From positions 372,001-436,000 of the forward strand of contig NZ_JAAGWD010000001.1 of the NCBI RefSeq assembly GCF_010686685.1: 64,000 bases of DNA. The letters are read 5' to 3'. A program made the position numbers and the translations under genes. This document shows positions 1 to 64,000 of this stretch, one piece after another. The number at the start of each line of letters is the position of its first letter. Within the stretch, counting starts at the first letter, position 1. Origin of the DNA: Pontibacter burrus. Its GTDB lineage: Bacteria > Bacteroidota > Bacteroidia > Cytophagales > Hymenobacteraceae. The notes under the pieces were generated by a model that did no database searches, was not told where the DNA came from, and saw only the letters and a program-made list of their open reading frames with translations.

Positions 1-75
1 CTAGCGTCTGAAGATGGCTCTTATGTTACTGGACAAGTGATACATGTAAACGGTGGCAAGCAGGTAGGCTCGTAG
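1..75 (+). CDS. SDR family oxidoreductase, C-terminal 24 residues (partial)
   Basis: The window opens inside a reading frame that ends at TAG (73-75). The last residues include YVTGQVIHVNGG, the usual C-terminal signature of FabG-like short-chain dehydrogenases/reductases, where this segment closes the Rossmann fold next to the substrate loop. The catalytic Ser-Tyr-Lys and the cofactor motif lie outside the window, so the substrate cannot be judged. Confidence 0.8.
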   Translation, partial: LASEDGSYVTGQVIHVNGGKQVGS

Positions 76-155
76 CAATTGCCCAACCATAACTATAGAA
101 ATGGAGTAAAAAGGGTAATGCTACCTGTGAGCAGACACCTATACTATTTATAATT

Positions 156-458
156 ATGGCTGAAAATAAAGAAGATATGAACTCGCTGAAGGGCCAGGCT
201 CCGAATGAGCGCCCGGTGCGGGTGATTGAAGAAGATACAAGTGAGTTGGAAATGCGTGAAGGGCACATTATACCTGGCGCAGATCCGCCTAAGAACGAGC
301 ACCAGCGTGGTGGCTTCGGTAACCGCGATGGTAAAGAAGGCTTCGGTAGCGACACTGCAGGTAATGGTCCATCAGCTATCGGGGTAAATGATTACTCTGA
401 TGACGGCACGCCGCCACCAGATAACATGCGCACCGAAGACGAAGGGCGCGGTACCTGA
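156..458 (+). CDS. small hydrophilic, probably disordered protein
   Basis: A 100-residue protein with no signal peptide, membrane segment or cysteine. It is rich in Gly, Asn, Asp, Glu and Pro and has low-complexity stretches (GGFGNRDGKEGFGSD; DDGTPPPDN), so it is probably intrinsically disordered. The family is not recognised. It precedes another small Gly/Asn-rich protein at 531 in the same direction, and the two may form a stress-type pair, but that is inference from composition only. The ATG at 156 is the first in frame. Confidence 0.6.
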   Translation: MAENKEDMNSLKGQAPNERPVRVIEEDTSELEMREGHIIPGADPPKNEHQRGGFGNRDGKEGFGSDTAGNGPSAIGVNDYSDDGTPPPDNMRTEDEGRGT

Positions 459-530
459 TAACAAGTGCAGTTTTTTACTTGCTGAAAAGTGGCAAGAAGT
501 TGTTTTATAATTTAAGAAAAGGAGGATAAG

Positions 531-758
531 ATGCCATCATATAAGCACACCCAGCCAGGCGGTGAGAACAAAGGAAATCCAACTGGTCGTGGCCAGGATA
601 AGGCCGGTGTAAAACCTACTGGGGAGACAAATGAAGAATTAAGAAACAAGTATACGGAAGGGGAGAATGAAAACCCGGCAAACACCGGTAACGTGCTAAA
701 GAACAACGATAACCGTAATACCAATAAACCTGATTTAGACAAAGGGAAGTATAACTAA
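531..758 (+). CDS. small Asn/Gly/Lys-rich hydrophilic protein with strong Shine-Dalgarno
   Basis: A 75-residue, highly charged protein without hydrophobic segments or Cys. It contains repeated turn-forming residues (QPGGENKGNPTGRGQDK; NTGNVLKNNDNRNTNKPD), and composition suggests disorder. The ATG is preceded by a perfect AGGAGG at 520-525 with 5 nt spacing. This is unusual in Bacteroidota, where most genes lack a Shine-Dalgarno, so high expression or special translation is possible. A strong terminator follows at once. No family was recognised. It could be analogous to small stress or desiccation proteins, but nothing in the sequence proves that. Confidence 0.65.
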   Translation: MPSYKHTQPGGENKGNPTGRGQDKAGVKPTGETNEELRNKYTEGENENPANTGNVLKNNDNRNTNKPDLDKGKYN

Positions 759-775
759 CTTTCAAAATCAACTAT

Positions 776-812
776 AAAAATAGCACCTGCATCAAACAGG
801 TGCTATTTTTTT
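776..812 (+). terminator. intrinsic terminator
   Basis: Stem AAAAATAGCACCTG paired with CAGGTGCTATTTTT around a 7-nt loop, ending in a T run. It closes the small-protein pair before the phosphatase gene. Confidence 0.85.
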
Positions 813-847
813 GATACATTTGCTGAGCATCACTTTACCCGATCTTC

Positions 848-1543
848 ATGGCCCGTTACGCCCTTACCGATGTTCATGGCTGCTCCCAAACCCTGAAGGC
901 ACTGGTGCTGGACCAACTTAAGCTGCAGAAAACCGACGAGCTATACATTTTAGGCGATCTGGTAAATAAAGGCCCGGATAGTAAAGGCGTTATTGATTTT
1001 ATAGTTCACTTGCAGAAGCAGCATTATAATGTGCAGTGTCTGCGTGGCAACCATGACCAGATGCTACTGAATGCTGCCAAAAAGGGCGATGCCGCTTTAA
1101 ACCTTACTCCTACCGAAAAAGAGCTACTGTTACAAAGTTTCGATATCCGCGATCTAGCGCACTTGCCAGTCAAGTACATAGCTTTTCTTAAAGAGCTGCC
1201 TTATTACTTAGAACTTCCTGATTATTTTTTAGTACATGCCGGTTTTGATTTTAAGCAGTCTGATATCTTTAAAGACAAAGATGCCATGCTCAACATCAGA
1301 GGTTACAATCCGGACCCGGTTAAACTTAACTATAAACGACTGCTGCACGGTCATACTCCAACTGCTTTATTTAGCATTAAAAAATCTGTTTCACACACAG
1401 ACTATAAAGTGAACCTGGATGCGGGTTGTGTGTACTACAAAAATGCCAGCTATGGCAACCTTGTTGCGCTTGACCTTGACTCACAAGAATTATTCGTACA
1501 GCAAAATCAGGATCGCCCATACCCTGTTGCCCGCAAGAGTTAA
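848..1543 (+). CDS. PPP-type metallophosphatase (ApaH/PrpA-like)
   Basis: A 231-residue calcineurin-like phosphoesterase. The two-metal motifs are in order: D8-V-H10-G, GDLVNKGPDS (36-45), GNHD (67-70), HAGFD near 132 and HGHTP near 168. The GDLVNxGPDS form is that of bacterial PPP enzymes (ApaH, PrpA/PrpE, diadenosine tetraphosphatase and Ser/Thr phosphatases) rather than the eukaryotic GDYVDRG. It is probably cytoplasmic, since there is no signal peptide. Protein phosphatase and Ap4A hydrolase activities cannot be told apart by sequence alone. It stands alone between a terminator and a long AT-rich gap. Confidence 0.85.
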   Translation: MARYALTDVHGCSQTLKALVLDQLKLQKTDELYILGDLVNKGPDSKGVIDFIVHLQKQHYNVQCLRGNHDQMLLNAAKKGDAALNLTPTEKELLLQSFDIRDLAHLPVKYIAFLKELPYYLELPDYFLVHAGFDFKQSDIFKDKDAMLNIRGYNPDPVKLNYKRLLHGHTPTALFSIKKSVSHTDYKVNLDAGCVYYKNASYGNLVALDLDSQELFVQQNQDRPYPVARKS

Positions 1544-2067
1544 TTTATTTCAAGCAGCTCTTCTGCTAAGTAGATTCAATAAGAATATTAGTCCAATTTA
1601 AAGCTCGGGTATGATTAATTCAAAGAAGCAATACTCAGAAATAGGTAAATAACTAGGCAAAAAAGACAAAAATGCTTGATTGCACTAACTCTTTATTCTA
1701 CAATTACATATAGTGCAAAGCAAATATGCCCTAAAATTGGATTTTAAATGTTTCATATTGTCTAATATATTTTTTTTATTCAATTTAACGAAGGTGTTGC
1801 TAAGACCAGTTTCTTAATGATATAAGTTGTAAAACTCAGAAAACTAAGTGCTTGCATGTGCAACTGACATTGGTGAAAAGGTTTTAATAATATGCTGTAT
1901 AAACTATATATAATATTGTAATTTGCCGTTTTGGGTTTAGATTCTATAAAAAAATAGTTATAAATAATTGTGATCATAAGGAATAAATTATCTTATTTTG
2001 CAGGTAACTTTCATGTCGCAAGAAGCTAACTTACAATAAATTAATACTGGCTACCCAATTTCAAGCT
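1544..2067. other. AT-rich intergenic region, no gene supported
   Basis: About 520 bp, clearly richer in A/T than its surroundings. There is a short weak hairpin (AGCAG/CTGCT, 1554-1568) after the phosphatase, and TTATTTTG near 1990 is a one-mismatch match to the TAnnTTTG -7 element that could serve the TIG gene. A 65-codon open frame on the minus strand (1780-1977) shows only AT-driven composition. I see no RNA gene. Confidence 0.5.
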
Positions 2068-5000
2068 ATGGCACGTTTCTACGCTCACCCTTATAGTGCT
2101 CTACTTATAAGAACGCTGCTGATAAAATTAATATTGACACTAATTGTTGTTTTGCAGGTACAAGGGCAGTCAGCGCCTACAATTTCTGGCTTTTCTCCAG
2201 TTTCTGGAAAAGTTGGTGATGAGATTATTATACAGGGTTCGGGTTTTCTGACTGCTAATATGGTTTATGTGGGTAGCGAGTCTACCTTGGATTTTACCAT
2301 CGTTAGCGATAGTCAGATCAAAGTAAATGTACCAGCATCTGCTTCTACCGGCAGAATTCAGGTACACAATAGCTTCGGGGCCAGGTCAAGTACAACAAAC
2401 TACACAGTAACAAGTGCTCCAATTATAAGTTCTATAAGTCCAACCACTGGTCCAGTAGGCACTGAAGTAACAATATCCGGCTCTAAGTTTACAGGTGTAG
2501 CTTCTATTAGTATTGCAGGAGGCTCTGTTACAGATTTTATAGTAATTAGTGATACTGAAATTAAAGCCGTAATATCGGAAACAGCATATGGAGGAGTTGC
2601 TCGCGTAACTGCAAACCATGGTTCAGCAACCAGTGCTCAAAACTTTGAAGTCACAGACTTGCCTACTGTAACTAATTTTACTCCCCCTTCAGGGCCTGTG
2701 GGTACAGCAGTTCGAATTTATGGTACCAAGTTTAATAATGCTACTTCAATTAATATAGCAGGCGGTACTACTACAGATTTTACTATTGTTAATGACACGG
2801 AGATAAGAGTTAAAGTACCAGCTAATGCTATTGGTGGGACAGTGCGCGTTTATACGAATACAGGTACAGGCATTAGCTCTTCCAGCTTCACTGTAAATGG
2901 TACTCCCTCCTTAACATCTTTTACTCCCGCCTCTGCGCGTGCAGGGGCAGAAGTTACAATTAATGGTTCCGGATTTACAACTGCAGATAGAGTTTATTTT
3001 GGCAGCGGCTCTATTACAGATTTTACAATAGTTAATGATTTTCAAATAAAAGCTATAGTACCTAATACTGCAACAACAGGTAAGGTTCAGGTCTATACAT
3101 CACAGGGACGTGTGACAAGCATATACAATTTTGCTGTTGAAGGAGCTCCTGTTATCAGCTCATTCTCTCCTACCTCTGGTCCAGTTGGTACAGTTGTTAC
3201 AATAAGAGGACGTAATTTTAATGATGCATCCACTGTTCTTATAGGTAGCGCTAGTATAACTAACTTTACAATTGTAAGCGATTCAGAAATACAGGTAGTT
3301 GTTCCATCAGTAGCTTCCTCTGGTATAGTTAGGGTATATTCAAATAGCGGTCGCGCACTAAGTTCGGGTCAATTTACGCTTGATAATGCACCTGTTATTT
3401 CTACATTTACCCCTACATCCGGTCCAACTGGTACCGAGATCACCATCACAGGGGAGAACTTTACGGGCACAAATTTAATTTATGTGGGCAGCGGTTCAAC
3501 GACCAACTTTACAGTCGTAAGTGATACGCAGTTAAAAGTGATGGTGCCCGCTACAGCAACAACCGGGAAACTGATTGTGCGCACAGCTACGGGCCAGGTA
3601 ACAAGCAAAGAGACCTTTACCCTGACGGGCGCTCCGGAAATCCATTCCTTTACCCCTGCCGCTGGCCCGGTCAATACCACTGTAACGATAAAAGGCATCA
3701 ACTTTACAGGCGCTACATTGGTGTACTTTGGCAGTGGCACAACAACGAACTTTACAGTGGTTAGCGATACAGAAATTAAGGTTGTGGTGCCTACTACCGC
3801 AGCTACAGGAATAATAAGAGTTTATACACCTAGTGGAAGGGCTAACTCATCTACTAACTTTACATTAACCGGAGCCCCTGTTATTTCTACATTTACCCCT
3901 ACGTCCGGTCCAACTGGTACCGAGATCACCATCACAGGGGAGAACTTTACGGGCACAAATTTAATTTATGTGGGCAGCGGTTCAACGACCAACTTTACAG
4001 TCGTAAGTGATACGCAGTTAAAAGTGATGGTGCCCGCTACAGCAACAACCGGGAAACTGATTGTGCGCACAGCTACGGGCCAGGTAACAAGCAAAGAGAC
4101 CTTTACCCTGACGGGCGCTCCGGAAATCCATTCCTTTACCCCTGCCGCTGGCCCGGTCAATACCACTGTAACGATAAAAGGCATCAACTTTACAGGCGCT
4201 ACATTGGTGTACTTTGGCAGTGGCACAACAACGAACTTTACAGTGGTTAGCGATACAGAAATTAAGGCAGTAGTACCTGCTTTAGCTTCTACGGGAATAG
4301 TGCAGGTGCGCACGCCAAATGGTAGAGCAAACTCTTCTGGTTACTTTACCGTGTCAGGAGCACCTGCTATCACTTCTTTTACCCCTATAAGTGGTCCTGT
4401 AGGCACCGAGATCATTATTACAGGGGAGAATTTCACGGGAACCAATAGGGTTTACGTCGGCAGTGGAAATACTACAACTGGTTTCACTGTCGTAAGTGAT
4501 ACACAGCTAAAAGTGATAGTGCCAGCTACGGCTAGTAATGGAAGCTTGATTGTTCGTACAGCAAATGGCCAAGTAACAAGTACTGTAACGTATAAGTTAT
4601 CTCCAGCTTACCTTTCAACCACAAAACCTGAAGTCACCTTCAAACTTGGGCAGGCAGCTACAGAAGAATATAATGTGGATGGCTTAGGTCTCAAAAATGG
4701 AGAGTCAGTAACTATAAATGTTGCAGCAAATAGCCCTTTTGAGATATCAACTAATGCTGGGTCTGGTTTTGGGAAATCTGTTACGCTAAATAATGTTGTT
4801 AATCACAGATTAGTCCCAACTGCCATTTATGTAAAATATACTCCGGACGAGGCGAACACTACAACCGCAGCCGAGATAGTGCATGTGCAGGGAACAACTG
4901 CGGAAAGAAAAATAAGAGTTGAAGCCATAACGCCTCTTCCCGTAGAACTTAAATCCTTTACAGCAAAGCTTATCAATGGTGCCATCCATTTAGATTGGAG

Positions 5001-5496
5001 TACAGCTTCTGAGAAAGATAACTCGCACTTTGATATTGAGATGTCGAGTGGGAATGCGAATAACTATAGAAAAGTGGCCAGGGTTGATAGTAAAGTTGGT
5101 ACAAGTTCTTTAACTACCCATTACAGCTACACAATTAACTATAGTGGCAATGGCCAAACAGAGTACTATAGACTGAAGCAAGTGGATATAGATGGTACTG
5201 CTACATATAGCAGACCAGTGGCTATAAGACCAGTAATGGCTACTAAGCCAACGCAGGTTGCACCAAACCCGATCACAACAGATTCTAAAATTTACCTGAC
5301 AGCACAGCAAAACGGCATAGCTCTTATTAAAGTAAGCTCTATCCGTGGGAAGCAGATTTATGTTGAGCAAGTACAAGTACAGGTTGGGGAGAACGCGCTA
5401 CCTTTAAGTAAATACAATAATCTGATGTCAGGTATTTATATTGTAACTATAGAACTTGATGGTAAACAGGAGTTCTTTAGAATTATGAAGCATTGA
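2068..5496 (+). CDS. secreted IPT/TIG-repeat protein with T9SS C-terminal sorting module
   Basis: 1142 residues. The signal peptide is residues 1-34 (hydrophobic LLIKLILTLIVVLQVQG, cleavage probably near GQ-SA). Ten tandem IPT/TIG (Ig-like) repeats of about 81 residues follow, each starting like APxIxSFxPxSGPVGTxVTIxG (residues ~37-850). Then come a ~105-residue domain beginning STTKPEVTFKLG, a fibronectin-like module (LPVELKSFTAK...TASEKDNSHFDIE...YYRLKQVDIDGT) and a C-terminal sorting domain (VAPNPITTDSKIYL...SGIYIVTIELDG). The last two are typical of T9SS cargo, so the protein is exported and probably anchored at the cell surface as an adhesin-like stalk. Repeats 6-7 and 8-9 are almost identical in DNA. 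The gene is poor in the AACTATA motif that fills neighbouring genes. Confidence 0.9.
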   Translation: MARFYAHPYSALLIRTLLIKLILTLIVVLQVQGQSAPTISGFSPVSGKVGDEIIIQGSGFLTANMVYVGSESTLDFTIVSDSQIKVNVPASASTGRIQVHNSFGARSSTTNYTVTSAPIISSISPTTGPVGTEVTISGSKFTGVASISIAGGSVTDFIVISDTEIKAVISETAYGGVARVTANHGSATSAQNFEVTDLPTVTNFTPPSGPVGTAVRIYGTKFNNATSINIAGGTTTDFTIVNDTEIRVKVPANAIGGTVRVYTNTGTGISSSSFTVNGTPSLTSFTPASARAGAEVTINGSGFTTADRVYFGSGSITDFTIVNDFQIKAIVPNTATTGKVQVYTSQGRVTSIYNFAVEGAPVISSFSPTSGPVGTVVTIRGRNFNDASTVLIGSASITNFTIVSDSEIQVVVPSVASSGIVRVYSNSGRALSSGQFTLDNAPVISTFTPTSGPTGTEITITGENFTGTNLIYVGSGSTTNFTVVSDTQLKVMVPATATTGKLIVRTATGQVTSKETFTLTGAPEIHSFTPAAGPVNTTVTIKGINFTGATLVYFGSGTTTNFTVVSDTEIKVVVPTTAATGIIRVYTPSGRANSSTNFTLTGAPVISTFTPTSGPTGTEITITGENFTGTNLIYVGSGSTTNFTVVSDTQLKVMVPATATTGKLIVRTATGQVTSKETFTLTGAPEIHSFTPAAGPVNTTVTIKGINFTGATLVYFGSGTTTNFTVVSDTEIKAVVPALASTGIVQVRTPNGRANSSGYFTVSGAPAITSFTPISGPVGTEIIITGENFTGTNRVYVGSGNTTTGFTVVSDTQLKVIVPATASNGSLIVRTANGQVTSTVTYKLSPAYLSTTKPEVTFKLGQAATEEYNVDGLGLKNGESVTINVAANSPFEISTNAGSGFGKSVTLNNVVNHRLVPTAIYVKYTPDEANTTTAAEIVHVQGTTAERKIRVEAITPLPVELKSFTAKLINGAIHLDWSTASEKDNSHFDIEMSSGNANNYRKVARVDSKVGTSSLTTHYSYTINYSGNGQTEYYRLKQVDIDGTATYSRPVAIRPVMATKPTQVAPNPITTDSKIYLTAQQNGIALIKVSSIRGKQIYVEQVQVQVGENALPLSKYNNLMSGIYIVTIELDGKQEFFRIMKH
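3391..3781 (+). repeat. 391-bp internal duplication, copy 1 (TIG repeats 6-7)
   Basis: Read against 3877-4267, the two copies (offset 486 bp, exactly 162 codons) differ at one base only (3416 A, 3902 G). The DNA after each copy (3782-3876 and 4268-4362) has diverged although it encodes the same kind of repeat. Confidence 0.95.
3877..4267 (+). repeat. 391-bp internal duplication, copy 2 (TIG repeats 8-9)
   Basis: Partner of 3391-3781 with a single mismatch. The copies keep the reading frame and encode the same two TIG domains, which suggests recent duplication or gene conversion. Confidence 0.95.
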
Positions 5497-5513
5497 TTTA
5501 AACTATAGCTTAT

Positions 5514-5558
5514 AAAAGAAAAGCCAGGTACTATAGCAGTGCCTGGCTTTTCTTTTAA
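5514..5558 (+). terminator. intrinsic terminator of the TIG-repeat gene
   Basis: A 15-bp perfect stem (AAAAGAAAAGCCAGG with CCTGGCTTTTCTTTT) around a 13-nt loop that contains CTATAG, followed by TTTTAA. Confidence 0.9.
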
Positions 5559-5610
5559 TCGTATGTAAACTGTAGCGATGGTGTCGAAAACTATATAAAC
5601 TAATCAATCA

Positions 5611-5641
5611 TTGGTTTATTAAGGGGCATAGCTTAAATTTG
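5611..5641 (+). promoter_or_regulatory. Bacteroidota-type promoter of glyA
   Basis: TTG at 5611-5613, 20 bp, then TAAATTTG at 5634-5641, a perfect TAnnTTTG -7 element. Predicted start of transcription is near 5645, about 20 nt before the ATG. The same TTG-N20-TAnnTTTG layout recurs at 35368 and 47082. Confidence 0.7.
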
Positions 5642-5665
5642 AACTATTATAATTTACTTATCATG

Positions 5666-6940
5666 ATGCAGAAAGATACCGCTATATTCGACCTGATTGC
5701 TAAAGAGAAAGAACGCCAGATGCACGGCCTGGAACTTATCGCTTCTGAAAACTTTGTTTCGGAGCAGGTAATGCAAGCTATGGGCAGTGTGATGACCAAT
5801 AAATATGCTGAAGGCCTACCCGGCAAGCGCTATTATGGTGGTTGCGAAATTGTAGATCAATCGGAGCAATTGGCTATAGATAGAGCAAAAGAGCTTTTTG
5901 GAGCAACCTGGGTAAACGTACAGCCGCACTCTGGTGCACAGGCTAATGCAGCTGTTATGCTTGCTGTACTTCAGCCAGGTGATAAAATTTTAGGTTTTGA
6001 CCTGTCGCATGGTGGGCACTTAACGCATGGGTCGCCGGTAAACTTCTCTGGTAAACTATACCAGCCGTCGTTTTACGGTGTAGAACAGGAAACTGGTCTG
6101 ATCGACTTTGATAAGGTCGTTGAAACTGCGCGACGTGAAAAACCGAAATTAATCATTTGTGGAGCCTCTGCCTATAGCCGCGATTGGGACTATAAGAAGC
6201 TGCGCGCTGCCGCCGATGAGGTAGGTGCATTACTTATGGCCGACATCTCCCACCCTTCCGGGCTGATTGCGAAAGGTTTACTAAATAACCCGTTTGAGCA
6301 TTGCCATATTGTAACTACTACTACACACAAAACCCTTCGCGGGCCACGTGGCGGTATGATCATGATGGGTAAAGATTTCGAAAACCCATTCGGACTTAAA
6401 ACACCAAAAGGTGAAACACGCATGATGTCCTCAATTCTGGATGGCGCTGTATTCCCGGGTACACAAGGCGGGCCGCTGGAGCACGTAATTGCAGCAAAAG
6501 CTGTAGCATACTACGAGGCGCTGACAAATGACTACCTTGGTTATGTAAAACAAGTGCAGCAAAATGCGCAGGCAATGGCAAACGCATTTGTTGAACGTGG
6601 CTATAACATCATTTCAGGTGGTACGGATAACCACATGATGCTGATCGATCTGCGCTCAAAAGGTATAACCGGAAAGCTTGCAGAAAACACGCTGGTGAAA
6701 GCTGATATTACGATCAATAAAAACATGGTTCCTTTTGATGACAAGTCGCCATTCGTAACATCAGGTATGCGTGTAGGAACAGCTGCTATCACAACACGAG
6801 GCTTAAAAGAAAATGATATGGCGCGCATAGTAGAGCTTATCGACGATGTGCTGACTAATCACGATAACGAAACTAAAATAGCTTCAGTAAGAAAAGAAGT
6901 TAATAACTGGATGCAGCAGTATCAGCTGTTTGCCTACTAA
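5666..6940 (+). CDS. glyA: serine hydroxymethyltransferase
   Basis: A cytoplasmic PLP enzyme that converts serine and tetrahydrofolate to glycine and 5,10-methylene-THF, the carbon donor for metF/metH further along this window. Landmarks are the N-terminal [12 protein letters not shown] and [13 protein letters not shown], and the PLP-lysine motif [14 protein letters not shown] (Lys in the THK triplet). The frame is open from a TTG at 5639, but the promoter's -7 element covers that TTG and family members begin MQKDT. I therefore start at the second ATG, 5666 (424 aa); ATG 5663 is equally possible. tatC follows after 15 bp. Confidence 0.95.
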
Positions 6941-6955
6941 TACGAGATTCTTTTG

Positions 6956-7801
6956 ATGGATCAACATTTTCTGGAAGAGGGCGGAGAAGCAAAAGAGATG
7001 TCCTTTATTGATCACCTGGAAGAACTCAGGTGGCATCTTATACGTGCAGTAGCCTCGATCTTTGTATTTTCTATTATTGCTTTTTTAGCAAAAGGCTTCG
7101 TATTCCACGATATTATTCTTGCTCCGGCTCGCACTGATTTCCTGAGCTATAGGGTAATGTGTGAACTGGGAAATGCGCTGGGTACGGAGGCCTTTTGCAT
7201 AGATGAGTTAGGGTTTACCATACAAAGCCGCCAAATGAGTGGTCAGTTTGCGATGCACATGCTGGTATCGGTAGTACTTGGTCTGGCGTGTGCTTTCCCT
7301 TATGCGTTCTGGGAGATCTGGCGTTTTGTGAGCCCGGGCTTATACCCGCAGGAGCGTAAGAACTCACGCGGTGCTGTTTTTTTCGTGTCGGTGCTGTTTA
7401 TGTTGGGCCTGCTGTTCGGTTACTATGTTGTGTCTCCTATATCCATCAATTTCCTGGCCGGATACCAGGTAGACCCATCTATTATAAACGAATTTGACCT
7501 TTCATCTTACATATCCACGCTCACTACCCTATGCCTGGCGTGTGCTTTTATGTTTCAGATGCCGGTTATAGTTTACTTCTTTACAAAAGCGGGTTTACTG
7601 ACGCCAGAAGTGATGAAGTTGTACCGCAGACATGCAATCATCGTAATACTGATTGTAGCAGCAATTATTACTCCTCCGGATGTAGTCAGTCAGATGCTGA
7701 TCTTTATTCCGTTGATGGTGCTGTACGAAGCAAGTATAATAGTATCTCGTTCAATCCGTAAAAGCGATATAAAGAAACTTAATCAAAACAACACGATCTG
7801 A
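6956..7801 (+). CDS. tatC: twin-arginine translocase subunit TatC
   Basis: 281 residues with six hydrophobic segments. It carries the family N-terminus SFIDHLEELRWHLIRA and the conserved Phe/Pro-rich region FWEIWRFVSPGLYPQE. TatC is the inner-membrane receptor of the Tat pathway, which exports folded proteins carrying RR signal peptides. The ATG at 6956 is chosen over the TTG at 6953. Its TGA overlaps the ATG of rpiB by one base, so the two are translationally coupled in a glyA-tatC-rpiB run. No tatA/B gene is present here. Confidence 0.95.
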   Translation: MDQHFLEEGGEAKEMSFIDHLEELRWHLIRAVASIFVFSIIAFLAKGFVFHDIILAPARTDFLSYRVMCELGNALGTEAFCIDELGFTIQSRQMSGQFAMHMLVSVVLGLACAFPYAFWEIWRFVSPGLYPQERKNSRGAVFFVSVLFMLGLLFGYYVVSPISINFLAGYQVDPSIINEFDLSSYISTLTTLCLACAFMFQMPVIVYFFTKAGLLTPEVMKLYRRHAIIVILIVAAIITPPDVVSQMLIFIPLMVLYEASIIVSRSIRKSDIKKLNQNNTI

Positions 7802-8238
7802 TGGCTTATAACATTGCAATAGGCGGCGACCATGCCGGATTTACATACAAAAGCCTGCTGATAAAGCTTTTAAAAGAGTTAGGGCACCAGGTGCAGGACT
7901 TCGGACCGGGTTCAGAGGCTTCGGTAGACTATCCGGACCATGTGCACCCGCTGGCAAAAGCCGTTGTGAACAAGGAGGCTGATTTTGGTATTCTTATTTG
8001 CGGAAGCGGCAATGGTGTTGCTATGACAGCGAATAAATATCCTGAAATAAGAGCAGCCCTTTGCTGGCAAACCGATTTGGCAAAGCTTGCCCGAGAGCAC
8101 AACGATGCTAACGTACTCTGCATACCAGCCCGCTTTGTATCAGAAGAAGTAGCTGAAGAGATGGTAAAGGTCTTTTTAAGTACAGCATTTGAGGGTGGTC
8201 GCCACCAGAACAGAGTAAACAAGATTGCCGCCTGCTAA
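7801..8238 (+). CDS. rpiB: ribose-5-phosphate isomerase B
   Basis: A 145-residue cytoplasmic RpiB/LacAB family enzyme interconverting ribose-5-P and ribulose-5-P in the pentose phosphate pathway. It has the phosphate-binding start IGGDHAGFTYK, the active-site segment GILICGSGNGVAMTANK with the catalytic Cys, and ARFVSEEVAEEM near the end. The start codon overlaps the tatC stop. The stop codon lies in the loop of a hairpin shared with the convergent gene downstream. Confidence 0.95.
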   Translation: MAYNIAIGGDHAGFTYKSLLIKLLKELGHQVQDFGPGSEASVDYPDHVHPLAKAVVNKEADFGILICGSGNGVAMTANKYPEIRAALCWQTDLAKLAREHNDANVLCIPARFVSEEVAEEMVKVFLSTAFEGGRHQNRVNKIAAC

Positions 8239-8246
8239 GCGGCAAT
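8224..8246. terminator. bidirectional hairpin between convergent rpiB and membrane-protein genes
   Basis: 8-bp perfect stem ATTGCCGC/GCGGCAAT with the rpiB TAA in the 7-nt loop. The last base of the hairpin is the first base of the opposite gene's stop codon. The following TATTGTTT is a weak T tract. Confidence 0.6.
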
Positions 8247-9649
8247 TATTGTTTCAGGGTATAGGTGTTAGGCAATCCCGCAGACTTGTATCCATCAAAT
8301 ACGGTTGGCAGCTTATACTGTAGCTCCTGCATCAGGGTATCATCAGCTATAATATAAGTGGGTCGTTCGTTTCTGAAGTTCTGATAGATCTGGTAAACAG
8401 CATCGTATTCATTTAACCTGCCAAAATGCCGCTGCGCAAGTTGCCAGTTCAGGTACGGAGTAGCTGGCTTGTTATGCAGGTAATAGCGCGTATCAGGGCC
8501 AAGAACCAATACACGCTCATTGCGAATGGTTTCAGGAATGTCAGTGTCGGTAATGAGCTGCGTATCGGCTAGCTGAAGGATAGGATTTAAGCCCAATACA
8601 TCCCGGTAACGCACAAGCAGCGTGGCAACAAGTAAAAGAGAAAATGCCAGATTAATCATCCAGCGCTTCATGTTGCCTGTAAAAAGGTACTCGCTGAAAT
8701 AGGCAATGGCCGGGAGCAAGAGCACAAAAATGTTGGCTGAAATCTCCTCGCTGGAGATACATAAAAGTAGAGCCACCAAAAGCCATACCCACATTACCTG
8801 CTGAAATTTAACCTGAAAAACCAGGCGCTGTGGTAGTGACAACGATGATAACACAGAAAACACCAGCACAAGAAGAGGCAGTAGCATAAGCTTGGCAAGG
8901 TCGGCAGGTGGTAGCGCAAACGCTACATTAAACTGCCATGGCCTGAACAGGTGTAGAGCCAGAAATTCATCCAGCGTGTTTGTGTAAAAGTAAAAGGTTA
9001 GCAGTACGGCATAAGGGAACAGGAAGCCGCACAACATCAACAGAATGCTTCTGAAGGTATTGGATGCAAACAGTACAACCGCGAAAATACCTACCAGCAT
9101 GTACAGGCTCAGAGGCAGGTAGCACATTGCTGCCAGACCAAGAATGAAACCCCCAACAAATAAACGGTTATTTTCAATCCCCTCACGCGAAACAGTAATC
9201 AGGTAAGGTAGCGAAAGTATAACAAATGTATGCCCTATCAATAAAGGTGTAAGCATACTTAACTCATAGGTAACACTTCCCATTAGCAGGTATAGCAGAG
9301 CCGGAATGTAGCTTTTATTAGCATAAACCTGATACCGGTTGAGAATAGAATTTAATGCCAGTGCCTGAAGCAACAGCAGCGAAATGGCAACGATACGGTA
9401 AGCCAGTACCGAGCGACCAGACACAAGATCGATCAGCCAGTATACCATGGCAGATAGCGGGGCTGTATCATCGTAAAGCTGCTTATACATGGTAAACCCA
9501 TCAGCAAGACGCTCCCCTATCAACATGAAGTAAAACTCTTGCATTGTGCCTGCTGTAAGCATCAGATAAAGAGGCAACTGAATAGCCAGAAAGAGCAACA
9601 CCAGCAGGAATAAACGGGAAGGCAGAATGCTTCTGAAGTAACTTACCAA
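8246..9649 (-). CDS. multi-spanning membrane protein, GT-C glycosyltransferase-like
   Basis: 467 residues with about ten hydrophobic helices and a soluble C-terminal ~100 residues. The first loop (GERLADGFTMYKQLYDDTAPLS) and the following helix with ...VLAYRI resemble the luminal acidic loop and R-terminated helix of GT-C enzymes (ArnT/PMT families), which transfer sugars from polyprenyl phosphates on the outer side of the inner membrane. The family assignment is inferred from layout, because no strongly diagnostic motif is present. It stands alone on the minus strand, convergent with rpiB and divergent from rbfA. Confidence 0.55.
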   Translation of the reverse strand: MVSYFRSILPSRLFLLVLLFLAIQLPLYLMLTAGTMQEFYFMLIGERLADGFTMYKQLYDDTAPLSAMVYWLIDLVSGRSVLAYRIVAISLLLLQALALNSILNRYQVYANKSYIPALLYLLMGSVTYELSMLTPLLIGHTFVILSLPYLITVSREGIENNRLFVGGFILGLAAMCYLPLSLYMLVGIFAVVLFASNTFRSILLMLCGFLFPYAVLLTFYFYTNTLDEFLALHLFRPWQFNVAFALPPADLAKLMLLPLLVLVFSVLSSLSLPQRLVFQVKFQQVMWVWLLVALLLCISSEEISANIFVLLLPAIAYFSEYLFTGNMKRWMINLAFSLLLVATLLVRYRDVLGLNPILQLADTQLITDTDIPETIRNERVLVLGPDTRYYLHNKPATPYLNWQLAQRHFGRLNEYDAVYQIYQNFRNERPTYIIADDTLMQELQYKLPTVFDGYKSAGLPNTYTLKQ

Positions 9650-9751
9650 GGAAAGAGTGAGTTAGAGAGAACTATAAACCAATAGCACCCGAAATGAATA
9701 AGGCGCTTTTGGGGTAAAAATGCGAAATAAATATGATATTTGCATCTTGGT

Positions 9752-10162
9752 ATGGAAAGTAAAAGACAACAGAAATTCTCACGCCTGATACAAAAGGAAC
9801 TGGCTGAAGTATTCCAGAGAGAGACTACACACCTTTTTGGCGGCTCTTATATCTCGGTTAGTGCGGTTCGGGTTTCGCCGGACCTGGGACTGGCACGTGT
9901 ATACCTGAGCCTGATGATGACCCCAAATAAGGAAGAACTGCTTCAGGAAATCAGGGTAAATTTAAAAACAATACGGCACCACCTGGCGCAGCGCATTAAA
10001 AGCCAGGTTCGCATAATACCGGAGCTGGTGTTTTATATGGATGATACAGCAGAATATGCTGCAAACATTGATAAACTTTTTGATGGAATTGAAATTCCGC
10101 CAGCCGATAAAGACTACGATACCGACGATTATATCGAAGACATCGACAACGATCATAAATAG
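9752..10162 (+). CDS. rbfA: 30S ribosome-binding factor A
   Basis: 136 residues with a KH-like fold. The start ESKRQQKFSRLIQKELAEVF and the core ISVSAVRVSPDLGLARVYLS are family-typical, and the tail is acidic. RbfA binds the 5' helix of 16S rRNA and is needed for 30S maturation and growth in the cold. I use ATG 9752. The frame extends to a TTG at 9740, but that lies in a promoter-like GATATTTG (9735-9742, one mismatch to TAnnTTTG), which would give a leader of only a few bases. It is followed at 21 bp by a methyltransferase and then a permease, probably one operon. Confidence 0.95.
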   Translation: MESKRQQKFSRLIQKELAEVFQRETTHLFGGSYISVSAVRVSPDLGLARVYLSLMMTPNKEELLQEIRVNLKTIRHHLAQRIKSQVRIIPELVFYMDDTAEYAANIDKLFDGIEIPPADKDYDTDDYIEDIDNDHK

Positions 10163-10183
10163 CCATAGTTTCGCTTCACCCTT

Positions 10184-10993
10184 ATGCAATACGACCCGAT
10201 AAAGCGGGTGCTGGGCGATGTTTTTAACAAAACGCCTTTCCTGCGTCGTGTATTTTTTAACTTACTGGACCTGTTGCTACTGCGAACCTGGCATGTGCAC
10301 AAAGAACTGCGGCAGTGGGCTGCAAAACGCCGTGGACAGGAGCATTGCATTTTAGATGCTGGTGCCGGCTTCGGGCAGTACACGTACCATCTGTCCGGAA
10401 TGAGCCCGAAGTGGAACATACTGGCGGTAGATGTAAAAGAAGAACAGGTTTCAGATAATAACCAGTTCATGCGTGCACTTGGACGACAGAACGTGCAATT
10501 CAAAATTGCTGACCTCGTCCATTTCCGTCAGCCTGATAGCTATGACCTTATTCTTTCAGTGGATGTGATGGAGCACATTCTGGAAGATGTGGAAGTGTTC
10601 GAGAACTTTCATGCATCGTTGCGTAAAGGTGGAATGCTTGTTATCTCGACCCCGTCAGACCAGGGTGGCTCTGATGTGCATGGCGACGACGAAACATCTT
10701 TTATTGAGGAACACGTACGCGACGGATACAACATAAACGAGATACAGGAGAAACTACGCAGTGCGGGTTTTAGCAAAATAGATGCACGCTACTCGTATGG
10801 CAAGCCCGGGCAAATCTCCTGGCGACTGTCTATGAAGTACCCGATGCTGATGCTGAATACTTCCAAACTGTTCTTTATCGTGCTACCGTTTTATTACCTG
10901 CTTACCTTCCCGTTCAGCCTTGTACTAAACTGGATGGATGTAAACAACCACCATAAATCAGGTACCGGGTTAATTGTAAAAGCCTGGAAGTAA
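10184..10993 (+). CDS. class I SAM-dependent methyltransferase with hydrophobic C-terminal segment
   Basis: 269 residues. The SAM-binding motif I is ILDAGAGFGQYT (~60-71), with an acidic residue after the second strand (AVDVKEE) and the post-I region YDLILSVDVMEHI. A hydrophobic stretch near 225-250 (LFFIVLPFYYLLTFPFSLVL) suggests membrane association. The UbiE/COQ5-like core does not reveal the substrate. It lies between rbfA and a LolC/E-like permease gene. Confidence 0.8.
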   Translation: MQYDPIKRVLGDVFNKTPFLRRVFFNLLDLLLLRTWHVHKELRQWAAKRRGQEHCILDAGAGFGQYTYHLSGMSPKWNILAVDVKEEQVSDNNQFMRALGRQNVQFKIADLVHFRQPDSYDLILSVDVMEHILEDVEVFENFHASLRKGGMLVISTPSDQGGSDVHGDDETSFIEEHVRDGYNINEIQEKLRSAGFSKIDARYSYGKPGQISWRLSMKYPMLMLNTSKLFFIVLPFYYLLTFPFSLVLNWMDVNNHHKSGTGLIVKAWK

Positions 10994-11096
10994 TTGATTG
11001 TTAATTGTTAAATTGTTGATTGCTGTTTTAGTATTAGCTATAGTTCGGTCTAACATAAAACAGAGAATGATGAACAATCAGCAATAAAAGCTAAAA

Positions 11097-12320
11097 ATGA
11101 ACGTCCCTTTTCTCATAGCAAAGCGGTACTTCTTCTCTAAAAAGAAGCGGAACATCATCAGCATTATTTCCAATATTGCGATGATAGGCGTAGCTGTGGG
11201 TTCTATGGCGCTCATTATTGTTTTATCTGTATTCAACGGCCTGGAAGACCTGATACGGAAGATTTACTCCAGCTTCGATCCGGACCTGAAGATCTCTATA
11301 GTTGAGGGGAAAGCATTTGAGACAGATACGGAGTTTATGAACCGCATTCGTAAGATGCCGGGAGTAGCTGTAGTTTCTGAAGTGATAGAAGATAATGCCT
11401 TACTGCGCTACAACGACCGGCAAATGGTCGTTAAGATGAAAGGTGTAAGTGAGAACTTCTTCCAGCAAAACGATATTGATACTTCAGTGGTGGAGGGTAG
11501 CCACCAGCTGATTCATAACGACAACTACTATGCGCTTGTAGGCCGTGGCGTACAATACCAGCTCTCGATTAAAACGGGCAGCCAGTTTGTGCCGATGCAA
11601 TTCCTGTATCCGCGCAACACCAAGTTCAACCCTATGAACCCAGAAGGTGCCTTTAACAGTTTGCCTATACTTCCGGGAGGTGTTTTTGCAATTGAGCGAC
11701 AGTATGACGATGCCTATGTGTTTGTGCCGCTCAACTATGCAGCCGAACTAATGGAATACGGCCGGAAACGTACAGCCCTTGAAATAAAGGTAGCGGAAGG
11801 CTATCGTATTGAACAGGTAAAGCGCTCGCTGCAGGAGTTGCTTGGGCCAAAGTTCAGGGTACAGAACAGCGACGAACAGCATACCAGCCTTTTGCGTGCT
11901 GTAAAAGTTGAGAAGCTGTTTGTATTCGTAACATTTGCCTTTATTCTTTTTATCGCTTCGCTTAATATTTTCTTCTCCCTCTCGATGCTGGTGATAGACA
12001 AGAAGAAAGACATTGCCATACTTGCCTCGATGGGCGCAACAGCTACAACTATAAGGAATATCTTTCTATTTGAAGGTGCGCTTGTCGCGTTTATCGGCGC
12101 AGCTTATGGGTTATCGCTGGGGATGCTGGTATGTAACCTGCAGCAAACCTTTGGCCTGGTAAGCATGGGCATGGCCACATCCCTGATCGAGGCATATCCC
12201 GTTAAAATGGAGATAGAAGATTTTATCCTCACAGGTGTGGCCATTATCGTCATCACGCTGCTTGTTTCTATCAGGCCGGCTAACAAGGCAGCTGCCATGT
12301 CTGTTACCGAAAATATATAA
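11097..12320 (+). CDS. ABC transporter permease, LolC/LolE (FtsX/MacB) type
   Basis: 407 residues. There is one N-terminal membrane helix after a basic start (FSKKKRNIISIISNIAMIGVAVG), a periplasmic core domain of ~230 residues, then three helices carrying the FtsX fold (FVTFAFILFIASLNIFFSLSMLVI, KKKDIAILASMGA). This layout is that of the lipoprotein-releasing LolCE permeases. No ATPase gene is adjacent. The association with rbfA is common in Bacteroidota. The leader contains C-poor then G-poor tracts. Confidence 0.85.
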   Translation: MNVPFLIAKRYFFSKKKRNIISIISNIAMIGVAVGSMALIIVLSVFNGLEDLIRKIYSSFDPDLKISIVEGKAFETDTEFMNRIRKMPGVAVVSEVIEDNALLRYNDRQMVVKMKGVSENFFQQNDIDTSVVEGSHQLIHNDNYYALVGRGVQYQLSIKTGSQFVPMQFLYPRNTKFNPMNPEGAFNSLPILPGGVFAIERQYDDAYVFVPLNYAAELMEYGRKRTALEIKVAEGYRIEQVKRSLQELLGPKFRVQNSDEQHTSLLRAVKVEKLFVFVTFAFILFIASLNIFFSLSMLVIDKKKDIAILASMGATATTIRNIFLFEGALVAFIGAAYGLSLGMLVCNLQQTFGLVSMGMATSLIEAYPVKMEIEDFILTGVAIIVITLLVSIRPANKAAAMSVTENI

Positions 12321-12532
12321 CCCCTCCCCTCTCTACTGAATTTATACTTTCTATAGATACTACTATAAGGCACTTGTGGTAGAAAGACTGTAGTATGTCT
12401 GGTGTTAATAAACATTGGCCTGCTCATTCCTGTTATTGGCATAAATTATCCAAGCATACCTTCGAAAAGCCCCTTTTCAATAGGTTCTGACCGGAAAATT
12501 GGGTAAATTCGTAGTCCGAAATTGTATCTGGC

Positions 12533-15445
12533 ATGAATGTTAGCACCACACAGCCTTTTCAGGTAGTTTATTCCTTATTTGAGCATGAGTACCTCGGCTT
12601 CCTTTTTGAATCTTTTGTAGTTCAGATTAATACACGTGGACAGCTAACTTTCCAGCACCAGAACGTTTCTAGTAAGAATGCGGATGAGTTTGCATCCCGT
12701 CTTGATGCAGATGATTTTAAACTGATACAGCTCATTGACCAGATACAGCAGGATGCTGTTATAAAGAAGTTCTCTCCCAAACGACTATCTGTTGTTGATT
12801 TTTTCCTGAAAGTGTATGACGCTGAAAAAGGCGATAAGCCGCTGCAGGAAAAGATAAACCAATATGTGCAGGCGCGCATGGGTAAGATAATGGAGCTGTT
12901 GCGCGACAAGCAGGTTTTTGTAATGGGCAAAGACGGAGAGCCTACCTGGAAAAAGCTTTCTTTCGCTCCTGAAAAAGCCTCAGTACTCTTCCACTTCCGT
13001 CGTAACGAAGACAATACCCATTACTTCCCAACTATAAAATATGCCGGCCAGAAGCTGGAGTTCATGTACAAAAATGCAGCGCTGATCTGCTACGAACCTG
13101 CCTGGCTGATGCTGAACGACATAATCTACAGTTTTGAAAAGGGAATTGACGGCAAAAAGCTGCAACCGTTCCTGAACAGGAAGTTTATAGCGATACCACG
13201 CAGCATTGAAGAAAACTACTATCGCGTATTTGTTACCCAACTGGTTGAAACAGCTGATGTGTATGCCAAAGGGTTTGAAATCCGGACTGATAAGTACACC
13301 CCTAAACCACAACTGTTATTCTCTAATATAAAAGCGGCGAACGTGCCGGAATTATTTGCAGATGCTATAACAGACCGTGAGCCGGACAAGATCTTGTTTG
13401 AGCTGAGTTATGTTTATGGTAAGAGTATAGTATCAGCCGCCGAAGCTAAAAAGGTGAGCGTTGACCTTGAGAAAACAGCAGAGTCTTATATTTTTCATAG
13501 GCTTACGCGCGATACAACACGTGAAAAGGAAATATGCAAGGAGCTTGGTAAACGCGGGCTTGAATTGAAGGCAGGCAGAACGGTGATGGAAAAGGGGGCT
13601 GCCGTAGCCTGGCTGGCTGCTAATTTACCTGAACTGGAAAGCAAGGACTATACAATCAAACAATCAGATAAGAGCGGCAAACATTACTTTATAGGTGATG
13701 TAGCCGTTGAAGTAGGCATAACCGAGAATAATGACTGGTTCGATATTTATGGTATAGTTCGTTTCGGTGAGTTTGAGATACCGTTTATTAAACTCAAAAA
13801 CCACATTCTGACCAAAAACAATGAGTTTATTTTGCCTAACGGGCAGGTGGGTATTATACCTGATGAGTGGTTTACGCAATACATAGAACTGTTTGCCTTT
13901 GCTGAAGGCGACGAGCAGCTAAAACTACGCAGGCACCACATGGCATTGGTAAACGACCTGCAGAACGGTAACCTGGCTACCGTAACCATGAACCGAAAGC
14001 TGGAGAAGCTGCGCGAGTTCGAAACTATAGAAGATCAACCAATGCCGGCAGGCTTTGTAGGTGAGTTGCGCCCTTACCAGAAGGCAGGATACAACTGGCT
14101 GCATTTTGTGCAAAACTATAAGTTTGGCGGTTGTTTGGCCGATGACATGGGCCTTGGTAAAACCGTGCAGACGCTGGCCATGCTGCAGCGACGCAAAGAG
14201 AACGGAGCTGAAAGCGCATCTTTGCTGGTGATGCCTACCTCACTGGTTTATAACTGGCTGAATGAGGCACAGAAGTTTACGCCTAACCTGCGCATCCTGA
14301 ACTATACAGGTACTTACCGCGAGAAAAACGTGGCTCTATTCTCTGAATATGATGTCGTACTTACCTCTTATGGCATTATGCGTCTGGATGCAGAGCTACT
14401 CAAAACGTACTATTTCGATTATATCATCCTGGATGAGTCGCAGGCTATCAAGAACCCGGACTCTACTACATCGCGCTCGGTGAGGGAACTGAAAGCACGG
14501 CACCGTCTTATACTAACCGGTACGCCTGTAGAGAACAGCACTATGGATCTGTGGGCGCAAATGTCGTTCATTAACCCGGGCCTGCTTGGCAACCAGCACT
14601 TCTTCCGGAATGAATTCCTGAAACCGATTGAAAAGGACAAGGATGAGCATAAGACACGCCGGCTGCATGCACTAATAAAACCTTTTATATTGCGCAGGCA
14701 TAAGTCGCAGGTGGCAAAAGAACTGCCTGAAAAAATAGAGCATACCACCTTCTGTAAGATGACAGAGGAACAGGAGCTTGCCTACGAAGAAACCAAGTCC
14801 TACTATAGAAATAAAATTCTGAAGAGCCTGGAAGAGAACGGGCCGGGGAATACCCAGTTCATGCTTTTGCAGGGCCTTACCAAACTACGGCAGATCGCCA
14901 ACCACCCACTCATGACCGACCCTGGGTACGAAGGTAGTTCCGGTAAACTGAAGGAAGTGATTCACAAAACCAGGGATGTGGTAAGCAAGGGTCACAAGGT
15001 GTTGATATTCAGTCAATTTGTGAAGCACCTGGAAATAATTAAGCGCTCGCTGGATAAGCGGGATATTAGCTATACGTACCTGGATGGTAATACCAAAAAC
15101 CGCCACGAGCAGGTAGAACGTTTCCAGAAGGATGAAACGATACAGGTGTTCCTGATCTCGCTGAAGGCTGGTGGTGTGGGGCTTAACCTAACAGCAGCAG
15201 ACTATGTGTTTATCCTGGACCCATGGTGGAACCCGGCTGTAGAAGCGCAGGCCGTAGACCGTGCACACCGTATCGGGCAGCAGAATACGGTATTTACTTA
15301 CAAGTTTATTACTAAAGATTCGGTAGAAGAGAAGATACTGGCCCTACAGAACCGTAAGCTACAGCTGGTAACTGACCTGATAAGCACCGATGAAACTATA
15401 ATGAAGAGCCTGACAAAAGAAGATATAGACAATCTGTTGAGCTAA
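12533..15445 (+). CDS. SNF2-family DNA-dependent ATPase/helicase
   Basis: 970 residues. A ~500-residue N-terminal region without recognisable domain is followed by the two RecA-like lobes: motif I LADDMGLGKTVQTLAML (~545), motif II LDESQAIKNPDS (~633), motif III LTGTPVENS, LRRHKSQV, and motifs V-VI KAGGVGLNLTAADYV...DPWWNPAVEAQAVDRAHRIGQ. Bacterial SNF2 proteins of this type remodel protein-DNA or polymerase complexes (HepA/RapA group), and the function here is unknown. No methyltransferase or nuclease genes are adjacent, so a defence role (DISARM/restriction-like) is not suggested. Confidence 0.9.
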   Translation: MNVSTTQPFQVVYSLFEHEYLGFLFESFVVQINTRGQLTFQHQNVSSKNADEFASRLDADDFKLIQLIDQIQQDAVIKKFSPKRLSVVDFFLKVYDAEKGDKPLQEKINQYVQARMGKIMELLRDKQVFVMGKDGEPTWKKLSFAPEKASVLFHFRRNEDNTHYFPTIKYAGQKLEFMYKNAALICYEPAWLMLNDIIYSFEKGIDGKKLQPFLNRKFIAIPRSIEENYYRVFVTQLVETADVYAKGFEIRTDKYTPKPQLLFSNIKAANVPELFADAITDREPDKILFELSYVYGKSIVSAAEAKKVSVDLEKTAESYIFHRLTRDTTREKEICKELGKRGLELKAGRTVMEKGAAVAWLAANLPELESKDYTIKQSDKSGKHYFIGDVAVEVGITENNDWFDIYGIVRFGEFEIPFIKLKNHILTKNNEFILPNGQVGIIPDEWFTQYIELFAFAEGDEQLKLRRHHMALVNDLQNGNLATVTMNRKLEKLREFETIEDQPMPAGFVGELRPYQKAGYNWLHFVQNYKFGGCLADDMGLGKTVQTLAMLQRRKENGAESASLLVMPTSLVYNWLNEAQKFTPNLRILNYTGTYREKNVALFSEYDVVLTSYGIMRLDAELLKTYYFDYIILDESQAIKNPDSTTSRSVRELKARHRLILTGTPVENSTMDLWAQMSFINPGLLGNQHFFRNEFLKPIEKDKDEHKTRRLHALIKPFILRRHKSQVAKELPEKIEHTTFCKMTEEQELAYEETKSYYRNKILKSLEENGPGNTQFMLLQGLTKLRQIANHPLMTDPGYEGSSGKLKEVIHKTRDVVSKGHKVLIFSQFVKHLEIIKRSLDKRDISYTYLDGNTKNRHEQVERFQKDETIQVFLISLKAGGVGLNLTAADYVFILDPWWNPAVEAQAVDRAHRIGQQNTVFTYKFITKDSVEEKILALQNRKLQLVTDLISTDETIMKSLTKEDIDNLLS

Positions 15446-15477
15446 TGATTGCTAATCGTTGATTGCTGAAATTCTAA

Positions 15478-15521
15478 ACAAAAACGCTGCTGCAACTATA
15501 GTTATAGCAGCGTTTTTGTTT
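15478..15521 (+). terminator. intrinsic terminator after the SNF2 gene
   Basis: 14-bp stem ACAAAAACGCTGCT/AGCAGCGTTTTTGT. The loop holds a complete AACTATAGTT palindrome (15494-15503), one of the iterated motifs of this genome. Confidence 0.9.
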
Positions 15522-15571
15522 GCCTGTGCTATAACTTTTATAGTTGGAAGAGGTTATTCTTCATGTAACAA

Positions 15572-15643
15572 TTTGTCATCCTTGTGTTAGGAGAGATCGA
15601 TTTTAAGCTGTATTAGATTTCTCGCTGCGCTCGAAATGACAAA
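15572..15643. repeat. 72-bp intergenic repeat element with 8-bp terminal inverted repeats
   Basis: Bounded by TTTGTCAT and ATGACAAA. The right part, TCTCGCTGCGCTCGAAATGACA, resembles an intergenic repeat I know to be widespread in Bacteroidota genomes. Part of the left end (TGTCATCCT) recurs at 51996. The apparent ATG start of the downstream gene belongs to this element. Confidence 0.55.
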
Positions 15644-15689
15644 GTATGTTTTGAATAAAAATCAACAACCATCAACTAACAATCAAACC

Positions 15690-16130
15690 GTGCGGCTGCA
15701 TCTTAAAACGAACGTAAGACAAAACTATAGACAGGTGTTTGATGCATTTGATGAACAGCTGTTCCGGAAACTTGCCCCGCCCTATCCTAAACTAAAGTTG
15801 CTGCGCTTCGACGGTTCTGAGCCCGGCGATGTGGTGGAAGTTGAATTACGGACGGGTGTCAAATCCTTCCGCTGGACCAGCCTGATTACAGAAAGAACTA
15901 TAACCGACACCGAAGCATATTTTATAGATCAGGGACAAGTGTTGCCACCTCCTCTGAAACTATGGCACCACAAACACCTGGTAACAAAAGCTGGTTCAGA
16001 CGCTGTCATTCACGATATCATCACATACCAAACCAGCTCTAAGCTGCTGGATTTACTGCTTTACCCGTTTATGCTGGCAGGTTTTGGGATGCGTGGCCCT
16101 GTTTACAGGAGAATATTCGGGAAAGTGTAA
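15690..16130 (+). CDS. SRPBCC-fold (START-like) ligand-binding protein
   Basis: 146 residues from the GTG at 15690. The frame is open from an ATG at 15636, but that ATG is the inverted end of a repeat element and the next 36 bases are a G-free leader typical of this genome, so I prefer GTG (protein starting VRLHLKTNVRQNYRQVFDAF). Helix-grip proteins of this kind bind hydrophobic ligands, and one commonly sits beside crtD/cruF in Bacteroidota carotenoid clusters. A role in handling carotenoid or lipid intermediates is inference. It is followed by crtD after 149 bp. Confidence 0.7.
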   Translation: MRLHLKTNVRQNYRQVFDAFDEQLFRKLAPPYPKLKLLRFDGSEPGDVVEVELRTGVKSFRWTSLITERTITDTEAYFIDQGQVLPPPLKLWHHKHLVTKAGSDAVIHDIITYQTSSKLLDLLLYPFMLAGFGMRGPVYRRIFGKV

Positions 16131-16279
16131 GCTCTGTTTCCCCACTGGAAATAGAATATATATGGTGCAATTATAGAGATGATAGGATAACTACATTTTA
16201 CTATGAACACTCAGGTAAGATTGTTTCCCTAAACTTTTCTGCCCGATTTGAGTTAAGTGCACAAGTAAAGTAAACAGCA

Positions 16280-17758
16280 ATGGCAAATGCAGTAGTTATA
16301 GGAGCAGGTATCGGTGGTATAGCGACAAGCATACGCTTAGCCCTGAAGAACTATAGCGTAACTGTTTTTGAGGCAGCTGATACTTTTGGTGGCAAAATGC
16401 AGCAGTTCTGGTTGGGTAACTATAGGTTTGATGCCGGTCCCTCGCTTTTCACATTGCCGCATTTAGTAGATGAGCTGTTTACATTAGCTGGCCGTACCCC
16501 AGCCAATTACTTTACCTATAACCGCCTCGATCCCATTACTCATTACTTCTGGCCGGATGGCAGCCATGTGAAAGCCTATGCCGATGCCAGCAGGTTTGCA
16601 AACGAGGTAAACCAACAGCTGGGTGTGCCGCAGCAGGCAGTTTTAAAAGCGCTGGCCCGCAGCGAGCGGCTTTACAAAGGCACGGCAGATACTTTTCTGC
16701 ACAAGTCGTTGCACCGCCTGGATACGTATTTGAGTGCTGATGTGCTGAAATCATTGCAATGCCTTCCCGATCTGGGGTTAACGACCACAATGCATGAGGC
16801 CAATACGGCGCAGTTCTCAGATCACCGGTTTGTGCAACTGCTCGATCGGTTTGCTACTTACAATGGTTCTGATCCTTACCAGGCACCCGGTACGCTCAAC
16901 ATTATTCCGCACCTGGAGCATGGCATTGGCGCTTTTTACCCCGAAGGCGGTATTTATAGTATAGCCGCAAGCCTGGTGAAGCTGGCAGAAGAACTGGGTG
17001 TCACATTCAAATTTAATGAGCCCGTACAACAGATACTGACATCGGGTAAAACTATAAACGGGGTGGAAACCAGCCAGGCAAACTATAAAGCAGACGTAGT
17101 GGTGAGCAACATGGATATTGTGCCAACCTATAGGCGGTTGCTGCCAAACCATAAAGCACCGGAGCGTACGTTACAGCAACCACGTTCAAGTTCAGCCCTG
17201 ATTTTTTACTGGGGCATTAAAAGAGATTTTCCGCAGTTGCATGTGCATAACATCTTCTTCAGCGAGAACTATAAAACTGAATTTGAGCACATCTTTAAAT
17301 ACAAAACGATAAGCCCCGACCCAACTGTTTACATCAATATTACTTCTAAAGCTGATCCGCAGGATGCACCAGCTGGCGCAGAGAATTGGTTTGTGATGGT
17401 GAACGTGCCACATAACCAGGGGCAGAACTGGCAGCAGCTAACCTCTGAAACCCGGCAGGCAGTACTTCGGAAACTAAGTAACAGGCTAGGCAAAACTATA
17501 GAACCCCTGATAGAAGAAGAGCAGCTACTGGACCCCTTGCTGATAGAAGAGCGTACATCGTCGTATGCCGGGGCTTTATATGGCAGCAGCTCCAATAACC
17601 GGATGGCTGCCTTTTTGCGCCACCCAAACTATAGCAGTAGCATAAAAGGCCTGTATTTTTGTGGTGGCAGTGTGCACCCTGGCGGTGGAATACCGTTGTG
17701 CCTGCTTTCGGCTAAAATAGTTGGCGAGCTGGTGCCCGAACCTAACGTACATGTGTAA
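16280..17758 (+). CDS. crtD: carotenoid desaturase, probably 1'-hydroxycarotenoid 3',4'-desaturase
   Basis: 492-residue flavoprotein of the phytoene-desaturase family. The N-terminal FAD motif is VVIGAGIGGIATSIRLA (6-22) with VFEA after strand 2, and DAGPSLFTLP follows. The C-terminal FAD motif is FCGGSVHPGGGIPLCLLSAK. CrtI and CrtD are hard to tell apart by eye. I favour CrtD because the next gene, directly abutting (TAA|ATG), is CruF, which makes the 1'-hydroxy substrate, and no crtB lies beside it. Products of this branch are myxol/saproxanthin/flexixanthin-type pigments. It acts at the inner membrane. Confidence 0.75.
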   Translation: MANAVVIGAGIGGIATSIRLALKNYSVTVFEAADTFGGKMQQFWLGNYRFDAGPSLFTLPHLVDELFTLAGRTPANYFTYNRLDPITHYFWPDGSHVKAYADASRFANEVNQQLGVPQQAVLKALARSERLYKGTADTFLHKSLHRLDTYLSADVLKSLQCLPDLGLTTTMHEANTAQFSDHRFVQLLDRFATYNGSDPYQAPGTLNIIPHLEHGIGAFYPEGGIYSIAASLVKLAEELGVTFKFNEPVQQILTSGKTINGVETSQANYKADVVVSNMDIVPTYRRLLPNHKAPERTLQQPRSSSALIFYWGIKRDFPQLHVHNIFFSENYKTEFEHIFKYKTISPDPTVYINITSKADPQDAPAGAENWFVMVNVPHNQGQNWQQLTSETRQAVLRKLSNRLGKTIEPLIEEEQLLDPLLIEERTSSYAGALYGSSSNNRMAAFLRHPNYSSSIKGLYFCGGSVHPGGGIPLCLLSAKIVGELVPEPNVHV

Positions 17759-18445
17759 ATGATCAGAAGTTTAACAGAAGAAGCTCCTCGTATTGTAACA
17801 CCCCCTCAACGCCGTATTAGTTTTTGGGCGGCTTTGTTGGTGATAGTGATTTTTCATGCCGTAGGGTTCTGGGGCTTGCAGTTCAGCGGACGACCCACAT
17901 ACTTCCAGGAGCTGACCCCACTGAACCTGTTGCTTACCAATGTCCTGCTCTTTAGTCTGCATAGGCACTGGAACTGGCCTTTCATAGCTTTTGCTGTAAC
18001 AACAGTCGTCGTAGGTTTTCTGGCAGAGGTTTTAGGGATTCATACCGGCCTGCTTTTCGGGAACTATAACTATGGCGCTGCTCTTGGTTTAAAACTATGG
18101 GATGTGCCCCTGCTTATAGGGCTTAACTGGTTGCTGCTGGTTTATACCACCGGAACTATAGTTAACAGGTTAAGCCAAAACCTGCTGATAAAAGCAGCTG
18201 CTGGTGCGGGGTTAATGGTGCTTTATGATTTTTTTATGGAGCCTGTGGCCATGCAGTACGATTTCTGGAGCTGGCAAAACGATCAGATTCCCCTTTCTAA
18301 TTACCTGGGCTGGCTTGGGCTTGCATTTGTGCTACAGCTCTTTTTTCATAGAACAGACACCTGGAAACAGAACCCGCTAGCACCATGGGTTTATGTTGTG
18401 CAACTACTTTTCTTTATTGGCCTGTACTTATTTCTGGTAATGTAA
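17759..18445 (+). CDS. cruF: carotenoid 1,2-hydratase CruF
   Basis: 228 residues with about seven membrane helices and the family motifs FLAEVLGIHTGLLFGNYNYG and DFFMEPVAM...WSW. CruF-type proteins add water to the psi-end group of acyclic carotenoid ends (in gamma-carotene or lycopene derivatives), after which CrtD desaturates. It starts on the base after the crtD stop, so the two are coupled. It is followed by a dyad and a TetR gene. Confidence 0.85.
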   Translation: MIRSLTEEAPRIVTPPQRRISFWAALLVIVIFHAVGFWGLQFSGRPTYFQELTPLNLLLTNVLLFSLHRHWNWPFIAFAVTTVVVGFLAEVLGIHTGLLFGNYNYGAALGLKLWDVPLLIGLNWLLLVYTTGTIVNRLSQNLLIKAAAGAGLMVLYDFFMEPVAMQYDFWSWQNDQIPLSNYLGWLGLAFVLQLFFHRTDTWKQNPLAPWVYVVQLLFFIGLYLFLVM

Positions 18446-18461
18446 TTGCTTGTAGGTACTA

Positions 18462-18479
18462 AAAAGTATCCATACTTTT
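18462..18479. promoter_or_regulatory. candidate operator dyad upstream of the TetR gene
   Basis: AAAAGTAT-CC-ATACTTTT, a perfect 8-bp inverted repeat with a 2-bp spacer, 83 bp before the TetR start and 16 bp after cruF. The spacer is too short for a good RNA hairpin loop, and the size and symmetry suit a dimeric TetR repressor. It may instead mark the end of the crt transcript. Confidence 0.45.
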
Positions 18480-18561
18480 ACAGGATTTTTGGTATTGCCA
18501 GTGCTCCAAAATTATAGTTTCGTACTGCTCTGGTAACTGCCTGTTATATGAAAGCAAATAC

Positions 18562-19170
18562 ATGACCTTTTTAGAAACGATACTGGAGGAGCTTTTACAA
18601 CTGTTTAAGCACGAGGGGATTGAAGCAAATACCGATTCAGAAATAGTCCGGAAGCTGGATATCAGGCAGCCTACATACCAGGAGCTGTTTGCCGACAGAA
18701 AGGACATGATTATGCAGGTCGTTCGTTATGACATTGCCCAGCAGCAAAAAGAGCAGGCCGCGATGCTGGACAAAGCGAGTAACCCTGTGGAGCAGATTAT
18801 GCTGTTATTACAGGACGGCATTATACGTCTGCGAGATATAAACCCTGTTTTTATTACTGATCTGCAGCTTTACCCGGAGGCCTGGAATGCCAGTATCAGG
18901 TACGTTAGTGAAAACAACCAGCAAGTGAATGCCGAAATTCTGAACCGGGGTATTTTGGAAGGGTACTTCAGAAAAGACATAAACCTGCAACTGGTTACTA
19001 AAATTATTTTGGAGCAGTTCTTTATGCTGGTAAACCCTGCCGTTTTCCCGCCGGCAAAATATAACCTGGCCGAAGTATTTCGCAGCATTTACCTGTACTA
19101 TGTGCGGGGCATCTGTACCGACAAAGGTGGCAGGTTAGCCGAAGAATTCTTTTCAAAGAATAACATCTGA
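18562..19170 (+). CDS. TetR/AcrR-family transcriptional regulator
   Basis: 202 residues. The N-terminal ~50 residues form a helix-turn-helix with the family layout (ILEELLQLFKHEGIEANTDSEIVRKLDIRQPTYQELF...RKDMIMQVV). The C-terminal ligand-binding half is all-helical, with a hydrophobic start to the last helices (VTKIILEQFFMLVNPA). TetR proteins repress nearby genes and themselves and are released by a small ligand. The carotenoid genes just upstream and the dyad at 18462 are its likely targets, by inference. Confidence 0.85.
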   Translation: MTFLETILEELLQLFKHEGIEANTDSEIVRKLDIRQPTYQELFADRKDMIMQVVRYDIAQQQKEQAAMLDKASNPVEQIMLLLQDGIIRLRDINPVFITDLQLYPEAWNASIRYVSENNQQVNAEILNRGILEGYFRKDINLQLVTKIILEQFFMLVNPAVFPPAKYNLAEVFRSIYLYYVRGICTDKGGRLAEEFFSKNNI

Positions 19171-19184
19171 GTTATATAAAAAGC

Positions 19185-19219
19185 AAAGGCCCGGCAGCTA
19201 AGCCAGGCCTTTTGTTTTT
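19185..19219. terminator. bidirectional terminator between convergent genes
   Basis: AAAGGCCCGGC/GCCAGGCCTTT stem with one mismatch and a short loop. There is a T run on the plus side and an A-rich flank giving T's on the minus side. It serves the TetR gene and the opposing gene ending at 19235. Confidence 0.8.
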
Positions 19220-19234
19220 GCTCAAACTATAGCT

Positions 19235-19477
19235 TTAGCTGATAGATACACGCACTTTCTGAGTATATGCACGAAGGGCTGTTTTAAAATCAGCTCCGTT
19301 GTCATTCATTTCGTTCAGAATCCAGACTGCGGCCAACACATGTGTCAGCTGCTCACCCTCGTCGTCGCCTTCTACTTCTATCGCTAAAGGCTGCTCTTCA
19401 ACTATAGCTGTTTCAGCGGCAATCAGCTCATCCAGTTTATAGTTTTCAACCAGTTTTTTTATTGCAGGTATTTTCAT
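19235..19477 (-). CDS. small acidic helical protein (DUF6952-like), partner of thioredoxin gene
   Basis: 80 residues, acidic, predicted helical (MKIPAIKKLVENYKLDELIAAE...HVLAAVWILNEMNDNG). It resembles from memory a Bacteroidota family of ~80-residue proteins regularly encoded directly after a thioredoxin, as here (14 bp gap, same strand). The exact family name is tentative. No Cys or catalytic motif is present. A role in the same redox or peroxide-handling pathway is inferred only from conserved neighbourhood. Confidence 0.65.
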   Translation of the reverse strand: MKIPAIKKLVENYKLDELIAAETAIVEEQPLAIEVEGDDEGEQLTHVLAAVWILNEMNDNGADFKTALRAYTQKVRVSIS

Positions 19478-19491
19478 TCTTATTACTAAAA

Positions 19492-19812
19492 TTAAGCGTC
19501 TAATTTATGGATCAGTTCACGAACGGCTTCCTCTTTGCTGGCCGCTACTGAATCTACAAGTTGTCCGTTCTTAAACACGGCAAAAAAAGGCAGGTTGGTT
19601 ACGTTAGCCAGCTTACGTGCCTCAGGGCTGGTTTCGGCGTTCACATCCACAAACGCTATTCCATCAAATGCTTCGTCGTCAGACATGCGCTTAAACTTGG
19701 GCGAAAACAGGCGGCAGCTGCCACACCAGTCGGCATAATATTTCACTACTACCCTCTGGTTAGAGTTCAGTACTTGTGTAAAATCGTTATCGGTTGCTAG
19801 TATTACAGCCAT
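19492..19812 (-). CDS. thioredoxin-family protein
   Basis: 106 residues with the active site YADWCGSCRLF (C30, C33) and the cis-proline region NLPFFAVF. It is cytoplasmic, since there is no signal peptide. The CGSC centre differs from the classical CGPC of TrxA, so reduction potential and partners may differ. It is the first gene of a two-gene unit with the 80-residue acidic protein. Confidence 0.9.
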   Translation of the reverse strand: MAVILATDNDFTQVLNSNQRVVVKYYADWCGSCRLFSPKFKRMSDDEAFDGIAFVDVNAETSPEARKLANVTNLPFFAVFKNGQLVDSVAASKEEAVRELIHKLDA

Positions 19813-20112
19813 ATTATTTTAATTTGATATGTACGTTTATAATAATGTCTCCTGTATTAACTACTGTCAAAAGTAAATGTTTCGGGCGACAGTCGGGCTA
19901 TAGTTTGGATAGATTTAATTTATCCGTTTATAGGTAAAATCTATAATGTGGCTTATTTTAATAGTGGCCACTCTATCTGAAACTATACGCACAGCTTTAA
20001 AGTTATAGTTTAGAATTAATTAAGGCGACAGAATTATACACGAGTGGCAAAAAGGAATATCAAATCTAGAAGCCAATTTTGTATCTTTGCAGCCTAAAAC
20101 CAGCATAACACA
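19813..20112. other. intergenic region between divergent thioredoxin and prfA genes
   Basis: 300 bp with several TATAGTT/AACTATA copies and a 10-bp palindrome AGTGGCCACT (19963-19972) that could be an operator. The -7 element of prfA lies at its right end. No gene is seen. Confidence 0.5.
20082..20089 (+). promoter_or_regulatory. -7 element of prfA
   Basis: TATCTTTG matches TAnnTTTG perfectly and is followed by C. No TTG lies 20 bp upstream. Predicted leader is about 20 nt. Confidence 0.6.
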
Positions 20113-21189
20113 ATGTTAGATAAGTTAGAAGCTATTAATCAGCGTTTCGAAGAGGTTAGCCAGTTGCTCATTCAGCCGGATGTAGCCAGCGACATGAAGA
20201 AATTTAAAGCGCTGAACAAAGAGTATAAGGATCTGGATAAGATCGTTACAGAATATAAAAAGTACCTGAACATCCTGAGCAACATCGACAACGCCAAACA
20301 GGTGATTGCGACAGAGAAAGACGAAGACTTCCGTGAAATGGCGAAGGAAGAACTGGATGAGCTGATCCCGCAGCGCGAAGCTATGGAAGATGCCCTGAAG
20401 GAACTGCTTATCCCGAAAGATCCGAACGATAGCAAAGACATCATCATGGAAATTCGTGCGGGTGCTGGTGGTGACGAAGCTTCTATTTTTGCCGGCGACC
20501 TTTACCGTATGTACAGCCGCTTTGCTGAAAAGCAGGGTTGGAGAATGGAACTGATGGATGCTACAGAAGGTACATCAGGCGGTTACAAAGAGATTATAGT
20601 TGGTGTATCCGGCGAAGATGTATATGGCAAGCTGAAGTTCGAATCGGGTGTGCATCGCGTGCAGCGTGTACCGGCTACCGAAACGCAGGGCCGTATCCAT
20701 ACATCGGTTGCATCTGTGGTAGTATTACCAGAAGCAGAAGAGTTTGACGTGGAAATCGATATGAACGATGTGCGCAAAGACCTTTTCTGTTCGTCAGGCC
20801 CGGGTGGTCAGTCGGTAAACACTACGTACTCGGCTGTTCGTTTAACGCACATCCCGACTGGTATTGTGGCGCAGTGCCAGGACCAGAAGTCGCAGCTTAA
20901 GAACTTTGATAAAGCGTTGGCAGTACTTCGCTCGCGTATTTATGAAGTAGAATTAGCCAAGAAAAACGAAGCCGAAGGTGCCCAGCGTAAAAGCATGGTA
21001 GGCGGCGGCGACCGTTCTGATAAGATCCGTACATACAATTACCCGCAGGGCCGCGTTACCGACCACCGTATTGGTTACACAGTATATAACCTGCCTGCCG
21101 TAATGGATGGCGGTATTGATGATTTCGTAGAAGAGCTACGTATTGCTGAAAACGCCGAAAGACTGAAAGAAGGCGCAACAGCTGAATAA
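20113..21189 (+). CDS. prfA: peptide chain release factor 1
   Basis: 358 residues, the usual RF1 length. It has the codon-reading region [18 protein letters not shown] (PxT type, for UAA/UAG) and the GGQ motif in [20 protein letters not shown] (~231-233), whose Gln triggers peptidyl-tRNA hydrolysis. No frameshift is present, unlike prfB genes. It stands alone with its own promoter and terminator. Confidence 0.97.
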
Positions 21190-21215
21190 TAAAGCAAAAG
21201 CTTAACAAGTTATAT

Positions 21216-21247
21216 AAAGGATGCAGCTACCACTGCATCCTTTTTTA
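21216..21247 (+). terminator. intrinsic terminator of prfA
   Basis: 11-bp stem AAAGGATGCAG/CTGCATCCTTT with a 6-nt loop, followed by T's. Confidence 0.9.
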
Positions 21248-21384
21248 TTGCGGATGCATAATTGTTTAATGGTTAAATGGGTAAATTGCTGAACTGTTTA
21301 ACTATTTGTGAGTATAACGACTCGCAGTGATCAGCTTAACTACACTCTTTTCTAAAGCGGATAACGAATAACCAACAATCAAAC

Positions 21385-22761
21385 TTGAAATACCTGCTCG
21401 CCATACTGCCACTGCTCTGCCTGCTGTCTATAGTTGGTTGCGACCCTAAGGATGAAGTGCTGACTACAGATCCGGGTGCGGTGCTTCAATTTTCGCAGGA
21501 TACGGTGTTGTTTGATACGGTGTTTGTTTCGCGGGGCAGCGTGACCAAACGCCTGAAAGTATATAACCGCAACGACAAAGCTGTACGCATCAGCAGCATT
21601 ACACTGGCTGGCGCCAACTCTTCGGCCTATAACCTGATCATCAACGGACAGGAAACACCAGTGCGTAATAACCTGGAACTGCGTGGACAGGACAGCCTCT
21701 ACATTCTGGTAAAGGTCAACATAAACCCCAATGACACGAATCTGCCTTTTCTTGTAGCAGACTCTATCTTATTTGATACAAACGGGAAGCGGCAAACTAT
21801 AAAACTGGTGGCATATGGCCAGAATGCGGTCTTTCACCGGAAGAAAACGATTGGCACCACAACCTGGACGAGCAATTTACCGCATGTGTTGTTAGATACT
21901 GTTTTACTGGATAAGGGAGCTACGCTAACTATAGAACCAGGTACCCGTGTTTATGCAGGCAGTAAGGGAGTGCTGTTAGTAAACGGAACTTTGAACGTAA
22001 ACGGCACCCCAGAGCAGCGAGTAACTTTTAGCGGTTACCGGCGCGAAGCAGAATATGTGCGTGCACCAGGCCAGTGGGAGGGCATCCGGATACTTGCCCA
22101 AAGCAGCAATAACTCTATCAAGTATACTGATATCCTGAATACGACTTTTGGGTTAAGGATCGGTAATCCCGGGCAAGGTGGTACACTGGTAGAAGGGTGT
22201 GTTATCGGGCATGCTTTTCTGGATGGTTTAGTTGCCTTTACTTCGGATGTACGTGTCGTGAATACCCTGATCTATAACTGCGGTCAGTTTGGTTTCGGCG
22301 GTTTAGGTGGCGGCAACTATGAGGTGCTCTACTCCACTATTGTAAACTATAATAACACGCTGCCACGGCCAACCCCCGCTTTCGTGATAACAGACTACAT
22401 ACCGGACACTGAGATACGGGATAAGCCAACCAGCTTGCGGCTCATCAATACTATAGTTTATTCAGATGATTTCGGTGCGAAGGACGAATTGCTTCTGGAT
22501 GCGGGAACTGGCGCAAGCCTGGAGATAACCAATAACCTTTTGCGCTCTGCCAGATACACCAATCTGCTGAGCACGAATAGTAACATACTGAACCAAGAGC
22601 CAAAGTTTAAAGAGCCCGGCAAGTATAATTTCCAGCTCGATACGTTGTCGCCGGCAAGTGGTGCAGCCCGCAGGTTGCAAACTATAGACCAGGACCTGAA
22701 AGGCAAATTGCGAAGCATTACAAACCCCGATATAGGTGCCTACGAACGAACTATAGACTGA
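21385..22761 (+). CDS. secreted lipoprotein with right-handed beta-helix
   Basis: 458 residues starting at TTG 21385, directly after a leader ending in CAACAATCAAAC. The lipobox is LSIVGC with Cys19, so it is outer-membrane anchored. An Ig-like N-terminal domain (~30-150) precedes a beta-helix core with short turns (TLTIEPGTRVYAGSKGVLLV, GTLNVNGTPEQRVTFSG, IKYTDILNTTFGLRIG), ending in the common pattern DIGAYE. Proteins of this build are surface polysaccharide-binding or adhesive in Bacteroidota. No catalytic site is evident, and the function is unknown. Confidence 0.8.
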   Translation: MKYLLAILPLLCLLSIVGCDPKDEVLTTDPGAVLQFSQDTVLFDTVFVSRGSVTKRLKVYNRNDKAVRISSITLAGANSSAYNLIINGQETPVRNNLELRGQDSLYILVKVNINPNDTNLPFLVADSILFDTNGKRQTIKLVAYGQNAVFHRKKTIGTTTWTSNLPHVLLDTVLLDKGATLTIEPGTRVYAGSKGVLLVNGTLNVNGTPEQRVTFSGYRREAEYVRAPGQWEGIRILAQSSNNSIKYTDILNTTFGLRIGNPGQGGTLVEGCVIGHAFLDGLVAFTSDVRVVNTLIYNCGQFGFGGLGGGNYEVLYSTIVNYNNTLPRPTPAFVITDYIPDTEIRDKPTSLRLINTIVYSDDFGAKDELLLDAGTGASLEITNNLLRSARYTNLLSTNSNILNQEPKFKEPGKYNFQLDTLSPASGAARRLQTIDQDLKGKLRSITNPDIGAYERTID

Positions 22762-22763
22762 TC

Positions 22764-22950
22764 TATAGTTAGAAAGTTAGAAAAGTATAAGTTAAAAAGT
22801 AAAGGCCTGCAGCGTGCATGGTTCTTTGAGCTTTCTGATTTAGATTTCAGAACATACAATTTGTTAGATCTTAAACTATAAAAACTTTCTAACCTTCTAA
22901 CTTCTCAACTCTCAAACTCCTAAACTTCCCAACTCCCAAACTATAAAACT
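22764..22950. repeat. intergenic element with C-free left arm and G-free right arm
   Basis: 22764-22805 contains no C (AGTTAGAAAGTTAGAAAAG-type units), and 22868-22950 contains no G (CTAACCTTCTAACTTCTC-type units). The arms are degenerate reverse complements and directly abut the stop of the upstream lipoprotein gene and the ATG of yjbQ. Similar arms occur at 10986, 15654, 21250, 52126 and 57083. Confidence 0.6.
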
Positions 22951-23370
22951 ATGTGGTTCCAGAAAGAGATACGTTTGCCTGCTGTTCAGCGGGGTTTTCA
23001 CCTGATTACAGATCTGGTCGAGTCGCAGTTGCCGGAGCTGGAAGAGATAAGCATGGGCATGGCACATATCTTTATCAAACATACCTCGGCCAGCTTAACT
23101 ATAAGCGAGAACGCAGACCCGACCGTACGACAGGATTTTGAAAGCCATTTTAATAAGATGGTGCCTGAAAACGCGCCTTACTACCAACACACTTCCGAAG
23201 GTCCGGACGATATGCCTGCACATCTGAAAGCGGCTATACTAGGCAGCTCGGTAACTATACCGATTACAAACGGAAGGTTTAACCTGGGCACCTGGCAGGG
23301 CCTTTACCTGTGCGAGCACCGCAACCATGCTTCCAAGCGCTGGATTGTAGTAACTCTGACGGGCAACTAA
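22951..23370 (+). CDS. yjbQ: YjbQ family protein (UPF0047)
   Basis: 139 residues with the family signatures HIFIKHTSASLTISENADPTV, HTSEGPDDMPAHLKAAILG and GTWQGLYLCEHR, where conserved His/Asp/Glu residues form the proposed active site. E. coli YjbQ has weak thiamin-phosphate synthase activity. Its physiological role is still uncertain. The stop codon is part of a 14-bp palindrome shared with the convergent protease gene. Confidence 0.9.
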   Translation: MWFQKEIRLPAVQRGFHLITDLVESQLPELEEISMGMAHIFIKHTSASLTISENADPTVRQDFESHFNKMVPENAPYYQHTSEGPDDMPAHLKAAILGSSVTIPITNGRFNLGTWQGLYLCEHRNHASKRWIVVTLTGN

Positions 23371-23378
23371 ACTATAGT

Positions 23379-24875
23379 TTACCTGATGATGGTAATCTTT
23401 TTGGTCTGAATGCCTTCGGTGCCGCTTACCCGCAGGAAATAAACACCACTCGGCAGGCCTGCTGTATTTAGTTCGGCCACACGGGTAGTTACTTCCTCGC
23501 TCAGCACTACCTGGCCTAAACGGTTTATAAGTTCCACGTGACGCAGCGTTACGGCGGCAGGTTGCTCAATTATAACATAACCTGATGCCGGAACAGGGTA
23601 AACGGTCAGGTCGTTTGGCGTAACTTCAATATACTGATCGCGGGTTTCGGTGCTGCTTAAATTGCCTCTGGTTATGGTTAGCGAAACTTTATACTTACCC
23701 GGTTTAAAATAGCTTACCGTAGGGTGCTGCTCTGTAGAGGTAGAAGGCGTGCCACCTTCAAATTCCCAAAGCCAGTTTGTGGGCCTCACTCCTACTGATG
23801 TATCCTTAAATGTAACTTTACGATCGCGGCGCACAAGTGTATCAGTAGCAGCTTCAAAATCGGCAAGCAACCCGCCGCTACACGCTGGCGAGAGCAGGAT
23901 TCTGGACCTGGAAGAACTCAGCACGGCCTGCATAAATTCAATCTGGCCATTAGTGAACAGGTTCATACAGGCATCGTAACTATAGTCCATGTAGTTCTGC
24001 CACATGTTGCCATAGGGACCATTGTTGCAAGATAATTCAATCCCGGAAGGGCATTCGTACGTCGGGCCACGCTGGTTAGGCGTATCATCGATGCCATCCG
24101 AATCGGAGCAGGTTGCGTTACCATCGCCCCAGATGTGGCGCAGGCCAAGCCAATGCCCGATTTCGTGGGTGGCAGTGCGGCCTTTATTATATTGTGTGCC
24201 GGCTTTGTTGTAAGGAGTAGTGCCTACTGCCTGAAAATGGAGCACAACGCCATCGTTCTGAGGGCTGATACGTGCACCCGGAAAAGTAGCCCAGCCGAGC
24301 ACATTTTCCTCAATATTGCCAATCCATATGTTCAGGTACTGGTCCCGGTCCCAGGCTGCAGCTCCGCCTTCTTCAGCGCGTTTAATGCGGTTATTTGACG
24401 GGTTGAAGCTTCTGGTTGTGGTAAATGTGCGGGTAATACCGTTAGTTGGCAGGCCATCCGGGCCGATAGATGCAAGACAAAACTCTATACCTGCATCACC
24501 TGCTAAAGCTTCAAAATGTACCGGCGTATTTATTTTATCTGCATTGGTTCTCCTGAAATCAGCGTTGAGTACGGCTAACTGCGAAAGGATCTGCTCATCT
24601 GAGATATTTTGTTCCGGTCTGTTATAAAGCACATGAAAGACAACCGGAATAGAGATGATTTCCGCGCTTCGCATGGCTTTGCCTCGGCTCTTCTGCTGGC
24701 TGATGTAAAGTTGCGCTGCATCGCGGGCTTTCTGCTGCTGTAGTTTAGTGCCCGGTTCCAGGCGCTCCAGCGTCTCCTGGTACTGGTCGGTAGCGCAAAC
24801 CCGGTATTTGCCTGGCTGGCCATAGGCAGGCGCAAGCAGTAGTAGCGCGAAGCTTAAAAGAGCAGAGAAGCGCAT
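23379..24875 (-). CDS. M43 family zinc metalloprotease with PKD domain and T9SS sorting domain
   Basis: 498 residues. The signal peptide is 1-19 (LLSFALLLLAPAYG). The catalytic domain has HEIGHWLGLRH (237-247; zinc His 237, 241, 247 and general base Glu238) and the Met-turn NYMDYS (~294-298) of pappalysin/cytophagalysin enzymes. A PKD domain follows at ~350-415 (VTFKDTS...WEFEGGTPSTSTEQHPTVSYFKPGKYKVSL). The C-terminus (TVYPVPASGYVIIEQ...GVYFLRVSG) is a T9SS sorting domain. It is exported and probably degrades extracellular protein. Confidence 0.92.
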   Translation of the reverse strand: MRFSALLSFALLLLAPAYGQPGKYRVCATDQYQETLERLEPGTKLQQQKARDAAQLYISQQKSRGKAMRSAEIISIPVVFHVLYNRPEQNISDEQILSQLAVLNADFRRTNADKINTPVHFEALAGDAGIEFCLASIGPDGLPTNGITRTFTTTRSFNPSNNRIKRAEEGGAAAWDRDQYLNIWIGNIEENVLGWATFPGARISPQNDGVVLHFQAVGTTPYNKAGTQYNKGRTATHEIGHWLGLRHIWGDGNATCSDSDGIDDTPNQRGPTYECPSGIELSCNNGPYGNMWQNYMDYSYDACMNLFTNGQIEFMQAVLSSSRSRILLSPACSGGLLADFEAATDTLVRRDRKVTFKDTSVGVRPTNWLWEFEGGTPSTSTEQHPTVSYFKPGKYKVSLTITRGNLSSTETRDQYIEVTPNDLTVYPVPASGYVIIEQPAAVTLRHVELINRLGQVVLSEEVTTRVAELNTAGLPSGVYFLRVSGTEGIQTKKITIIR

Positions 24876-24983
24876 AAAAGCAGGTAGTAAAAGTATGAAA
24901 TAGCAAAAACTTTAGCAGTAAAGAGAAATGCTTACAAAACTACTGAATTTATGCCTTACAACTGCCTGTGTAGCAGGGGTAAA

Positions 24984-25553
24984 CTATAAATTAACGTGGA
25001 TGCTGTAGTGTAGCGAATCGCTGAAGATCAGTTTCTGTACTCCGTTTATGCGATAGCTCTGCAGGTGCCCGTTTTGTGGGTTGGCCTCTAATATTGCATT
25101 ACGTTCAGAATAGAAAAGAAGATTTTCGTCGTGCATGGTAGCTTCCAAGCGCTGCAGGTTACCTGAAGGACTTATTTGCAGAAGCAGCCGTGATACAGGT
25201 GCTTTGGCATCTGGTATACGCTGGTAACTGACGGCCTTGCTGCCGTCCGGTAACTCTTGTTCCTGGCGGCTGTAGTATTCCTGCAATGTGGGCTTGGTAA
25301 TATCGGCGTCTTCAAAAACGGCCAGTTCATCACCCCAGTTTACGTGGTTAAGTTGTATGGTTTCGGTTGGGGCATGCTCCGTTTTCACGGTTTTGAGTAT
25401 AGCCGGTTGTGCTGCCTGCAGGCGCTTTGCTTCCTGCTGCACGTAAGCAGCAACGTTAAAGTTAGAAGCACTGGCAGCGTGTGGCGCCGGCTGCTCACAA
25501 GCTACCAGTGCCACTACGGCCATTACAATACAAGCTATACTATAGTTTCTCAC
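24984..25553 (-). CDS. lipoprotein of unknown function
   Basis: 189 residues with lipobox VALVAC (Cys19). The mature part is soluble, with no family I recognise. It lies 5 bp after gpmI on the same strand, so the two are co-transcribed, although no functional link to glycolysis is evident. A region near 70-110 (LNHVNWGDELAVFEDADITKP) and the C-terminal beta-rich half could form a small lipid-carrier-like barrel, but that is speculation. Confidence 0.75.
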   Translation of the reverse strand: MRNYSIACIVMAVVALVACEQPAPHAASASNFNVAAYVQQEAKRLQAAQPAILKTVKTEHAPTETIQLNHVNWGDELAVFEDADITKPTLQEYYSRQEQELPDGSKAVSYQRIPDAKAPVSRLLLQISPSGNLQRLEATMHDENLLFYSERNAILEANPQNGHLQSYRINGVQKLIFSDSLHYSIHVNL

Positions 25554-25558
25554 CAGGT

Positions 25559-27085
25559 TTAGTGGTTTATCAGTGATTTTCCTGTCATTTCAGGTGGCTG
25601 CGGAACTCCCATCAGCTCCAGTATAGTTGGGGCAATATCTCCCAGCTTACCTTCGTGCAGTTCACCTTTAAAGGTATTGCTTACCAATACGCACGGAACA
25701 AGGTTTGTGGTATGGGCGGTGTTTGGTGTGCCGTCGTCATTTATCATGCAGTCGGCGTTGCCATGGTCAGCTATAACTATAGTATCATAGCCATTTTCAA
25801 GAGCAGTGGTTACCACAGCGGCGGCACATTCATCCACAGCTTCGCAGGCTTTTACAGCTGCTTCAAATACGCCCGTATGGCCAACCATGTCGGGGTTTGC
25901 AAAGTTAAGGCAAACAAAGTCTGCACTTTTCTTCTGTAGTTCGGGCACCAGTACATCGCGCAGGTCGTAAGCACTCATTTCGGGCTTCAGGTCATAAGTC
26001 GCTACTTTAGGCGACGGGCACAGCAAACGCTTCTCTCCGGCAAATTCGGTCTCGCGGCCGCCTGAGAAGAAGAAAGTTACGTGCGGGTATTTTTCTGTTT
26101 CGGCAATACGTATCTGAGTTTTGCCAGCTTTCTCTAACACCTCGCCCAGCGTGTTGTTCAGGTTATCCTTATCAAAGATCGGCGATACGTTCTCAAATGT
26201 ATCGTCGTAGTTGGTCATGGTCACATAATGCAGGTTGAGCTTATGCATGTTCTGCTCCGGAAAGTCGCGCTGCGTCAAAGCCTGCGTTATCTCGCGGCCA
26301 CGGTCTGTCCGGAAGTTAAAGCAAATCACTACATCGCCATCCTTTATAGTTGCTACTGGCTCCCCGTTGCTGTCTACACGAACGATAGGCTTTATAAATT
26401 CATCGGTAACGCCTGCATTGTAAGACTCTAGTATGGCACTGATAACATTAGATGATGGCTTGCCCTCGCCCTTCACCATCAGGTCGTACGCCAGCTTTAC
26501 GCGCTCCCAACGGTTATCGCGGTCCATGGCATAATAGCGCCCGATTACGGAAGCTATAGTTCCGGTGGTGCGGTCTATGTGCTCGCTCAGGTCGTTCATG
26601 TATTTTACGCCGCCTTTCGGGTCGGTATCGCGGCCATCGGTAAAGGCATGGATGTATACCTGCTGCAGGCCTTCGTCGAAAGCAGCAGTGCAGAGTGCCT
26701 TTAGGTGGTTGAGGTGCGAGTGTACGCCACCATCCGAAACCAGCCCGATAAGGTGCACTGGCTTTTTGTTTTCGCGGGCATAGGCAAAAGCGTTTGCCAG
26801 TGCCGGCATACTGCCCAGCTTTTTGTCGGCAATGGTTTTGTTAATCAATACCAGGTCCTGGTACACTACACGGCCGGCACCAATGTTCATGTGGCCCACT
26901 TCGGAGTTACCCATCTGGCCCTCTGGTAAGCCTACGGCTTCGCCGGAAGCCTGCAGCCTGGTATGTGGATATTTTGCGATAATAGAATCGTAGAAAGGAG
27001 TGTTGGCCTTTTGGATGGCCGAGACCGCTGGATTAGTGGCAATTCCCCACCCGTCCAGGATCACTAAAAGTACCTGCTTGTTCAT
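25559..27085 (-). CDS. gpmI: 2,3-bisphosphoglycerate-independent phosphoglycerate mutase
   Basis: 508 residues. It interconverts 3- and 2-phosphoglycerate in glycolysis through a phosphoserine and two Mn ions. It has LLVILDGWG (metal Asp11), the phosphoserine site GNSEVGHMNIGAG (Ser61), FTDGRDTDPKGG, and the alkaline-phosphatase-type metal sites near the C-terminus (NPDMVGHTG, ADHGNADCM, HTTNLVP). A perfect -7 element lies just upstream, predicting an mRNA that begins at or one base before the ATG. Confidence 0.97.
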   Translation of the reverse strand: MNKQVLLVILDGWGIATNPAVSAIQKANTPFYDSIIAKYPHTRLQASGEAVGLPEGQMGNSEVGHMNIGAGRVVYQDLVLINKTIADKKLGSMPALANAFAYARENKKPVHLIGLVSDGGVHSHLNHLKALCTAAFDEGLQQVYIHAFTDGRDTDPKGGVKYMNDLSEHIDRTTGTIASVIGRYYAMDRDNRWERVKLAYDLMVKGEGKPSSNVISAILESYNAGVTDEFIKPIVRVDSNGEPVATIKDGDVVICFNFRTDRGREITQALTQRDFPEQNMHKLNLHYVTMTNYDDTFENVSPIFDKDNLNNTLGEVLEKAGKTQIRIAETEKYPHVTFFFSGGRETEFAGEKRLLCPSPKVATYDLKPEMSAYDLRDVLVPELQKKSADFVCLNFANPDMVGHTGVFEAAVKACEAVDECAAAVVTTALENGYDTIVIADHGNADCMINDDGTPNTAHTTNLVPCVLVSNTFKGELHEGKLGDIAPTILELMGVPQPPEMTGKSLINH

Positions 27086-27089
27086 GCTG

Positions 27090-27097
27090 CAAATATA
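27090..27097 (-). promoter_or_regulatory. -7 element of gpmI, predicted leaderless
   Basis: The minus strand reads TATATTTG then CAGC and ATG. With the -7 box ending four bases before the start of transcription, the mRNA would start at the gpmI ATG. Confidence 0.55.
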
Positions 27098-27296
27098 GCT
27101 ATAATCTTGTGTATACTTATCCCGTGCTCCAACTATAACATTCCTGCTGCTGTGTTGGTAAAGTATAATTTTAAAGGTGTATCAGGTAAGTTCTGAATTT
27201 TATATATAACTTAACCACCGCAATCTCTGGTGTTATACGCATTGTATAGTTGTTGGCATAGTTTTAGCTCTAGGTCTGTAGGTTACAAACAACATT

Positions 27297-27698
27297 ATGA
27301 AAAATTTTAAACAGTTTGCCTTCGTTTTCTCTTTGGTTCTGGTTGTGGCGTTTATGTCAGTAGGGCAAGCCATGGCACAGGGTGGTGTAATGGAAAGCGT
27401 TAAGTCGGCAATGAAGGCCGGATCTTCCAAAGACCTGGCCCGCAGCTTTAACAGTACCGTAGAGCTTACGCTAAACGGCAAGGAAGCTACCAGCTATAGT
27501 AGTACACAGGCTGAGTTCGTGATGAAGAACTTCTTCAGCAAAAACGCTCCTGTAGATTTTACTTACAGCCACCAGGGTTCTTCCGACAAGGGGCAGCAAT
27601 ATGCCATCGGTACCTATAGTTCTAAGAGCGGAACGTACACAGTATTAGTACGAATGAAAGAATCTAAGATACAATCCATGAATTTTATAAAAGATTAA
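27297..27698 (+). CDS. secreted DUF4783 family protein
   Basis: 133 residues with signal peptide 1-27 (FSLVLVVAFMSVGQAMA). The mature part looks like a small NTF2-like cone (ESVKSAMKAGSSKDLARSFNSTVELTLNGK...FFSKNAPVDFTYSHQG), which matches my memory of the Bacteroidota family DUF4783, often encoded beside nadC as here. It is exported to the periplasm, and the function is unknown. Confidence 0.8.
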   Translation: MKNFKQFAFVFSLVLVVAFMSVGQAMAQGGVMESVKSAMKAGSSKDLARSFNSTVELTLNGKEATSYSSTQAEFVMKNFFSKNAPVDFTYSHQGSSDKGQQYAIGTYSSKSGTYTVLVRMKESKIQSMNFIKD

Positions 27699-27721
27699 GT
27701 ATATACAAGCATATTTTTAGC

Positions 27722-27752
27722 AAGGCCCGGGGTTTATCCCGAGCCTTTTTTT
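27722..27752 (+). terminator. intrinsic terminator before nadC
   Basis: AAGGCCCGGG/CCCGAGCCTT stem (one mismatch), loop GTTTAT, then seven T's. The T run merges into the promoter of the next gene. Confidence 0.85.
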
Positions 27753-27759
27753 ATTTTTG
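27752..27759 (+). promoter_or_regulatory. -7 element of nadC, predicted leaderless
   Basis: TATTTTTG (perfect TAnnTTTG) formed by the T tract of the preceding terminator. It ends 4 bases before the GTG start codon at 27764. Confidence 0.55.
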
Positions 27760-27763
27760 CACC

Positions 27764-28627
27764 GTGAAACCGACATACCTCACCGAAAAAAGTATAAGCG
27801 AGTTTATCGCGATGGCGCTGGCCGAAGATATTGGCGACGGCGATCACTCCTCGCTGGCCTCTATTCCGGCAGATGCGCAGAACCAGGCGCGCCTGCTTGT
27901 GAAAGGGGAAGGCATACTGGCTGGCGTTGAGCTTGCTGGTTACATATTTAACGCCGTTGACCCCGGATTGCAGGTAGAAGTACTGTTGCAGGACGGTGCT
28001 GCTGTAAAATATGGCGATGTGGCCTTAACCGTAAAAGGGAAAGCGCAGAGCATACTTACAGCAGAGCGATTGGTACTAAACTGCATGCAGCGCATGAGCG
28101 GCATTGCCACCTACACAAATCACCTGACGGAGCTGATAAAAGGCACAAACGCAAAGCTGCTCGATACCCGCAAGACCACACCTAATTTCCGGATTATGGA
28201 AAAGTGGGCTGTTGTGATAGGTGGCGGGCATAATCACCGTTTCGGCCTGTTCGATATGATCATCCTGAAAGATAACCATGTGGATTATGCCGGCGGCATA
28301 AAGGAAGCTATAGTTGCCACACAGCGTTACCTGCAGGAGAAAGGCAAAGACCTGCGCATTGAGGTAGAAACCCGCAACCTGGAAGAAGTGAAGCAAGCGC
28401 TGGAAACAGGTGGTATCCATAGGATTATGTTGGATAACATGACTCCGGAGATGATGCGCGAAGCAGTGGCTATGATCGGTGGAAAGTATGAGACTGAAGC
28501 ATCCGGCGGCATAACAGAAGAAACCATTCGTGCCGTAGCCGAGTGTGGCGTAGATTATATCTCGGTGGGTGCACTTACACACTCTATAAAAAGTATTGAC
28601 CTGAGCCTGAAGGCTTACAAACTATAG
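27764..28627 (+). CDS. nadC: nicotinate-nucleotide pyrophosphorylase (carboxylating)
   Basis: 287 residues from a GTG. It makes nicotinate mononucleotide from quinolinate and PRPP in NAD synthesis. It has DTRKTTP (134-140), GGGHNHR (153-159) and the barrel motifs MIILKDNH, VEVETRN, IMLDNM and ASGGI. nadA/nadB are not in the window. It has its own promoter overlapping the upstream terminator. Confidence 0.96.
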   Translation: MKPTYLTEKSISEFIAMALAEDIGDGDHSSLASIPADAQNQARLLVKGEGILAGVELAGYIFNAVDPGLQVEVLLQDGAAVKYGDVALTVKGKAQSILTAERLVLNCMQRMSGIATYTNHLTELIKGTNAKLLDTRKTTPNFRIMEKWAVVIGGGHNHRFGLFDMIILKDNHVDYAGGIKEAIVATQRYLQEKGKDLRIEVETRNLEEVKQALETGGIHRIMLDNMTPEMMREAVAMIGGKYETEASGGITEETIRAVAECGVDYISVGALTHSIKSIDLSLKAYKL

Positions 28628-28699
28628 TTTTGGCAGGCCCTGCAGCCAGAGAAGCGAAGCAGAAGAAAACAGCAGGGCAACAAAATCAGAAAAACAAGA

Positions 28700-29284
28700 A
28701 TGCAGCAGTTAAACCAAAGATTTCGTGCACCACAGGGACCAGCTCCGGGCACGATTCGCACCAAAAAGTACCAGTTAGACAAAGACCTGTTTACTAAAAT
28801 AGCATTAGGCAAAGTATGGCGCCGCGAGTGGTGGTACGCCCTGATCCCGTTTGCGCTGTTCATGCTACCAGCTGTATTCAGCTTCTCGTGGTGGTGGGTA
28901 GTAGGTGCCGTAATTATGACGATCATTTACGTGGCCATCCGTTCGGCACAAATAGTAGGCGTAACACGCGTAGAGCAAGGTACTGCCCTGTTTGAGAAAA
29001 TGAATTACGAGATTGACCAGCGCCAGATCATTATGAAGCGCAACGAGCGCGAAGGCATGAGCATGAACTGGGATATGATAGCCAAGGCAGAGCGTAGCAA
29101 TGATGCATTCCTGTTGTGGCTGAAACCAGCCAGTGCTGATCTAATGCCGAAAGGATTTAAAGGCTGGCTGGCACGTACTTTCCAGGCTCCGGTTTTTATT
29201 CACCTGCCTTATCGTATATTTGTGGGCACCAACGACGTGAAGCTGATGGAAAGCCTGCTGCGCCGCAAGAGCCTGATAGCTTAA
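28700..29284 (+). CDS. membrane protein, YcxB-like
   Basis: 194 residues. A basic N-terminus is followed by two closely spaced membrane helices (~47-80: WYALIPFALFMLPAVFSFSWWWVVGAVIMTIIYVAI) and a cytoplasmic part (YEIDQRQIIMKRNEREGMSMNWDMIAKAERSNDAFLLWL) that looks like the beta-rich YcxB/PH-like domain. The assignment is by layout. It is likely an inner-membrane protein of unknown function. Confidence 0.6.
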   Translation: MQQLNQRFRAPQGPAPGTIRTKKYQLDKDLFTKIALGKVWRREWWYALIPFALFMLPAVFSFSWWWVVGAVIMTIIYVAIRSAQIVGVTRVEQGTALFEKMNYEIDQRQIIMKRNEREGMSMNWDMIAKAERSNDAFLLWLKPASADLMPKGFKGWLARTFQAPVFIHLPYRIFVGTNDVKLMESLLRRKSLIA

Positions 29285-29399
29285 GCTGGCCGCCCAGGAA
29301 CCTTAACGTCTAGGGTAAACGTAAAATGTTATAAATTAGTGTTTTGTCTGTAGATCAGCAGACGAAGATGCTCCTGATAAAGTATAAAATCATACAAAA

Positions 29400-29714
29400 A
29401 TGAATAAGAACGTAATAGCAGTATTTACCGCGGTTTGCGGTTTATTTATGGCTTCCTGCGGTGCGCCTTCTGACCTGAGGCCAGGTGAGAAAGTGTCTGT
29501 TGACCTTGTTGAGCCAGGTACACGCAACACATTTAACGTATCGGATGCTGGTAAGCCTGAAGTGGCTGCTGATGGTACTGTACAGCACGAAGAAACACGC
29601 GAAGAAGTAATTCCGGGACGTGAGCGTGGCGGAAACGAGATTAACCCGGCTGACAGCACTGCCGAAGAGGTAAAGACTAACTCTCCTGCCGGCGCTACTA
29701 AGTATCAGGACTAA
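29400..29714 (+). CDS. small lipoprotein, disordered
   Basis: 104 residues with lipobox FMASC (Cys20). The mature part is hydrophilic, acidic and without aromatic residues until the final Tyr, so it is probably unstructured. No family recognised. A strong terminator follows. Confidence 0.7.
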   Translation: MNKNVIAVFTAVCGLFMASCGAPSDLRPGEKVSVDLVEPGTRNTFNVSDAGKPEVAADGTVQHEETREEVIPGRERGGNEINPADSTAEEVKTNSPAGATKYQD

Positions 29715-29734
29715 CCGAGAAATTATAAGTTCGG

Positions 29735-29777
29735 AAACCTGCCGTTGCTATAGTTTCAGCAGCGGCAGGTTTTTTTG
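29735..29777 (+). terminator. intrinsic terminator
   Basis: AAACCTGCCG/CGGCAGGTTT stem (extended by GCT/AGC inside) with a loop containing TATAGTTT, then seven T's. Confidence 0.9.
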
Positions 29778-29850
29778 TGCTCATAACTATAGTTTGTTTC
29801 GTATGTAACGGCAAAAACTGCGTATTACCCACCAACAAATATTTTTGAAG

Positions 29851-29858
29851 TATATTTG
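29851..29858 (+). promoter_or_regulatory. -7 element of the methyltransferase-ZIP unit
   Basis: TATATTTG, perfect TAnnTTTG followed by CA. Transcription would start near 29862, 27 nt before the ATG. Confidence 0.55.
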
Positions 29859-29888
29859 CACTCGTTTTTGCCATTATAATACATTGCA

Positions 29889-30626
29889 ATGTCCATACAG
29901 GAACAAGAGTGGTTCAGTACCTGGTTCGACTCTCCTTACTACCATATTCTTTACCAGCACCGCGATGACCTGGAAGCGCAGCAGTTTATGGATAAATTGC
30001 TGACCTACCTGCACCCGAAGCCTCACGAAAAGATACTGGACATGCCTTGTGGCAAAGGGCGCCATGCGGTATACCTGAACCAGAAAGGCTACGATGTAAC
30101 CGGCCTTGATCTGTCGGAGCAGAGCATTGCCCACGCCAAACAGTTCGAGAACGAGCGCCTGCATTTTGCCGAGCACGACATGCGTGAAGTGTATCAACCT
30201 GAAAGCTTCGATTTTATCCTTAACCTGTTTACAAGTTTCGGCTATTTTGAAAACGAGACAGAGAATGTGGTAGCCTTAAATGCCATGGCCAAAGCCCTGA
30301 AACATGGAGGCAAACTAGTTATAGACTTTATGAATACCGACCTGACCATCGCCAACCTGGTAGCAGAAGAGGTAAAAATAGTTGAGGGCATCAAGTTCCA
30401 TATACACCGTGGCGTAGACAATGGCTTTATTGTAAAAACGATCCGCTTTACTGATAAGGGGCAGGATTATAAATTCGAGGAGCGGGTGCGTGCACTGCGT
30501 CAGGAAGATTTTATAGAATACTTTGGTATGGCACAGCTCCGGCTTGCAGAAGTATTCGGCGACTATAACCTGCGTCCTTTCAACCCGGCAAGCAGCGAAC
30601 GTATGATCTTTGTTCTTAAAAAATAA
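29889..30626 (+). CDS. class I SAM-dependent methyltransferase
   Basis: 245 residues. Motif I is ILDMPCGKGRHAVYLNQKGYDVTGLDLSE (~54-82) and motif II is FDFILNLFTSFGYF. The form MPCGKGRHA is typical of a Bacteroidota branch of small-molecule methyltransferases. The substrate is unknown. It is followed after 8 bp by the ZIP transporter, probably in one transcript. Confidence 0.85.
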   Translation: MSIQEQEWFSTWFDSPYYHILYQHRDDLEAQQFMDKLLTYLHPKPHEKILDMPCGKGRHAVYLNQKGYDVTGLDLSEQSIAHAKQFENERLHFAEHDMREVYQPESFDFILNLFTSFGYFENETENVVALNAMAKALKHGGKLVIDFMNTDLTIANLVAEEVKIVEGIKFHIHRGVDNGFIVKTIRFTDKGQDYKFEERVRALRQEDFIEYFGMAQLRLAEVFGDYNLRPFNPASSERMIFVLKK

Positions 30627-30634
30627 CTTACCGC

Positions 30635-31387
30635 ATGATAGCAGCCATCCTGGTCTTATTCTTTACTGTAGTGCTGTCTGGTTTTCTGGTCAAGTTGTTC
30701 CCTCCTGATAATGTGCGCTGGCTTAAAATGGCGCTGGCTTTTAGTGGGGCTTACCTGTTCACAATAACGATAACACACCTGCTGCCTGATGTTCTGATCA
30801 GCAACCAGGATGCTCATACAGTTGGTTATTGGGTACTGGCCGGCTTCTTTCTGCAGCTTATACTGGAAATCTTTTCGCATGGTATTGAGCATGGGCACAT
30901 GCACACCCATACCCACACACATCAAACCGACTCTATCCCTTACCTGTTGCTGGGCTCCTTGTTCATGCATGCTTTCCTGGAAGGTAGTATCCTGGTTGAT
31001 CAGGATCACCGCGCGGTTGGGCATATGCATCATCAAGGCAGTTTTTACTCGGTGTTGCTGGGCGTAGCGTTGCACCACGTGCCAGCTGCATTTGCGCTGA
31101 TGTCGGTGTTGCTGTCGCGATTGAAGAACTTTAAGAAGGCATTTGGCTGGCTGATGGTATTTGCGGTTGCGTCGCCGTTAGGTATTTTAGTAAGCAACTC
31201 GTTGCTAGCACATGAGGCACATGGCGGTATGGTGTACACCGCACTTACGGGACTGGTAGCGGGTAATTTCCTGCACATTTCCACTACTATTCTGTTCGAG
31301 ACTAGCCCGGAGCACAGCTTTAACCGAAACAAGCTGATCGCTACACTGCTTGGCCTGGTGCTGGCCCTGCTCACCGATTTTGTTTAA
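30635..31387 (+). CDS. ZIP-family metal transporter
   Basis: 250 residues with about eight membrane helices. A cytoplasmic His-rich loop (HGIEHGHMHTHTHTHQ, ~87-102) and the metal-site helices HAFLEGS and LHHVPAAFALMS with a later NFLHIST mark a ZIP zinc/iron importer of the inner membrane. No Zur-type operator was recognised upstream. It is co-oriented with the methyltransferase. Confidence 0.88.
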   Translation: MIAAILVLFFTVVLSGFLVKLFPPDNVRWLKMALAFSGAYLFTITITHLLPDVLISNQDAHTVGYWVLAGFFLQLILEIFSHGIEHGHMHTHTHTHQTDSIPYLLLGSLFMHAFLEGSILVDQDHRAVGHMHHQGSFYSVLLGVALHHVPAAFALMSVLLSRLKNFKKAFGWLMVFAVASPLGILVSNSLLAHEAHGGMVYTALTGLVAGNFLHISTTILFETSPEHSFNRNKLIATLLGLVLALLTDFV

Positions 31388-31692
31388 CACCAACTATAGC
31401 GCACATTGCTGTAGACCGATCCGGGAGCATTAAATGCCAGTATAAGGTGGTGTACCTACCTTTCTCTGAAAACCCAAATAGTGCAGGCTTATAGCAGGGT
31501 TTGAAATTGATACTATAAGAACCGGTTACAACTATAGTTGAGAAGCTATAACTATAGCTCTTGAACTATAGTTGCTGAGATAAACGCTGACAGCATAACG
31601 AATTAAATGCGTGCAAAACCTTTTCAGATCTGGTATCAGAGCTTTGAATGCTTTAACTGGAAAAATTTTAGAGTAGTGGGAAGTAGCGCATG
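31388..31692. other. intergenic region with a cluster of AACTATAG motifs
   Basis: 305 bp between the ZIP gene and the convergent 127-residue gene. AACTATAG occurs at 31392, 31530, 31550 and 31564, and two of these (31530, 31564) are complete AACTATAGTT palindromes within 44 bp. No gene, terminator hairpin or RNA was recognised. Confidence 0.6.
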
Positions 31693-32076
31693 CTACATTA
31701 CGGTAGAAAGCAGCGTTGCAATAAGCGCTTTTACTGTGCTTACCATTGCCGGCATCATGTCGCTGCTTGACCTTTCGTCTTCCGGAGTAAACGCTTCTTT
31801 AAAGTAAGATAGCGGGCTATCAAGCCTTTCAGCATCAAGAACAGACTTGTCGCGGGAGCGAACACCTGTGGCTTTAACCTTAGCCTTAGCCGGGTCAGTG
31901 CTTGAAACGGTAGCCGTTGGTACCGTGGTTTGCTGGTTTTGAGTTTGTGTGGCCGTGGCTCCGTTGTTAGCATTATTATTTGCCAGAACCAGAGAGCATG
32001 AAAAAGCGAGCAACAGTGTTAGAATTGCTGTTGGTAAAACTGCACAGTTATGTAGCCACTTTTTTTCCACGATCAA
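31693..32076 (-). CDS. small secreted protein of unknown function
   Basis: 127 residues with a signal peptide (~1-32, AILTLLLAFSCSLVLA). A Thr/Gln/Asn-rich linker follows (NNANNGATATQTQNQQTT), then a basic segment and a C-terminal amphipathic helix (MMPAMVSTVKALIATLLSTVM). No known family. The composition of the linker is that of an exported tether. Confidence 0.6.
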   Translation of the reverse strand: MIVEKKWLHNCAVLPTAILTLLLAFSCSLVLANNNANNGATATQTQNQQTTVPTATVSSTDPAKAKVKATGVRSRDKSVLDAERLDSPLSYFKEAFTPEDERSSSDMMPAMVSTVKALIATLLSTVM

Positions 32077-32188
32077 ATGTAAAATTTAATTCCCTGATAT
32101 CCAAGTATGTGATTGTATATTTTGGGGAATGATTGGTTTTTTACTGCTAACGCATAAAATTAAAAAGTAAGTATAGTGTTTGCGCTAT

Positions 32189-32608
32189 TTATCTTTTTGT
32201 TGCGGGCCGTATAACTTTCATTTTAACCGGTGCCACTCCGGCATCTATCATGCCTACCCGTCGGGCAGCTGCTTCCGAAAGGTCAATGATTCTGCCTCTC
32301 ACAAATGGTCCGCGATCTGTGATTTTTACTTTTACTGACTTGTTGGTGGTAGTGTTAGTAACCTTCACTTTTGTGCCGAAAGGAAGCTTTTTGTGGGCTG
32401 CTGTTAATTTGCCTCGTCGGTAAGGCTCACCGTTGGCCATTTTTCGCCCTTGAAACTTACGTCCATAGTAAGAAGCCTTTCCCTCTTCGGTATAACCACG
32501 CTCCCCGAAACTTGCTTTACTGCCAGCGCAAGAGAACAAGCTCAGGCTTAGAATTATAACGATAAGGTTTAAAAACAGCGATTTGGGTGATTTGGAACGC
32601 AGAAGCAT
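32189..32608 (-). CDS. RlpA-like septal ring lytic transglycosylase lipoprotein
   Basis: 139 residues with lipobox LFSC (Cys27) and a double-psi beta-barrel (ASYYGRKFQGRKMANGEPY, KLPFGTKVKVTN, VKITDRGPFVRGRIIDLSEAAARRVGM), as in RlpA, which cleaves peptidoglycan strands lacking stem peptides. The SPOR domain of E. coli RlpA is absent, so septal targeting may differ. The stop is followed by a long gap with no clear terminator. The gene lies 2 bp from the next minus-strand gene. Confidence 0.88.
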   Translation of the reverse strand: MLLRSKSPKSLFLNLIVIILSLSLFSCAGSKASFGERGYTEEGKASYYGRKFQGRKMANGEPYRRGKLTAAHKKLPFGTKVKVTNTTTNKSVKVKITDRGPFVRGRIIDLSEAAARRVGMIDAGVAPVKMKVIRPATKR

Positions 32609-32610
32609 AA

Positions 32611-33312
32611 CTATAGTACTGGTAAACTGGTAATGAAAAGGTTTATTTCGTGTTGTAAGCGGTTAATATTTATAGTTTCGAGTGGGTGGCGGGTGGCGGG
32701 TAACACCAGCAACCGTGCATTGGGCAGATGGCGGTAAGCTTCGGTTGTCTCTTCTATCGTTACCATATTATCCTGGTCGCCGACAGACACCTGAACAGGC
32801 TGCTGTATATTGGCCAATGTTGATGGGGTTAACAGTGGCTCCTGCCCCAGGCCGAGCATAAGGCCAACTGTTTGCTGCATTACTTCTTCCCAGTTGTTCG
32901 GAGCATGACGATCGGCTAAGGTGGCTGCAAAGTGTGGTACCTTTGCTTTTATCTTTTCAGGGTCCAGCAGCTTTACCTCCTTGGCAGCAGCTTCGGCAGA
33001 CCAGGCAAATTTTGTAGCCAGCGTAAACACACTTTTGATGCGCTCCGGGTACTCAGCTGCCAAGTATAAGGCCACATACCCACCCATACTATAGCCAAAG
33101 ATATGTACCTGCTGCAGCTGCTCACGCTCCAGAAAATCAAGCACGTTTGCTGCAAACAGTTTTATGCTAAAAGGCTCAGCAGCAAAAGCAGTGCCCCCGT
33201 GGCCGGCAAAGTCAAGGGTAAAAACATTGTAGCTACCTGAAAGGGTTTTTTTAAGCGGTTCCAGCATGGTTGCAGCACCAAGGGCACCATGCAGCAATAG
33301 TAAGTTCTCCAC
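32611..33312 (-). CDS. alpha/beta hydrolase
   Basis: 233 residues. The start LLLHGALGAATMLEPL gives the oxyanion region, FGYSMGGYVALYLA holds the nucleophile Ser (~95), and ATRHPLE the catalytic His, with Asp in VGDQDNM. It is cytoplasmic. This size is typical of esterase/carboxylesterase-like hydrolases, and the substrate is unknown. It sits immediately upstream of the rlpA-like gene (2 bp gap), so the two are co-transcribed. Confidence 0.87.
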   Translation of the reverse strand: MENLLLLHGALGAATMLEPLKKTLSGSYNVFTLDFAGHGGTAFAAEPFSIKLFAANVLDFLEREQLQQVHIFGYSMGGYVALYLAAEYPERIKSVFTLATKFAWSAEAAAKEVKLLDPEKIKAKVPHFAATLADRHAPNNWEEVMQQTVGLMLGLGQEPLLTPSTLANIQQPVQVSVGDQDNMVTIEETTEAYRHLPNARLLVLPATRHPLETININRLQHEINLFITSLPVL

Positions 33313-33348
33313 AATATCTATAGTTAGCTAAAAGTATAAGGCTGGCAG

Positions 33349-34065
33349 CTACTGCTTTACCTGGTAGTTATAGATCTGTATGGCCTGCATCAGCTTATCT
33401 TTCCGGAACAGGTTAATAACAAGTTGGCCACCAAGCACCCCGGCTCCGGCATACAGCATCGGCGATAGTTTAAGGTCGCCTTCCATAGTTCGTTCCGAGT
33501 TTATAATGCCCAGTGCCATAAGTCCAGCACCAACTATAGTTACACCTGTATCAATTACCTTTTCACGCTTGTATCGGTGCAGTAACACCATACTGGACGG
33601 GTTGTCGCCTAGGGCCATCTGCAGGTTTTCGTAGTTATAGTGGTAAAGTGGGCCTTCATCTTTAGAGAAATAATATACCCGGCGGCGGCTGGTGCGCGGC
33701 ATTCCATAACCGTAAGGCGAGTAAGAGTAACCTTCGTAAGTCAGGCGCGATGTGTAGAACTTATCAATACGTGGTCCCTCCAGTATGCGCTTGGCAAAAG
33801 CATCTGGGTGGTTACCGGGCTCTATACGGGCATAATAGCCATCGTTGTTCTGGAAGGATGTAACCATAGCAGGACTATAGCTCAGCGAGTCATCCAGCAG
33901 GAAATAATTAGACTTAAACAGCGGCGACTTTAGCTGTATTTTGTTAGCCATTATTACTTCGCCGGTATGTAGCTTTATAAAATATGGTTGCGTTCTTTGT
34001 GCCAGGGCAGTTGTGGCGCAGGTTAAGCAGCAAATAAGTAGCAGATAGAATTGTTTTCGGATCAT
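33349..34065 (-). CDS. secreted protein of unknown function
   Basis: 238 residues with signal peptide 1-22 (FYLLLICCLTCATTALA). A beta-rich first half (YFIKLHTGEVIMANKIQLKSPLF) is followed by a Tyr/Ser/Arg-rich linker and a Gly-rich hydrophobic region near 170-220 (VTIVGAGLMALGII, MLYAGAGVLGGQLVINLF). No family recognised. It is probably periplasmic or outer-membrane associated. Confidence 0.65.
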   Translation of the reverse strand: MIRKQFYLLLICCLTCATTALAQRTQPYFIKLHTGEVIMANKIQLKSPLFKSNYFLLDDSLSYSPAMVTSFQNNDGYYARIEPGNHPDAFAKRILEGPRIDKFYTSRLTYEGYSYSPYGYGMPRTSRRRVYYFSKDEGPLYHYNYENLQMALGDNPSSMVLLHRYKREKVIDTGVTIVGAGLMALGIINSERTMEGDLKLSPMLYAGAGVLGGQLVINLFRKDKLMQAIQIYNYQVKQ

Positions 34066-34116
34066 GATGTTACAGTATACTATATACTAACGTAGAGATG
34101 GTGTTATACTGCTAAA

Positions 34117-34428
34117 TTAATTAAAAAGAATATACAGCATAACCGGCATGCCCAGCAGCCCCAGGTAAACCCAACGCATCAGTTGCCCCCGGTGTTTTGA
34201 TGGCACTATATTACTTACTACCATTACCGCTATTAACAGGCACAGCAGGTATAAAAAAATAAATACTACAGCTTTCACCCAGTTAGGCACTACTGTATTG
34301 TTTTCCTGGTATTGGTTGCTCTCCCCCAGCCCCGACAGCAGATAACTCAGGCCAATGTATACCACCAGCTCAAAAAGCACAAAGTATAGCAGCCACACCC
34401 AGAACCCATATTTGCTTTGTTGCTGCAT
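34117..34428 (-). CDS. small three-helix membrane protein
   Basis: 103 residues with three hydrophobic helices (WVWLLYFVLFELVVYIGLSYLL; VVFIFLYLLCLLIAVMVVSNIV; VYLGLLGMPVMLYILF). Its start overlaps the stop of the upstream acetyltransferase by one base, so the two are translationally coupled. Function unknown. Confidence 0.65.
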   Translation of the reverse strand: MQQQSKYGFWVWLLYFVLFELVVYIGLSYLLSGLGESNQYQENNTVVPNWVKAVVFIFLYLLCLLIAVMVVSNIVPSKHRGQLMRWVYLGLLGMPVMLYILFN

Positions 34429-34859
34429 TACAGTGTTTTATAAAAATGGTAGCCTTTGATATTGAAACCCTCGCGGAAGTAGAATTTATGCGCTGCCTGG
34501 TTGCTGGAATATGCATCCAGCATAATTGTCTGGCAGCCTTCTTTTATAGCTAAAACTTGTAGCCAGTCAACCAGACGCTTGCCCAGTTGCTGTGAGCGGC
34601 TGCTGGCGTCTATCACAAAGTTATCTATTTCGAGGTACTTGCCACTATACAACTTGGTATTGATCCAGAAGCCTGACAGTCCAAGGCATACTCCATCCTC
34701 ATCAAAAATACCTGCCATGCGATACCCGTTTGGTAGCATTTGCTTTAGTAACGCCTCATACGCCGCTTCCTGCATATCCGGGTTTAACTGTTTTATAAGC
34801 GGATATTGCGCCAGCATGTGTGGCAAAGTAGTTATCTCTCTGATTGTATAGTTTGGCAT
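34428..34859 (-). CDS. GNAT-family N-acetyltransferase
   Basis: 143 residues. The acetyl-CoA loop is SRSQQLGKRLVDWLQ (Q/RxxGxG/A type), followed by TIMLDAYSSNQAAHKFYFREGFNIKGYHFYK, the standard motif A/B end of GNAT enzymes. The acceptor is unknown. It is coupled to a three-helix membrane protein. Confidence 0.88.
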   Translation of the reverse strand: MPNYTIREITTLPHMLAQYPLIKQLNPDMQEAAYEALLKQMLPNGYRMAGIFDEDGVCLGLSGFWINTKLYSGKYLEIDNFVIDASSRSQQLGKRLVDWLQVLAIKEGCQTIMLDAYSSNQAAHKFYFREGFNIKGYHFYKTL

Positions 34860-35004
34860 TGATTATGTTGGCTAAACCTGCCTGATCAAGGGCTGAAAAC
34901 AACTAAAGTCTGCTAATATAATCATATTTGCATGCTAAGTGTGTCATTATCAATTGTATAATTATTTAGAGGAATGCATTGTAAAACTATAGGATTTTGA
35001 AACA

Positions 35005-35271
35005 ATGTACCCTTGTTTAACCGTTAAAATACCAGAAGATAGTAGGGATATGAGGTTATTGAAGAATTACGAGTTAGATAAATATAATTTCCTTGGTAAA
35101 AAGCGTAAGATCTATAGCATCGGTTATGAGGATCTTACTACGCTTGTTTATTACCAGGACGAGAAAGGAAAGTTTACGTTGGTCGTTGCTAAAAAGGACG
35201 ATCCACCGATGATATTGGAGAAAAAAATCTCCCGAGCAGAAGCTTTTCGCTTAATGAATACCCGGCCCTGA
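35005..35271 (+). CDS. small hypothetical protein
   Basis: 88 residues, soluble, mixed charge (DSRDMRLLKNYELDKYNFLGKKRKIYSIGYEDL...YYQDEKGKFTLVVAKKDD), with the look of a small beta-sheet protein. No family recognised. The stop codon lies in the loop of its terminator. Confidence 0.6.
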   Translation: MYPCLTVKIPEDSRDMRLLKNYELDKYNFLGKKRKIYSIGYEDLTTLVYYQDEKGKFTLVVAKKDDPPMILEKKISRAEAFRLMNTRP

Positions 35272-35286
35272 GCCGGGTTTTTTTAT
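35260..35286 (+). terminator. intrinsic terminator containing the stop codon in its loop
   Basis: ACCCGGC (35260-35266) pairs with GCCGGGT (35272-35278). The 5-nt loop CCTGA includes the TGA stop at 35269-35271. Seven T's follow. Confidence 0.9.
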
Positions 35287-35367
35287 GCCTATTCCCTATT
35301 TCTACAAGCAATTTTCTTCCGTTCACTAACAATTTCAGGTTAATTGTTGTTATTGCTGTATAGTACC

Positions 35368-35398
35368 TTGTTTTGCATAGTACTGTGTTTTATATTTG
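35368..35398 (+). promoter_or_regulatory. Bacteroidota-type promoter of the beta-lactamase-like gene
   Basis: TTG (35368-35370), 20 bp, TATATTTG (35391-35398). The leader would be about 50 nt. Confidence 0.7.
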
Positions 35399-35453
35399 TG
35401 CCGTGTACCTTTCTTAAACTATAGAAAAGCACACTAAGCGACAAAATAAAACT

Positions 35454-36824
35454 ATGAAAAAAATCAACTACACACCTGCTGCCCTCCTCAGAGCACTGGC
35501 AGCTTTCCTGTTACTCCTGCTGTTACATAACCAGGCAGTAGCACAGATTCCTCAAGATGTAACAGCCAAACTGGATGCCTATTTGAGTGCACACCAGGCG
35601 CAAGGCACTTTCAGCGGTACAGTAGCCATTACGCAACATGGCAAAACTGTTTACAGCAAAGGCTTCGGCATGGCCGACTACGAAGCAACTATAGCCAACG
35701 GTCCGGATATCAAGTACAGGATCGGGTCGGTTACCAAGTCCTTTACCGCTATTCTGATTATGCAGCTGCAAGAACAAGGTAAGCTGAATGTACACGACAA
35801 GTTAAGCAAATACCTGCCCGACTTCCCAAACAGCGATAAGATTACATTGCAGCATCTTTTAACTCATACTTCCGGGCTTCCAGACTATGTAATGCTGTGG
35901 AAAGACGTAAACACTAAGCCAGCCACCAACCAGCAGATCATCGAATTTTTTAAAGATTACGCCCTGGAGTTTGAGCCTGGCACCAAATGGAAGTATAACA
36001 GCACGGGGTATATCCTACTTGGCCGTGTAATAGAGGTGGTTACTAAAAAGCCTTATGACAAAGTGCTTGCCAGGCAGATTCTGAAGCCATTAAAGATGCA
36101 AACCGCCGGACTGGAGTTCAGTGCACCGGTAGCAGGTTTGGCCAAAGGGTATAACAACGATGGTCTGGAGCGCAAAGCAGCACGATATATAGACATGAGT
36201 TGGTGCCATGCTGCCGGCGCCATGTACGCCACCCCTGCCGACCTGGCTAAGTTGGATGCTGCATTGCAAACGAATAAGCTGCTGAATGAGGCTTCTAAGA
36301 AAGAGATGTTTACGCCTGTAATGAAGAATTACGCCTATGGCTGGGTTGTCGACTCGGTGCATCAAACACAACGCATCAGCCATAGTGGTGCTATTAATGG
36401 TTTTAAAGCAAACCTCATACGCCTGCCAGCGCATAACATTTCCATTACCATAATGAGTAACTATGAATCGCAGCAGATTAATGGCCCTATCTCCAGCGAC
36501 ATTACAGCTATAGTTATGGGAGCGCCTTACGAAGTGCCTGTTGCCAGAAAAATGGTGCAGCTAAGTGCTGAGCAACTTGGGGCTTATGTTGGCGAGTACC
36601 AGGTAGGCCCAAAAATGATCTTTAAAGTTACCCTGGAAGACAACCTGCTTTATGTAGGCGCTGCAGGGCAGGAGAGCTTTGCAATTTTTCCGGAGGCTGA
36701 AGATAAGTTTTTTGTAAAAGTAGCACCGGCTCAGGTAACATTTGAAAAAGATGCTGACGGCAAGATCACTAAGATGCTGATGCACCACAAAGGCAAAGTA
36801 ATGCCTGCCGCCAGGTTAAATTAA
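35454..36824 (+). CDS. class C beta-lactamase-family serine hydrolase (penicillin-binding-protein-like esterase)
   Basis: 456 residues with signal peptide 1-30 (cleaved near QAVA-QIP). The catalytic SxxK is S92-VTK95, YxN is Y181-NS and the third motif is HSG (~310). The C-terminal ~110 residues form an extra beta-domain (VGEYQVGPKMIFKVTLEDNLLYV), common in DUF3471-type hydrolases. Such periplasmic proteins are usually peptidases or esterases rather than resistance lactamases. It has its own promoter and terminator. Confidence 0.88.
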   Translation: MKKINYTPAALLRALAAFLLLLLLHNQAVAQIPQDVTAKLDAYLSAHQAQGTFSGTVAITQHGKTVYSKGFGMADYEATIANGPDIKYRIGSVTKSFTAILIMQLQEQGKLNVHDKLSKYLPDFPNSDKITLQHLLTHTSGLPDYVMLWKDVNTKPATNQQIIEFFKDYALEFEPGTKWKYNSTGYILLGRVIEVVTKKPYDKVLARQILKPLKMQTAGLEFSAPVAGLAKGYNNDGLERKAARYIDMSWCHAAGAMYATPADLAKLDAALQTNKLLNEASKKEMFTPVMKNYAYGWVVDSVHQTQRISHSGAINGFKANLIRLPAHNISITIMSNYESQQINGPISSDITAIVMGAPYEVPVARKMVQLSAEQLGAYVGEYQVGPKMIFKVTLEDNLLYVGAAGQESFAIFPEAEDKFFVKVAPAQVTFEKDADGKITKMLMHHKGKVMPAARLN

Positions 36825-36846
36825 ATTGTTATACTATAGTTTGTAA

Positions 36847-36885
36847 GAAACAGCAGCTCACGCAAGAGCTGCTGTTTCGTTTTAT
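36847..36885 (+). terminator. intrinsic terminator
   Basis: 12-bp perfect stem AAACAGCAGCTC/GAGCTGCTGTTT with a 6-nt loop and a T-rich tail. Confidence 0.9.
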
Positions 36886-36909
36886 AGTTTAAGGCTCGTA
36901 TAAACCTCC

Positions 36910-37089
36910 ATGGAACCAGGAAAGAAATACTTCAGGATTGCGGTAATCGGGGCAGTTTTAACAGTTGCAATACAACTTATACTCTGGCTAACTGTGGATC
37001 CGTACCTACCTGCTGTGCTCTCGCCAATCTACTCTGTCTGGGTAATCATATTCGTGGTCGGATGGCGTAAAAAATATCCACGTCGGTAG
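36910..37089 (+). CDS. 59-residue membrane protein
   Basis: A short frame between the serine hydrolase and the next gene. It starts MEPGKKYFRI, has two hydrophobic segments (AVIGAVLTVAIQLILWLTV and LPAVLSPIYSVWVIIFVVGW) and ends in a basic tail (RKKYPRR). The positive ends and helix lengths fit a two-helix inner-membrane protein with both termini inside. No family recognised, and it is below the usual length cut-off of gene finders. Confidence 0.55.
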   Translation: MEPGKKYFRIAVIGAVLTVAIQLILWLTVDPYLPAVLSPIYSVWVIIFVVGWRKKYPRR

Positions 37090-37184
37090 CTTTGATCAGG
37101 TAAAAGGTGCATTGCAGATGGCACTATTTTAGCTTTTGTGGGTTTATAGTATAAACCAAAGCCAACGAATAGTAAAGATTGCCT

Positions 37185-37454
37185 ATGTTTGAACAGGAGA
37201 TAATGTCGGATGTAAACCATGTGCAACACATGTTCCTGCGAGTTGAAACCAGCGATACAGATTGTATCTTAAATGTAGCCGGCCACCCTTACCGCCTGCG
37301 CGAGCTTATTTTTATGATGGTAAACAACGGTTGCAGAGTTTCGCAAACCACTGCCGATAGTTATAACACTTTCCCCTATGACCAGGAGACAGTGGAAGTG
37401 CATGATTATATGACCTCTATTATAAAAGCGAAATTCATTAATAATAACGCATAA
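37185..37454 (+). CDS. small hypothetical protein
   Basis: 89 residues from ATG 37185, or 83 from ATG 37203, which has AGGAGA six to seven bases upstream and may be the true start (MSDVNHVQHMFLRV). A TTG at 37179 is also in frame. It is soluble and helical, with no recognised motif. It is convergent with the Hsp20 gene. Confidence 0.6.
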   Translation: MFEQEIMSDVNHVQHMFLRVETSDTDCILNVAGHPYRLRELIFMMVNNGCRVSQTTADSYNTFPYDQETVEVHDYMTSIIKAKFINNNA

Positions 37455-37455
37455 C

Positions 37456-37487
37456 AAAAAAGGCTACTGGTTAAGTAGCCTTTTTAA
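37456..37487. terminator. bidirectional terminator
   Basis: 12-bp perfect stem AAAAAGGCTACT/AGTAGCCTTTTT with a 5-nt loop, immediately after the plus-strand stop (37454) and two bases before the minus-strand stop (37489). Confidence 0.9.
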
Positions 37488-37488
37488 T

Positions 37489-37899
37489 TTATAGTTGTTT
37501 TATCTCGATCTCTTTTGGCCTGTTGGCAGCGCTGTGGTAAGGCAGCCTCACCTGCAGTTGCCCCTGGTGGTACATAGCCTCTATTTCATCTATATTTACT
37601 TGTGGCGGTATCACAAATACCCTATTAAACATAGGCACGTGCAGCTCTGGGTTATCGTCGCTATGCAGCAGCGAAAATATAGTTAACTGGTTATTATGCA
37701 CCAGTACTTTAAATGATTCAGGGGTAACACCAGCAGCCCACACCTTAATTACGGCGCCTTTCTCAAATTTGGATACAGTAACCTGCGTCTCGCTTATCCC
37801 ACCGGAAATAGTGTTGAATAAGTTAAGATGCTCCGCAATATTCTTTAGAAAGCGTTTATTTTTCATCAAGTTCATTTCAATCTCCTCTATCGTTTTCAT
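37489..37899 (-). CDS. Hsp20 / alpha-crystallin family small heat shock protein
   Basis: 136 residues. The alpha-crystallin domain runs ~40-128, with the end pattern VNIDEIEAMYHQGQLQVRLPYHSAANRPKEIEI, where the GxLxV/IxLP-like segment and the C-terminal IEI (IXI motif used for oligomer contacts) are visible. The usual AxxxNGVL motif is degenerate (MYHQGQLQVRLP). It is an ATP-independent holdase. No CIRCE-like inverted repeat was seen upstream. Confidence 0.85.
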   Translation of the reverse strand: MKTIEEIEMNLMKNKRFLKNIAEHLNLFNTISGGISETQVTVSKFEKGAVIKVWAAGVTPESFKVLVHNNQLTIFSLLHSDDNPELHVPMFNRVFVIPPQVNIDEIEAMYHQGQLQVRLPYHSAANRPKEIEIKQL

Positions 37900-38351
37900 A
37901 GAGGATTAGTGCAAACCGTGTGCCACTATAAGCAACAAGCGTTTAGTAGCATAACAATGCCATTATGGCTTTAAACAGATCTATTGCACTTATTTGTAGT
38001 GCCAGCTTGTCAGAAATTTAAGCCGCTATAGTTCTATTACTGAGCATTAATCCTAACTATAAGTTTTACTGCTATAGTTCCACTTTACAGCTATTACTTT
38101 AAACTTATTTAATTTCCCATTTATTGGACTTGATTCCCATATGTGGAAAATATATAGTTAAATATATATGTTCCGCTATAGTTTGTTGTTATTTTTATTT
38201 TGCACAAAACGTCTTGTCTGTAGTTGTAATCGCCTGATTATTAAGGAGGTGATTTTTTTAATATTTGCTTCTTATTAAAGTCGGATGTTCAAAAAAGAGC
38301 TCGAAAAGTTGTGGCATAGATATTTCATATATAGACACATAAGTCAATTAT
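37900..38351. other. intergenic region between divergent Hsp20 and T9SS-protein genes
   Basis: About 450 bp, AT-rich, with four CTATAGTT-type motifs and a near-match -7 element TTATTTTG near 38200. An 11-aa-scale open frame from 38285 overlaps the next gene out of frame and is not supported. No RNA gene recognised. Confidence 0.5.
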
Positions 38352-40079
38352 ATGAAGAAGATTTCCGCACTGCTAGTTGTTTTAATGTTTGTTTCGTTAG
38401 GTGCTTTTGCTCAGGTAATACTATATCAGGAGAACTTTTCAGGAACAGGGGTGCCTTCCGGAGTTTTTATGGTTCCTGCTACTTCCTGGGCGGTTGCTTC
38501 AATAACGCCAAGCAATTTGCCACAATCCTCAAAAGGGCAATATCTGCAGACAGTAGCTGGCCGAAGCGGTGAGAAAAACGCTTACATAAACATTTCAACG
38601 CTGGGGTTTAGTAAAGCAACTATTACCTGGGAGCAGTACAGAAATCCTCATAACATTAACTCAGGCAATACCGCATTTCATCTTACAGAGCCTGTAGAGC
38701 TGCAGTACAGCGTAAATGGTGGCTTAACCCGTATTACTTTCTATACATCTACCAACAACGTAAATGGTGCCTGGAACAAGGTGAATGGCGGCAAGGCAAT
38801 AGAGCTGCCTGCAGCGGCAATGGGTATGCCGAATGTGAGAATATACTGGAGAATAACGTATAATGCGGAAAACAGGAGGGATGCCTACTATGCTATCGAC
38901 GATATCATGATCACAGGTACCCCTGAAACAGGTCTTGCAACGTTTGACTGGGCTACCCGACCACTGAACGAAGATCCCTTTGTAGTATCCGGGCTAAATG
39001 CTGTTTCGCCGTACAAAGTTGATGACGTAACCTTGCGCTGGTCCAGAACGCTGGACAGAAATGTAGTGCTTGAAACTGCTAAGGTAGACGATAAGACCTT
39101 CAGACCTGGTACCAGAAGCCTTACATTTGTCCAGACCGGTGCTACCACTGCTGCCGGCTCAGTTATTCAGCTGGACCTGAACAAGCCTATAGAAGACCTG
39201 ACCTTCACTATTTTTGATGTGGATGTTACCAAAGATCAGTTTATAGATGAGTTAACTATAGTAGGATATAATAACGGAACCAGAGTGCCGATGACGAAGA
39301 GCAAGGTTAAGACAACATCAAACGCTTCATTTTCTGCTACTGCTTCTTCGCTTACTGGGCTTAACATTGTTGATAATGCTTCTAATGAAGGTGATGCGAC
39401 TATTTCGTTTGCAGGAGCTGTTACACGCGTAACTATAGTTTACCGTAATACCTCGGCCATAAGAAACAGCAGTGGTCGTCAGGGCTTCGCTATTCAAAAT
39501 CTTTCCTGGAGAAAAGAAGAACAAATTATTCCTTTGCCTGTTGAACTGGTATCTTTTAAGGCAACGAACCAGCATGGCGCAGCCAGACTTACCTGGACGA
39601 CAGCTTCTGAAAAAGATAATGACCGTTTTGAAATAGAGCGTAGTCAGGATGGCAAGAGCTTTGCCAAAGTTGGCGAAGTTGCGGGTAACGGCACGAGCAG
39701 CACTGCGCTTAACTATAGTTTTACAGATGCCAGGCCTGCAACAGGTACAAACTATTACCGCCTGCGCCAGGTTGATTATGATGGTACTTACACCTACTCT
39801 AAAACTGCAGTTGTTACGTTTGCTGCTCGTAAGGCTGGTGAACCTATAGCGCAAGTGTTTCCAACTATGGCTACCGACAAGGTAACGGTTGCGCTGCAGG
39901 CAACTGTGCAGTCAGCGGAGGTTATGGTAATGGATGCTTCGGGTAAAGCGGTGGCGCAGTATAGCCGTGTAACAGATACAGAGCTTGTTTTGCCAGTTCA
40001 GAACCTGAAAGCTGGTATGTACTTTGTGACTGTTTCGGATGGTGAAGCACGCCATACTTACCGCTTCCTGAAGCAGTAA
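38352..40079 (+). CDS. secreted multi-domain protein with T9SS sorting module
   Basis: 575 residues with signal peptide 1-20 (LLVVLMFVSLGAFA). An N-terminal jelly-roll-like domain (LYQENFSGTGVPSG...YYAIDDIMITG, ~22-195) is of the type that precedes nucleases or binds glycans. A beta domain follows (~200-390), then a fibronectin-like module LPVELVSFKATN...TASEKDNDRFEIERSQDG...YYRLRQVDYDGT closely matching that of the TIG protein at 2068, and a C-terminal sorting domain (VMVMDASGKAVAQYS...AGMYFVTVSDGEARHTYRF). No catalytic motif recognised. It is exported. Confidence 0.88.
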   Translation: MKKISALLVVLMFVSLGAFAQVILYQENFSGTGVPSGVFMVPATSWAVASITPSNLPQSSKGQYLQTVAGRSGEKNAYINISTLGFSKATITWEQYRNPHNINSGNTAFHLTEPVELQYSVNGGLTRITFYTSTNNVNGAWNKVNGGKAIELPAAAMGMPNVRIYWRITYNAENRRDAYYAIDDIMITGTPETGLATFDWATRPLNEDPFVVSGLNAVSPYKVDDVTLRWSRTLDRNVVLETAKVDDKTFRPGTRSLTFVQTGATTAAGSVIQLDLNKPIEDLTFTIFDVDVTKDQFIDELTIVGYNNGTRVPMTKSKVKTTSNASFSATASSLTGLNIVDNASNEGDATISFAGAVTRVTIVYRNTSAIRNSSGRQGFAIQNLSWRKEEQIIPLPVELVSFKATNQHGAARLTWTTASEKDNDRFEIERSQDGKSFAKVGEVAGNGTSSTALNYSFTDARPATGTNYYRLRQVDYDGTYTYSKTAVVTFAARKAGEPIAQVFPTMATDKVTVALQATVQSAEVMVMDASGKAVAQYSRVTDTELVLPVQNLKAGMYFVTVSDGEARHTYRFLKQ

Positions 40080-40114
40080 TTTTAAGCTCAGAAACTAATC
40101 TAAACTATATGGGA

Positions 40115-40146
40115 AAGCCCTGGTTATTTTAGCCAGGGTTTTTTAT
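40115..40146 (+). terminator. intrinsic terminator
   Basis: CCCTGG/CCAGGG stem extended by AA/TT pairs around a bulged G, loop TTATTTTAG, then T run. Confidence 0.8.
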
Positions 40147-40372
40147 ATAGCTCTGATTCATAAAAAGAGGGGCAATAAAAACAGGTGAGGTTTGGTAGAT
40201 GTTGTATAGCGCCTGTTTAGCTCATTCAGCTTTGATAAATTCTTGTTAGGTAACTATACTTACTATTTTTAATTAGTTAAGGAGCTAAGTCTTAATCTAT
40301 GAAAGGCTCTGTTTTTAGATTGATAATGCCTGAAACGGTTTGTTACTTTGTCTCCAGTTAGCTTTTAGTGTT

Positions 40373-40795
40373 ATGATTATTACGTATTTCCAGAATGATG
40401 CAGTAACCATCACGTATGATTTTAAATTACAGTTAGGGAAAGCTGTTTGGAACGGTTTTTTGAGTGGTCGGGAGTTTCGTGATAATGTGCAGCAGTGCCT
40501 TAACCTGGTTGAAGAACATAAGCCGCTACGCTGGCTTGGCGATAACCGCAAGTTAAGAGCAATCCGACAGGCCGATCAGGAATGGTTTGTGGCATATGTT
40601 GTGCCTCGATTAGCAGCCAGCAGCGTCCGGCGTAATGCAGCCGTGGTTTCAGAAGACCTGTTTAATAAAATGGCTGTAGAGCAGATTATAAAACGCGCCG
40701 ATAACCTGGGCGATATGGCAGTAAAAGAATTTTCAGACGTTGATGAAGCCATGTTCTGGCTGTCAGAACCTATAGCTGTACAGCATCAGGCATAG
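40373..40795 (+). CDS. STAS/SEC14-like small protein, paralogue 1
   Basis: 140 residues from ATG 40373 (an upstream TTG at 40340 is in frame but unsupported). The pattern is a beta strand, then helix (EFRDNVQQCLNLVEE), strand (WLGDNRKL), a second helix (QEWFVAYVVPRLA) and an acidic C-terminus ending with DEAMFWLSEP. The same order of pieces and ending (SEEEAVSWLLEE; GEAIDWLLER) occurs in the proteins at 55427 and 59598. The fold looks like STAS/SpoIIAA-type alpha/beta proteins, but this is inferred from the pattern only. Function unknown. Confidence 0.55.
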   Translation: MIITYFQNDAVTITYDFKLQLGKAVWNGFLSGREFRDNVQQCLNLVEEHKPLRWLGDNRKLRAIRQADQEWFVAYVVPRLAASSVRRNAAVVSEDLFNKMAVEQIIKRADNLGDMAVKEFSDVDEAMFWLSEPIAVQHQA

Positions 40796-40975
40796 ATTTT
40801 AGATTAGTGCCTTTTCTCATCCTTCAGCATAACGGTATAGTTTACTCGGTTCTGTGTAAGCACAAACTGCAGCAGTTATCGCTGTTATACGCCCGGTAAA
40901 GCTTTTTTTGGCATGGTGTGGTCATAGTTTAAACTATAGCGTATTACTCTACTATAACTATCCTACACATTAACT

Positions 40976-41617
40976 ATGAAAAGAACTATACTTTACCTGA
41001 CATGTGCACTGCTTAGTGCAATGACTGCTTGTGATAAGATGAGCAAGCAAACAGAAGCCAATAGAAATGAGGCATCTGAAGCTACTGCCGATACTGCTGT
41101 TGCCTTTGAGAACGAAAACGAACCTGATTCAGCTGCCGACGGCTCTATAGTTGACATTGATGCCAGCGGAGATGCCGACTGGAACAACATCGACATGAAT
41201 TTGCCTGACGTGAACTGGCCTGAGTTCAAAGACAGTGACGTAAAGGTACGCGGCAATGACAAGTATAGCGTGTATGTATTAGAAGAGCGCATCCTGTTTG
41301 ACACTGATAAGTCTGATATCAAGAAAAGTGCAGAGGAAAACCTGAAAAAGATCAGCTCTTCTATTGCACAGCGCAACAAAGATGGCCAGGTACGCATTTA
41401 TGGCTACACAGATGCCCAAGGCAGCGCCGGTTATAATAAAGAGCTGGCCCAGAAACGTGCTGAGGCCGTGAAGAACTGGCTGGAGCAGAATGGAAATATT
41501 GCTGCAGCCCGTATTACAGTTCACTCTGTTGGAGAAGCCAAACCCGCAGCGTCTAACGAATCGTACAAAGGCCGCCAGTTAAACCGCCGTGTAGAGATTG
41601 TGGTGCGGAATAAATAA
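40976..41617 (+). CDS. OmpA-family peptidoglycan-binding lipoprotein
   Basis: 213 residues with lipobox AMTAC (Cys19). An acidic linker (~25-95) precedes a C-terminal OmpA domain (~100-213) with ILFDTDKSDIKKSAEENLKKI, RIYGYTDAQGSAGYNKELAQKRAEAVKNWL and GRQLNRRVEIVV, whose Asp/Arg residues bind diaminopimelate in peptidoglycan. It links the outer membrane to the cell wall. Confidence 0.92.
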   Translation: MKRTILYLTCALLSAMTACDKMSKQTEANRNEASEATADTAVAFENENEPDSAADGSIVDIDASGDADWNNIDMNLPDVNWPEFKDSDVKVRGNDKYSVYVLEERILFDTDKSDIKKSAEENLKKISSSIAQRNKDGQVRIYGYTDAQGSAGYNKELAQKRAEAVKNWLEQNGNIAAARITVHSVGEAKPAASNESYKGRQLNRRVEIVVRNK

Positions 41618-41642
41618 GCAACTATAGACTATAGGTTGAAAG

Positions 41643-41675
41643 AAGGCACCTGATGTATAGTTCAGGTGCCTTTTC
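41643..41675 (+). terminator. intrinsic terminator of the OmpA gene
   Basis: AAGGCACCTGA/TCAGGTGCCTT stem with a loop containing TATAGT, then TTTT. Confidence 0.85.
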
Positions 41676-41688
41676 ATTAAAGTTATAG

Positions 41689-42651
41689 TTATTTAATAAG
41701 AGGTATTATACGTTGCTCATAACGACTTCTAACAAAACTGTCAGACATATGTGCTGGGAATCCATTTAAAATCATTGCATACTTTTTTAAGCCCACAGCT
41801 TTTGCCAAATAGCTCTCGTGCACAAAGTTCAAATAGCTTACAGTATCCATTAGACATTCATGAAATTGTTGAAAGTTTATATCTGCATGCATAAATGATT
41901 CAATATCATTATAGTTAGCTTTAATTCGCAACCTATAAAGAATATTAAATAAAGTAGTGGGTCCAAGCCTGTTAGTTATTATTTCCCATTGCTCTTTATT
42001 AAAGCTTTGGCATAAAGTTCCAGCCTTTGTAGTTATTGGATTTGATGAGTTTTGTCTCTTTTCTCTGTGATATTTTGCACTGTTTGTTCTCGTAGATTTT
42101 AAGAAAGTAGCAATTTGTGATTGTGCATCTGCATCGCTCTTAATTTGTGAAATTGCCGATTTAATGTTTTGTAAAGGTAGATTATGAACAGTGTAGTCTT
42201 CAAAATTACCATCCGCATAAAAGCTAATTGATTTCGGGTAGCTGTTCTTTATTACCCTTTCACCAAATGCTTTAATTAGATCGGAGTGCGTCTGTCTCGT
42301 ATCTCCAATTGCTAAACAAAAAGCATGCATGTTAAGGTAACATGAGTAATACGCTTGAGGGAAGGACCAATGTAGAGCATATTTACAATAGTCTGTGTTA
42401 CCTTGTTTCGCTGTCAAATGCAGGGCATGTTCTGTGCTCCATGAATTCCATAAAAGCTTTTTTATACGATCAAGTTCATAGCCGGGCTTATTGAATAATT
42501 TAGTAGTAAAGTATTTGACTTTCTTTAAGTCGTAAGCATCTATATCTCCTTTAAGATGCTTACTTATTGCTATGAAGTGATTGCAAAAAACTTGACCAGG
42601 AATTGATAATTTGTTCTTTTCTTCAGCTTTATTTATTGAAGCTACTATCAT
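41689..42651 (-). CDS. orphan protein of unknown function (possible HEPN-like segment)
   Basis: 320 residues from ATG 42651. The frame runs further up to a GTG at 42777, but that lies in the nrdA terminator, so the shorter form is preferred. The coding DNA is visibly more AT-rich than its neighbours and nearly lacks the AACTATA motif, which suggests transfer. Residues YALHWSFPQAYYSCYLNMHAFCL...DTRQTHSDLIKAFGERV have the spacing of HEPN-type helices (YYxxxxxxxA...H..L...F), found in RNases and toxins. This is a tentative resemblance. No RxxxxH catalytic motif was confirmed. Confidence 0.5.
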   Translation of the reverse strand: MIVASINKAEEKNKLSIPGQVFCNHFIAISKHLKGDIDAYDLKKVKYFTTKLFNKPGYELDRIKKLLWNSWSTEHALHLTAKQGNTDYCKYALHWSFPQAYYSCYLNMHAFCLAIGDTRQTHSDLIKAFGERVIKNSYPKSISFYADGNFEDYTVHNLPLQNIKSAISQIKSDADAQSQIATFLKSTRTNSAKYHREKRQNSSNPITTKAGTLCQSFNKEQWEIITNRLGPTTLFNILYRLRIKANYNDIESFMHADINFQQFHECLMDTVSYLNFVHESYLAKAVGLKKYAMILNGFPAHMSDSFVRSRYEQRIIPLIK

Positions 42652-42759
42652 TGTTATCAATGAGTCTTTCTTAAAATTGACTAAAAGTATAAGCAACAGT
42701 ATTCCATCCGCTGATTGGGAGTCAGCAGTAACGTTGGAAGAAACTATAATAGGAAGGAA

Positions 42760-42795
42760 AAAGAAGAAGGAGGACACTAGGTCCTCCTTCTTTAG
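42760..42795 (-). terminator. intrinsic terminator of nrdA
   Basis: 12-bp perfect stem AAGAAGGAGGAC/GTCCTCCTTCTT with a 5-nt loop; the minus strand continues CTTTTTCC. Confidence 0.88.
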
Positions 42796-42799
42796 TTAT

Positions 42800-45181
42800 T
42801 TACGATCCGCAAGCTTCGCAAGCGTCTGGGTTATCCAGTGAGCAAGCCATATCGCTGCGGTTTTGGTCTTGTTGGTTATAAACCGGCTGCAGGGTTTCAG
42901 CGGCTTGTTTCTCTACTGTAAACTTAATAGCGTCTACAGCGGCTTTGGTGCGCAGGTAATACATACCTGTTTTCAGGCCACGCTTCCAGGCATGGAAGTG
43001 CATCGAGGTCAGCTTACCGAAGTTCACGTTCATTACGTGCAGGTTCAGCGACTGGCTCTGGCAGATGTAAGCACCACGATCGGCACTCATATCAATCACT
43101 GTACGCTGGCTGATCTCCCAAACTGTTTTATACAGATCTTTGATGTTCTGCGGAATGTTCGGAATATCCTGTACCGAGCCATTAGCTGCAATGATCTGGT
43201 TCTTCATGTTATCATTCCAGATACCCAGGCCGATCAGGTCTTTCAGCAGGTGCTTGTTAACCACCATGAACTCACCGGATAGCACACGGCGCAGGTAAAT
43301 GTTTGAAGTATAAGGCTCGAACGACTCATTGTTACCCAGTATCTGAGCAGTAGAAGCAGTTGGCATAGGTGCAACTAACAGCGAGTTACGAACACCGTGT
43401 TCTACTACTTCTTGGCGCAGGCTATCCCAGTCCCAACGGCCCGACTTTGGCGTTACACCCCACATATCAAACTGGAACTTGCCCTCTGAGAGTGGAGAAC
43501 CTTTAAATGTCTCGTAGGCACCATCCCGCTTGGCAAGGTCTTTAGAAGCTGTCATAGCTGCAAAGTAGATCGTTTCGAAAATGTCTTCGTTCAGTCTCTT
43601 TGCTTCTTCGCTCTCAAACGGCATGCGTAGCGCAATAAACGTATCGGCAAGGCCTTGTACACCTAAACCGATCGGGCGGTGGCGCATGTTCGAGTTCTTG
43701 GCTTCTGGTATTGGGTAATAGTTTATGTCAATAACTTTGTTCAGGTTGTGTGTAACATGGTACGTTACATCAAACAGCTTCTGGTGATCGAATACTTTGT
43801 GATCGCCGTTCTCTTTTACATAGCGCGGCAGTGCCAGTGAGGCCAGGTTACAAACAGCTACTTCGTCTTCGCTGGTGTACTCCATAATCTCGGTGCACAG
43901 GTTTGAGCTCTTTATAGTTCCCAGGTTCTGCTGGTTCGACTTACGGTTTGCGTGGTCTTTGTACAGCATGTACGGCGTGCCAGTCTCAATCTGAGATTCC
44001 AGGATATGGAACCATAGGTCCTGCGCTTTTACTGTTTTGCGGGCGCGGCCTTCACGCTCATACTTTTCGTACAGGCGCTCAAAATCCTTGCCCCAGCACT
44101 CAGCTAGGCCAGGTGCCTCGTTCGGGCAGAACAGGCTCCAGTCGCCGTTCTCTTCTACACGCTTCATAAACAGGTCTGGTGTCCAGAGGGCATAGAAAAG
44201 GTCACGGGCGCGGTTTTCTTCTTTACCGTGGTTCTTCTTCAGTTCCAGGAAATCGAAGATGTCAGCATGCCATGGCTCCAGGTAAATAGCAAATGCTCCT
44301 TTGCGCTTGCCACCACCCTGGTCTACATAGCGGGCAGTATCGTTAAACACCTTCAACATTGGGATGATACCGTTGGATGTACCATTCGTGCCTTTGATGT
44401 AAGAACCTGTAGCACGTACGTTGTGTATGCTCAGGCCAATACCACCGGCACTCTGCGAAATTTGGGCGCATTGCTTCAGGGTATCGTAAATGCCTGGTAT
44501 ACTGTCGTTCTTCATAGCCAGCAGGAAGCATGAAGAAAGCTGTGGCTTAGGCGTTCCGGCATTAAATAGAGTTGGCGTAGCATGTGTAAACCACTTCTCC
44601 GACATCAGGTTGTATGTCTCAATAGCGGCGTCAATGTCATCGCGGTGAATACCAACAGCTACACGCATCAGCATGTGCTGCGGGCGCTCCACTATTTTAC
44701 CATCCAGGCGCAGTAAGTACGAACGCTCCAGGGTCTTGTAACCAAAGTAGTCGTAGTTATAGTCGCGGTCGTAAATGATAGTTGAGTCCAGCTGGGCTGC
44801 GTGCTTGCGGATGATCTCGTAGATGTCCTTTGCAATAAGCGATGCATTTTCACCGGTCTTAGGGTCAGTGTAAGTATACAGGCGCTTCATGGTGTTAGAG
44901 AAAGACTTGCTGGTAACCTTGTGCAGGTTAGAGATTGCAATGCGTGCTGCCAACGTAGCATAGTCCGGATGCTTGGTGGTAAGCGAAGCAGCTGTTTCTG
45001 CCGCCAGGTTATCCAGCTCCACGGTTGTTACGCCATCATAAATACCATCAATTACCTTCTTGGCCACCTCAATCGGCGACACATAATCGGTATTTAAACC
45101 ATAGCACAGCTTCTCGATACGAGCTGTAATTTTGTCGAATTTAACGGATTCGCGCCGGCCGTCTCGTTTAACTACTAACAT
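42800..45181 (-). CDS. nrdA: ribonucleoside-diphosphate reductase, alpha subunit (class I)
   Basis: 793 residues. An N-terminal ATP-cone ([27 protein letters not shown], ~1-90) gives dATP/ATP overall control. The ten-stranded barrel carries the active-site cysteines ([19 protein letters not shown] with Cys-x-Glu) and the redox C-terminus [11 protein letters not shown], whose CxxC hands electrons from thioredoxin. It works with NrdB to reduce NDPs to dNDPs. It lies 352 bp downstream of nrdB on the same strand. Confidence 0.97.
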
Positions 45182-45533
45182 AAAGTATACAATTAGCGGG
45201 ATTAAAGGGCCCGGGTTCTTTAACAGATATATTATTGATAAGCTTGTGCTTGTGCCGCAAGCCGGAATTTTAAAGTGTAAGGTACTGCCAGCTCATACGA
45301 TGATAGGTATAAGCCGTTGTAGTACAATAGATTATAAATAAAGCAAAACGCCTTTACTATATAGTAGGGATAGAATCCCAAAGGTGGCGCTAAAACCTTT
45401 TGATACCTGACCAACAAATGCGGACTACACTGTACTTCTGTAGCTGGCCGGTAAAGATTAGAAAGTATATTCAGCGGCAAGGCGGGAGCTTGTCCTGCCT
45501 TCGCCACTTAAATATAGAGAAGTTCTGATATTA
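45182..45533. other. nrdB-nrdA intergenic region with stacked hairpin elements
   Basis: About 350 bp, long for an operon spacer. At 45348-45397 a CGCC/GGCG outer pairing encloses a TACTATATAGTA palindrome and a GGGATAGAATCCC hairpin. The layout could be a processing or attenuation element. I see no -7 element for nrdA and no believable gene; a 91-codon frame on the minus strand (45232-45507) starts at GTG and resembles nothing. Confidence 0.45.
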
Positions 45534-46493
45534 TTAAAAATCTTCATCCAGCGAAAAAACATTTTTGTCTTTGTCGCTTAGCACGCCGGCTTTCTGGTAC
45601 TCGCCTACACGCTTCTCGAAGAAGTTGGTCTTGCCCTGTAGCGAGATCATTTCCATAAAGTCGAATGGGTTTGTTGAGTTCCAGATCTTGCTGTAACCTA
45701 ATGATACAAGCAGTCTGTCTGCCACAAACTCAATGTACTGGCTCATCAGTTTGGCGTTCATTCCGATCAGGTCAACCGGCAAAGCATCTGTTACAAATTC
45801 CTGCTCTATAGTTACAGCATCACGTATAATTTCGTGCACACGCTCTTCCGGCAGTTTATTTACCAGCATAGAGTACAGCAGGCAGGCGAAATCACAGTGC
45901 AGGCCTTCGTCGCGGGAGATCAGCTCGTTAGAGAAGGTTAAGCCCGGCATCAGGCCACGCTTTTTAAGCCAGAAAATAGAGCAGAACGAACCAGAGAAGA
46001 AAATACCTTCCACAGCTGCAAAAGCGATCAGGCGTTCTGTAAAGTTCTCACTCTCAATCCACTTAAGAGCCCACTCGCCTTTTTTTGCAACAGCCGGCAC
46101 ATTTTCAAGCGCATTAAACAGGAAGTCCTTTTCGCTTTGCTTCTTTACATAAGTATCGATCAGTAAAGAGTATGTTTCGGCGTGGATGTTTTCCATCATG
46201 ATCTGGAAACCGTAGAAACAGCGTGCTTCCGGTATCTGTACTTCGTTCATGAAGTTTACAGCCAGGTTCTCGTTCACGATACCGTCTGATGCAGCAAAGA
46301 AAGCCAGTACGTGGCTGATGAAGTGGCGTTCGCCATCATTCAGATTCTCCCAGTCTTTCAGGTCCTGCCCCAGGTCTATTTCCTCGGCAGTCCAGAAACT
46401 GGCTTCAGCTTTCTTATACATCTGCCACACTTCGTCGTGCTGAATCGGGAACAGTACAAAACGGTTAGGGTTCTCTTGCAGTATTGGCTCCAT
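45534..46493 (-). CDS. nrdB: ribonucleoside-diphosphate reductase, beta subunit (class I)
   Basis: 319 residues. The di-iron carboxylates are visible: Asp40 (TAEEIDL), E101 and H104 (MENIHAETY), Glu in AVEGIFFSG, and Glu/His in [10 protein letters not shown]. The radical tyrosine corresponds to Y108 (ENIHAETY). The sequence is of the eukaryotic-like R2 type ([24 protein letters not shown]). A perfect -7 element and a structured leader lie upstream. Confidence 0.97.
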
Positions 46494-46613
46494 AATCTTT
46501 AAATAAGTGTTTTATTGATTGAAGGGGTAAGTAACCAGTTCGGTCAGCTTAGAAAACACCCCGTAATTACTTTTGTTTTGACGGGTGCCCGTTGGCGCCC
46601 GGTAATATCTTGA
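46494..46613 (-). ncRNA. structured 5' leader of nrdB (candidate)
   Basis: Between the predicted start of transcription (~46613) and the nrdB ATG lie about 120 nt. Minus-strand pairings: a GC-rich hairpin, ACGGGTGCCCGT plus GGCGCC region (46581-46601); AAGTAA (46572-46567) with TTACTT (46534-46529); GGGGT (46562-46558) with ACCCC (46528-46524). The last two cross each other, so they either form a pseudoknot or are alternatives. No known riboswitch class is recognised. Confidence 0.4.
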
Positions 46614-46616
46614 GTT

Positions 46617-46624
46617 CAAATATA
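46617..46624 (-). promoter_or_regulatory. -7 element of nrdB
   Basis: The minus strand reads TATATTTG, a perfect TAnnTTTG. AGTTCA (46613-46618) and TGAACT (46631-46636) form an inverted repeat flanking it, a plausible operator. Confidence 0.65.
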
Positions 46625-46663
46625 GACAAATGAACTTAGATTCAGCCGGCAAAGTTGTTCAAT

Positions 46664-47032
46664 TTATGCACAAATGTTTAAGTGGTTGATTATTTGTTGG
46701 TTGCGATCTAATTCACATCGTTATTAACATAGTTATTTTACTATATTTTATAGGCGATATGTTGTAATTTATCTACAAAATATAGTTTAAGTGCAGTGTT
46801 TTATTGGTGAAAATTGCGTATCCACGTAATGTGTGCAATTCAGGAGGCGGAGTAGTGCAAATATCCTGGCTAAATTCCGGAGTTGCTTCATCTGATGTTA
46901 CTGCTGAGTGGCTTGGTTGTGGAAAACGGGTTTAAGATTGTTTTTGTATAAGAAGTTGGTATTCTTATAGTTGAGTGGCTTTTTAACAGTGGTAAATATT
47001 TTGGGGTGTGTATTTCAACATGGTTATCCACA
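46664..47032. other. cluster of DnaA boxes between nrdB and rplU
   Basis: Three matches to TTWTNCACA in 650 bp of AT-rich DNA: TTATGCACA at 46664-46672 (+), TGTGGAAAA at 46918-46926 (minus-strand TTTTCCACA) and TTATCCACA at 47024-47032 (+). TTATCTACA at 46769 is a near-match. Fewer than one is expected by chance. It could be part of oriC, or DnaA control of nrdBA as known in E. coli. Confidence 0.5.
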
Positions 47033-47081
47033 GTGTGTACAACTGCAACTATAGTTGCGGAACATTTTAAATTACAAGTGT

Positions 47082-47112
47082 TTGCATATTTGATATAAGC
47101 GCCGTACTTTTG
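47082..47112 (+). promoter_or_regulatory. Bacteroidota-type promoter of rplU-rpmA
   Basis: TTG (47082-47084), 20 bp, TACTTTTG (47105-47112). A 14-bp perfect palindrome GCAACTATAGTTGC (47045-47058) lies just upstream. Confidence 0.75.
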
Positions 47113-47143
47113 CAGACTAAATTTTAAACATACATTGAAGCTG

Positions 47144-47452
47144 ATGTACGCAATTGTAGAAATCGCAGGTCAACAGACCAAAGTAGAGAGCGGTAAGTTC
47201 ATCTACGCTAACAAGCTTTCCGGCAATGAAGGTGACGCCGTTGAGTTCGCCAATGTTCTTCTTACAGACGATAACGGAACCATCACACTTGGTGCTCCTT
47301 TCGTAAGCGGTGTTAAAGTGGTTGGTAAAATCCTTGGCAACGTGAAAGGCGATAAAATCCGTATTTTCAAGAAGAAGAGAAGAAAAGGGTATAGAAAAAC
47401 GATCGGTCACCGTTCGCACTATACTAAAGTTCTGATCGAGAGCATTGGATAA
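47144..47452 (+). CDS. rplU: 50S ribosomal protein L21
   Basis: 102 residues from ATG 47144, matching the family start MYAIVEIAGQQTKVESGKF (the frame opens at a TTG 9 bases earlier, not used). The C-terminus has the rRNA-binding segment KKKRRKGYRKTIGHRSHYTKVLI. It sits with rpmA as in most bacteria. Confidence 0.97.
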   Translation: MYAIVEIAGQQTKVESGKFIYANKLSGNEGDAVEFANVLLTDDNGTITLGAPFVSGVKVVGKILGNVKGDKIRIFKKKRRKGYRKTIGHRSHYTKVLIESIG

Positions 47453-47516
47453 GCAGTAAGAGGAAATTTATCGTAGAACCATTTCGGGCTAAGGCCTGAG
47501 TAAATAGTAAAATAAA

Positions 47517-47786
47517 ATGGCACACAAAAAAGGAGCTGGTAGTTCTAACAACGGTCGTGAGTCGCACTCAAAACGACTGGGTGTTAAGATTTATGGTGGC
47601 CAGGATATCATCGCTGGTAACATCATTGTAAGACAAAGAGGTACAGCGCACCACCCAAGCGCAAACGTAGGTATGGGCAAAGACCACACCCTGTTTGCAC
47701 TGGTTGATGGTGTTGTAGAATTCAGAAAAGGTAAGAAAAACCGTTCTTACGTATCTGTAATTCCAAGAGTAGAAGCTGAAGCTTAA
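47517..47786 (+). CDS. rpmA: 50S ribosomal protein L27
   Basis: 89 residues: [24 protein letters not shown] at the N-terminus, which reaches the peptidyl-transferase centre without the cleaved extension of Firmicutes, and [27 protein letters not shown]. Co-transcribed with rplU (64 bp gap). Confidence 0.97.
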
Positions 47787-47805
47787 TTCTTGCTACACAG
47801 AAACG

Positions 47806-47836
47806 AAAGGGATGCCCAAAAGCATCCCTTTTTTTA
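47806..47836 (+). terminator. intrinsic terminator of rplU-rpmA
   Basis: 10-bp stem AAAGGGATGC/GCATCCCTTT, loop CCAAAA, T run. Confidence 0.92.
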
Positions 47837-47922
47837 TTTTCAGAACAAAGCCTAAACTATAGCCTGCAGGCTGCGTATAAATAAACAGAAAGAGTTATAG
47901 TTAATACAATTAAACTCTTTTA

Positions 47923-47951
47923 GGAAAGGGACACTTAATGTGTCCTTTTCT
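47923..47951. terminator. hairpin, possibly a second terminator
   Basis: GAAAGGGACAC/GTGTCCTTTTC with one G-T pair and loop TTAAT. There is no good T run on either side, so it may be a structural element instead. Confidence 0.4.
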
Positions 47952-48045
47952 GCTTTAAAGGCAACAGCAAGGCAAACTTGCAACTATAGTTATTTTCTAA
48001 TGAAACAAAAGTTCGCATTTTGCCGATAAGTGTAGTAACTTGCAG

Positions 48046-48152
48046 CTTCTTATCAAGAAAGACCGAGGGAAAGGGCCCTGTGACGTCTTAGCAACCTTGG
48101 CAAACTTGGTGCTAATTCCCTTCCGGAAGCATGCTATCCGGAAAAGATAAGA
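48046..48152 (+). ncRNA. SAM-I (S-box) riboswitch
   Basis: P1 is CTTATC (48049-48054) with GATAAG (48146-48151). Inside are the class signatures GAGGGA, GGGCCCTGTGACG, TTAGCAACCTTGG and GGTGCTAATTCCC, then the P4 hairpin TTCCGG/CCGGAA (48121-48143). SAM binding stabilises P1. It is on the metH mRNA, 75 nt before the start codon. Confidence 0.93.
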
Positions 48153-48171
48153 TAGTCCATCCTTCACTTCG

Positions 48172-48222
48172 GGTGTCCTTTCTTGATGAGCGGTAGTAAA
48201 ACGCAAGCGAGAGAAGGAAACC
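48172..48222 (+). promoter_or_regulatory. expression platform: ribosome-binding-site sequestering helix
   Basis: GGTGTCCTT (48172-48180) can pair with AAGGAAACC (48214-48222), which carries the Shine-Dalgarno, with 8 of 9 pairs. The adjacent CTTTCTTGAT (48178-48187) pairs perfectly with ATCAAGAAAG of the aptamer 5' strand (48052-48061). The two foldings exclude each other. SAM would therefore block translation. Confidence 0.6.
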
Positions 48223-48225
48223 ATC

Positions 48226-51936
<3,711 letters not shown>

Positions 51937-51940
51937 TTCT

Positions 51941-52112
51941 AACCACCCCTGCCCCTCCTTAGCTAAGGAGGGGAGCTTTTACCTCCATTTTATCCTGTCA
52001 TCCTGAAAGGGTCTTGAGTGAAGGGGGTAAGCAGTGGCTATAAAATTTGTGCATTAACTATAGTAAAGACAGAAAATTCCCCGCCTTGGATAAGGAGGGG
52101 TTAGGGGTGGTT
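51941..52112. mobile_element. MITE-like element with 40-bp imperfect terminal inverted repeats
   Basis: Left end 51941-51980 and right end 52073-52112 are inverted copies (about 33 of 40 identical, both beginning AACCACCCCT when read inward). Each contains a CCCCTCCTTA/AAGG(A/C)GGGG hairpin. The left one is a perfect 22-bp palindrome (51952-51973) followed by AGCTTTT and may end the metH transcript. The interior has TGTCATCCT, also found at 15576. No transposase is present. Confidence 0.6.
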
Positions 52113-52173
52113 GGACCTAGTGTTGCTAACCCAACCATTTAACAATTAAACCATCTAACAATTTACCTATAAA

Positions 52174-53130
52174 TTGAAAGTAACAGACCACTTCAGGAAT
52201 GCTAACGGCAAAACGCTGTTCACTTTTGAAATACTACCACCGCTGAAGGGCGAAAACATGAAGACCCTGTTCAGCCACATCGACCCTTTAATGGAGTTTA
52301 ATCCGCCGTTTATAGATGTGACCTATCACCGCGAAGAGTATGTGTACAAGCAGCGGGAGAACGGCCTGTTGGAGAAACGCACGACACGTAAGCGCCCAGG
52401 CACGGTAGGTATTTGCGCGGCTATCCAGAACAACTATAAAGTAGACACGGTGCCTCACCTGATCTGCGGGGGCTTTAACAAAGAGGAAACCGAGAATGCG
52501 CTGATAGATCTACACTTTCTGGGCATTGATAACGTGCTGGTACTGCGTGGCGATTGCGTAAAAAGCGAGCAACGCTTTGTGCCGGAACCAGGCGGACATA
52601 ATTATGCAACAGAGCTTATCGGGCAGGTGGTGGATATGAACTGCGGACGCTACCTGGATGATGAACAGACCTTCCATAACCCAACGGATTTCTGTATTGG
52701 CGTCGCTGGGTACCCGGAGAAGCACTTCGAAGCACCAAACCATAAATCGGACCTGCGTTGGCTGAAAAAGAAGGTTGAGTTGGGCGCGGAGTACATTGTA
52801 ACGCAGATGTTCTTTGATAACCAGAAATATTTTGATTTTGTGAAACGCTGCCGTGAGGAAGGGATTACTGTGCCGATCATTCCGGGCCTGAAGCCAATGA
52901 CCACAAAATCGCAGCTGACCTTACTGCCAAGCCTGTTCCACATCGAAATACCATGTGAGCTGGCTGATGCCATTGAAGAATGCTCGGATAACAAAGCCGC
53001 AGCACAAGTAGGCGTAGAATGGGCTATCAAACAATCGAAAGAGCTAATGGACTTTGGCGTGCCGTGTCTGCACTACTACTCTATGGGCAAATCAGAATCT
53101 GTCAGGAAAGTGGCAGAGGCTTTATTTTAG
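52174..53130 (+). CDS. metF: methylenetetrahydrofolate reductase
   Basis: 318 residues from TTG 52174, which ends a 50-base G-free leader. The FAD-binding barrel has the start FEILPPLKGENMKTLF, DVTYHREE, NVLVLRGD and GGHNYATELI, with later AEYIVTQMFFDNQKYF and PGLKPM. It makes 5-methyl-THF, the substrate of the adjacent MetH. A TTG start within such leaders also occurs at 21385. Confidence 0.96.
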   Translation: MKVTDHFRNANGKTLFTFEILPPLKGENMKTLFSHIDPLMEFNPPFIDVTYHREEYVYKQRENGLLEKRTTRKRPGTVGICAAIQNNYKVDTVPHLICGGFNKEETENALIDLHFLGIDNVLVLRGDCVKSEQRFVPEPGGHNYATELIGQVVDMNCGRYLDDEQTFHNPTDFCIGVAGYPEKHFEAPNHKSDLRWLKKKVELGAEYIVTQMFFDNQKYFDFVKRCREEGITVPIIPGLKPMTTKSQLTLLPSLFHIEIPCELADAIEECSDNKAAAQVGVEWAIKQSKELMDFGVPCLHYYSMGKSESVRKVAEALF

Positions 53131-53163
53131 AAACAACACCCTTACAAACAACTAAACTACCTG

Positions 53164-53190
53164 AAGGCTGGGGCTAAAGCTCCAGCCTTA
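53164..53190. terminator. bidirectional hairpin between convergent metF and acetyltransferase genes
   Basis: AAGGCTGGGGCT (53164-53175) with AGCTCCAGCCTT (53178-53189, one G-T pair), 2-nt minimum loop, partly inside the end of the acetyltransferase frame. Confidence 0.7.
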
Positions 53191-53632
53191 ACTTTATTCT
53201 ATCGGTGCACGGTAAGCCATTTTCGAAGATCGGTTCCGGATATGCTCTTAGAAAATAACCTTCGTCTATGCTTACTACACTAAAGCCACAACCCTGATAA
53301 AGTGACAAAGCAGGTAAGGAGCTGTTGCCGGTACACACGACCAACTGTTTTATTTTTTGCTTGCTGGCCTGCATAATAGCATGCTTCAGCAACAAGCGTC
53401 CTATGCCTTGGCCTTGCTGCTGTTCTGCAACAGCTATGTTCATAATCTCGGCTTGCTGACCTTGTGGCTGCAGTACCAGCACACCAACTATTGTTCCCGC
53501 CTTTTCTGCCACAAAAATCCGGCTTTTATGGAGATATGAAAGTACGAGCTCTTCGCTGGGATCGGCGAGTAAAAGCAGGTGCATGGGTGGTTGCTCTGTG
53601 GGCGATAATGCACGTATCCGAATGCCAGCCAT
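53174..53632 (-). CDS. GNAT-family N-acetyltransferase
   Basis: 152 residues. The acetyl-CoA loop is EQQQGQGIGRLLLKHA, the preceding strand MNIAVAE, and the end NSSLPALSLYQGCGFSVVSIDEGYF is typical. Acceptor unknown. It is the last gene of a three-gene minus-strand unit; its ATG directly abuts the stop of ctlX. Confidence 0.88.
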   Translation of the reverse strand: MAGIRIRALSPTEQPPMHLLLLADPSEELVLSYLHKSRIFVAEKAGTIVGVLVLQPQGQQAEIMNIAVAEQQQGQGIGRLLLKHAIMQASKQKIKQLVVCTGNSSLPALSLYQGCGFSVVSIDEGYFLRAYPEPIFENGLPCTDRIKLRLEL

Positions 53633-54568
53633 TTAGTGTTTCTCCGGCTTAAATAGCTCCGCGATCATGCAGCGCACACTGCCACCACCACACTGCTCGA
53701 TCAGGTGAATCGGGAAATATAGCAGGTGATCGTTGTGTTTTCTGAGTGTAGCGAGCTGATCATCTGTAAGTGAACGATAAGCGGCCTCAGACATCACCAG
53801 TATCGTTTCGTTTTGCTTATCACGCAACTGCAGCATGTTACCGGCAAAATGGTGGTGCGTTTGGTCGGCTGTCAATTCGATGATTTCTTTTCCTGTGCTT
53901 TCCAGTTGCTGGCGTAGCTTTTCACGGTCCTGATCATCCACCACATCCATCCCAACTATAGCAAAGGTTTCCCCTAAGCACATCATAACATTGGTGTGGT
54001 ATATAAGCTCTCCTGTGGGACCATAAGCGCGAAAGGTAACTGGCCTATAGTTTAGTTTATCACAAAACTCCTGTAGCGGTTCTAATTCTGTGCGTGGCGA
54101 TAAAGCGGCGTAGGCGATTCTGTTCTCCCTGTCCAGGATCATGCTTCCGGTGCCTTCCAGAAACTTTGGATCTGGTAGATTCTCAAAATACTCCAGCTTT
54201 ATGTGTTCTCTGTAGCCATACTTCTGCATCAGCAGATCGATAACATCCTGGCGTCGCTCGGCCCGGCGGTTAACAGGTGCCATCGGGTACGTTACCAACT
54301 GGCTGCTTTGATGTGAGGTAAACCAGTTGTTCGGAAAGATAGAATCCGGAGTGCAGGAGTTTTCTACATCGAGGATCACATTCACATCAACACCCACTTT
54401 CTGTAGCTGCTGCACCATCTGCCGGAACTCTTGCAATGCCCTGGCCTGAACTTCTGCTGGGGTTAATCCTGCTACCTGCTTCTGAAATTTGTTTGTTTCG
54501 GCCGCATCCGGGTTGTAGCAAAAGTTGGTCGGCTCGATCATCAGGATGGTGTCGGTAATCTGGGCCAT
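53633..54568 (-). CDS. ctlX: citrulline utilisation hydrolase-type amidinotransferase-fold protein
   Basis: 311 residues of the guanidino-group-modifying superfamily: IEPTNFCYNPDAAETNKFQ, the substrate loop CTPDSIFPNNWFTSH, GTGSMILDR, HTNVMMCLG and the catalytic Cys region GGSVRCMIAELF near the end. The name ctlX comes from memory of the Bacteroidota citrulline family, and the substrate could be another guanidino or ureido compound. It is 8 bp after the cyclase-family gene, so one operon. Confidence 0.82.
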   Translation of the reverse strand: MAQITDTILMIEPTNFCYNPDAAETNKFQKQVAGLTPAEVQARALQEFRQMVQQLQKVGVDVNVILDVENSCTPDSIFPNNWFTSHQSSQLVTYPMAPVNRRAERRQDVIDLLMQKYGYREHIKLEYFENLPDPKFLEGTGSMILDRENRIAYAALSPRTELEPLQEFCDKLNYRPVTFRAYGPTGELIYHTNVMMCLGETFAIVGMDVVDDQDREKLRQQLESTGKEIIELTADQTHHHFAGNMLQLRDKQNETILVMSEAAYRSLTDDQLATLRKHNDHLLYFPIHLIEQCGGGSVRCMIAELFKPEKH

Positions 54569-54576
54569 AGCCTAAA

Positions 54577-55347
54577 CTATAGTTGCGGAAACACCGGTGA
54601 CAAACTATAGATCACAGGCTTGCTAGGGCTGGCATCTAACTGCAAGCTGGCAATCTGCAGGTTCAGTAAATACAAGCCATCGGAGATATGTTCCGGTACA
54701 TAAATGAGTTCGGTTATAGTTGCGCCACAGCGGGTATTCTTTGGGTATTGCCAGAACGCATGGTGGCATAAAAGCTTGCCTTCGTCCAGTTCACGATCTA
54801 CAGATGGCAGGTCCAATAGCAAGTGCTGCACACCTTTCTCGGCTAAGTACTGGCCTATAGTATGCTCTAAGTAAGGCGGATTGATACCGGAATAGTGGCG
54901 GGTGAGTTTGTCGTCAGTATTAGGCAAAGTGCGAAGTATAACAGCCTCACATTTTATGCCTTGTAGCTGTTCTCGTACATCTTCCAGCAGCACTACTTCA
55001 TCACCATTTTCCTGTTTTTGTGGAGCTATCGTTATGAGTTTGGCTACAAATAAGAAACGTTTCAGGCAGTTGTGGATGGTGGCGTGCTCATCTGCGGAGA
55101 TATGGCCGTAGCACTCGGTGTGGGTGCCGTTGCCGTGCGGGGTTATGTGCACACGCTTATAGTTAGTGCTGCCACCGTCAGCCACAGAGCCTACAAAATT
55201 TCCAACCCGGATCACATCAAAAGCAACGGGCTCGGCCCAGAAACACTCTGGTTGCAACTGTCGGTCGTGCAGTGGCATCGAAATGTCCAGCGGTTTCAGG
55301 GGATCGTAACTATAAACTTGATCGTGGTAGGTGATGGTAGCTTCCAT
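54577..55347 (-). CDS. cyclase-family metal-dependent hydrolase (kynurenine formamidase-like)
   Basis: 256 residues. The motif PHGNGTHTECYGHI matches the HxGTHxDxPxH metal site of the cyclase/KynB family, although Glu replaces the usual Asp, and SMPLHDRQLQPECFW begins the fold. Family members hydrolyse formyl-kynurenine or related amides. The real substrate here may be linked to the citrulline-type hydrolase next door. The stop codon lies in an AACTATAGTT palindrome. Confidence 0.72.
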   Translation of the reverse strand: MEATITYHDQVYSYDPLKPLDISMPLHDRQLQPECFWAEPVAFDVIRVGNFVGSVADGGSTNYKRVHITPHGNGTHTECYGHISADEHATIHNCLKRFLFVAKLITIAPQKQENGDEVVLLEDVREQLQGIKCEAVILRTLPNTDDKLTRHYSGINPPYLEHTIGQYLAEKGVQHLLLDLPSVDRELDEGKLLCHHAFWQYPKNTRCGATITELIYVPEHISDGLYLLNLQIASLQLDASPSKPVIYSLSPVFPQL

Positions 55348-55426
55348 AGTTTGATGTGCAGGCTTTTAGCAAGTATAAGCTAAAATCTGGAAAGCCTAAC
55401 CTTGCTATCCGGAAAAAGTATGCCAG

Positions 55427-55849
55427 TTATTCCTCTTCCAGCAGCCAGCTAACTGCTTCTTCTTCCGAGGCAAAATCCTGAATCTCATACGAAATATCGC
55501 CTGTGGCATCTGCCCTGGCCACCACCGACGCCAGCGCCAGCTTCTTGAACAGGTTATCGGGCATAACACGGGCCATTTTTTTAAGAGCAGTGTGGGAGAA
55601 GAGTTTGTAATAAGTGTTAGAAAGCCAGTCTTTTGTTTTGGGTTCCAGCACCGACACCTGTTTTGCATTAACAAGCACTTTCTCGGCCTTGCGTTGGGAA
55701 ATAAAAACATGCGCCCGCATGGTTTCAACTACAAATTGCTCATCGGTAAGAGGGCGCAACCATTCCGTGCGTATAAATGCGAGCCTGTCATCGGCTTCTA
55801 TCTTAAAGTCATCAGACTCATAGATTATAGTAAGTTGAAGCGTTGGCAT
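55427..55849 (-). CDS. STAS/SEC14-like small protein, paralogue 2
   Basis: 140 residues. Same order of elements as the proteins at 40373 and 59598: strand (LQLTIIYE), DDRLAFIRTEWLRPLTDEQF, helix, strand LVNAKQVSVL, helix KDWLSNTYYKLF, then a basic region and ending SEEEAVSWLLEEE. Function unknown. The shared C-terminal S.EEAV.WLLE-type signature supports common descent. It stands alone between the cyclase and hemW genes. Confidence 0.6.
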   Translation of the reverse strand: MPTLQLTIIYESDDFKIEADDRLAFIRTEWLRPLTDEQFVVETMRAHVFISQRKAEKVLVNAKQVSVLEPKTKDWLSNTYYKLFSHTALKKMARVMPDNLFKKLALASVVARADATGDISYEIQDFASEEEAVSWLLEEE

Positions 55850-55954
55850 GAGCAGTCAAACAATCGGGGTGATGGCATTATAGCAATTCAGGCATACGGT
55901 GAATAGAAACTATAAGATTAGAAATGCCAGATATAATACAGGATATATGTAGTG

Positions 55955-57082
55955 TTAATCAGCCATCAGGTCCAGCGTGATCTGGTCGGCCAGCAGCTTG
56001 CCCTTGTCGGTAAGGTACAGTACATCATCAACTATATGAGCCAGTTCTTTTTGCTGAAGCTCCTGCAGGTACAAGTGGTGCGTTGTCTGCACATCATATT
56101 TATATACGTTGCGCATTCGGGTTAAGTCGCAGCCCCAGGTAGTGCGGAGCGTGGTTAGCAGGTAATCGTTGGCCTGGTCGGTTATAGTTAGTTCTTCTAC
56201 TTCGGCAGGTATCGTTTGCTGGGCTATAGCATCGATGTACTTGCGGTTGTTGGCCACATTGTACTGCCTGCTGTTGCCGTTAAACGAGTGCGCGCTCGGC
56301 CCCACGCCCAGGTAATGCACGCCGCGCCAGTAGTTGCCGTTGTGCTTCGATTCATAACCTGGCTTGCAGAAGTTGGAGATCTCGTACTGCACAAAACCAT
56401 GCTGCGCCATCTGTTCCAGTAAAATCTCAAATTGCTGCGCTGTAAAATCGTCTTCCGATGGTTTGAACTTACCCTTTTTGCTCCAGCGGCCCAGCGCCGT
56501 GTCGGGTTCTATCGTTAGAGCATAGCAGGAAACATGCTGCACGTTCAGCGAGAAAAGTGTTCCTAAATCCTGCAGCCAAATGCTGTGGTCCGGGGCCGGA
56601 ATACCATAGATCAGATCTACAGTAATGTTGTCAAAACCAGCTGCCTGGGCATCTTTTACGCATTGCAGGCTTTCAGTAGCGTTATGGGCGCGGTTCATCA
56701 TGCGTAGGTGCGGCTCATGAAAGCTCTGTAGTCCTATACTTAAGCGGTTAATGCCGGCGGCTTTCAGCTCCTGTAGTTTCTCCGGTTTCAGGTCGTCGGG
56801 GTTGGCTTCCAGGGTAATTTCCGCATCATCCGAAACTATAAACAGTCTTTTTATAGTTTGTAGCAAAAGCTGTAATTCGGGTTGCGTGAGTAGCGATGGT
56901 GTGCCGCCACCAAAATAGATCGTTTTCACTTTCTGGCCTTGCAGGTAATCTTTTCTGAGTTCGAGCTCCTGTGCAATGGCTTGTATGGTTTTCTCCTTAG
57001 TGCCCATTGAGGTGCTGAAGTGGAAATCGCAGTAATGGCAGGCCTGTTTGCAGAAAGGAATATGTAAGTAGATACCGGACAC
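55955..57082 (-). CDS. hemW: heme chaperone HemW (radical SAM)
   Basis: 375 residues. The start YLHIPFCKQACHYCDF carries CxxxCxxCxF (C11, C15, C18, F20). The phenylalanine in place of the fourth Cys of HemN separates HemW from coproporphyrinogen dehydrogenase. GGGTPSLL and TLEANPDDL follow, and the C-terminal HemW domain is present. HemW inserts heme into respiratory proteins. Its ATG faces the Omp85 gene across a 190-bp spacer rich in TTAAATTG-like units. Confidence 0.9.
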   Translation of the reverse strand: MSGIYLHIPFCKQACHYCDFHFSTSMGTKEKTIQAIAQELELRKDYLQGQKVKTIYFGGGTPSLLTQPELQLLLQTIKRLFIVSDDAEITLEANPDDLKPEKLQELKAAGINRLSIGLQSFHEPHLRMMNRAHNATESLQCVKDAQAAGFDNITVDLIYGIPAPDHSIWLQDLGTLFSLNVQHVSCYALTIEPDTALGRWSKKGKFKPSEDDFTAQQFEILLEQMAQHGFVQYEISNFCKPGYESKHNGNYWRGVHYLGVGPSAHSFNGNSRQYNVANNRKYIDAIAQQTIPAEVEELTITDQANDYLLTTLRTTWGCDLTRMRNVYKYDVQTTHHLYLQELQQKELAHIVDDVLYLTDKGKLLADQITLDLMAD

Positions 57083-57272
57083 GGTTAAATTGCTAAATTG
57101 TTGGCTTGTTAAATTGTTGATGATCTGGAAACTATAATTCTCGGTTCTTAAAGTATAGTTGAACCCATTACCTTTGTTCTTAAACTATAGCTCCCTTTAG
57201 TATGACCAATTTTGATGACCACCTATAGTTTAACAATTTAGCCATCAAACAATTCAACTAGTAATAACACAA

Positions 57273-59030
57273 ATGTATAAAATAGCTGCCGTAGTTTGGT
57301 GTTTGCTTTTGTGGCTGCCGTTTGCGCAGGCCCAGACGCAACCCATTACACCGCAGCCTAAGGTTATACTAAAGCTCCACACCACACCGCAGGAAGCCCC
57401 CCGTTTGCGAGGCTATAGTTACCAAACCACCCACCCCGATTCAGTAACAGCAGCAAAAGAAGTAAAAGCGTTGGTGTACCAGATGCAGCAGGATGCTTAC
57501 CTGCTCACCTCTGCCGACAGTTTGTACCTGCGCAATGATACGCTTCACGTGAAACTTCATGTCGGCGACCGCTTTGAGTACGCCCGCCTGCGTAACGGCA
57601 ACCTGAGCGAAGGTATTCTGATCGAATCTGGTTTCCGGGAGAAATTTTACCGCGATGTGCCTTTTAAACCTGCCGAGTATGTAAAACTACAGCAACGGAT
57701 ACTGGATTATGCTGAACGCAACGGCTACCCTTTTGCTAGCGTGTGGCTGGATACAGTAACTATAGAAAACGGCAAAATCGACGCTGCCCTAATGGTAGAA
57801 AAAGCTTTTATAGTTACCTACGACTCGGTACAGGTAATGGGCAGCAGCAAAACAAAGCCTAGGTTCCTGATGCGTTACCTACAGCTTCATCCAGGCCAGC
57901 CTTACAACCAGGAGCAGATAGAAGCTACCCAGCGTATGCTAACCGCCTTGCCTTACATTCGCATAACCAGGCCGCCACAGGTGCGCTTTGCCCGCGACAA
58001 AGCACGTGCTATTTACTTTTTAGAAGACCGGCAAGCCAACCAGGTAGATGGTATCGTCGGTTTCTTGCCCGACCCCACTCGTCAGGATAAACTGCTGATT
58101 ACCGGCGAAGCTAACCTGAATATTCGTAATATCCGGGGCACTGGCAAAAGCCTGGGCCTGCAATGGCGGCGCGTAAACAAAGGCTCTGTTATCCTAAATG
58201 GCGAATACCTGCACCCTAATCTGTTTGGTACACCGTTCGAGCTAGGCACACGTTTTAGTTTACTCAAACAGGATTCGTCCTTCATAACGATACAACCACG
58301 ATTACAGCTGGGCTACTATACCTTAAAGTATGGTAAATTTAGTGTGTATGGCGAGTGGCGTAATTCCCGCATTCTGGGCGCTGCCAACCCACAAAGCCTG
58401 CGCAACTTAGATTTAGCCGATGCCCGCACCACCACCTACGGTTTCAACTACATCTGGAACAATCTGGACGACTTTTACTTCCCGAGACGCGGGCGTTTAG
58501 TAGAGCTGGACCTTGCTGCAGGCACCAAAACCCTGCTGCGCAACCCCGACCTCGAGAAAAGCTTTTACGATACCCTGGACATGCGCAGCACGCAGCTAAG
58601 TATAAGTCTGCGTGCCGAAAACTTCTTCAGGGTAAGTAAAAACAGCGCGTTACTGGCCAGGCTGCAGGGCGAAGCACTTCTGAACGATCAACTCTTCCTG
58701 AACGACATGTACCGCTTAGGTGGTCTTACTTCCATTCGTGGCTTCGATGATTACTTCTTTTATGCGTCCTCCTACGCCATCGGAACTATAGAATACCGCC
58801 TGTTTACCGCCGCCGACTCTTACGTGCTGCTTTTCTACGATCAGGCCTATTACCGCAGCGAACTGGAGAAATCTAAAGCCAGTGGCTGGCCTTCGGGTGT
58901 GGGTGGCGGCATAAGTTTTAGTACCGGCGCCGGAATTTTTCAGCTGGTGTATTCGGTGGGACGCTCTGAGCAACAGCCACTTTCGCTTAAATACTCTAAA
59001 ATCCACTTTGGGATAACCAGTAAATTTTAA
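57273..59030 (+). CDS. Omp85/BamA-TamA-family outer-membrane protein
   Basis: 585 residues with signal peptide 1-20 (VVWCLLLWLPFAQA). One to two POTRA-like domains (~110-235; YNQEQIEATQRMLTALPYIRI) and a 16-stranded-type barrel (~255-585; EANLNIRNIRGTGKSLGLQWRRVNKG...GLTSIRGFDDYF) end in a C-terminal Phe, as required for outer-membrane assembly. GGLTSIRGFDDYF includes the conserved RGF loop motif. It could be a TamA/BamA paralogue or a surface-lipoprotein transporter. Confidence 0.85.
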   Translation: MYKIAAVVWCLLLWLPFAQAQTQPITPQPKVILKLHTTPQEAPRLRGYSYQTTHPDSVTAAKEVKALVYQMQQDAYLLTSADSLYLRNDTLHVKLHVGDRFEYARLRNGNLSEGILIESGFREKFYRDVPFKPAEYVKLQQRILDYAERNGYPFASVWLDTVTIENGKIDAALMVEKAFIVTYDSVQVMGSSKTKPRFLMRYLQLHPGQPYNQEQIEATQRMLTALPYIRITRPPQVRFARDKARAIYFLEDRQANQVDGIVGFLPDPTRQDKLLITGEANLNIRNIRGTGKSLGLQWRRVNKGSVILNGEYLHPNLFGTPFELGTRFSLLKQDSSFITIQPRLQLGYYTLKYGKFSVYGEWRNSRILGAANPQSLRNLDLADARTTTYGFNYIWNNLDDFYFPRRGRLVELDLAAGTKTLLRNPDLEKSFYDTLDMRSTQLSISLRAENFFRVSKNSALLARLQGEALLNDQLFLNDMYRLGGLTSIRGFDDYFFYASSYAIGTIEYRLFTAADSYVLLFYDQAYYRSELEKSKASGWPSGVGGGISFSTGAGIFQLVYSVGRSEQQPLSLKYSKIHFGITSKF

Positions 59031-59104
59031 CTTTTTTTGCCCTTTTTTGGTATAAGAACTTGCAAAGTAAGTTTTGATGTACTACTTTTGTAACACAATA
59101 ACAG

Positions 59105-59177
<73 letters not shown>

Positions 59178-59191
59178 CCTCAGATTAAGAT

Positions 59192-59230
59192 AAGGGCTTG
59201 TAGGTGAAAATTTACAAGCCCTTCTTGTTT
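59192..59230 (+). terminator. intrinsic terminator after tRNA-fMet
   Basis: 11-bp stem AAGGGCTTGTA/TACAAGCCCTT, 10-nt loop, then CTTGTTTT. Confidence 0.9.
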
Positions 59231-59508
59231 TACAGGCAACCGAATTCCTCTTCTAACTGCAGTACGTTGCAATAAAGTTAAGCACGCGAGTTTTACTGTA
59301 GAATCACTTTTTTTCTTCTGCTATCTAAATCCATAGTGAAAGTTTGCTTTCGAATTAAGACTGTCGCAAGTATTATGGTTAGGTCAGCTTTATTTGAGGG
59401 CTTCTTTATATGGCTATTGGTAGGGCGAAGTATTATCCGGCAATTTTCTACTTTAAAACTTTAAGATAGGGCAATTAGGCACTTTATAAGAAATTTTTCT
59501 AAGCCTTT
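59231..59508. other. AT-rich intergenic region, no gene supported
   Basis: About 280 bp after the tRNA terminator with no convincing frame, promoter or RNA. It ends at the large hairpin of the next gene. Confidence 0.5.
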
Positions 59509-59556
59509 AAAACAAACCGCTTTAGCCCGTTAATAGGTTAAAGCGGTTTGTTTTAC
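59509..59556. terminator. long-stem terminator downstream of the minus-strand STAS-like gene
   Basis: 16-bp perfect stem (AAAACAAACCGCTTTA with TAAAGCGGTTTGTTTT), loop of 14 nt. T's on both flanks. It lies 41 bp beyond the STAS-like stop codon. Confidence 0.85.
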
Positions 59557-59597
59557 TATATATGGCATGTCTTTTTGCTTAATCTGGGAAGACGATA

Positions 59598-60011
59598 TTA
59601 TATTCTTTCTAATAACCAATCAATAGCTTCTCCCCTGCTTTTGAAAGCTTGAATGGGGAAGGGAGGAACCTGTGTTTCTCTAACATACTTTTCATTATTC
59701 TGCGCCCTTATATCAACCAGATTATTAAGCGACTGTATACGAGCCAACCTTTGAATCCGCGTTCGCATAAGACCTGCTGTCATGTAGGTTGCTATTGCCC
59801 TGTCTTGCTCAATATCAACCGTTGCTACTGTCTTTGTACCATCCAGCACCAGCCGCTTCACGTCATAACTCCTGATAGCGTCTACCAGCAAGTCAATGCT
59901 GTGTTTAATTTCAGGAAGTAGGTAATCGTGCAGGTCGGGATATTCAATCACACCAATATCAGTTGCCGGATCGTAGTCAAGTTTAACTAAGGAATTCTGA
60001 AAAAGTATCAC
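59598..60011 (-). CDS. STAS/SEC14-like small protein, paralogue 3
   Basis: 137 residues. It shares with 40373 and 55427 the strand-helix-strand-helix order and the closing pattern (GEAIDWLLERI). The central segment VKRLVLDGTKTVATVDIEQDRAIATYMTAG resembles the STAS-type strand-loop-helix around the usual phosphorylatable Ser/Thr position, but no catalytic role is shown. Function unknown. Confidence 0.55.
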   Translation of the reverse strand: MILFQNSLVKLDYDPATDIGVIEYPDLHDYLLPEIKHSIDLLVDAIRSYDVKRLVLDGTKTVATVDIEQDRAIATYMTAGLMRTRIQRLARIQSLNNLVDIRAQNNEKYVRETQVPPFPIQAFKSRGEAIDWLLERI

Positions 60012-60287
60012 TGGATATAGAACTGATTTAGTTCAAAGGTAGCAACTGTGATGTTTGTAAGCTAATTCCCGTTTAAGGAAAGCGCAAAGCCTATAGCGAG
60101 TTCAGAAATTCTGGCACGTTACTCAGTGGCAAGTTAACTAACATCGACCCTGGAAAACCTATCCCTCTTCCGCTTTAAAAAGGCTACAATAATGTAAGCA
60201 AATTATAATTTGGCTTATCGTCCAACTACAGTTCATTAGCTTCTGGCGATAAAATGACAGGCATACTTACTGTAAGCAACTAAGAGA

Positions 60288-60662
60288 TCAATCTTCCTGG
60301 TTTGCTGCTTTGTAGATTAACTTTCGGTATTCCATGCCCCAATTCGCAATTTCATTAATAATCGGCTCAAGCGTTTTACCGTAATCGGTTATCTTATATT
60401 CTACTGTAATTGGTTTGGTGTTTAGTACTGTACGTGATACCAAATGATTCATCTCCAGGTCCTGCAGTTCCTTTGAAAGCATCTTTGCACCTATGCCATC
60501 AACTTCCCGGATCAGATCCATGAAACGCATTTTATCACTTTGCAACAAGGTGCCGATAATGTGAAACTTCCACTTACCAGACAGTATTTCCATCGTATCT
60601 TTTATAGCAGTGATTCGGGAGCTGCAGCTTGTTGTAGTATTAAGGGAGGCTTGTTTCTTCAT
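60288..60662 (-). CDS. HxlR-family transcriptional regulator
   Basis: 124 residues. CSSRITAIKDTMEILSGKWKFHIIGTLLQSDKMRFMDLIREVDGIGAKMLSKELQDLEMNHLVSRT is the winged helix, with the family Cys at ~12-14 (HxlR/YodB proteins sense electrophiles through a Cys) and Gly-Lys-Trp. Divergent from the NTF2-like gene, with tandem dyads in between, so it probably represses that gene and itself. Confidence 0.88.
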   Translation of the reverse strand: MKKQASLNTTTSCSSRITAIKDTMEILSGKWKFHIIGTLLQSDKMRFMDLIREVDGIGAKMLSKELQDLEMNHLVSRTVLNTKPITVEYKITDYGKTLEPIINEIANWGMEYRKLIYKAANQED

Positions 60663-60712
60663 GTTCCTGATTGCTTATTAACGCTTTTTACGAAGATACA
60701 GAATAACCTATA

Positions 60713-60746
60713 GTTTCCTAAAGGGAACTGGTTTCAAAAGGGAAAC
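60713..60746. promoter_or_regulatory. tandem operator candidates for the HxlR regulator
   Basis: Two 16-bp imperfect inverted repeats, GTTTCCTAAAGGGAAC (60713-60728) and GTTTCAAAAGGGAAAC (60731-60746), 18 bp apart centre to centre. They lie in the divergent spacer and just upstream of the promoter at 60756. Confidence 0.6.
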
Positions 60747-60755
60747 GCATACCAT

Positions 60756-60782
60756 TTGTAAACTTAAAGGGGCGTAGGTTTG
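60756..60782 (+). promoter_or_regulatory. promoter of the NTF2-like gene
   Basis: TTG (60756-60758), 16 bp, TAGGTTTG (60775-60782, perfect TAnnTTTG). The operator dyads begin just upstream. Confidence 0.6.
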
Positions 60783-60810
60783 CATCAGTATCAATCAAAA
60801 AGAAATCAAA

Positions 60811-61191
60811 ATGAAAAACTCAGCAAGATCAGTAGTAGAGAAAATGTTTGCCGCTTTCGGCGAAGGTAACATAGAGAAATTTGTAGATACCGTCTCCAGC
60901 GATACAGTTTGGATTTACCACGGTACTCAAATTATTCCAAAAGGTACTTACGAAGGCAAAGACGGTGCACGTAAGTTTATCAGTGGCATTCTCAATAATA
61001 CCGAGATCCTCAGTTTTGAGCCTCAACAGTTTATAGTTGAAAATAACAAAGTGGTAGTATTAGGTCAGGAACATCAGAGAGTAAAAAGCTCAGGAAAAGA
61101 ACTGAAACAAAAGTGGGTTCAGGTATACACCGTAGAAAATGACCTTATTACCAGAATGGACGAGTTTGCAACTTCAGAAGTGGTAAACTAA
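60811..61191 (+). CDS. NTF2-like (SnoaL/ketosteroid-isomerase fold) protein
   Basis: 126 residues. VVEKMFAAFGEGNIEKFVDTVSSDTVWIYHG...GTYEGKDGARKFISGIL...RMDEFATSEVV has the helix-sheet order of SnoaL-like proteins, cone-shaped small-molecule binders or isomerases. It is the presumed target of the divergent HxlR regulator, perhaps for detoxification. Substrate unknown. Confidence 0.82.
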   Translation: MKNSARSVVEKMFAAFGEGNIEKFVDTVSSDTVWIYHGTQIIPKGTYEGKDGARKFISGILNNTEILSFEPQQFIVENNKVVVLGQEHQRVKSSGKELKQKWVQVYTVENDLITRMDEFATSEVVN

Positions 61192-61220
61192 CAGAAGATA
61201 TGCTCTACCCCGCTAACTAT

Positions 61221-61257
61221 AAAAAGCCTGACTTAGAAATGAGTCAGGCTTTTTTGG
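61221..61257 (+). terminator. intrinsic terminator
   Basis: 13-bp stem AAAAAGCCTGACT/AGTCAGGCTTTTT with loop TAGAAATG. Confidence 0.9.
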
Positions 61258-61397
61258 TTTATGAAATGAGCTTAAACTATAGGTTATAGTTGCGGCTTTG
61301 TTTCTTACAGAAAGATAACCTTTACTTAATATTGAAATGAAGTAATATTTCCTATGCTATAAAGTACCTTTGTGGCTTCAACCCTTAGTTACATTAC

Positions 61398-64000
61398 ATG
61401 AAGAGATTTTTACTCGCTCTCAGTATTTTACTGTCGGCGGCGCTGCAGCTTGCTGCACAAACAGCCCCACCCGCTAACCTCTCCGGCGAAGAACTCAAAA
61501 GCTGGCTCCGTACCAACTGGTACGATGGCAAACGTGTTGTACTGGACTATAGTACCGCCCGTGGCAAAATGTACAACTACGTCGATAACTATAACAGCAA
61601 AGTAACCTGCGTGTATTCAGGCTATGAAGTTAGCAAACCATATAGTGAGACAAATACATCTACCGATGCAGGCGTAATCAATTGTGAGCACACTGTGCCG
61701 CAGTCGTGGTTTGACGAAGCAGTACGAATGCGCTCGGATATCCACCACCTTTTCCCGACCGTAACCCAGTGGAACAGCGACCGTGGCAGCGATCCGTTTG
61801 CTGAGATCCCGGATAACCAGACAACAAAGTGGATGCGTGGTCTTAACTCGCAGTCCAGCATTCCAACATCTAATATTGATGAGTATAGTGAGGATGCGCC
61901 AGGCAGGTTCGAGCCTCGAGAAGATCACAAAGGCAACCTTGCCCGTTCTGTCTTCTACTTTTATACAATGCACGCCGGGCAACGTTTTGATGCCGGTAAA
62001 AATGTGATTTCGGCAGTAGCGGATATTAACACGCTGTACCAGTGGCACCTGCAGGACCCTGTTGATGACCGTGAACGTGAGCGTAACCGTCGCACGGAAG
62101 TGGCGCAAGGTAACCGTAACCCCTATATCGACTATCCTGAACTGGTGGCAAAAGCCTGGGGTTTTGCTCCGGTAAACTGCTCACCTGCCACTCAGCTTAG
62201 CAACCTAGCTGTTTCTCAAAAATCAACCTCATCGCTAACTATAAACTGGACGAACGGCTCCGGCGACAGGAGACTGATTGTGGTGCGCGAAGGCAGTGCT
62301 GTAAACTTTACACCGGCAGGAACCTATACTGGTGTTAACGCAGACTTTAGCGCGGCAACGGACCAGGGCAATGGCCAGCGAATTGTTTATCATAACAGCG
62401 GCAACAGCGTAACTATAACCGGCCTTAAGGCTAACACTACTTACTATGTGCAGGCGTTCGAAGCTTGCTCATCAGACAATGCATACAACACAACCAATGC
62501 ACCAACTATAAGCGCAACCACTCCGGATTATGCCTGCACGGGCGTACCTGCACCTGTTACAGCACTTAGCTCTACAAATGTTACACAAAACGGTTTTACC
62601 CTGAACTGGACCGACGGCTCCGGCGATGGCAGAATTGTTGTGATCCGTAAAGACGAAGCGCCTGCTTTTGTACCTCAGGCAGGTACAGTGTATAATGGTG
62701 CTTCGGCAAACTATAGTTCGGCGGCAACTTTAGCAGATGGCAGCAAACTGATTTATAACGGAACAGGCAGCGGCGTAACAGTTACAGGCCTTCAGGCAGG
62801 TAGCCTGTACTTTGTGCAGGTATTTGAGAGCTGCTCTAACGGCAACCAATACGAAACTACTGCAGTTCCGTCATTAGCTGTTACCACATCAGCAGCCAAT
62901 AACCCGACACCTCCAACCGGCGATGGTGCCGTAATTGCAATCCAGGACTTTAATGGAACTGCAAACGATGGTTGGGTTGTAACATCTGGTTTCAGCAGCT
63001 CTGATGTAAATACAGGCGTGCCGAGTGGCCAGCGCCTGAGAACAGGTAAAAGTTTCCAGGTTGGCAATACAAGTACTTCAAAGGAAATAGAGTTTGCAGA
63101 AGTGAATGTCACTGGCAGACAGGATATCTACTTTGAGCTTTACAATTCTGCGATCTCTACAAACGCAACAAATGGTGTAGAAAGCTCTGACCATATAGAG
63201 GTGTATGTTGCACTTGATGGGGCAGCTTATTCTTCCAAACCTGATATCAGAATATCTGGAAGTGCTACAGATAACAACATTCGTTATGGCATGAATGGAA
63301 CGGCAACTATAACTACTGCTGCCGGCACGTCAGTCGAGAAAATCTTTACAGAAAAAGGCGACCTTCCGGCAGATAAAGCCCCGTCTATTCTGCGCGTAAC
63401 CATTCCAAACGGAACAAGCCTAGTGAAAGCCAAACTTATAGTGAAGGCAAACGGTAGCAATGAAGTTTGGAACGTAGATGACGTAGCTTTGTATGCAGCA
63501 GCTTCGGCCCCGGCAGATTGTGATGAGTTTGAACTGGAAGGCCATGCAGGCGAAGATAAAACGATCTCTGCTGACCAGACTGTAACTATAGGCGTTGCGG
63601 CGGAAACAGGTTACACTTATAGCTGGTCTCCGGCTGTTGGTTTATCTGATGCAACTATAGCTAGCCCAATCCTTACGCTAATCACGCCAGGTACTTATGT
63701 GTACACCGTTACGGCTACCAAAGAAAGCTGCTCATTTACCGACGAAGTAACGATTATAGTTGAAGCAGCGACAGTTGCTGCTCCGGTAGTAGCTGGTGCT
63801 ACTGTTTGCTCCGGCGCAACTGCAACTATAGAAGTAACTAACCCTGCTTCAGGTGTAACCTACAAGTGGTACGATGCCGAAACAAATGGCAGCCTGCTGC
63901 ATACAGGTGCCTCCTACACTACAACAGCGCTAACAGCCACTACTTCTTACTATTTGGAAGCTGTAAACACAAAAGGCGTTGCAAGTGCCCGTACAAAAGC
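61398..64000 (+). CDS. secreted endonuclease I-family nuclease with FN3/Ig-like modules (3' end outside window)
   Basis: 867 complete codons, open to the window edge. Signal peptide 1-20 (FLLALSILLSAALQLAA). The endonuclease I domain (~30-245) has INCEHTVPQSWF (E97, H98), DIHHLFPT (114-121) and N126/R129 of the His-metal-finger fold, as in NucM/EndA/EndA-like extracellular nucleases. Two fibronectin-like modules (SLTINWTNGSGDRRLIVVRE and FTLNWTDGSGDGRIVVIRK), a jelly-roll-like domain and Ig-like domains follow. It probably digests external DNA and is likely T9SS cargo, although its C-terminus is not visible. Confidence 0.9.
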   Translation, partial: MKRFLLALSILLSAALQLAAQTAPPANLSGEELKSWLRTNWYDGKRVVLDYSTARGKMYNYVDNYNSKVTCVYSGYEVSKPYSETNTSTDAGVINCEHTVPQSWFDEAVRMRSDIHHLFPTVTQWNSDRGSDPFAEIPDNQTTKWMRGLNSQSSIPTSNIDEYSEDAPGRFEPREDHKGNLARSVFYFYTMHAGQRFDAGKNVISAVADINTLYQWHLQDPVDDRERERNRRTEVAQGNRNPYIDYPELVAKAWGFAPVNCSPATQLSNLAVSQKSTSSLTINWTNGSGDRRLIVVREGSAVNFTPAGTYTGVNADFSAATDQGNGQRIVYHNSGNSVTITGLKANTTYYVQAFEACSSDNAYNTTNAPTISATTPDYACTGVPAPVTALSSTNVTQNGFTLNWTDGSGDGRIVVIRKDEAPAFVPQAGTVYNGASANYSSAATLADGSKLIYNGTGSGVTVTGLQAGSLYFVQVFESCSNGNQYETTAVPSLAVTTSAANNPTPPTGDGAVIAIQDFNGTANDGWVVTSGFSSSDVNTGVPSGQRLRTGKSFQVGNTSTSKEIEFAEVNVTGRQDIYFELYNSAISTNATNGVESSDHIEVYVALDGAAYSSKPDIRISGSATDNNIRYGMNGTATITTAAGTSVEKIFTEKGDLPADKAPSILRVTIPNGTSLVKAKLIVKANGSNEVWNVDDVALYAAASAPADCDEFELEGHAGEDKTISADQTVTIGVAAETGYTYSWSPAVGLSDATIASPILTLITPGTYVYTVTATKESCSFTDEVTIIVEAATVAAPVVAGATVCSGATATIEVTNPASGVTYKWYDAETNGSLLHTGASYTTTALTATTSYYLEAVNTKGVASARTK

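Follow-up and report, generated by a model that had tools for sequence, protein, structure and literature searches.

Paired C-free and G-free short tandem-repeat arms at gene borders in Pontibacter

The short tandemly repeated repetitive sequences (STRR) of cyanobacteria are heptamer arrays of fixed words that lie in spacers, and we know of no gene-edge polarity in them. The nearest described system that we found is that of the TAACTGA heptamer direct repeats, which occur in Beggiatoaceae, some Cyanobacteria and Bacteroidetes and for which the author suggests translational regulation (PMC4679880). Translation in Bacteroidetes is initiated without Shine-Dalgarno (SD) pairing, with AUG under-represented around starts, and mRNA structure and an A at position -3 both affect how well Flavobacterium johnsoniae initiates (PMC6847099). 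Searches of the open literature on the arm words, on Bacteroidetes, on Pontibacter and on Flavobacteria/Cytophaga repeats returned, among the matches listed, no description of the paired-arm layout reported here.

Our window comprised 64,000 nt of Pontibacter burrus contig NZ_JAAGWD010000001.1 (genome 4.31 Mb, 29 contigs). In the spacer before yjbQ, the initial annotation had described 42 bases without C followed by 83 bases without G up to the ATG, and both extents are exact. The C-free stop-side arm (22764-22805, + strand, 42 nt; units GTTAGAAA / AGTTAAAA) begins 2 nt past the stop codon of the upstream gene (21385-22761, +), the final codons and stop of which match in relatives by eye. The G-free start-side arm (22868-22950, +, 83 nt; units AACTTTCT, AACTTCTC, AACTCTCA, AACTCCCA and others) abuts the ATG at 22951 of the downstream yjbQ-family gene (PF01894; 22951-23370, +), and in this arm Tandem Repeats Finder reported period 8 at 22907-22942 and period 24 (3 x 8) at 22899-22950. 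The interior separating the two arms spans 22806-22867 (+); matches of this spacer to other spacers in 464 kb of the own genome were confined to the arms, and by eye the interior had no evident likeness to the interiors of close relatives. The two arms are also inverted-repeat partners, with 22768-22791 and 22870-22893 being 79% complementary.

Similar tracts had been listed elsewhere in the window, and their extents and placements held to varying degrees. The tract proposed as a C-free arm after a stop at 10986-11022 is a C-free run of 10985-11022 (+, TTGTTAAATTG type) that spans and follows the stop of 10184-10993, and a G-poor partner arm with two G inside (11073-11096, +, AACAATCAGCAAT and on) abuts the ATG at 11097. 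The G-free arm expected before a start at 52126-52173 (+, TTTAACAATTAAACCATCTAACAATTT) was likewise recovered; it precedes the TTG at 52174, and the G-free run itself reaches 52175. At 15654-15689 (+) the tract is G-free as described, but whether it stands before a start depends on start choice: ATG 15636 precedes it, and the tract lies inside the open reading frame if that ATG is the start. Two further spans are poor in the named base but not free of it over their full length. The first, 21250-21300, contains a C-free arm at 21258-21288 (+), 68 nt past the stop and, by eye, behind a terminator-like hairpin; the second, 57225-57270 (+), is a G-poor partner arm before ATG 57273. Finally, the arm at 57083-57123 (+) is C-poor and takes part in inverted repeats of the window, but it does not follow a stop as had been supposed, because the gene to its left is on the minus strand (start 57007 or 57082); the arm thus lies upstream of that gene, at a start edge and not a stop edge.

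Other repeats occur in the same DNA. An inverted G/C-rich repeat (51938-51979 and 52073-52115; CCACCCCTGCCCCTCCTTAGCTAAGGAGGGG and its partner) adjoins the G-free arm at 52126, and C-rich words like the CCACCCCTGCCCCTCCTTAGCTAAGGAGGGG repeat are over-represented in spacers. Within the 1142-aa open reading frame at 2068-5496, a 486-nt unit is repeated 1.8-2.3 times at 3388-4529 (99% matches over 3391-4267). Copies of a HIP1-like iterated palindrome, AACTATAGTT, number 1300 in the own genome; four close relatives have 1087-1477, G012 has 232, G045 has 330, G049 has 104 and the other 42 of the 50 Pontibacter genomes have at most 28 each; its instances in the window include 22763-22770 (CTATAGTT), 23370-23379 (AACTATAGTT) and 31529-31582. 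About half of the AACTATAG copies in 464 kb of the own genome lie inside genes (415/823). G012, which is nested among the palindrome-rich species, has AAGTATA frequently instead (141 per 60 kb vs 38 in the 64-kb window), and P. ramchanderi has GCTATACCTG-type words in place of the palindrome. Spacers of P. populi (G017), such as those at 379617-380650 and 302946-303799 in its joined 400 kb, contain long dispersed repeats with 500-600-nt matches among spacers.

To place the yjbQ element in a wider setting, we compared 464 kb of the own genome (the window plus 400 kb) with 400 kb of P. ramchanderi (G030) and 400 kb of P. populi, 1.26 Mb in total. The comparison also took in the yjbQ neighbourhood (40-60 kb) of seven relatives and 400 kb from G028, a sister of P. 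populi. Genes were called with our own hexamer script, and some of the starts may be wrong. Plain tracts were in modest excess: runs of at least 28 nt in own-genome spacers numbered 89 (C-free) and 56 (G-free) vs 48.8 and 29.7 in dinucleotide shuffles, and across the three genomes such runs were ~1.7 to 2.5 times as frequent as in shuffles. Periodic arrays, not plain tracts, are the strong signal. Specifically, for both the own genome and P. populi the autocorrelation of spacer tracts peaked at lags of 8, 16 and 24, which together with the periods at yjbQ bears out the degenerate units of about 8 nt first proposed there; the peaks of P. ramchanderi were less clean (lags 7, 8, 14 and 16), and those of gene tracts fell on multiples of 3. 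Chains in which four or more equal 4-mers follow one another every 7-8 nt numbered 50, 36 and 50 in the spacers of the three genomes, a count on both strands in which each chain counts twice, vs 0, 2 and 0 at spacings of 5-6 nt, 0, 0 and 0 at 9-10 nt and 4, 4 and 6 at 10-11 nt. Inside genes, counted on one strand, there were 1, 1 and 0. The chief chain words were AACT, AACA/CAAT and AATT, and there were TCACTCAT-type arms too.

Detection of arms with at least three units, G-free or C-free, gave 34, 26 and 24 arms in the spacers of the three genomes; genes yielded 7, 1 and 8, and any one control spacing 2-6. The spacer and gene counts correspond to 0.36-0.47 arms/kb in spacers vs 0.003-0.024/kb in genes. 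Given the control-spacing and gene counts, perhaps a tenth or more of the detected arms are noise. As direct repeats of 6-9 nt that form intergenic arrays of at least three units, the arms are intergenic short tandem repeats. One array form, AACTHHHH three times followed by AACT, has 114 copies in the whole own genome (0 for the reversed control). A search of 50 Pontibacter genomes found it in 45, at 0-380 copies per genome, and among 296 Bacteroidota sampled from the whole phylum, the own genome being one of them, 25 had it. Four 200-kb samples of other Bacteroidota also had 7-8-nt chains (22, 18, 20 and 35 vs 0-7 at other spacings), some of them with words that carry both G and C. The same samples yielded 4, 4, 4 and 8 arms with 1-6 at control spacings, and since these counts resemble each other, the polarity of those arms (15 consistent, 5 inverse) is not evidence.

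The proposed layout, in which a C-poor arm follows one gene and a G-poor arm leads into the next, recurs well beyond yjbQ. Among the 84 arms of the three genomes, 74 were C-free nearer the left spacer edge or G-free nearer the right edge, and 10 were inverse (p 3e-13), so that random placement relative to starts, named beforehand as an outcome that would count against the layout, did not occur; for arms of at least four units the ratio was 36:3. By type of edge, consistent and inverse arms numbered 33:0 at tandem starts, 16:5 at divergent starts, 19:4 at tandem stops and 6:1 at convergent stops. A start edge was nearest for 54 arms, 49 of these in one orientation, and a stop edge for 30. Consistent arms often lay within 10 nt of the gene (25/25 of those nearest a stop, 25/49 of those nearest a start), and only about 3-6% of gene edges carried an array. 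Polarity was also found in tracts that are not arrays: G-free tracts that were 24 nt or longer and lay no more than 50 nt from a start were consistent in 92 cases and inverse in 25 (p 3e-10), and near stops non-array tracts were unpolarised (32:39). Because the bias at starts persists without arrays, it belongs to leaders in general, whereas C exclusion after stops is limited to arrays. Composition profiles showed a general but modest depletion of G before starts (G 0.135, 0.154 and 0.114 in the last 15 nt) and no general C depletion after stops in the three genomes. Plain tracts were ordered less cleanly than arrays: in spacers with exactly one plain tract of each kind, C-free preceded G-free in 13, 10 and 16 cases and followed it in 0, 5 and 2.

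Polarity at both starts and stops would also fit a gate for Rho, in which RNA that enters a gene from either end presents a C-containing, G-free tract that loads Rho, and antisense or untranslated RNA is terminated. Rho is encoded in the genome, the array polarity (74:10) has the expected sense, and rut sites are unstructured, G-poor stretches of RNA that contain more C than G, extend over about 78 nt and have a cytosine every 11-13 nt (PMC6407284). The 83-nt yjbQ arm fits that length and composition. Nonetheless, nearly all of the other arms fall short of 78 nt, their units are spaced at 7-8 nt and not at the 11-13 nt used in rut prediction (PMC6407284), and unlike rut sites they stand in sense orientation ahead of starts and in antisense orientation behind stops. 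The non-array tracts at stops lack polarity, and convergent spacers, where antisense entry matters most, carried consistent arrays no more often (6/256) than tandem stop edges (19/550). We therefore consider a Rho gate very improbable.

The two kinds of arm are associated. Both occurred in 14 of 834 spacers vs 1.9 expected if independent, and the C-free arm came first in 14/14. A G-free partner accompanied 16 of the 19 stop-side arrays of tandem spacers (strong in 10, weak in 6); for comparison, among 534 spacers of 80-600 nt that had no array, 56 showed a weak G-free tract in their right half. Of the 33 start-side arrays of tandem spacers, 10 stood alone. Genus-wide, opposite-strand word pairs at most 600 bp apart had the C-free word first in 11:0 cases for TCACTCATTCACTCA and 8:0 for AACTxxxx, among the matches listed and judged by eye. 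Such pairing bears on the view that the arrays are neutral, that is, that slippage makes 7-8-nt arrays anywhere and that they persist just where they fall outside coding and promoter sequence in a harmless orientation, G-rich leaders and C-rich Rho-loading trailers being filtered out and no positive role being needed. The rarity of arrays in genes, their sporadic presence at the same spacer, their fast turnover and their lineage-specific words are all consistent with this. Neutral arrays alone do not explain the excess of two-arm spacers, or why words that hold both G and C were found in only 4/50, 0/36 and 0/50 chains, and we regard this explanation as somewhat unlikely.

Two further suggestions of the initial annotation, that the G-poor arm is an unstructured leader and that the pair forms a long RNA hairpin, concern folding. 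The yjbQ leader with the first codons folded no better than shuffles (z +0.65), so the unstructured part of the first suggestion fits at yjbQ, as does the 92:25 bias toward G-free tracts before starts. The whole yjbQ spacer as RNA folded somewhat better than shuffles (z -2.15, 3/200), and edge-to-edge complementarity of at least 16 was found in 9 of 395 spacers of 140-600 nt vs ~0.3% across spacers; by eye, about five of the nine involve array arms and the remaining four or so involve other repeats. A hairpin is thus visible at yjbQ, but it is not the general rule because no more than 6 of the 14 array pairs draw both arms from one word family and 8 do not. This weighs against a hairpin across the spacer, as RNA or cruciform DNA, being the functional form (terminator, RNA-processing site or structural clamp), as do the separate terminator-like hairpins that adjoin arms by eye and the lack of co-divergence of arms between sister species. 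Such a role appears highly doubtful. Searched against the Rfam covariance models, 22700-23000 matched no family at E values up to 1. Over the 40 nt that precede the start, start-like codons averaged 0.33, 0.20 and 0.18 with an arm (n 9, 5 and 11) vs 1.15, 1.17 and 0.97 without, a contrast that follows partly from the definition of an arm. The C-free arm was also considered as a multi-frame stop-codon trap, a candidate that was rejected as the leading idea, with stop triplets slightly more numerous than in shuffled arms (163 vs 139, 142 vs 109 and 129 vs 120).

Relatives provide a further view of the element. Absence from relatives, the other outcome named as adverse, did not occur: the layout was seen in relatives at yjbQ and at other spacers, although both arms at yjbQ are not present in every species. 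Arm-bearing Pontibacter yjbQ spacers are 58-364 nt long (590 in one) with arms at the ends, whereas the six yjbQ loci compared from Rufibacter, Sabulibacter and Adhaeribacter have 9-16-nt spacers without arms, as do, at 11-19 nt, some tree-nested Pontibacter (L008, L009 and L092). This contrast in length would be expected if a MITE-like mobile element, with the arms as terminal inverted repeats, had been inserted as a block between stop and start. However, a shared mobile core was looked for and rejected: no core was common to the arm spacers (464, 400 and 400 kb), the few pairs that share 30-100 nt include other dispersed repeats, and several interiors hold such repeats. Of the earlier idea that the arms are remains of a repeat family, the part that stands is the presence of 7-8-nt tandem arrays in several word families, and the part that does not is a common core. 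Inverted copies are clear at yjbQ, but the arms of 8 of 14 pairs belong to different families, and between P. populi and G028 the yjbQ interiors look unrelated despite similar start-side arms. Insertion of a mobile element seems quite unlikely. The G028 yjbQ spacer (L085) also has, by eye, a 58-codon open frame between the arms that was not seen in the other relatives compared.

At yjbQ the layout is largely kept among relatives and the words differ in both arms. AACTxxxx arms are found in the own genome, G038, P. fetidus, P. populi and G028, and TCACTCAT or TTCA arms in G012, P. vulgaris, P. ruber, G045 (weak) and many others. In a tree of 21 genes and eight species (all forks 99-100), G012 falls between AACTxxxx species, and therefore at least two word changes, in both arms, have occurred. 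Across 29 distinct Pontibacter yjbQ spacers, edge complementarity was 18.6 within spacers vs 12.6 across (336/406 quartets), with a permutation P that is too small because related species are included. The window has five other arm spacers, and the same edge match was absent at the four of them tested (10994, 15446, 21190 and 51937; P 0.16-0.42); of all 27 window spacers tested besides yjbQ, two that are not arm spacers reached P 0.0095 (19813 and 32014). Other window spacers mostly keep the layout while words shift, e.g., from AACAATC-type to ACGAATT-type in G012 at 10994. Because same-place arms in G012, G014 and G032 contain G (words such as ACGAATT, AACGAAT and CACGAAA), G exclusion is not absolute. 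Arm-bearing spacers diverge faster than other spacers: between P. populi and G028 the median identity was 0.77 for arm spacers (n=15) and 0.92 for others (n=184; p 5e-4), and 12 of the 15 fell below length-matched controls. Concerted change of the arms between these sisters was not supported (8 spacers for, 11 against, 4 ties), although the comparison of the 29 yjbQ spacers does favour it.

The position, period and polarity of the arms, the fast turnover of their words and the same layout in relatives are direct observations. Judging from sequence comparison, the reading that we favour, plausible though tentative, is a gene-border element of two short tandem-repeat arrays, in which the G-free start-side arm would serve as an unstructured, decoy-free leader for SD-less initiation and the stop-side arm would be its inverted partner. 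We assign the primary role to the leader arm, with the stop-side arm as its partner, because polarity without arrays is found only at starts, and because 16 of 19 stop-side arrays are partnered and 10 of 33 start-side arrays stand alone. A leader without G excludes G-C and G-U pairs and has no AUG, GUG or UUG, and the start-side arm may be kept G-free for this reason. A ribosome that does not use SD pairing would then meet an unstructured tract in which the first possible start codon is the real one. Selection at the start side would act on composition only and not on sequence, and thus slippage and substitution could change the words, with the layout kept while words turn over. Counting against this reading are the G-containing arms of some relatives and the small share of gene edges (about 3-6%) that have an array.

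With regard to the C-free stop-side arm, no role of its own has been demonstrated; it is a putative inverted partner that might derive from the same stock, e.g., by template switching between the two ends of the spacer. Stop-side arrays in convergent spacers (6 consistent) argue against this, having no leader to partner. Inverted copying is also not shown as general, because the arms of sisters do not co-diverge, other window arm spacers lack the yjbQ signal and 8 of 14 pairs differ in words. A bolder possibility, which we hold to be unlikely, is a genus-wide positional grammar without fixed words, with G-free arrays before starts and C-free arrays after stops, in which active copying replaces the vocabulary at both spacer ends and gives SD-less bacteria leaders free of start codons. 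If true, it would amount to a class of cis element whose defining marks are alphabet, period and polarity instead of sequence. The arrays themselves suggest an element whose position, alphabet and polarity are kept while its sequence is not, of a kind that alignment-based searches would miss. They bear on how Bacteroidota choose start codons without SD pairing, as leaders that lack G, and with it every common start codon and nearly all pairing, would be a simple way to mark a start.

Compared with known systems, the Pontibacter element resembles the TAACTGA repeats in being built of short (7-nt in TAACTGA) intergenic direct repeats, which in some species of that system are mostly forward and a few nt before the start codon; some TAACTGA sets are reversed near a stop, and the phylogeny is patchy (PMC4679880). 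TAACTGA is, however, one fixed word that contains G, and the available part of that report describes no paired C-free and G-free layout (PMC4679880). The unit itself was not matched by the Pontibacter units (AACTxxxx, AACAATx(x), TCACTCAT and AATTxxx), and in Pontibacter several degenerate 7-8-nt word families swap at one spacer, with G (or C) mostly excluded. The SD-less, Kozak-like initiation regions of Bacteroidetes are alike in that initiation is tuned by the composition of the leader and by its lack of structure, with AUG under-represented close to starts, and they differ in having position-specific adenines within about 15 nt (PMC6847099), where Pontibacter has G-free tandem arrays of 25-85 nt. 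The Pontibacter element therefore belongs to the intergenic short tandem repeats, and it is distinct among them by a mostly excluded base, by the paired polarity of its arms and by its replaceable words.
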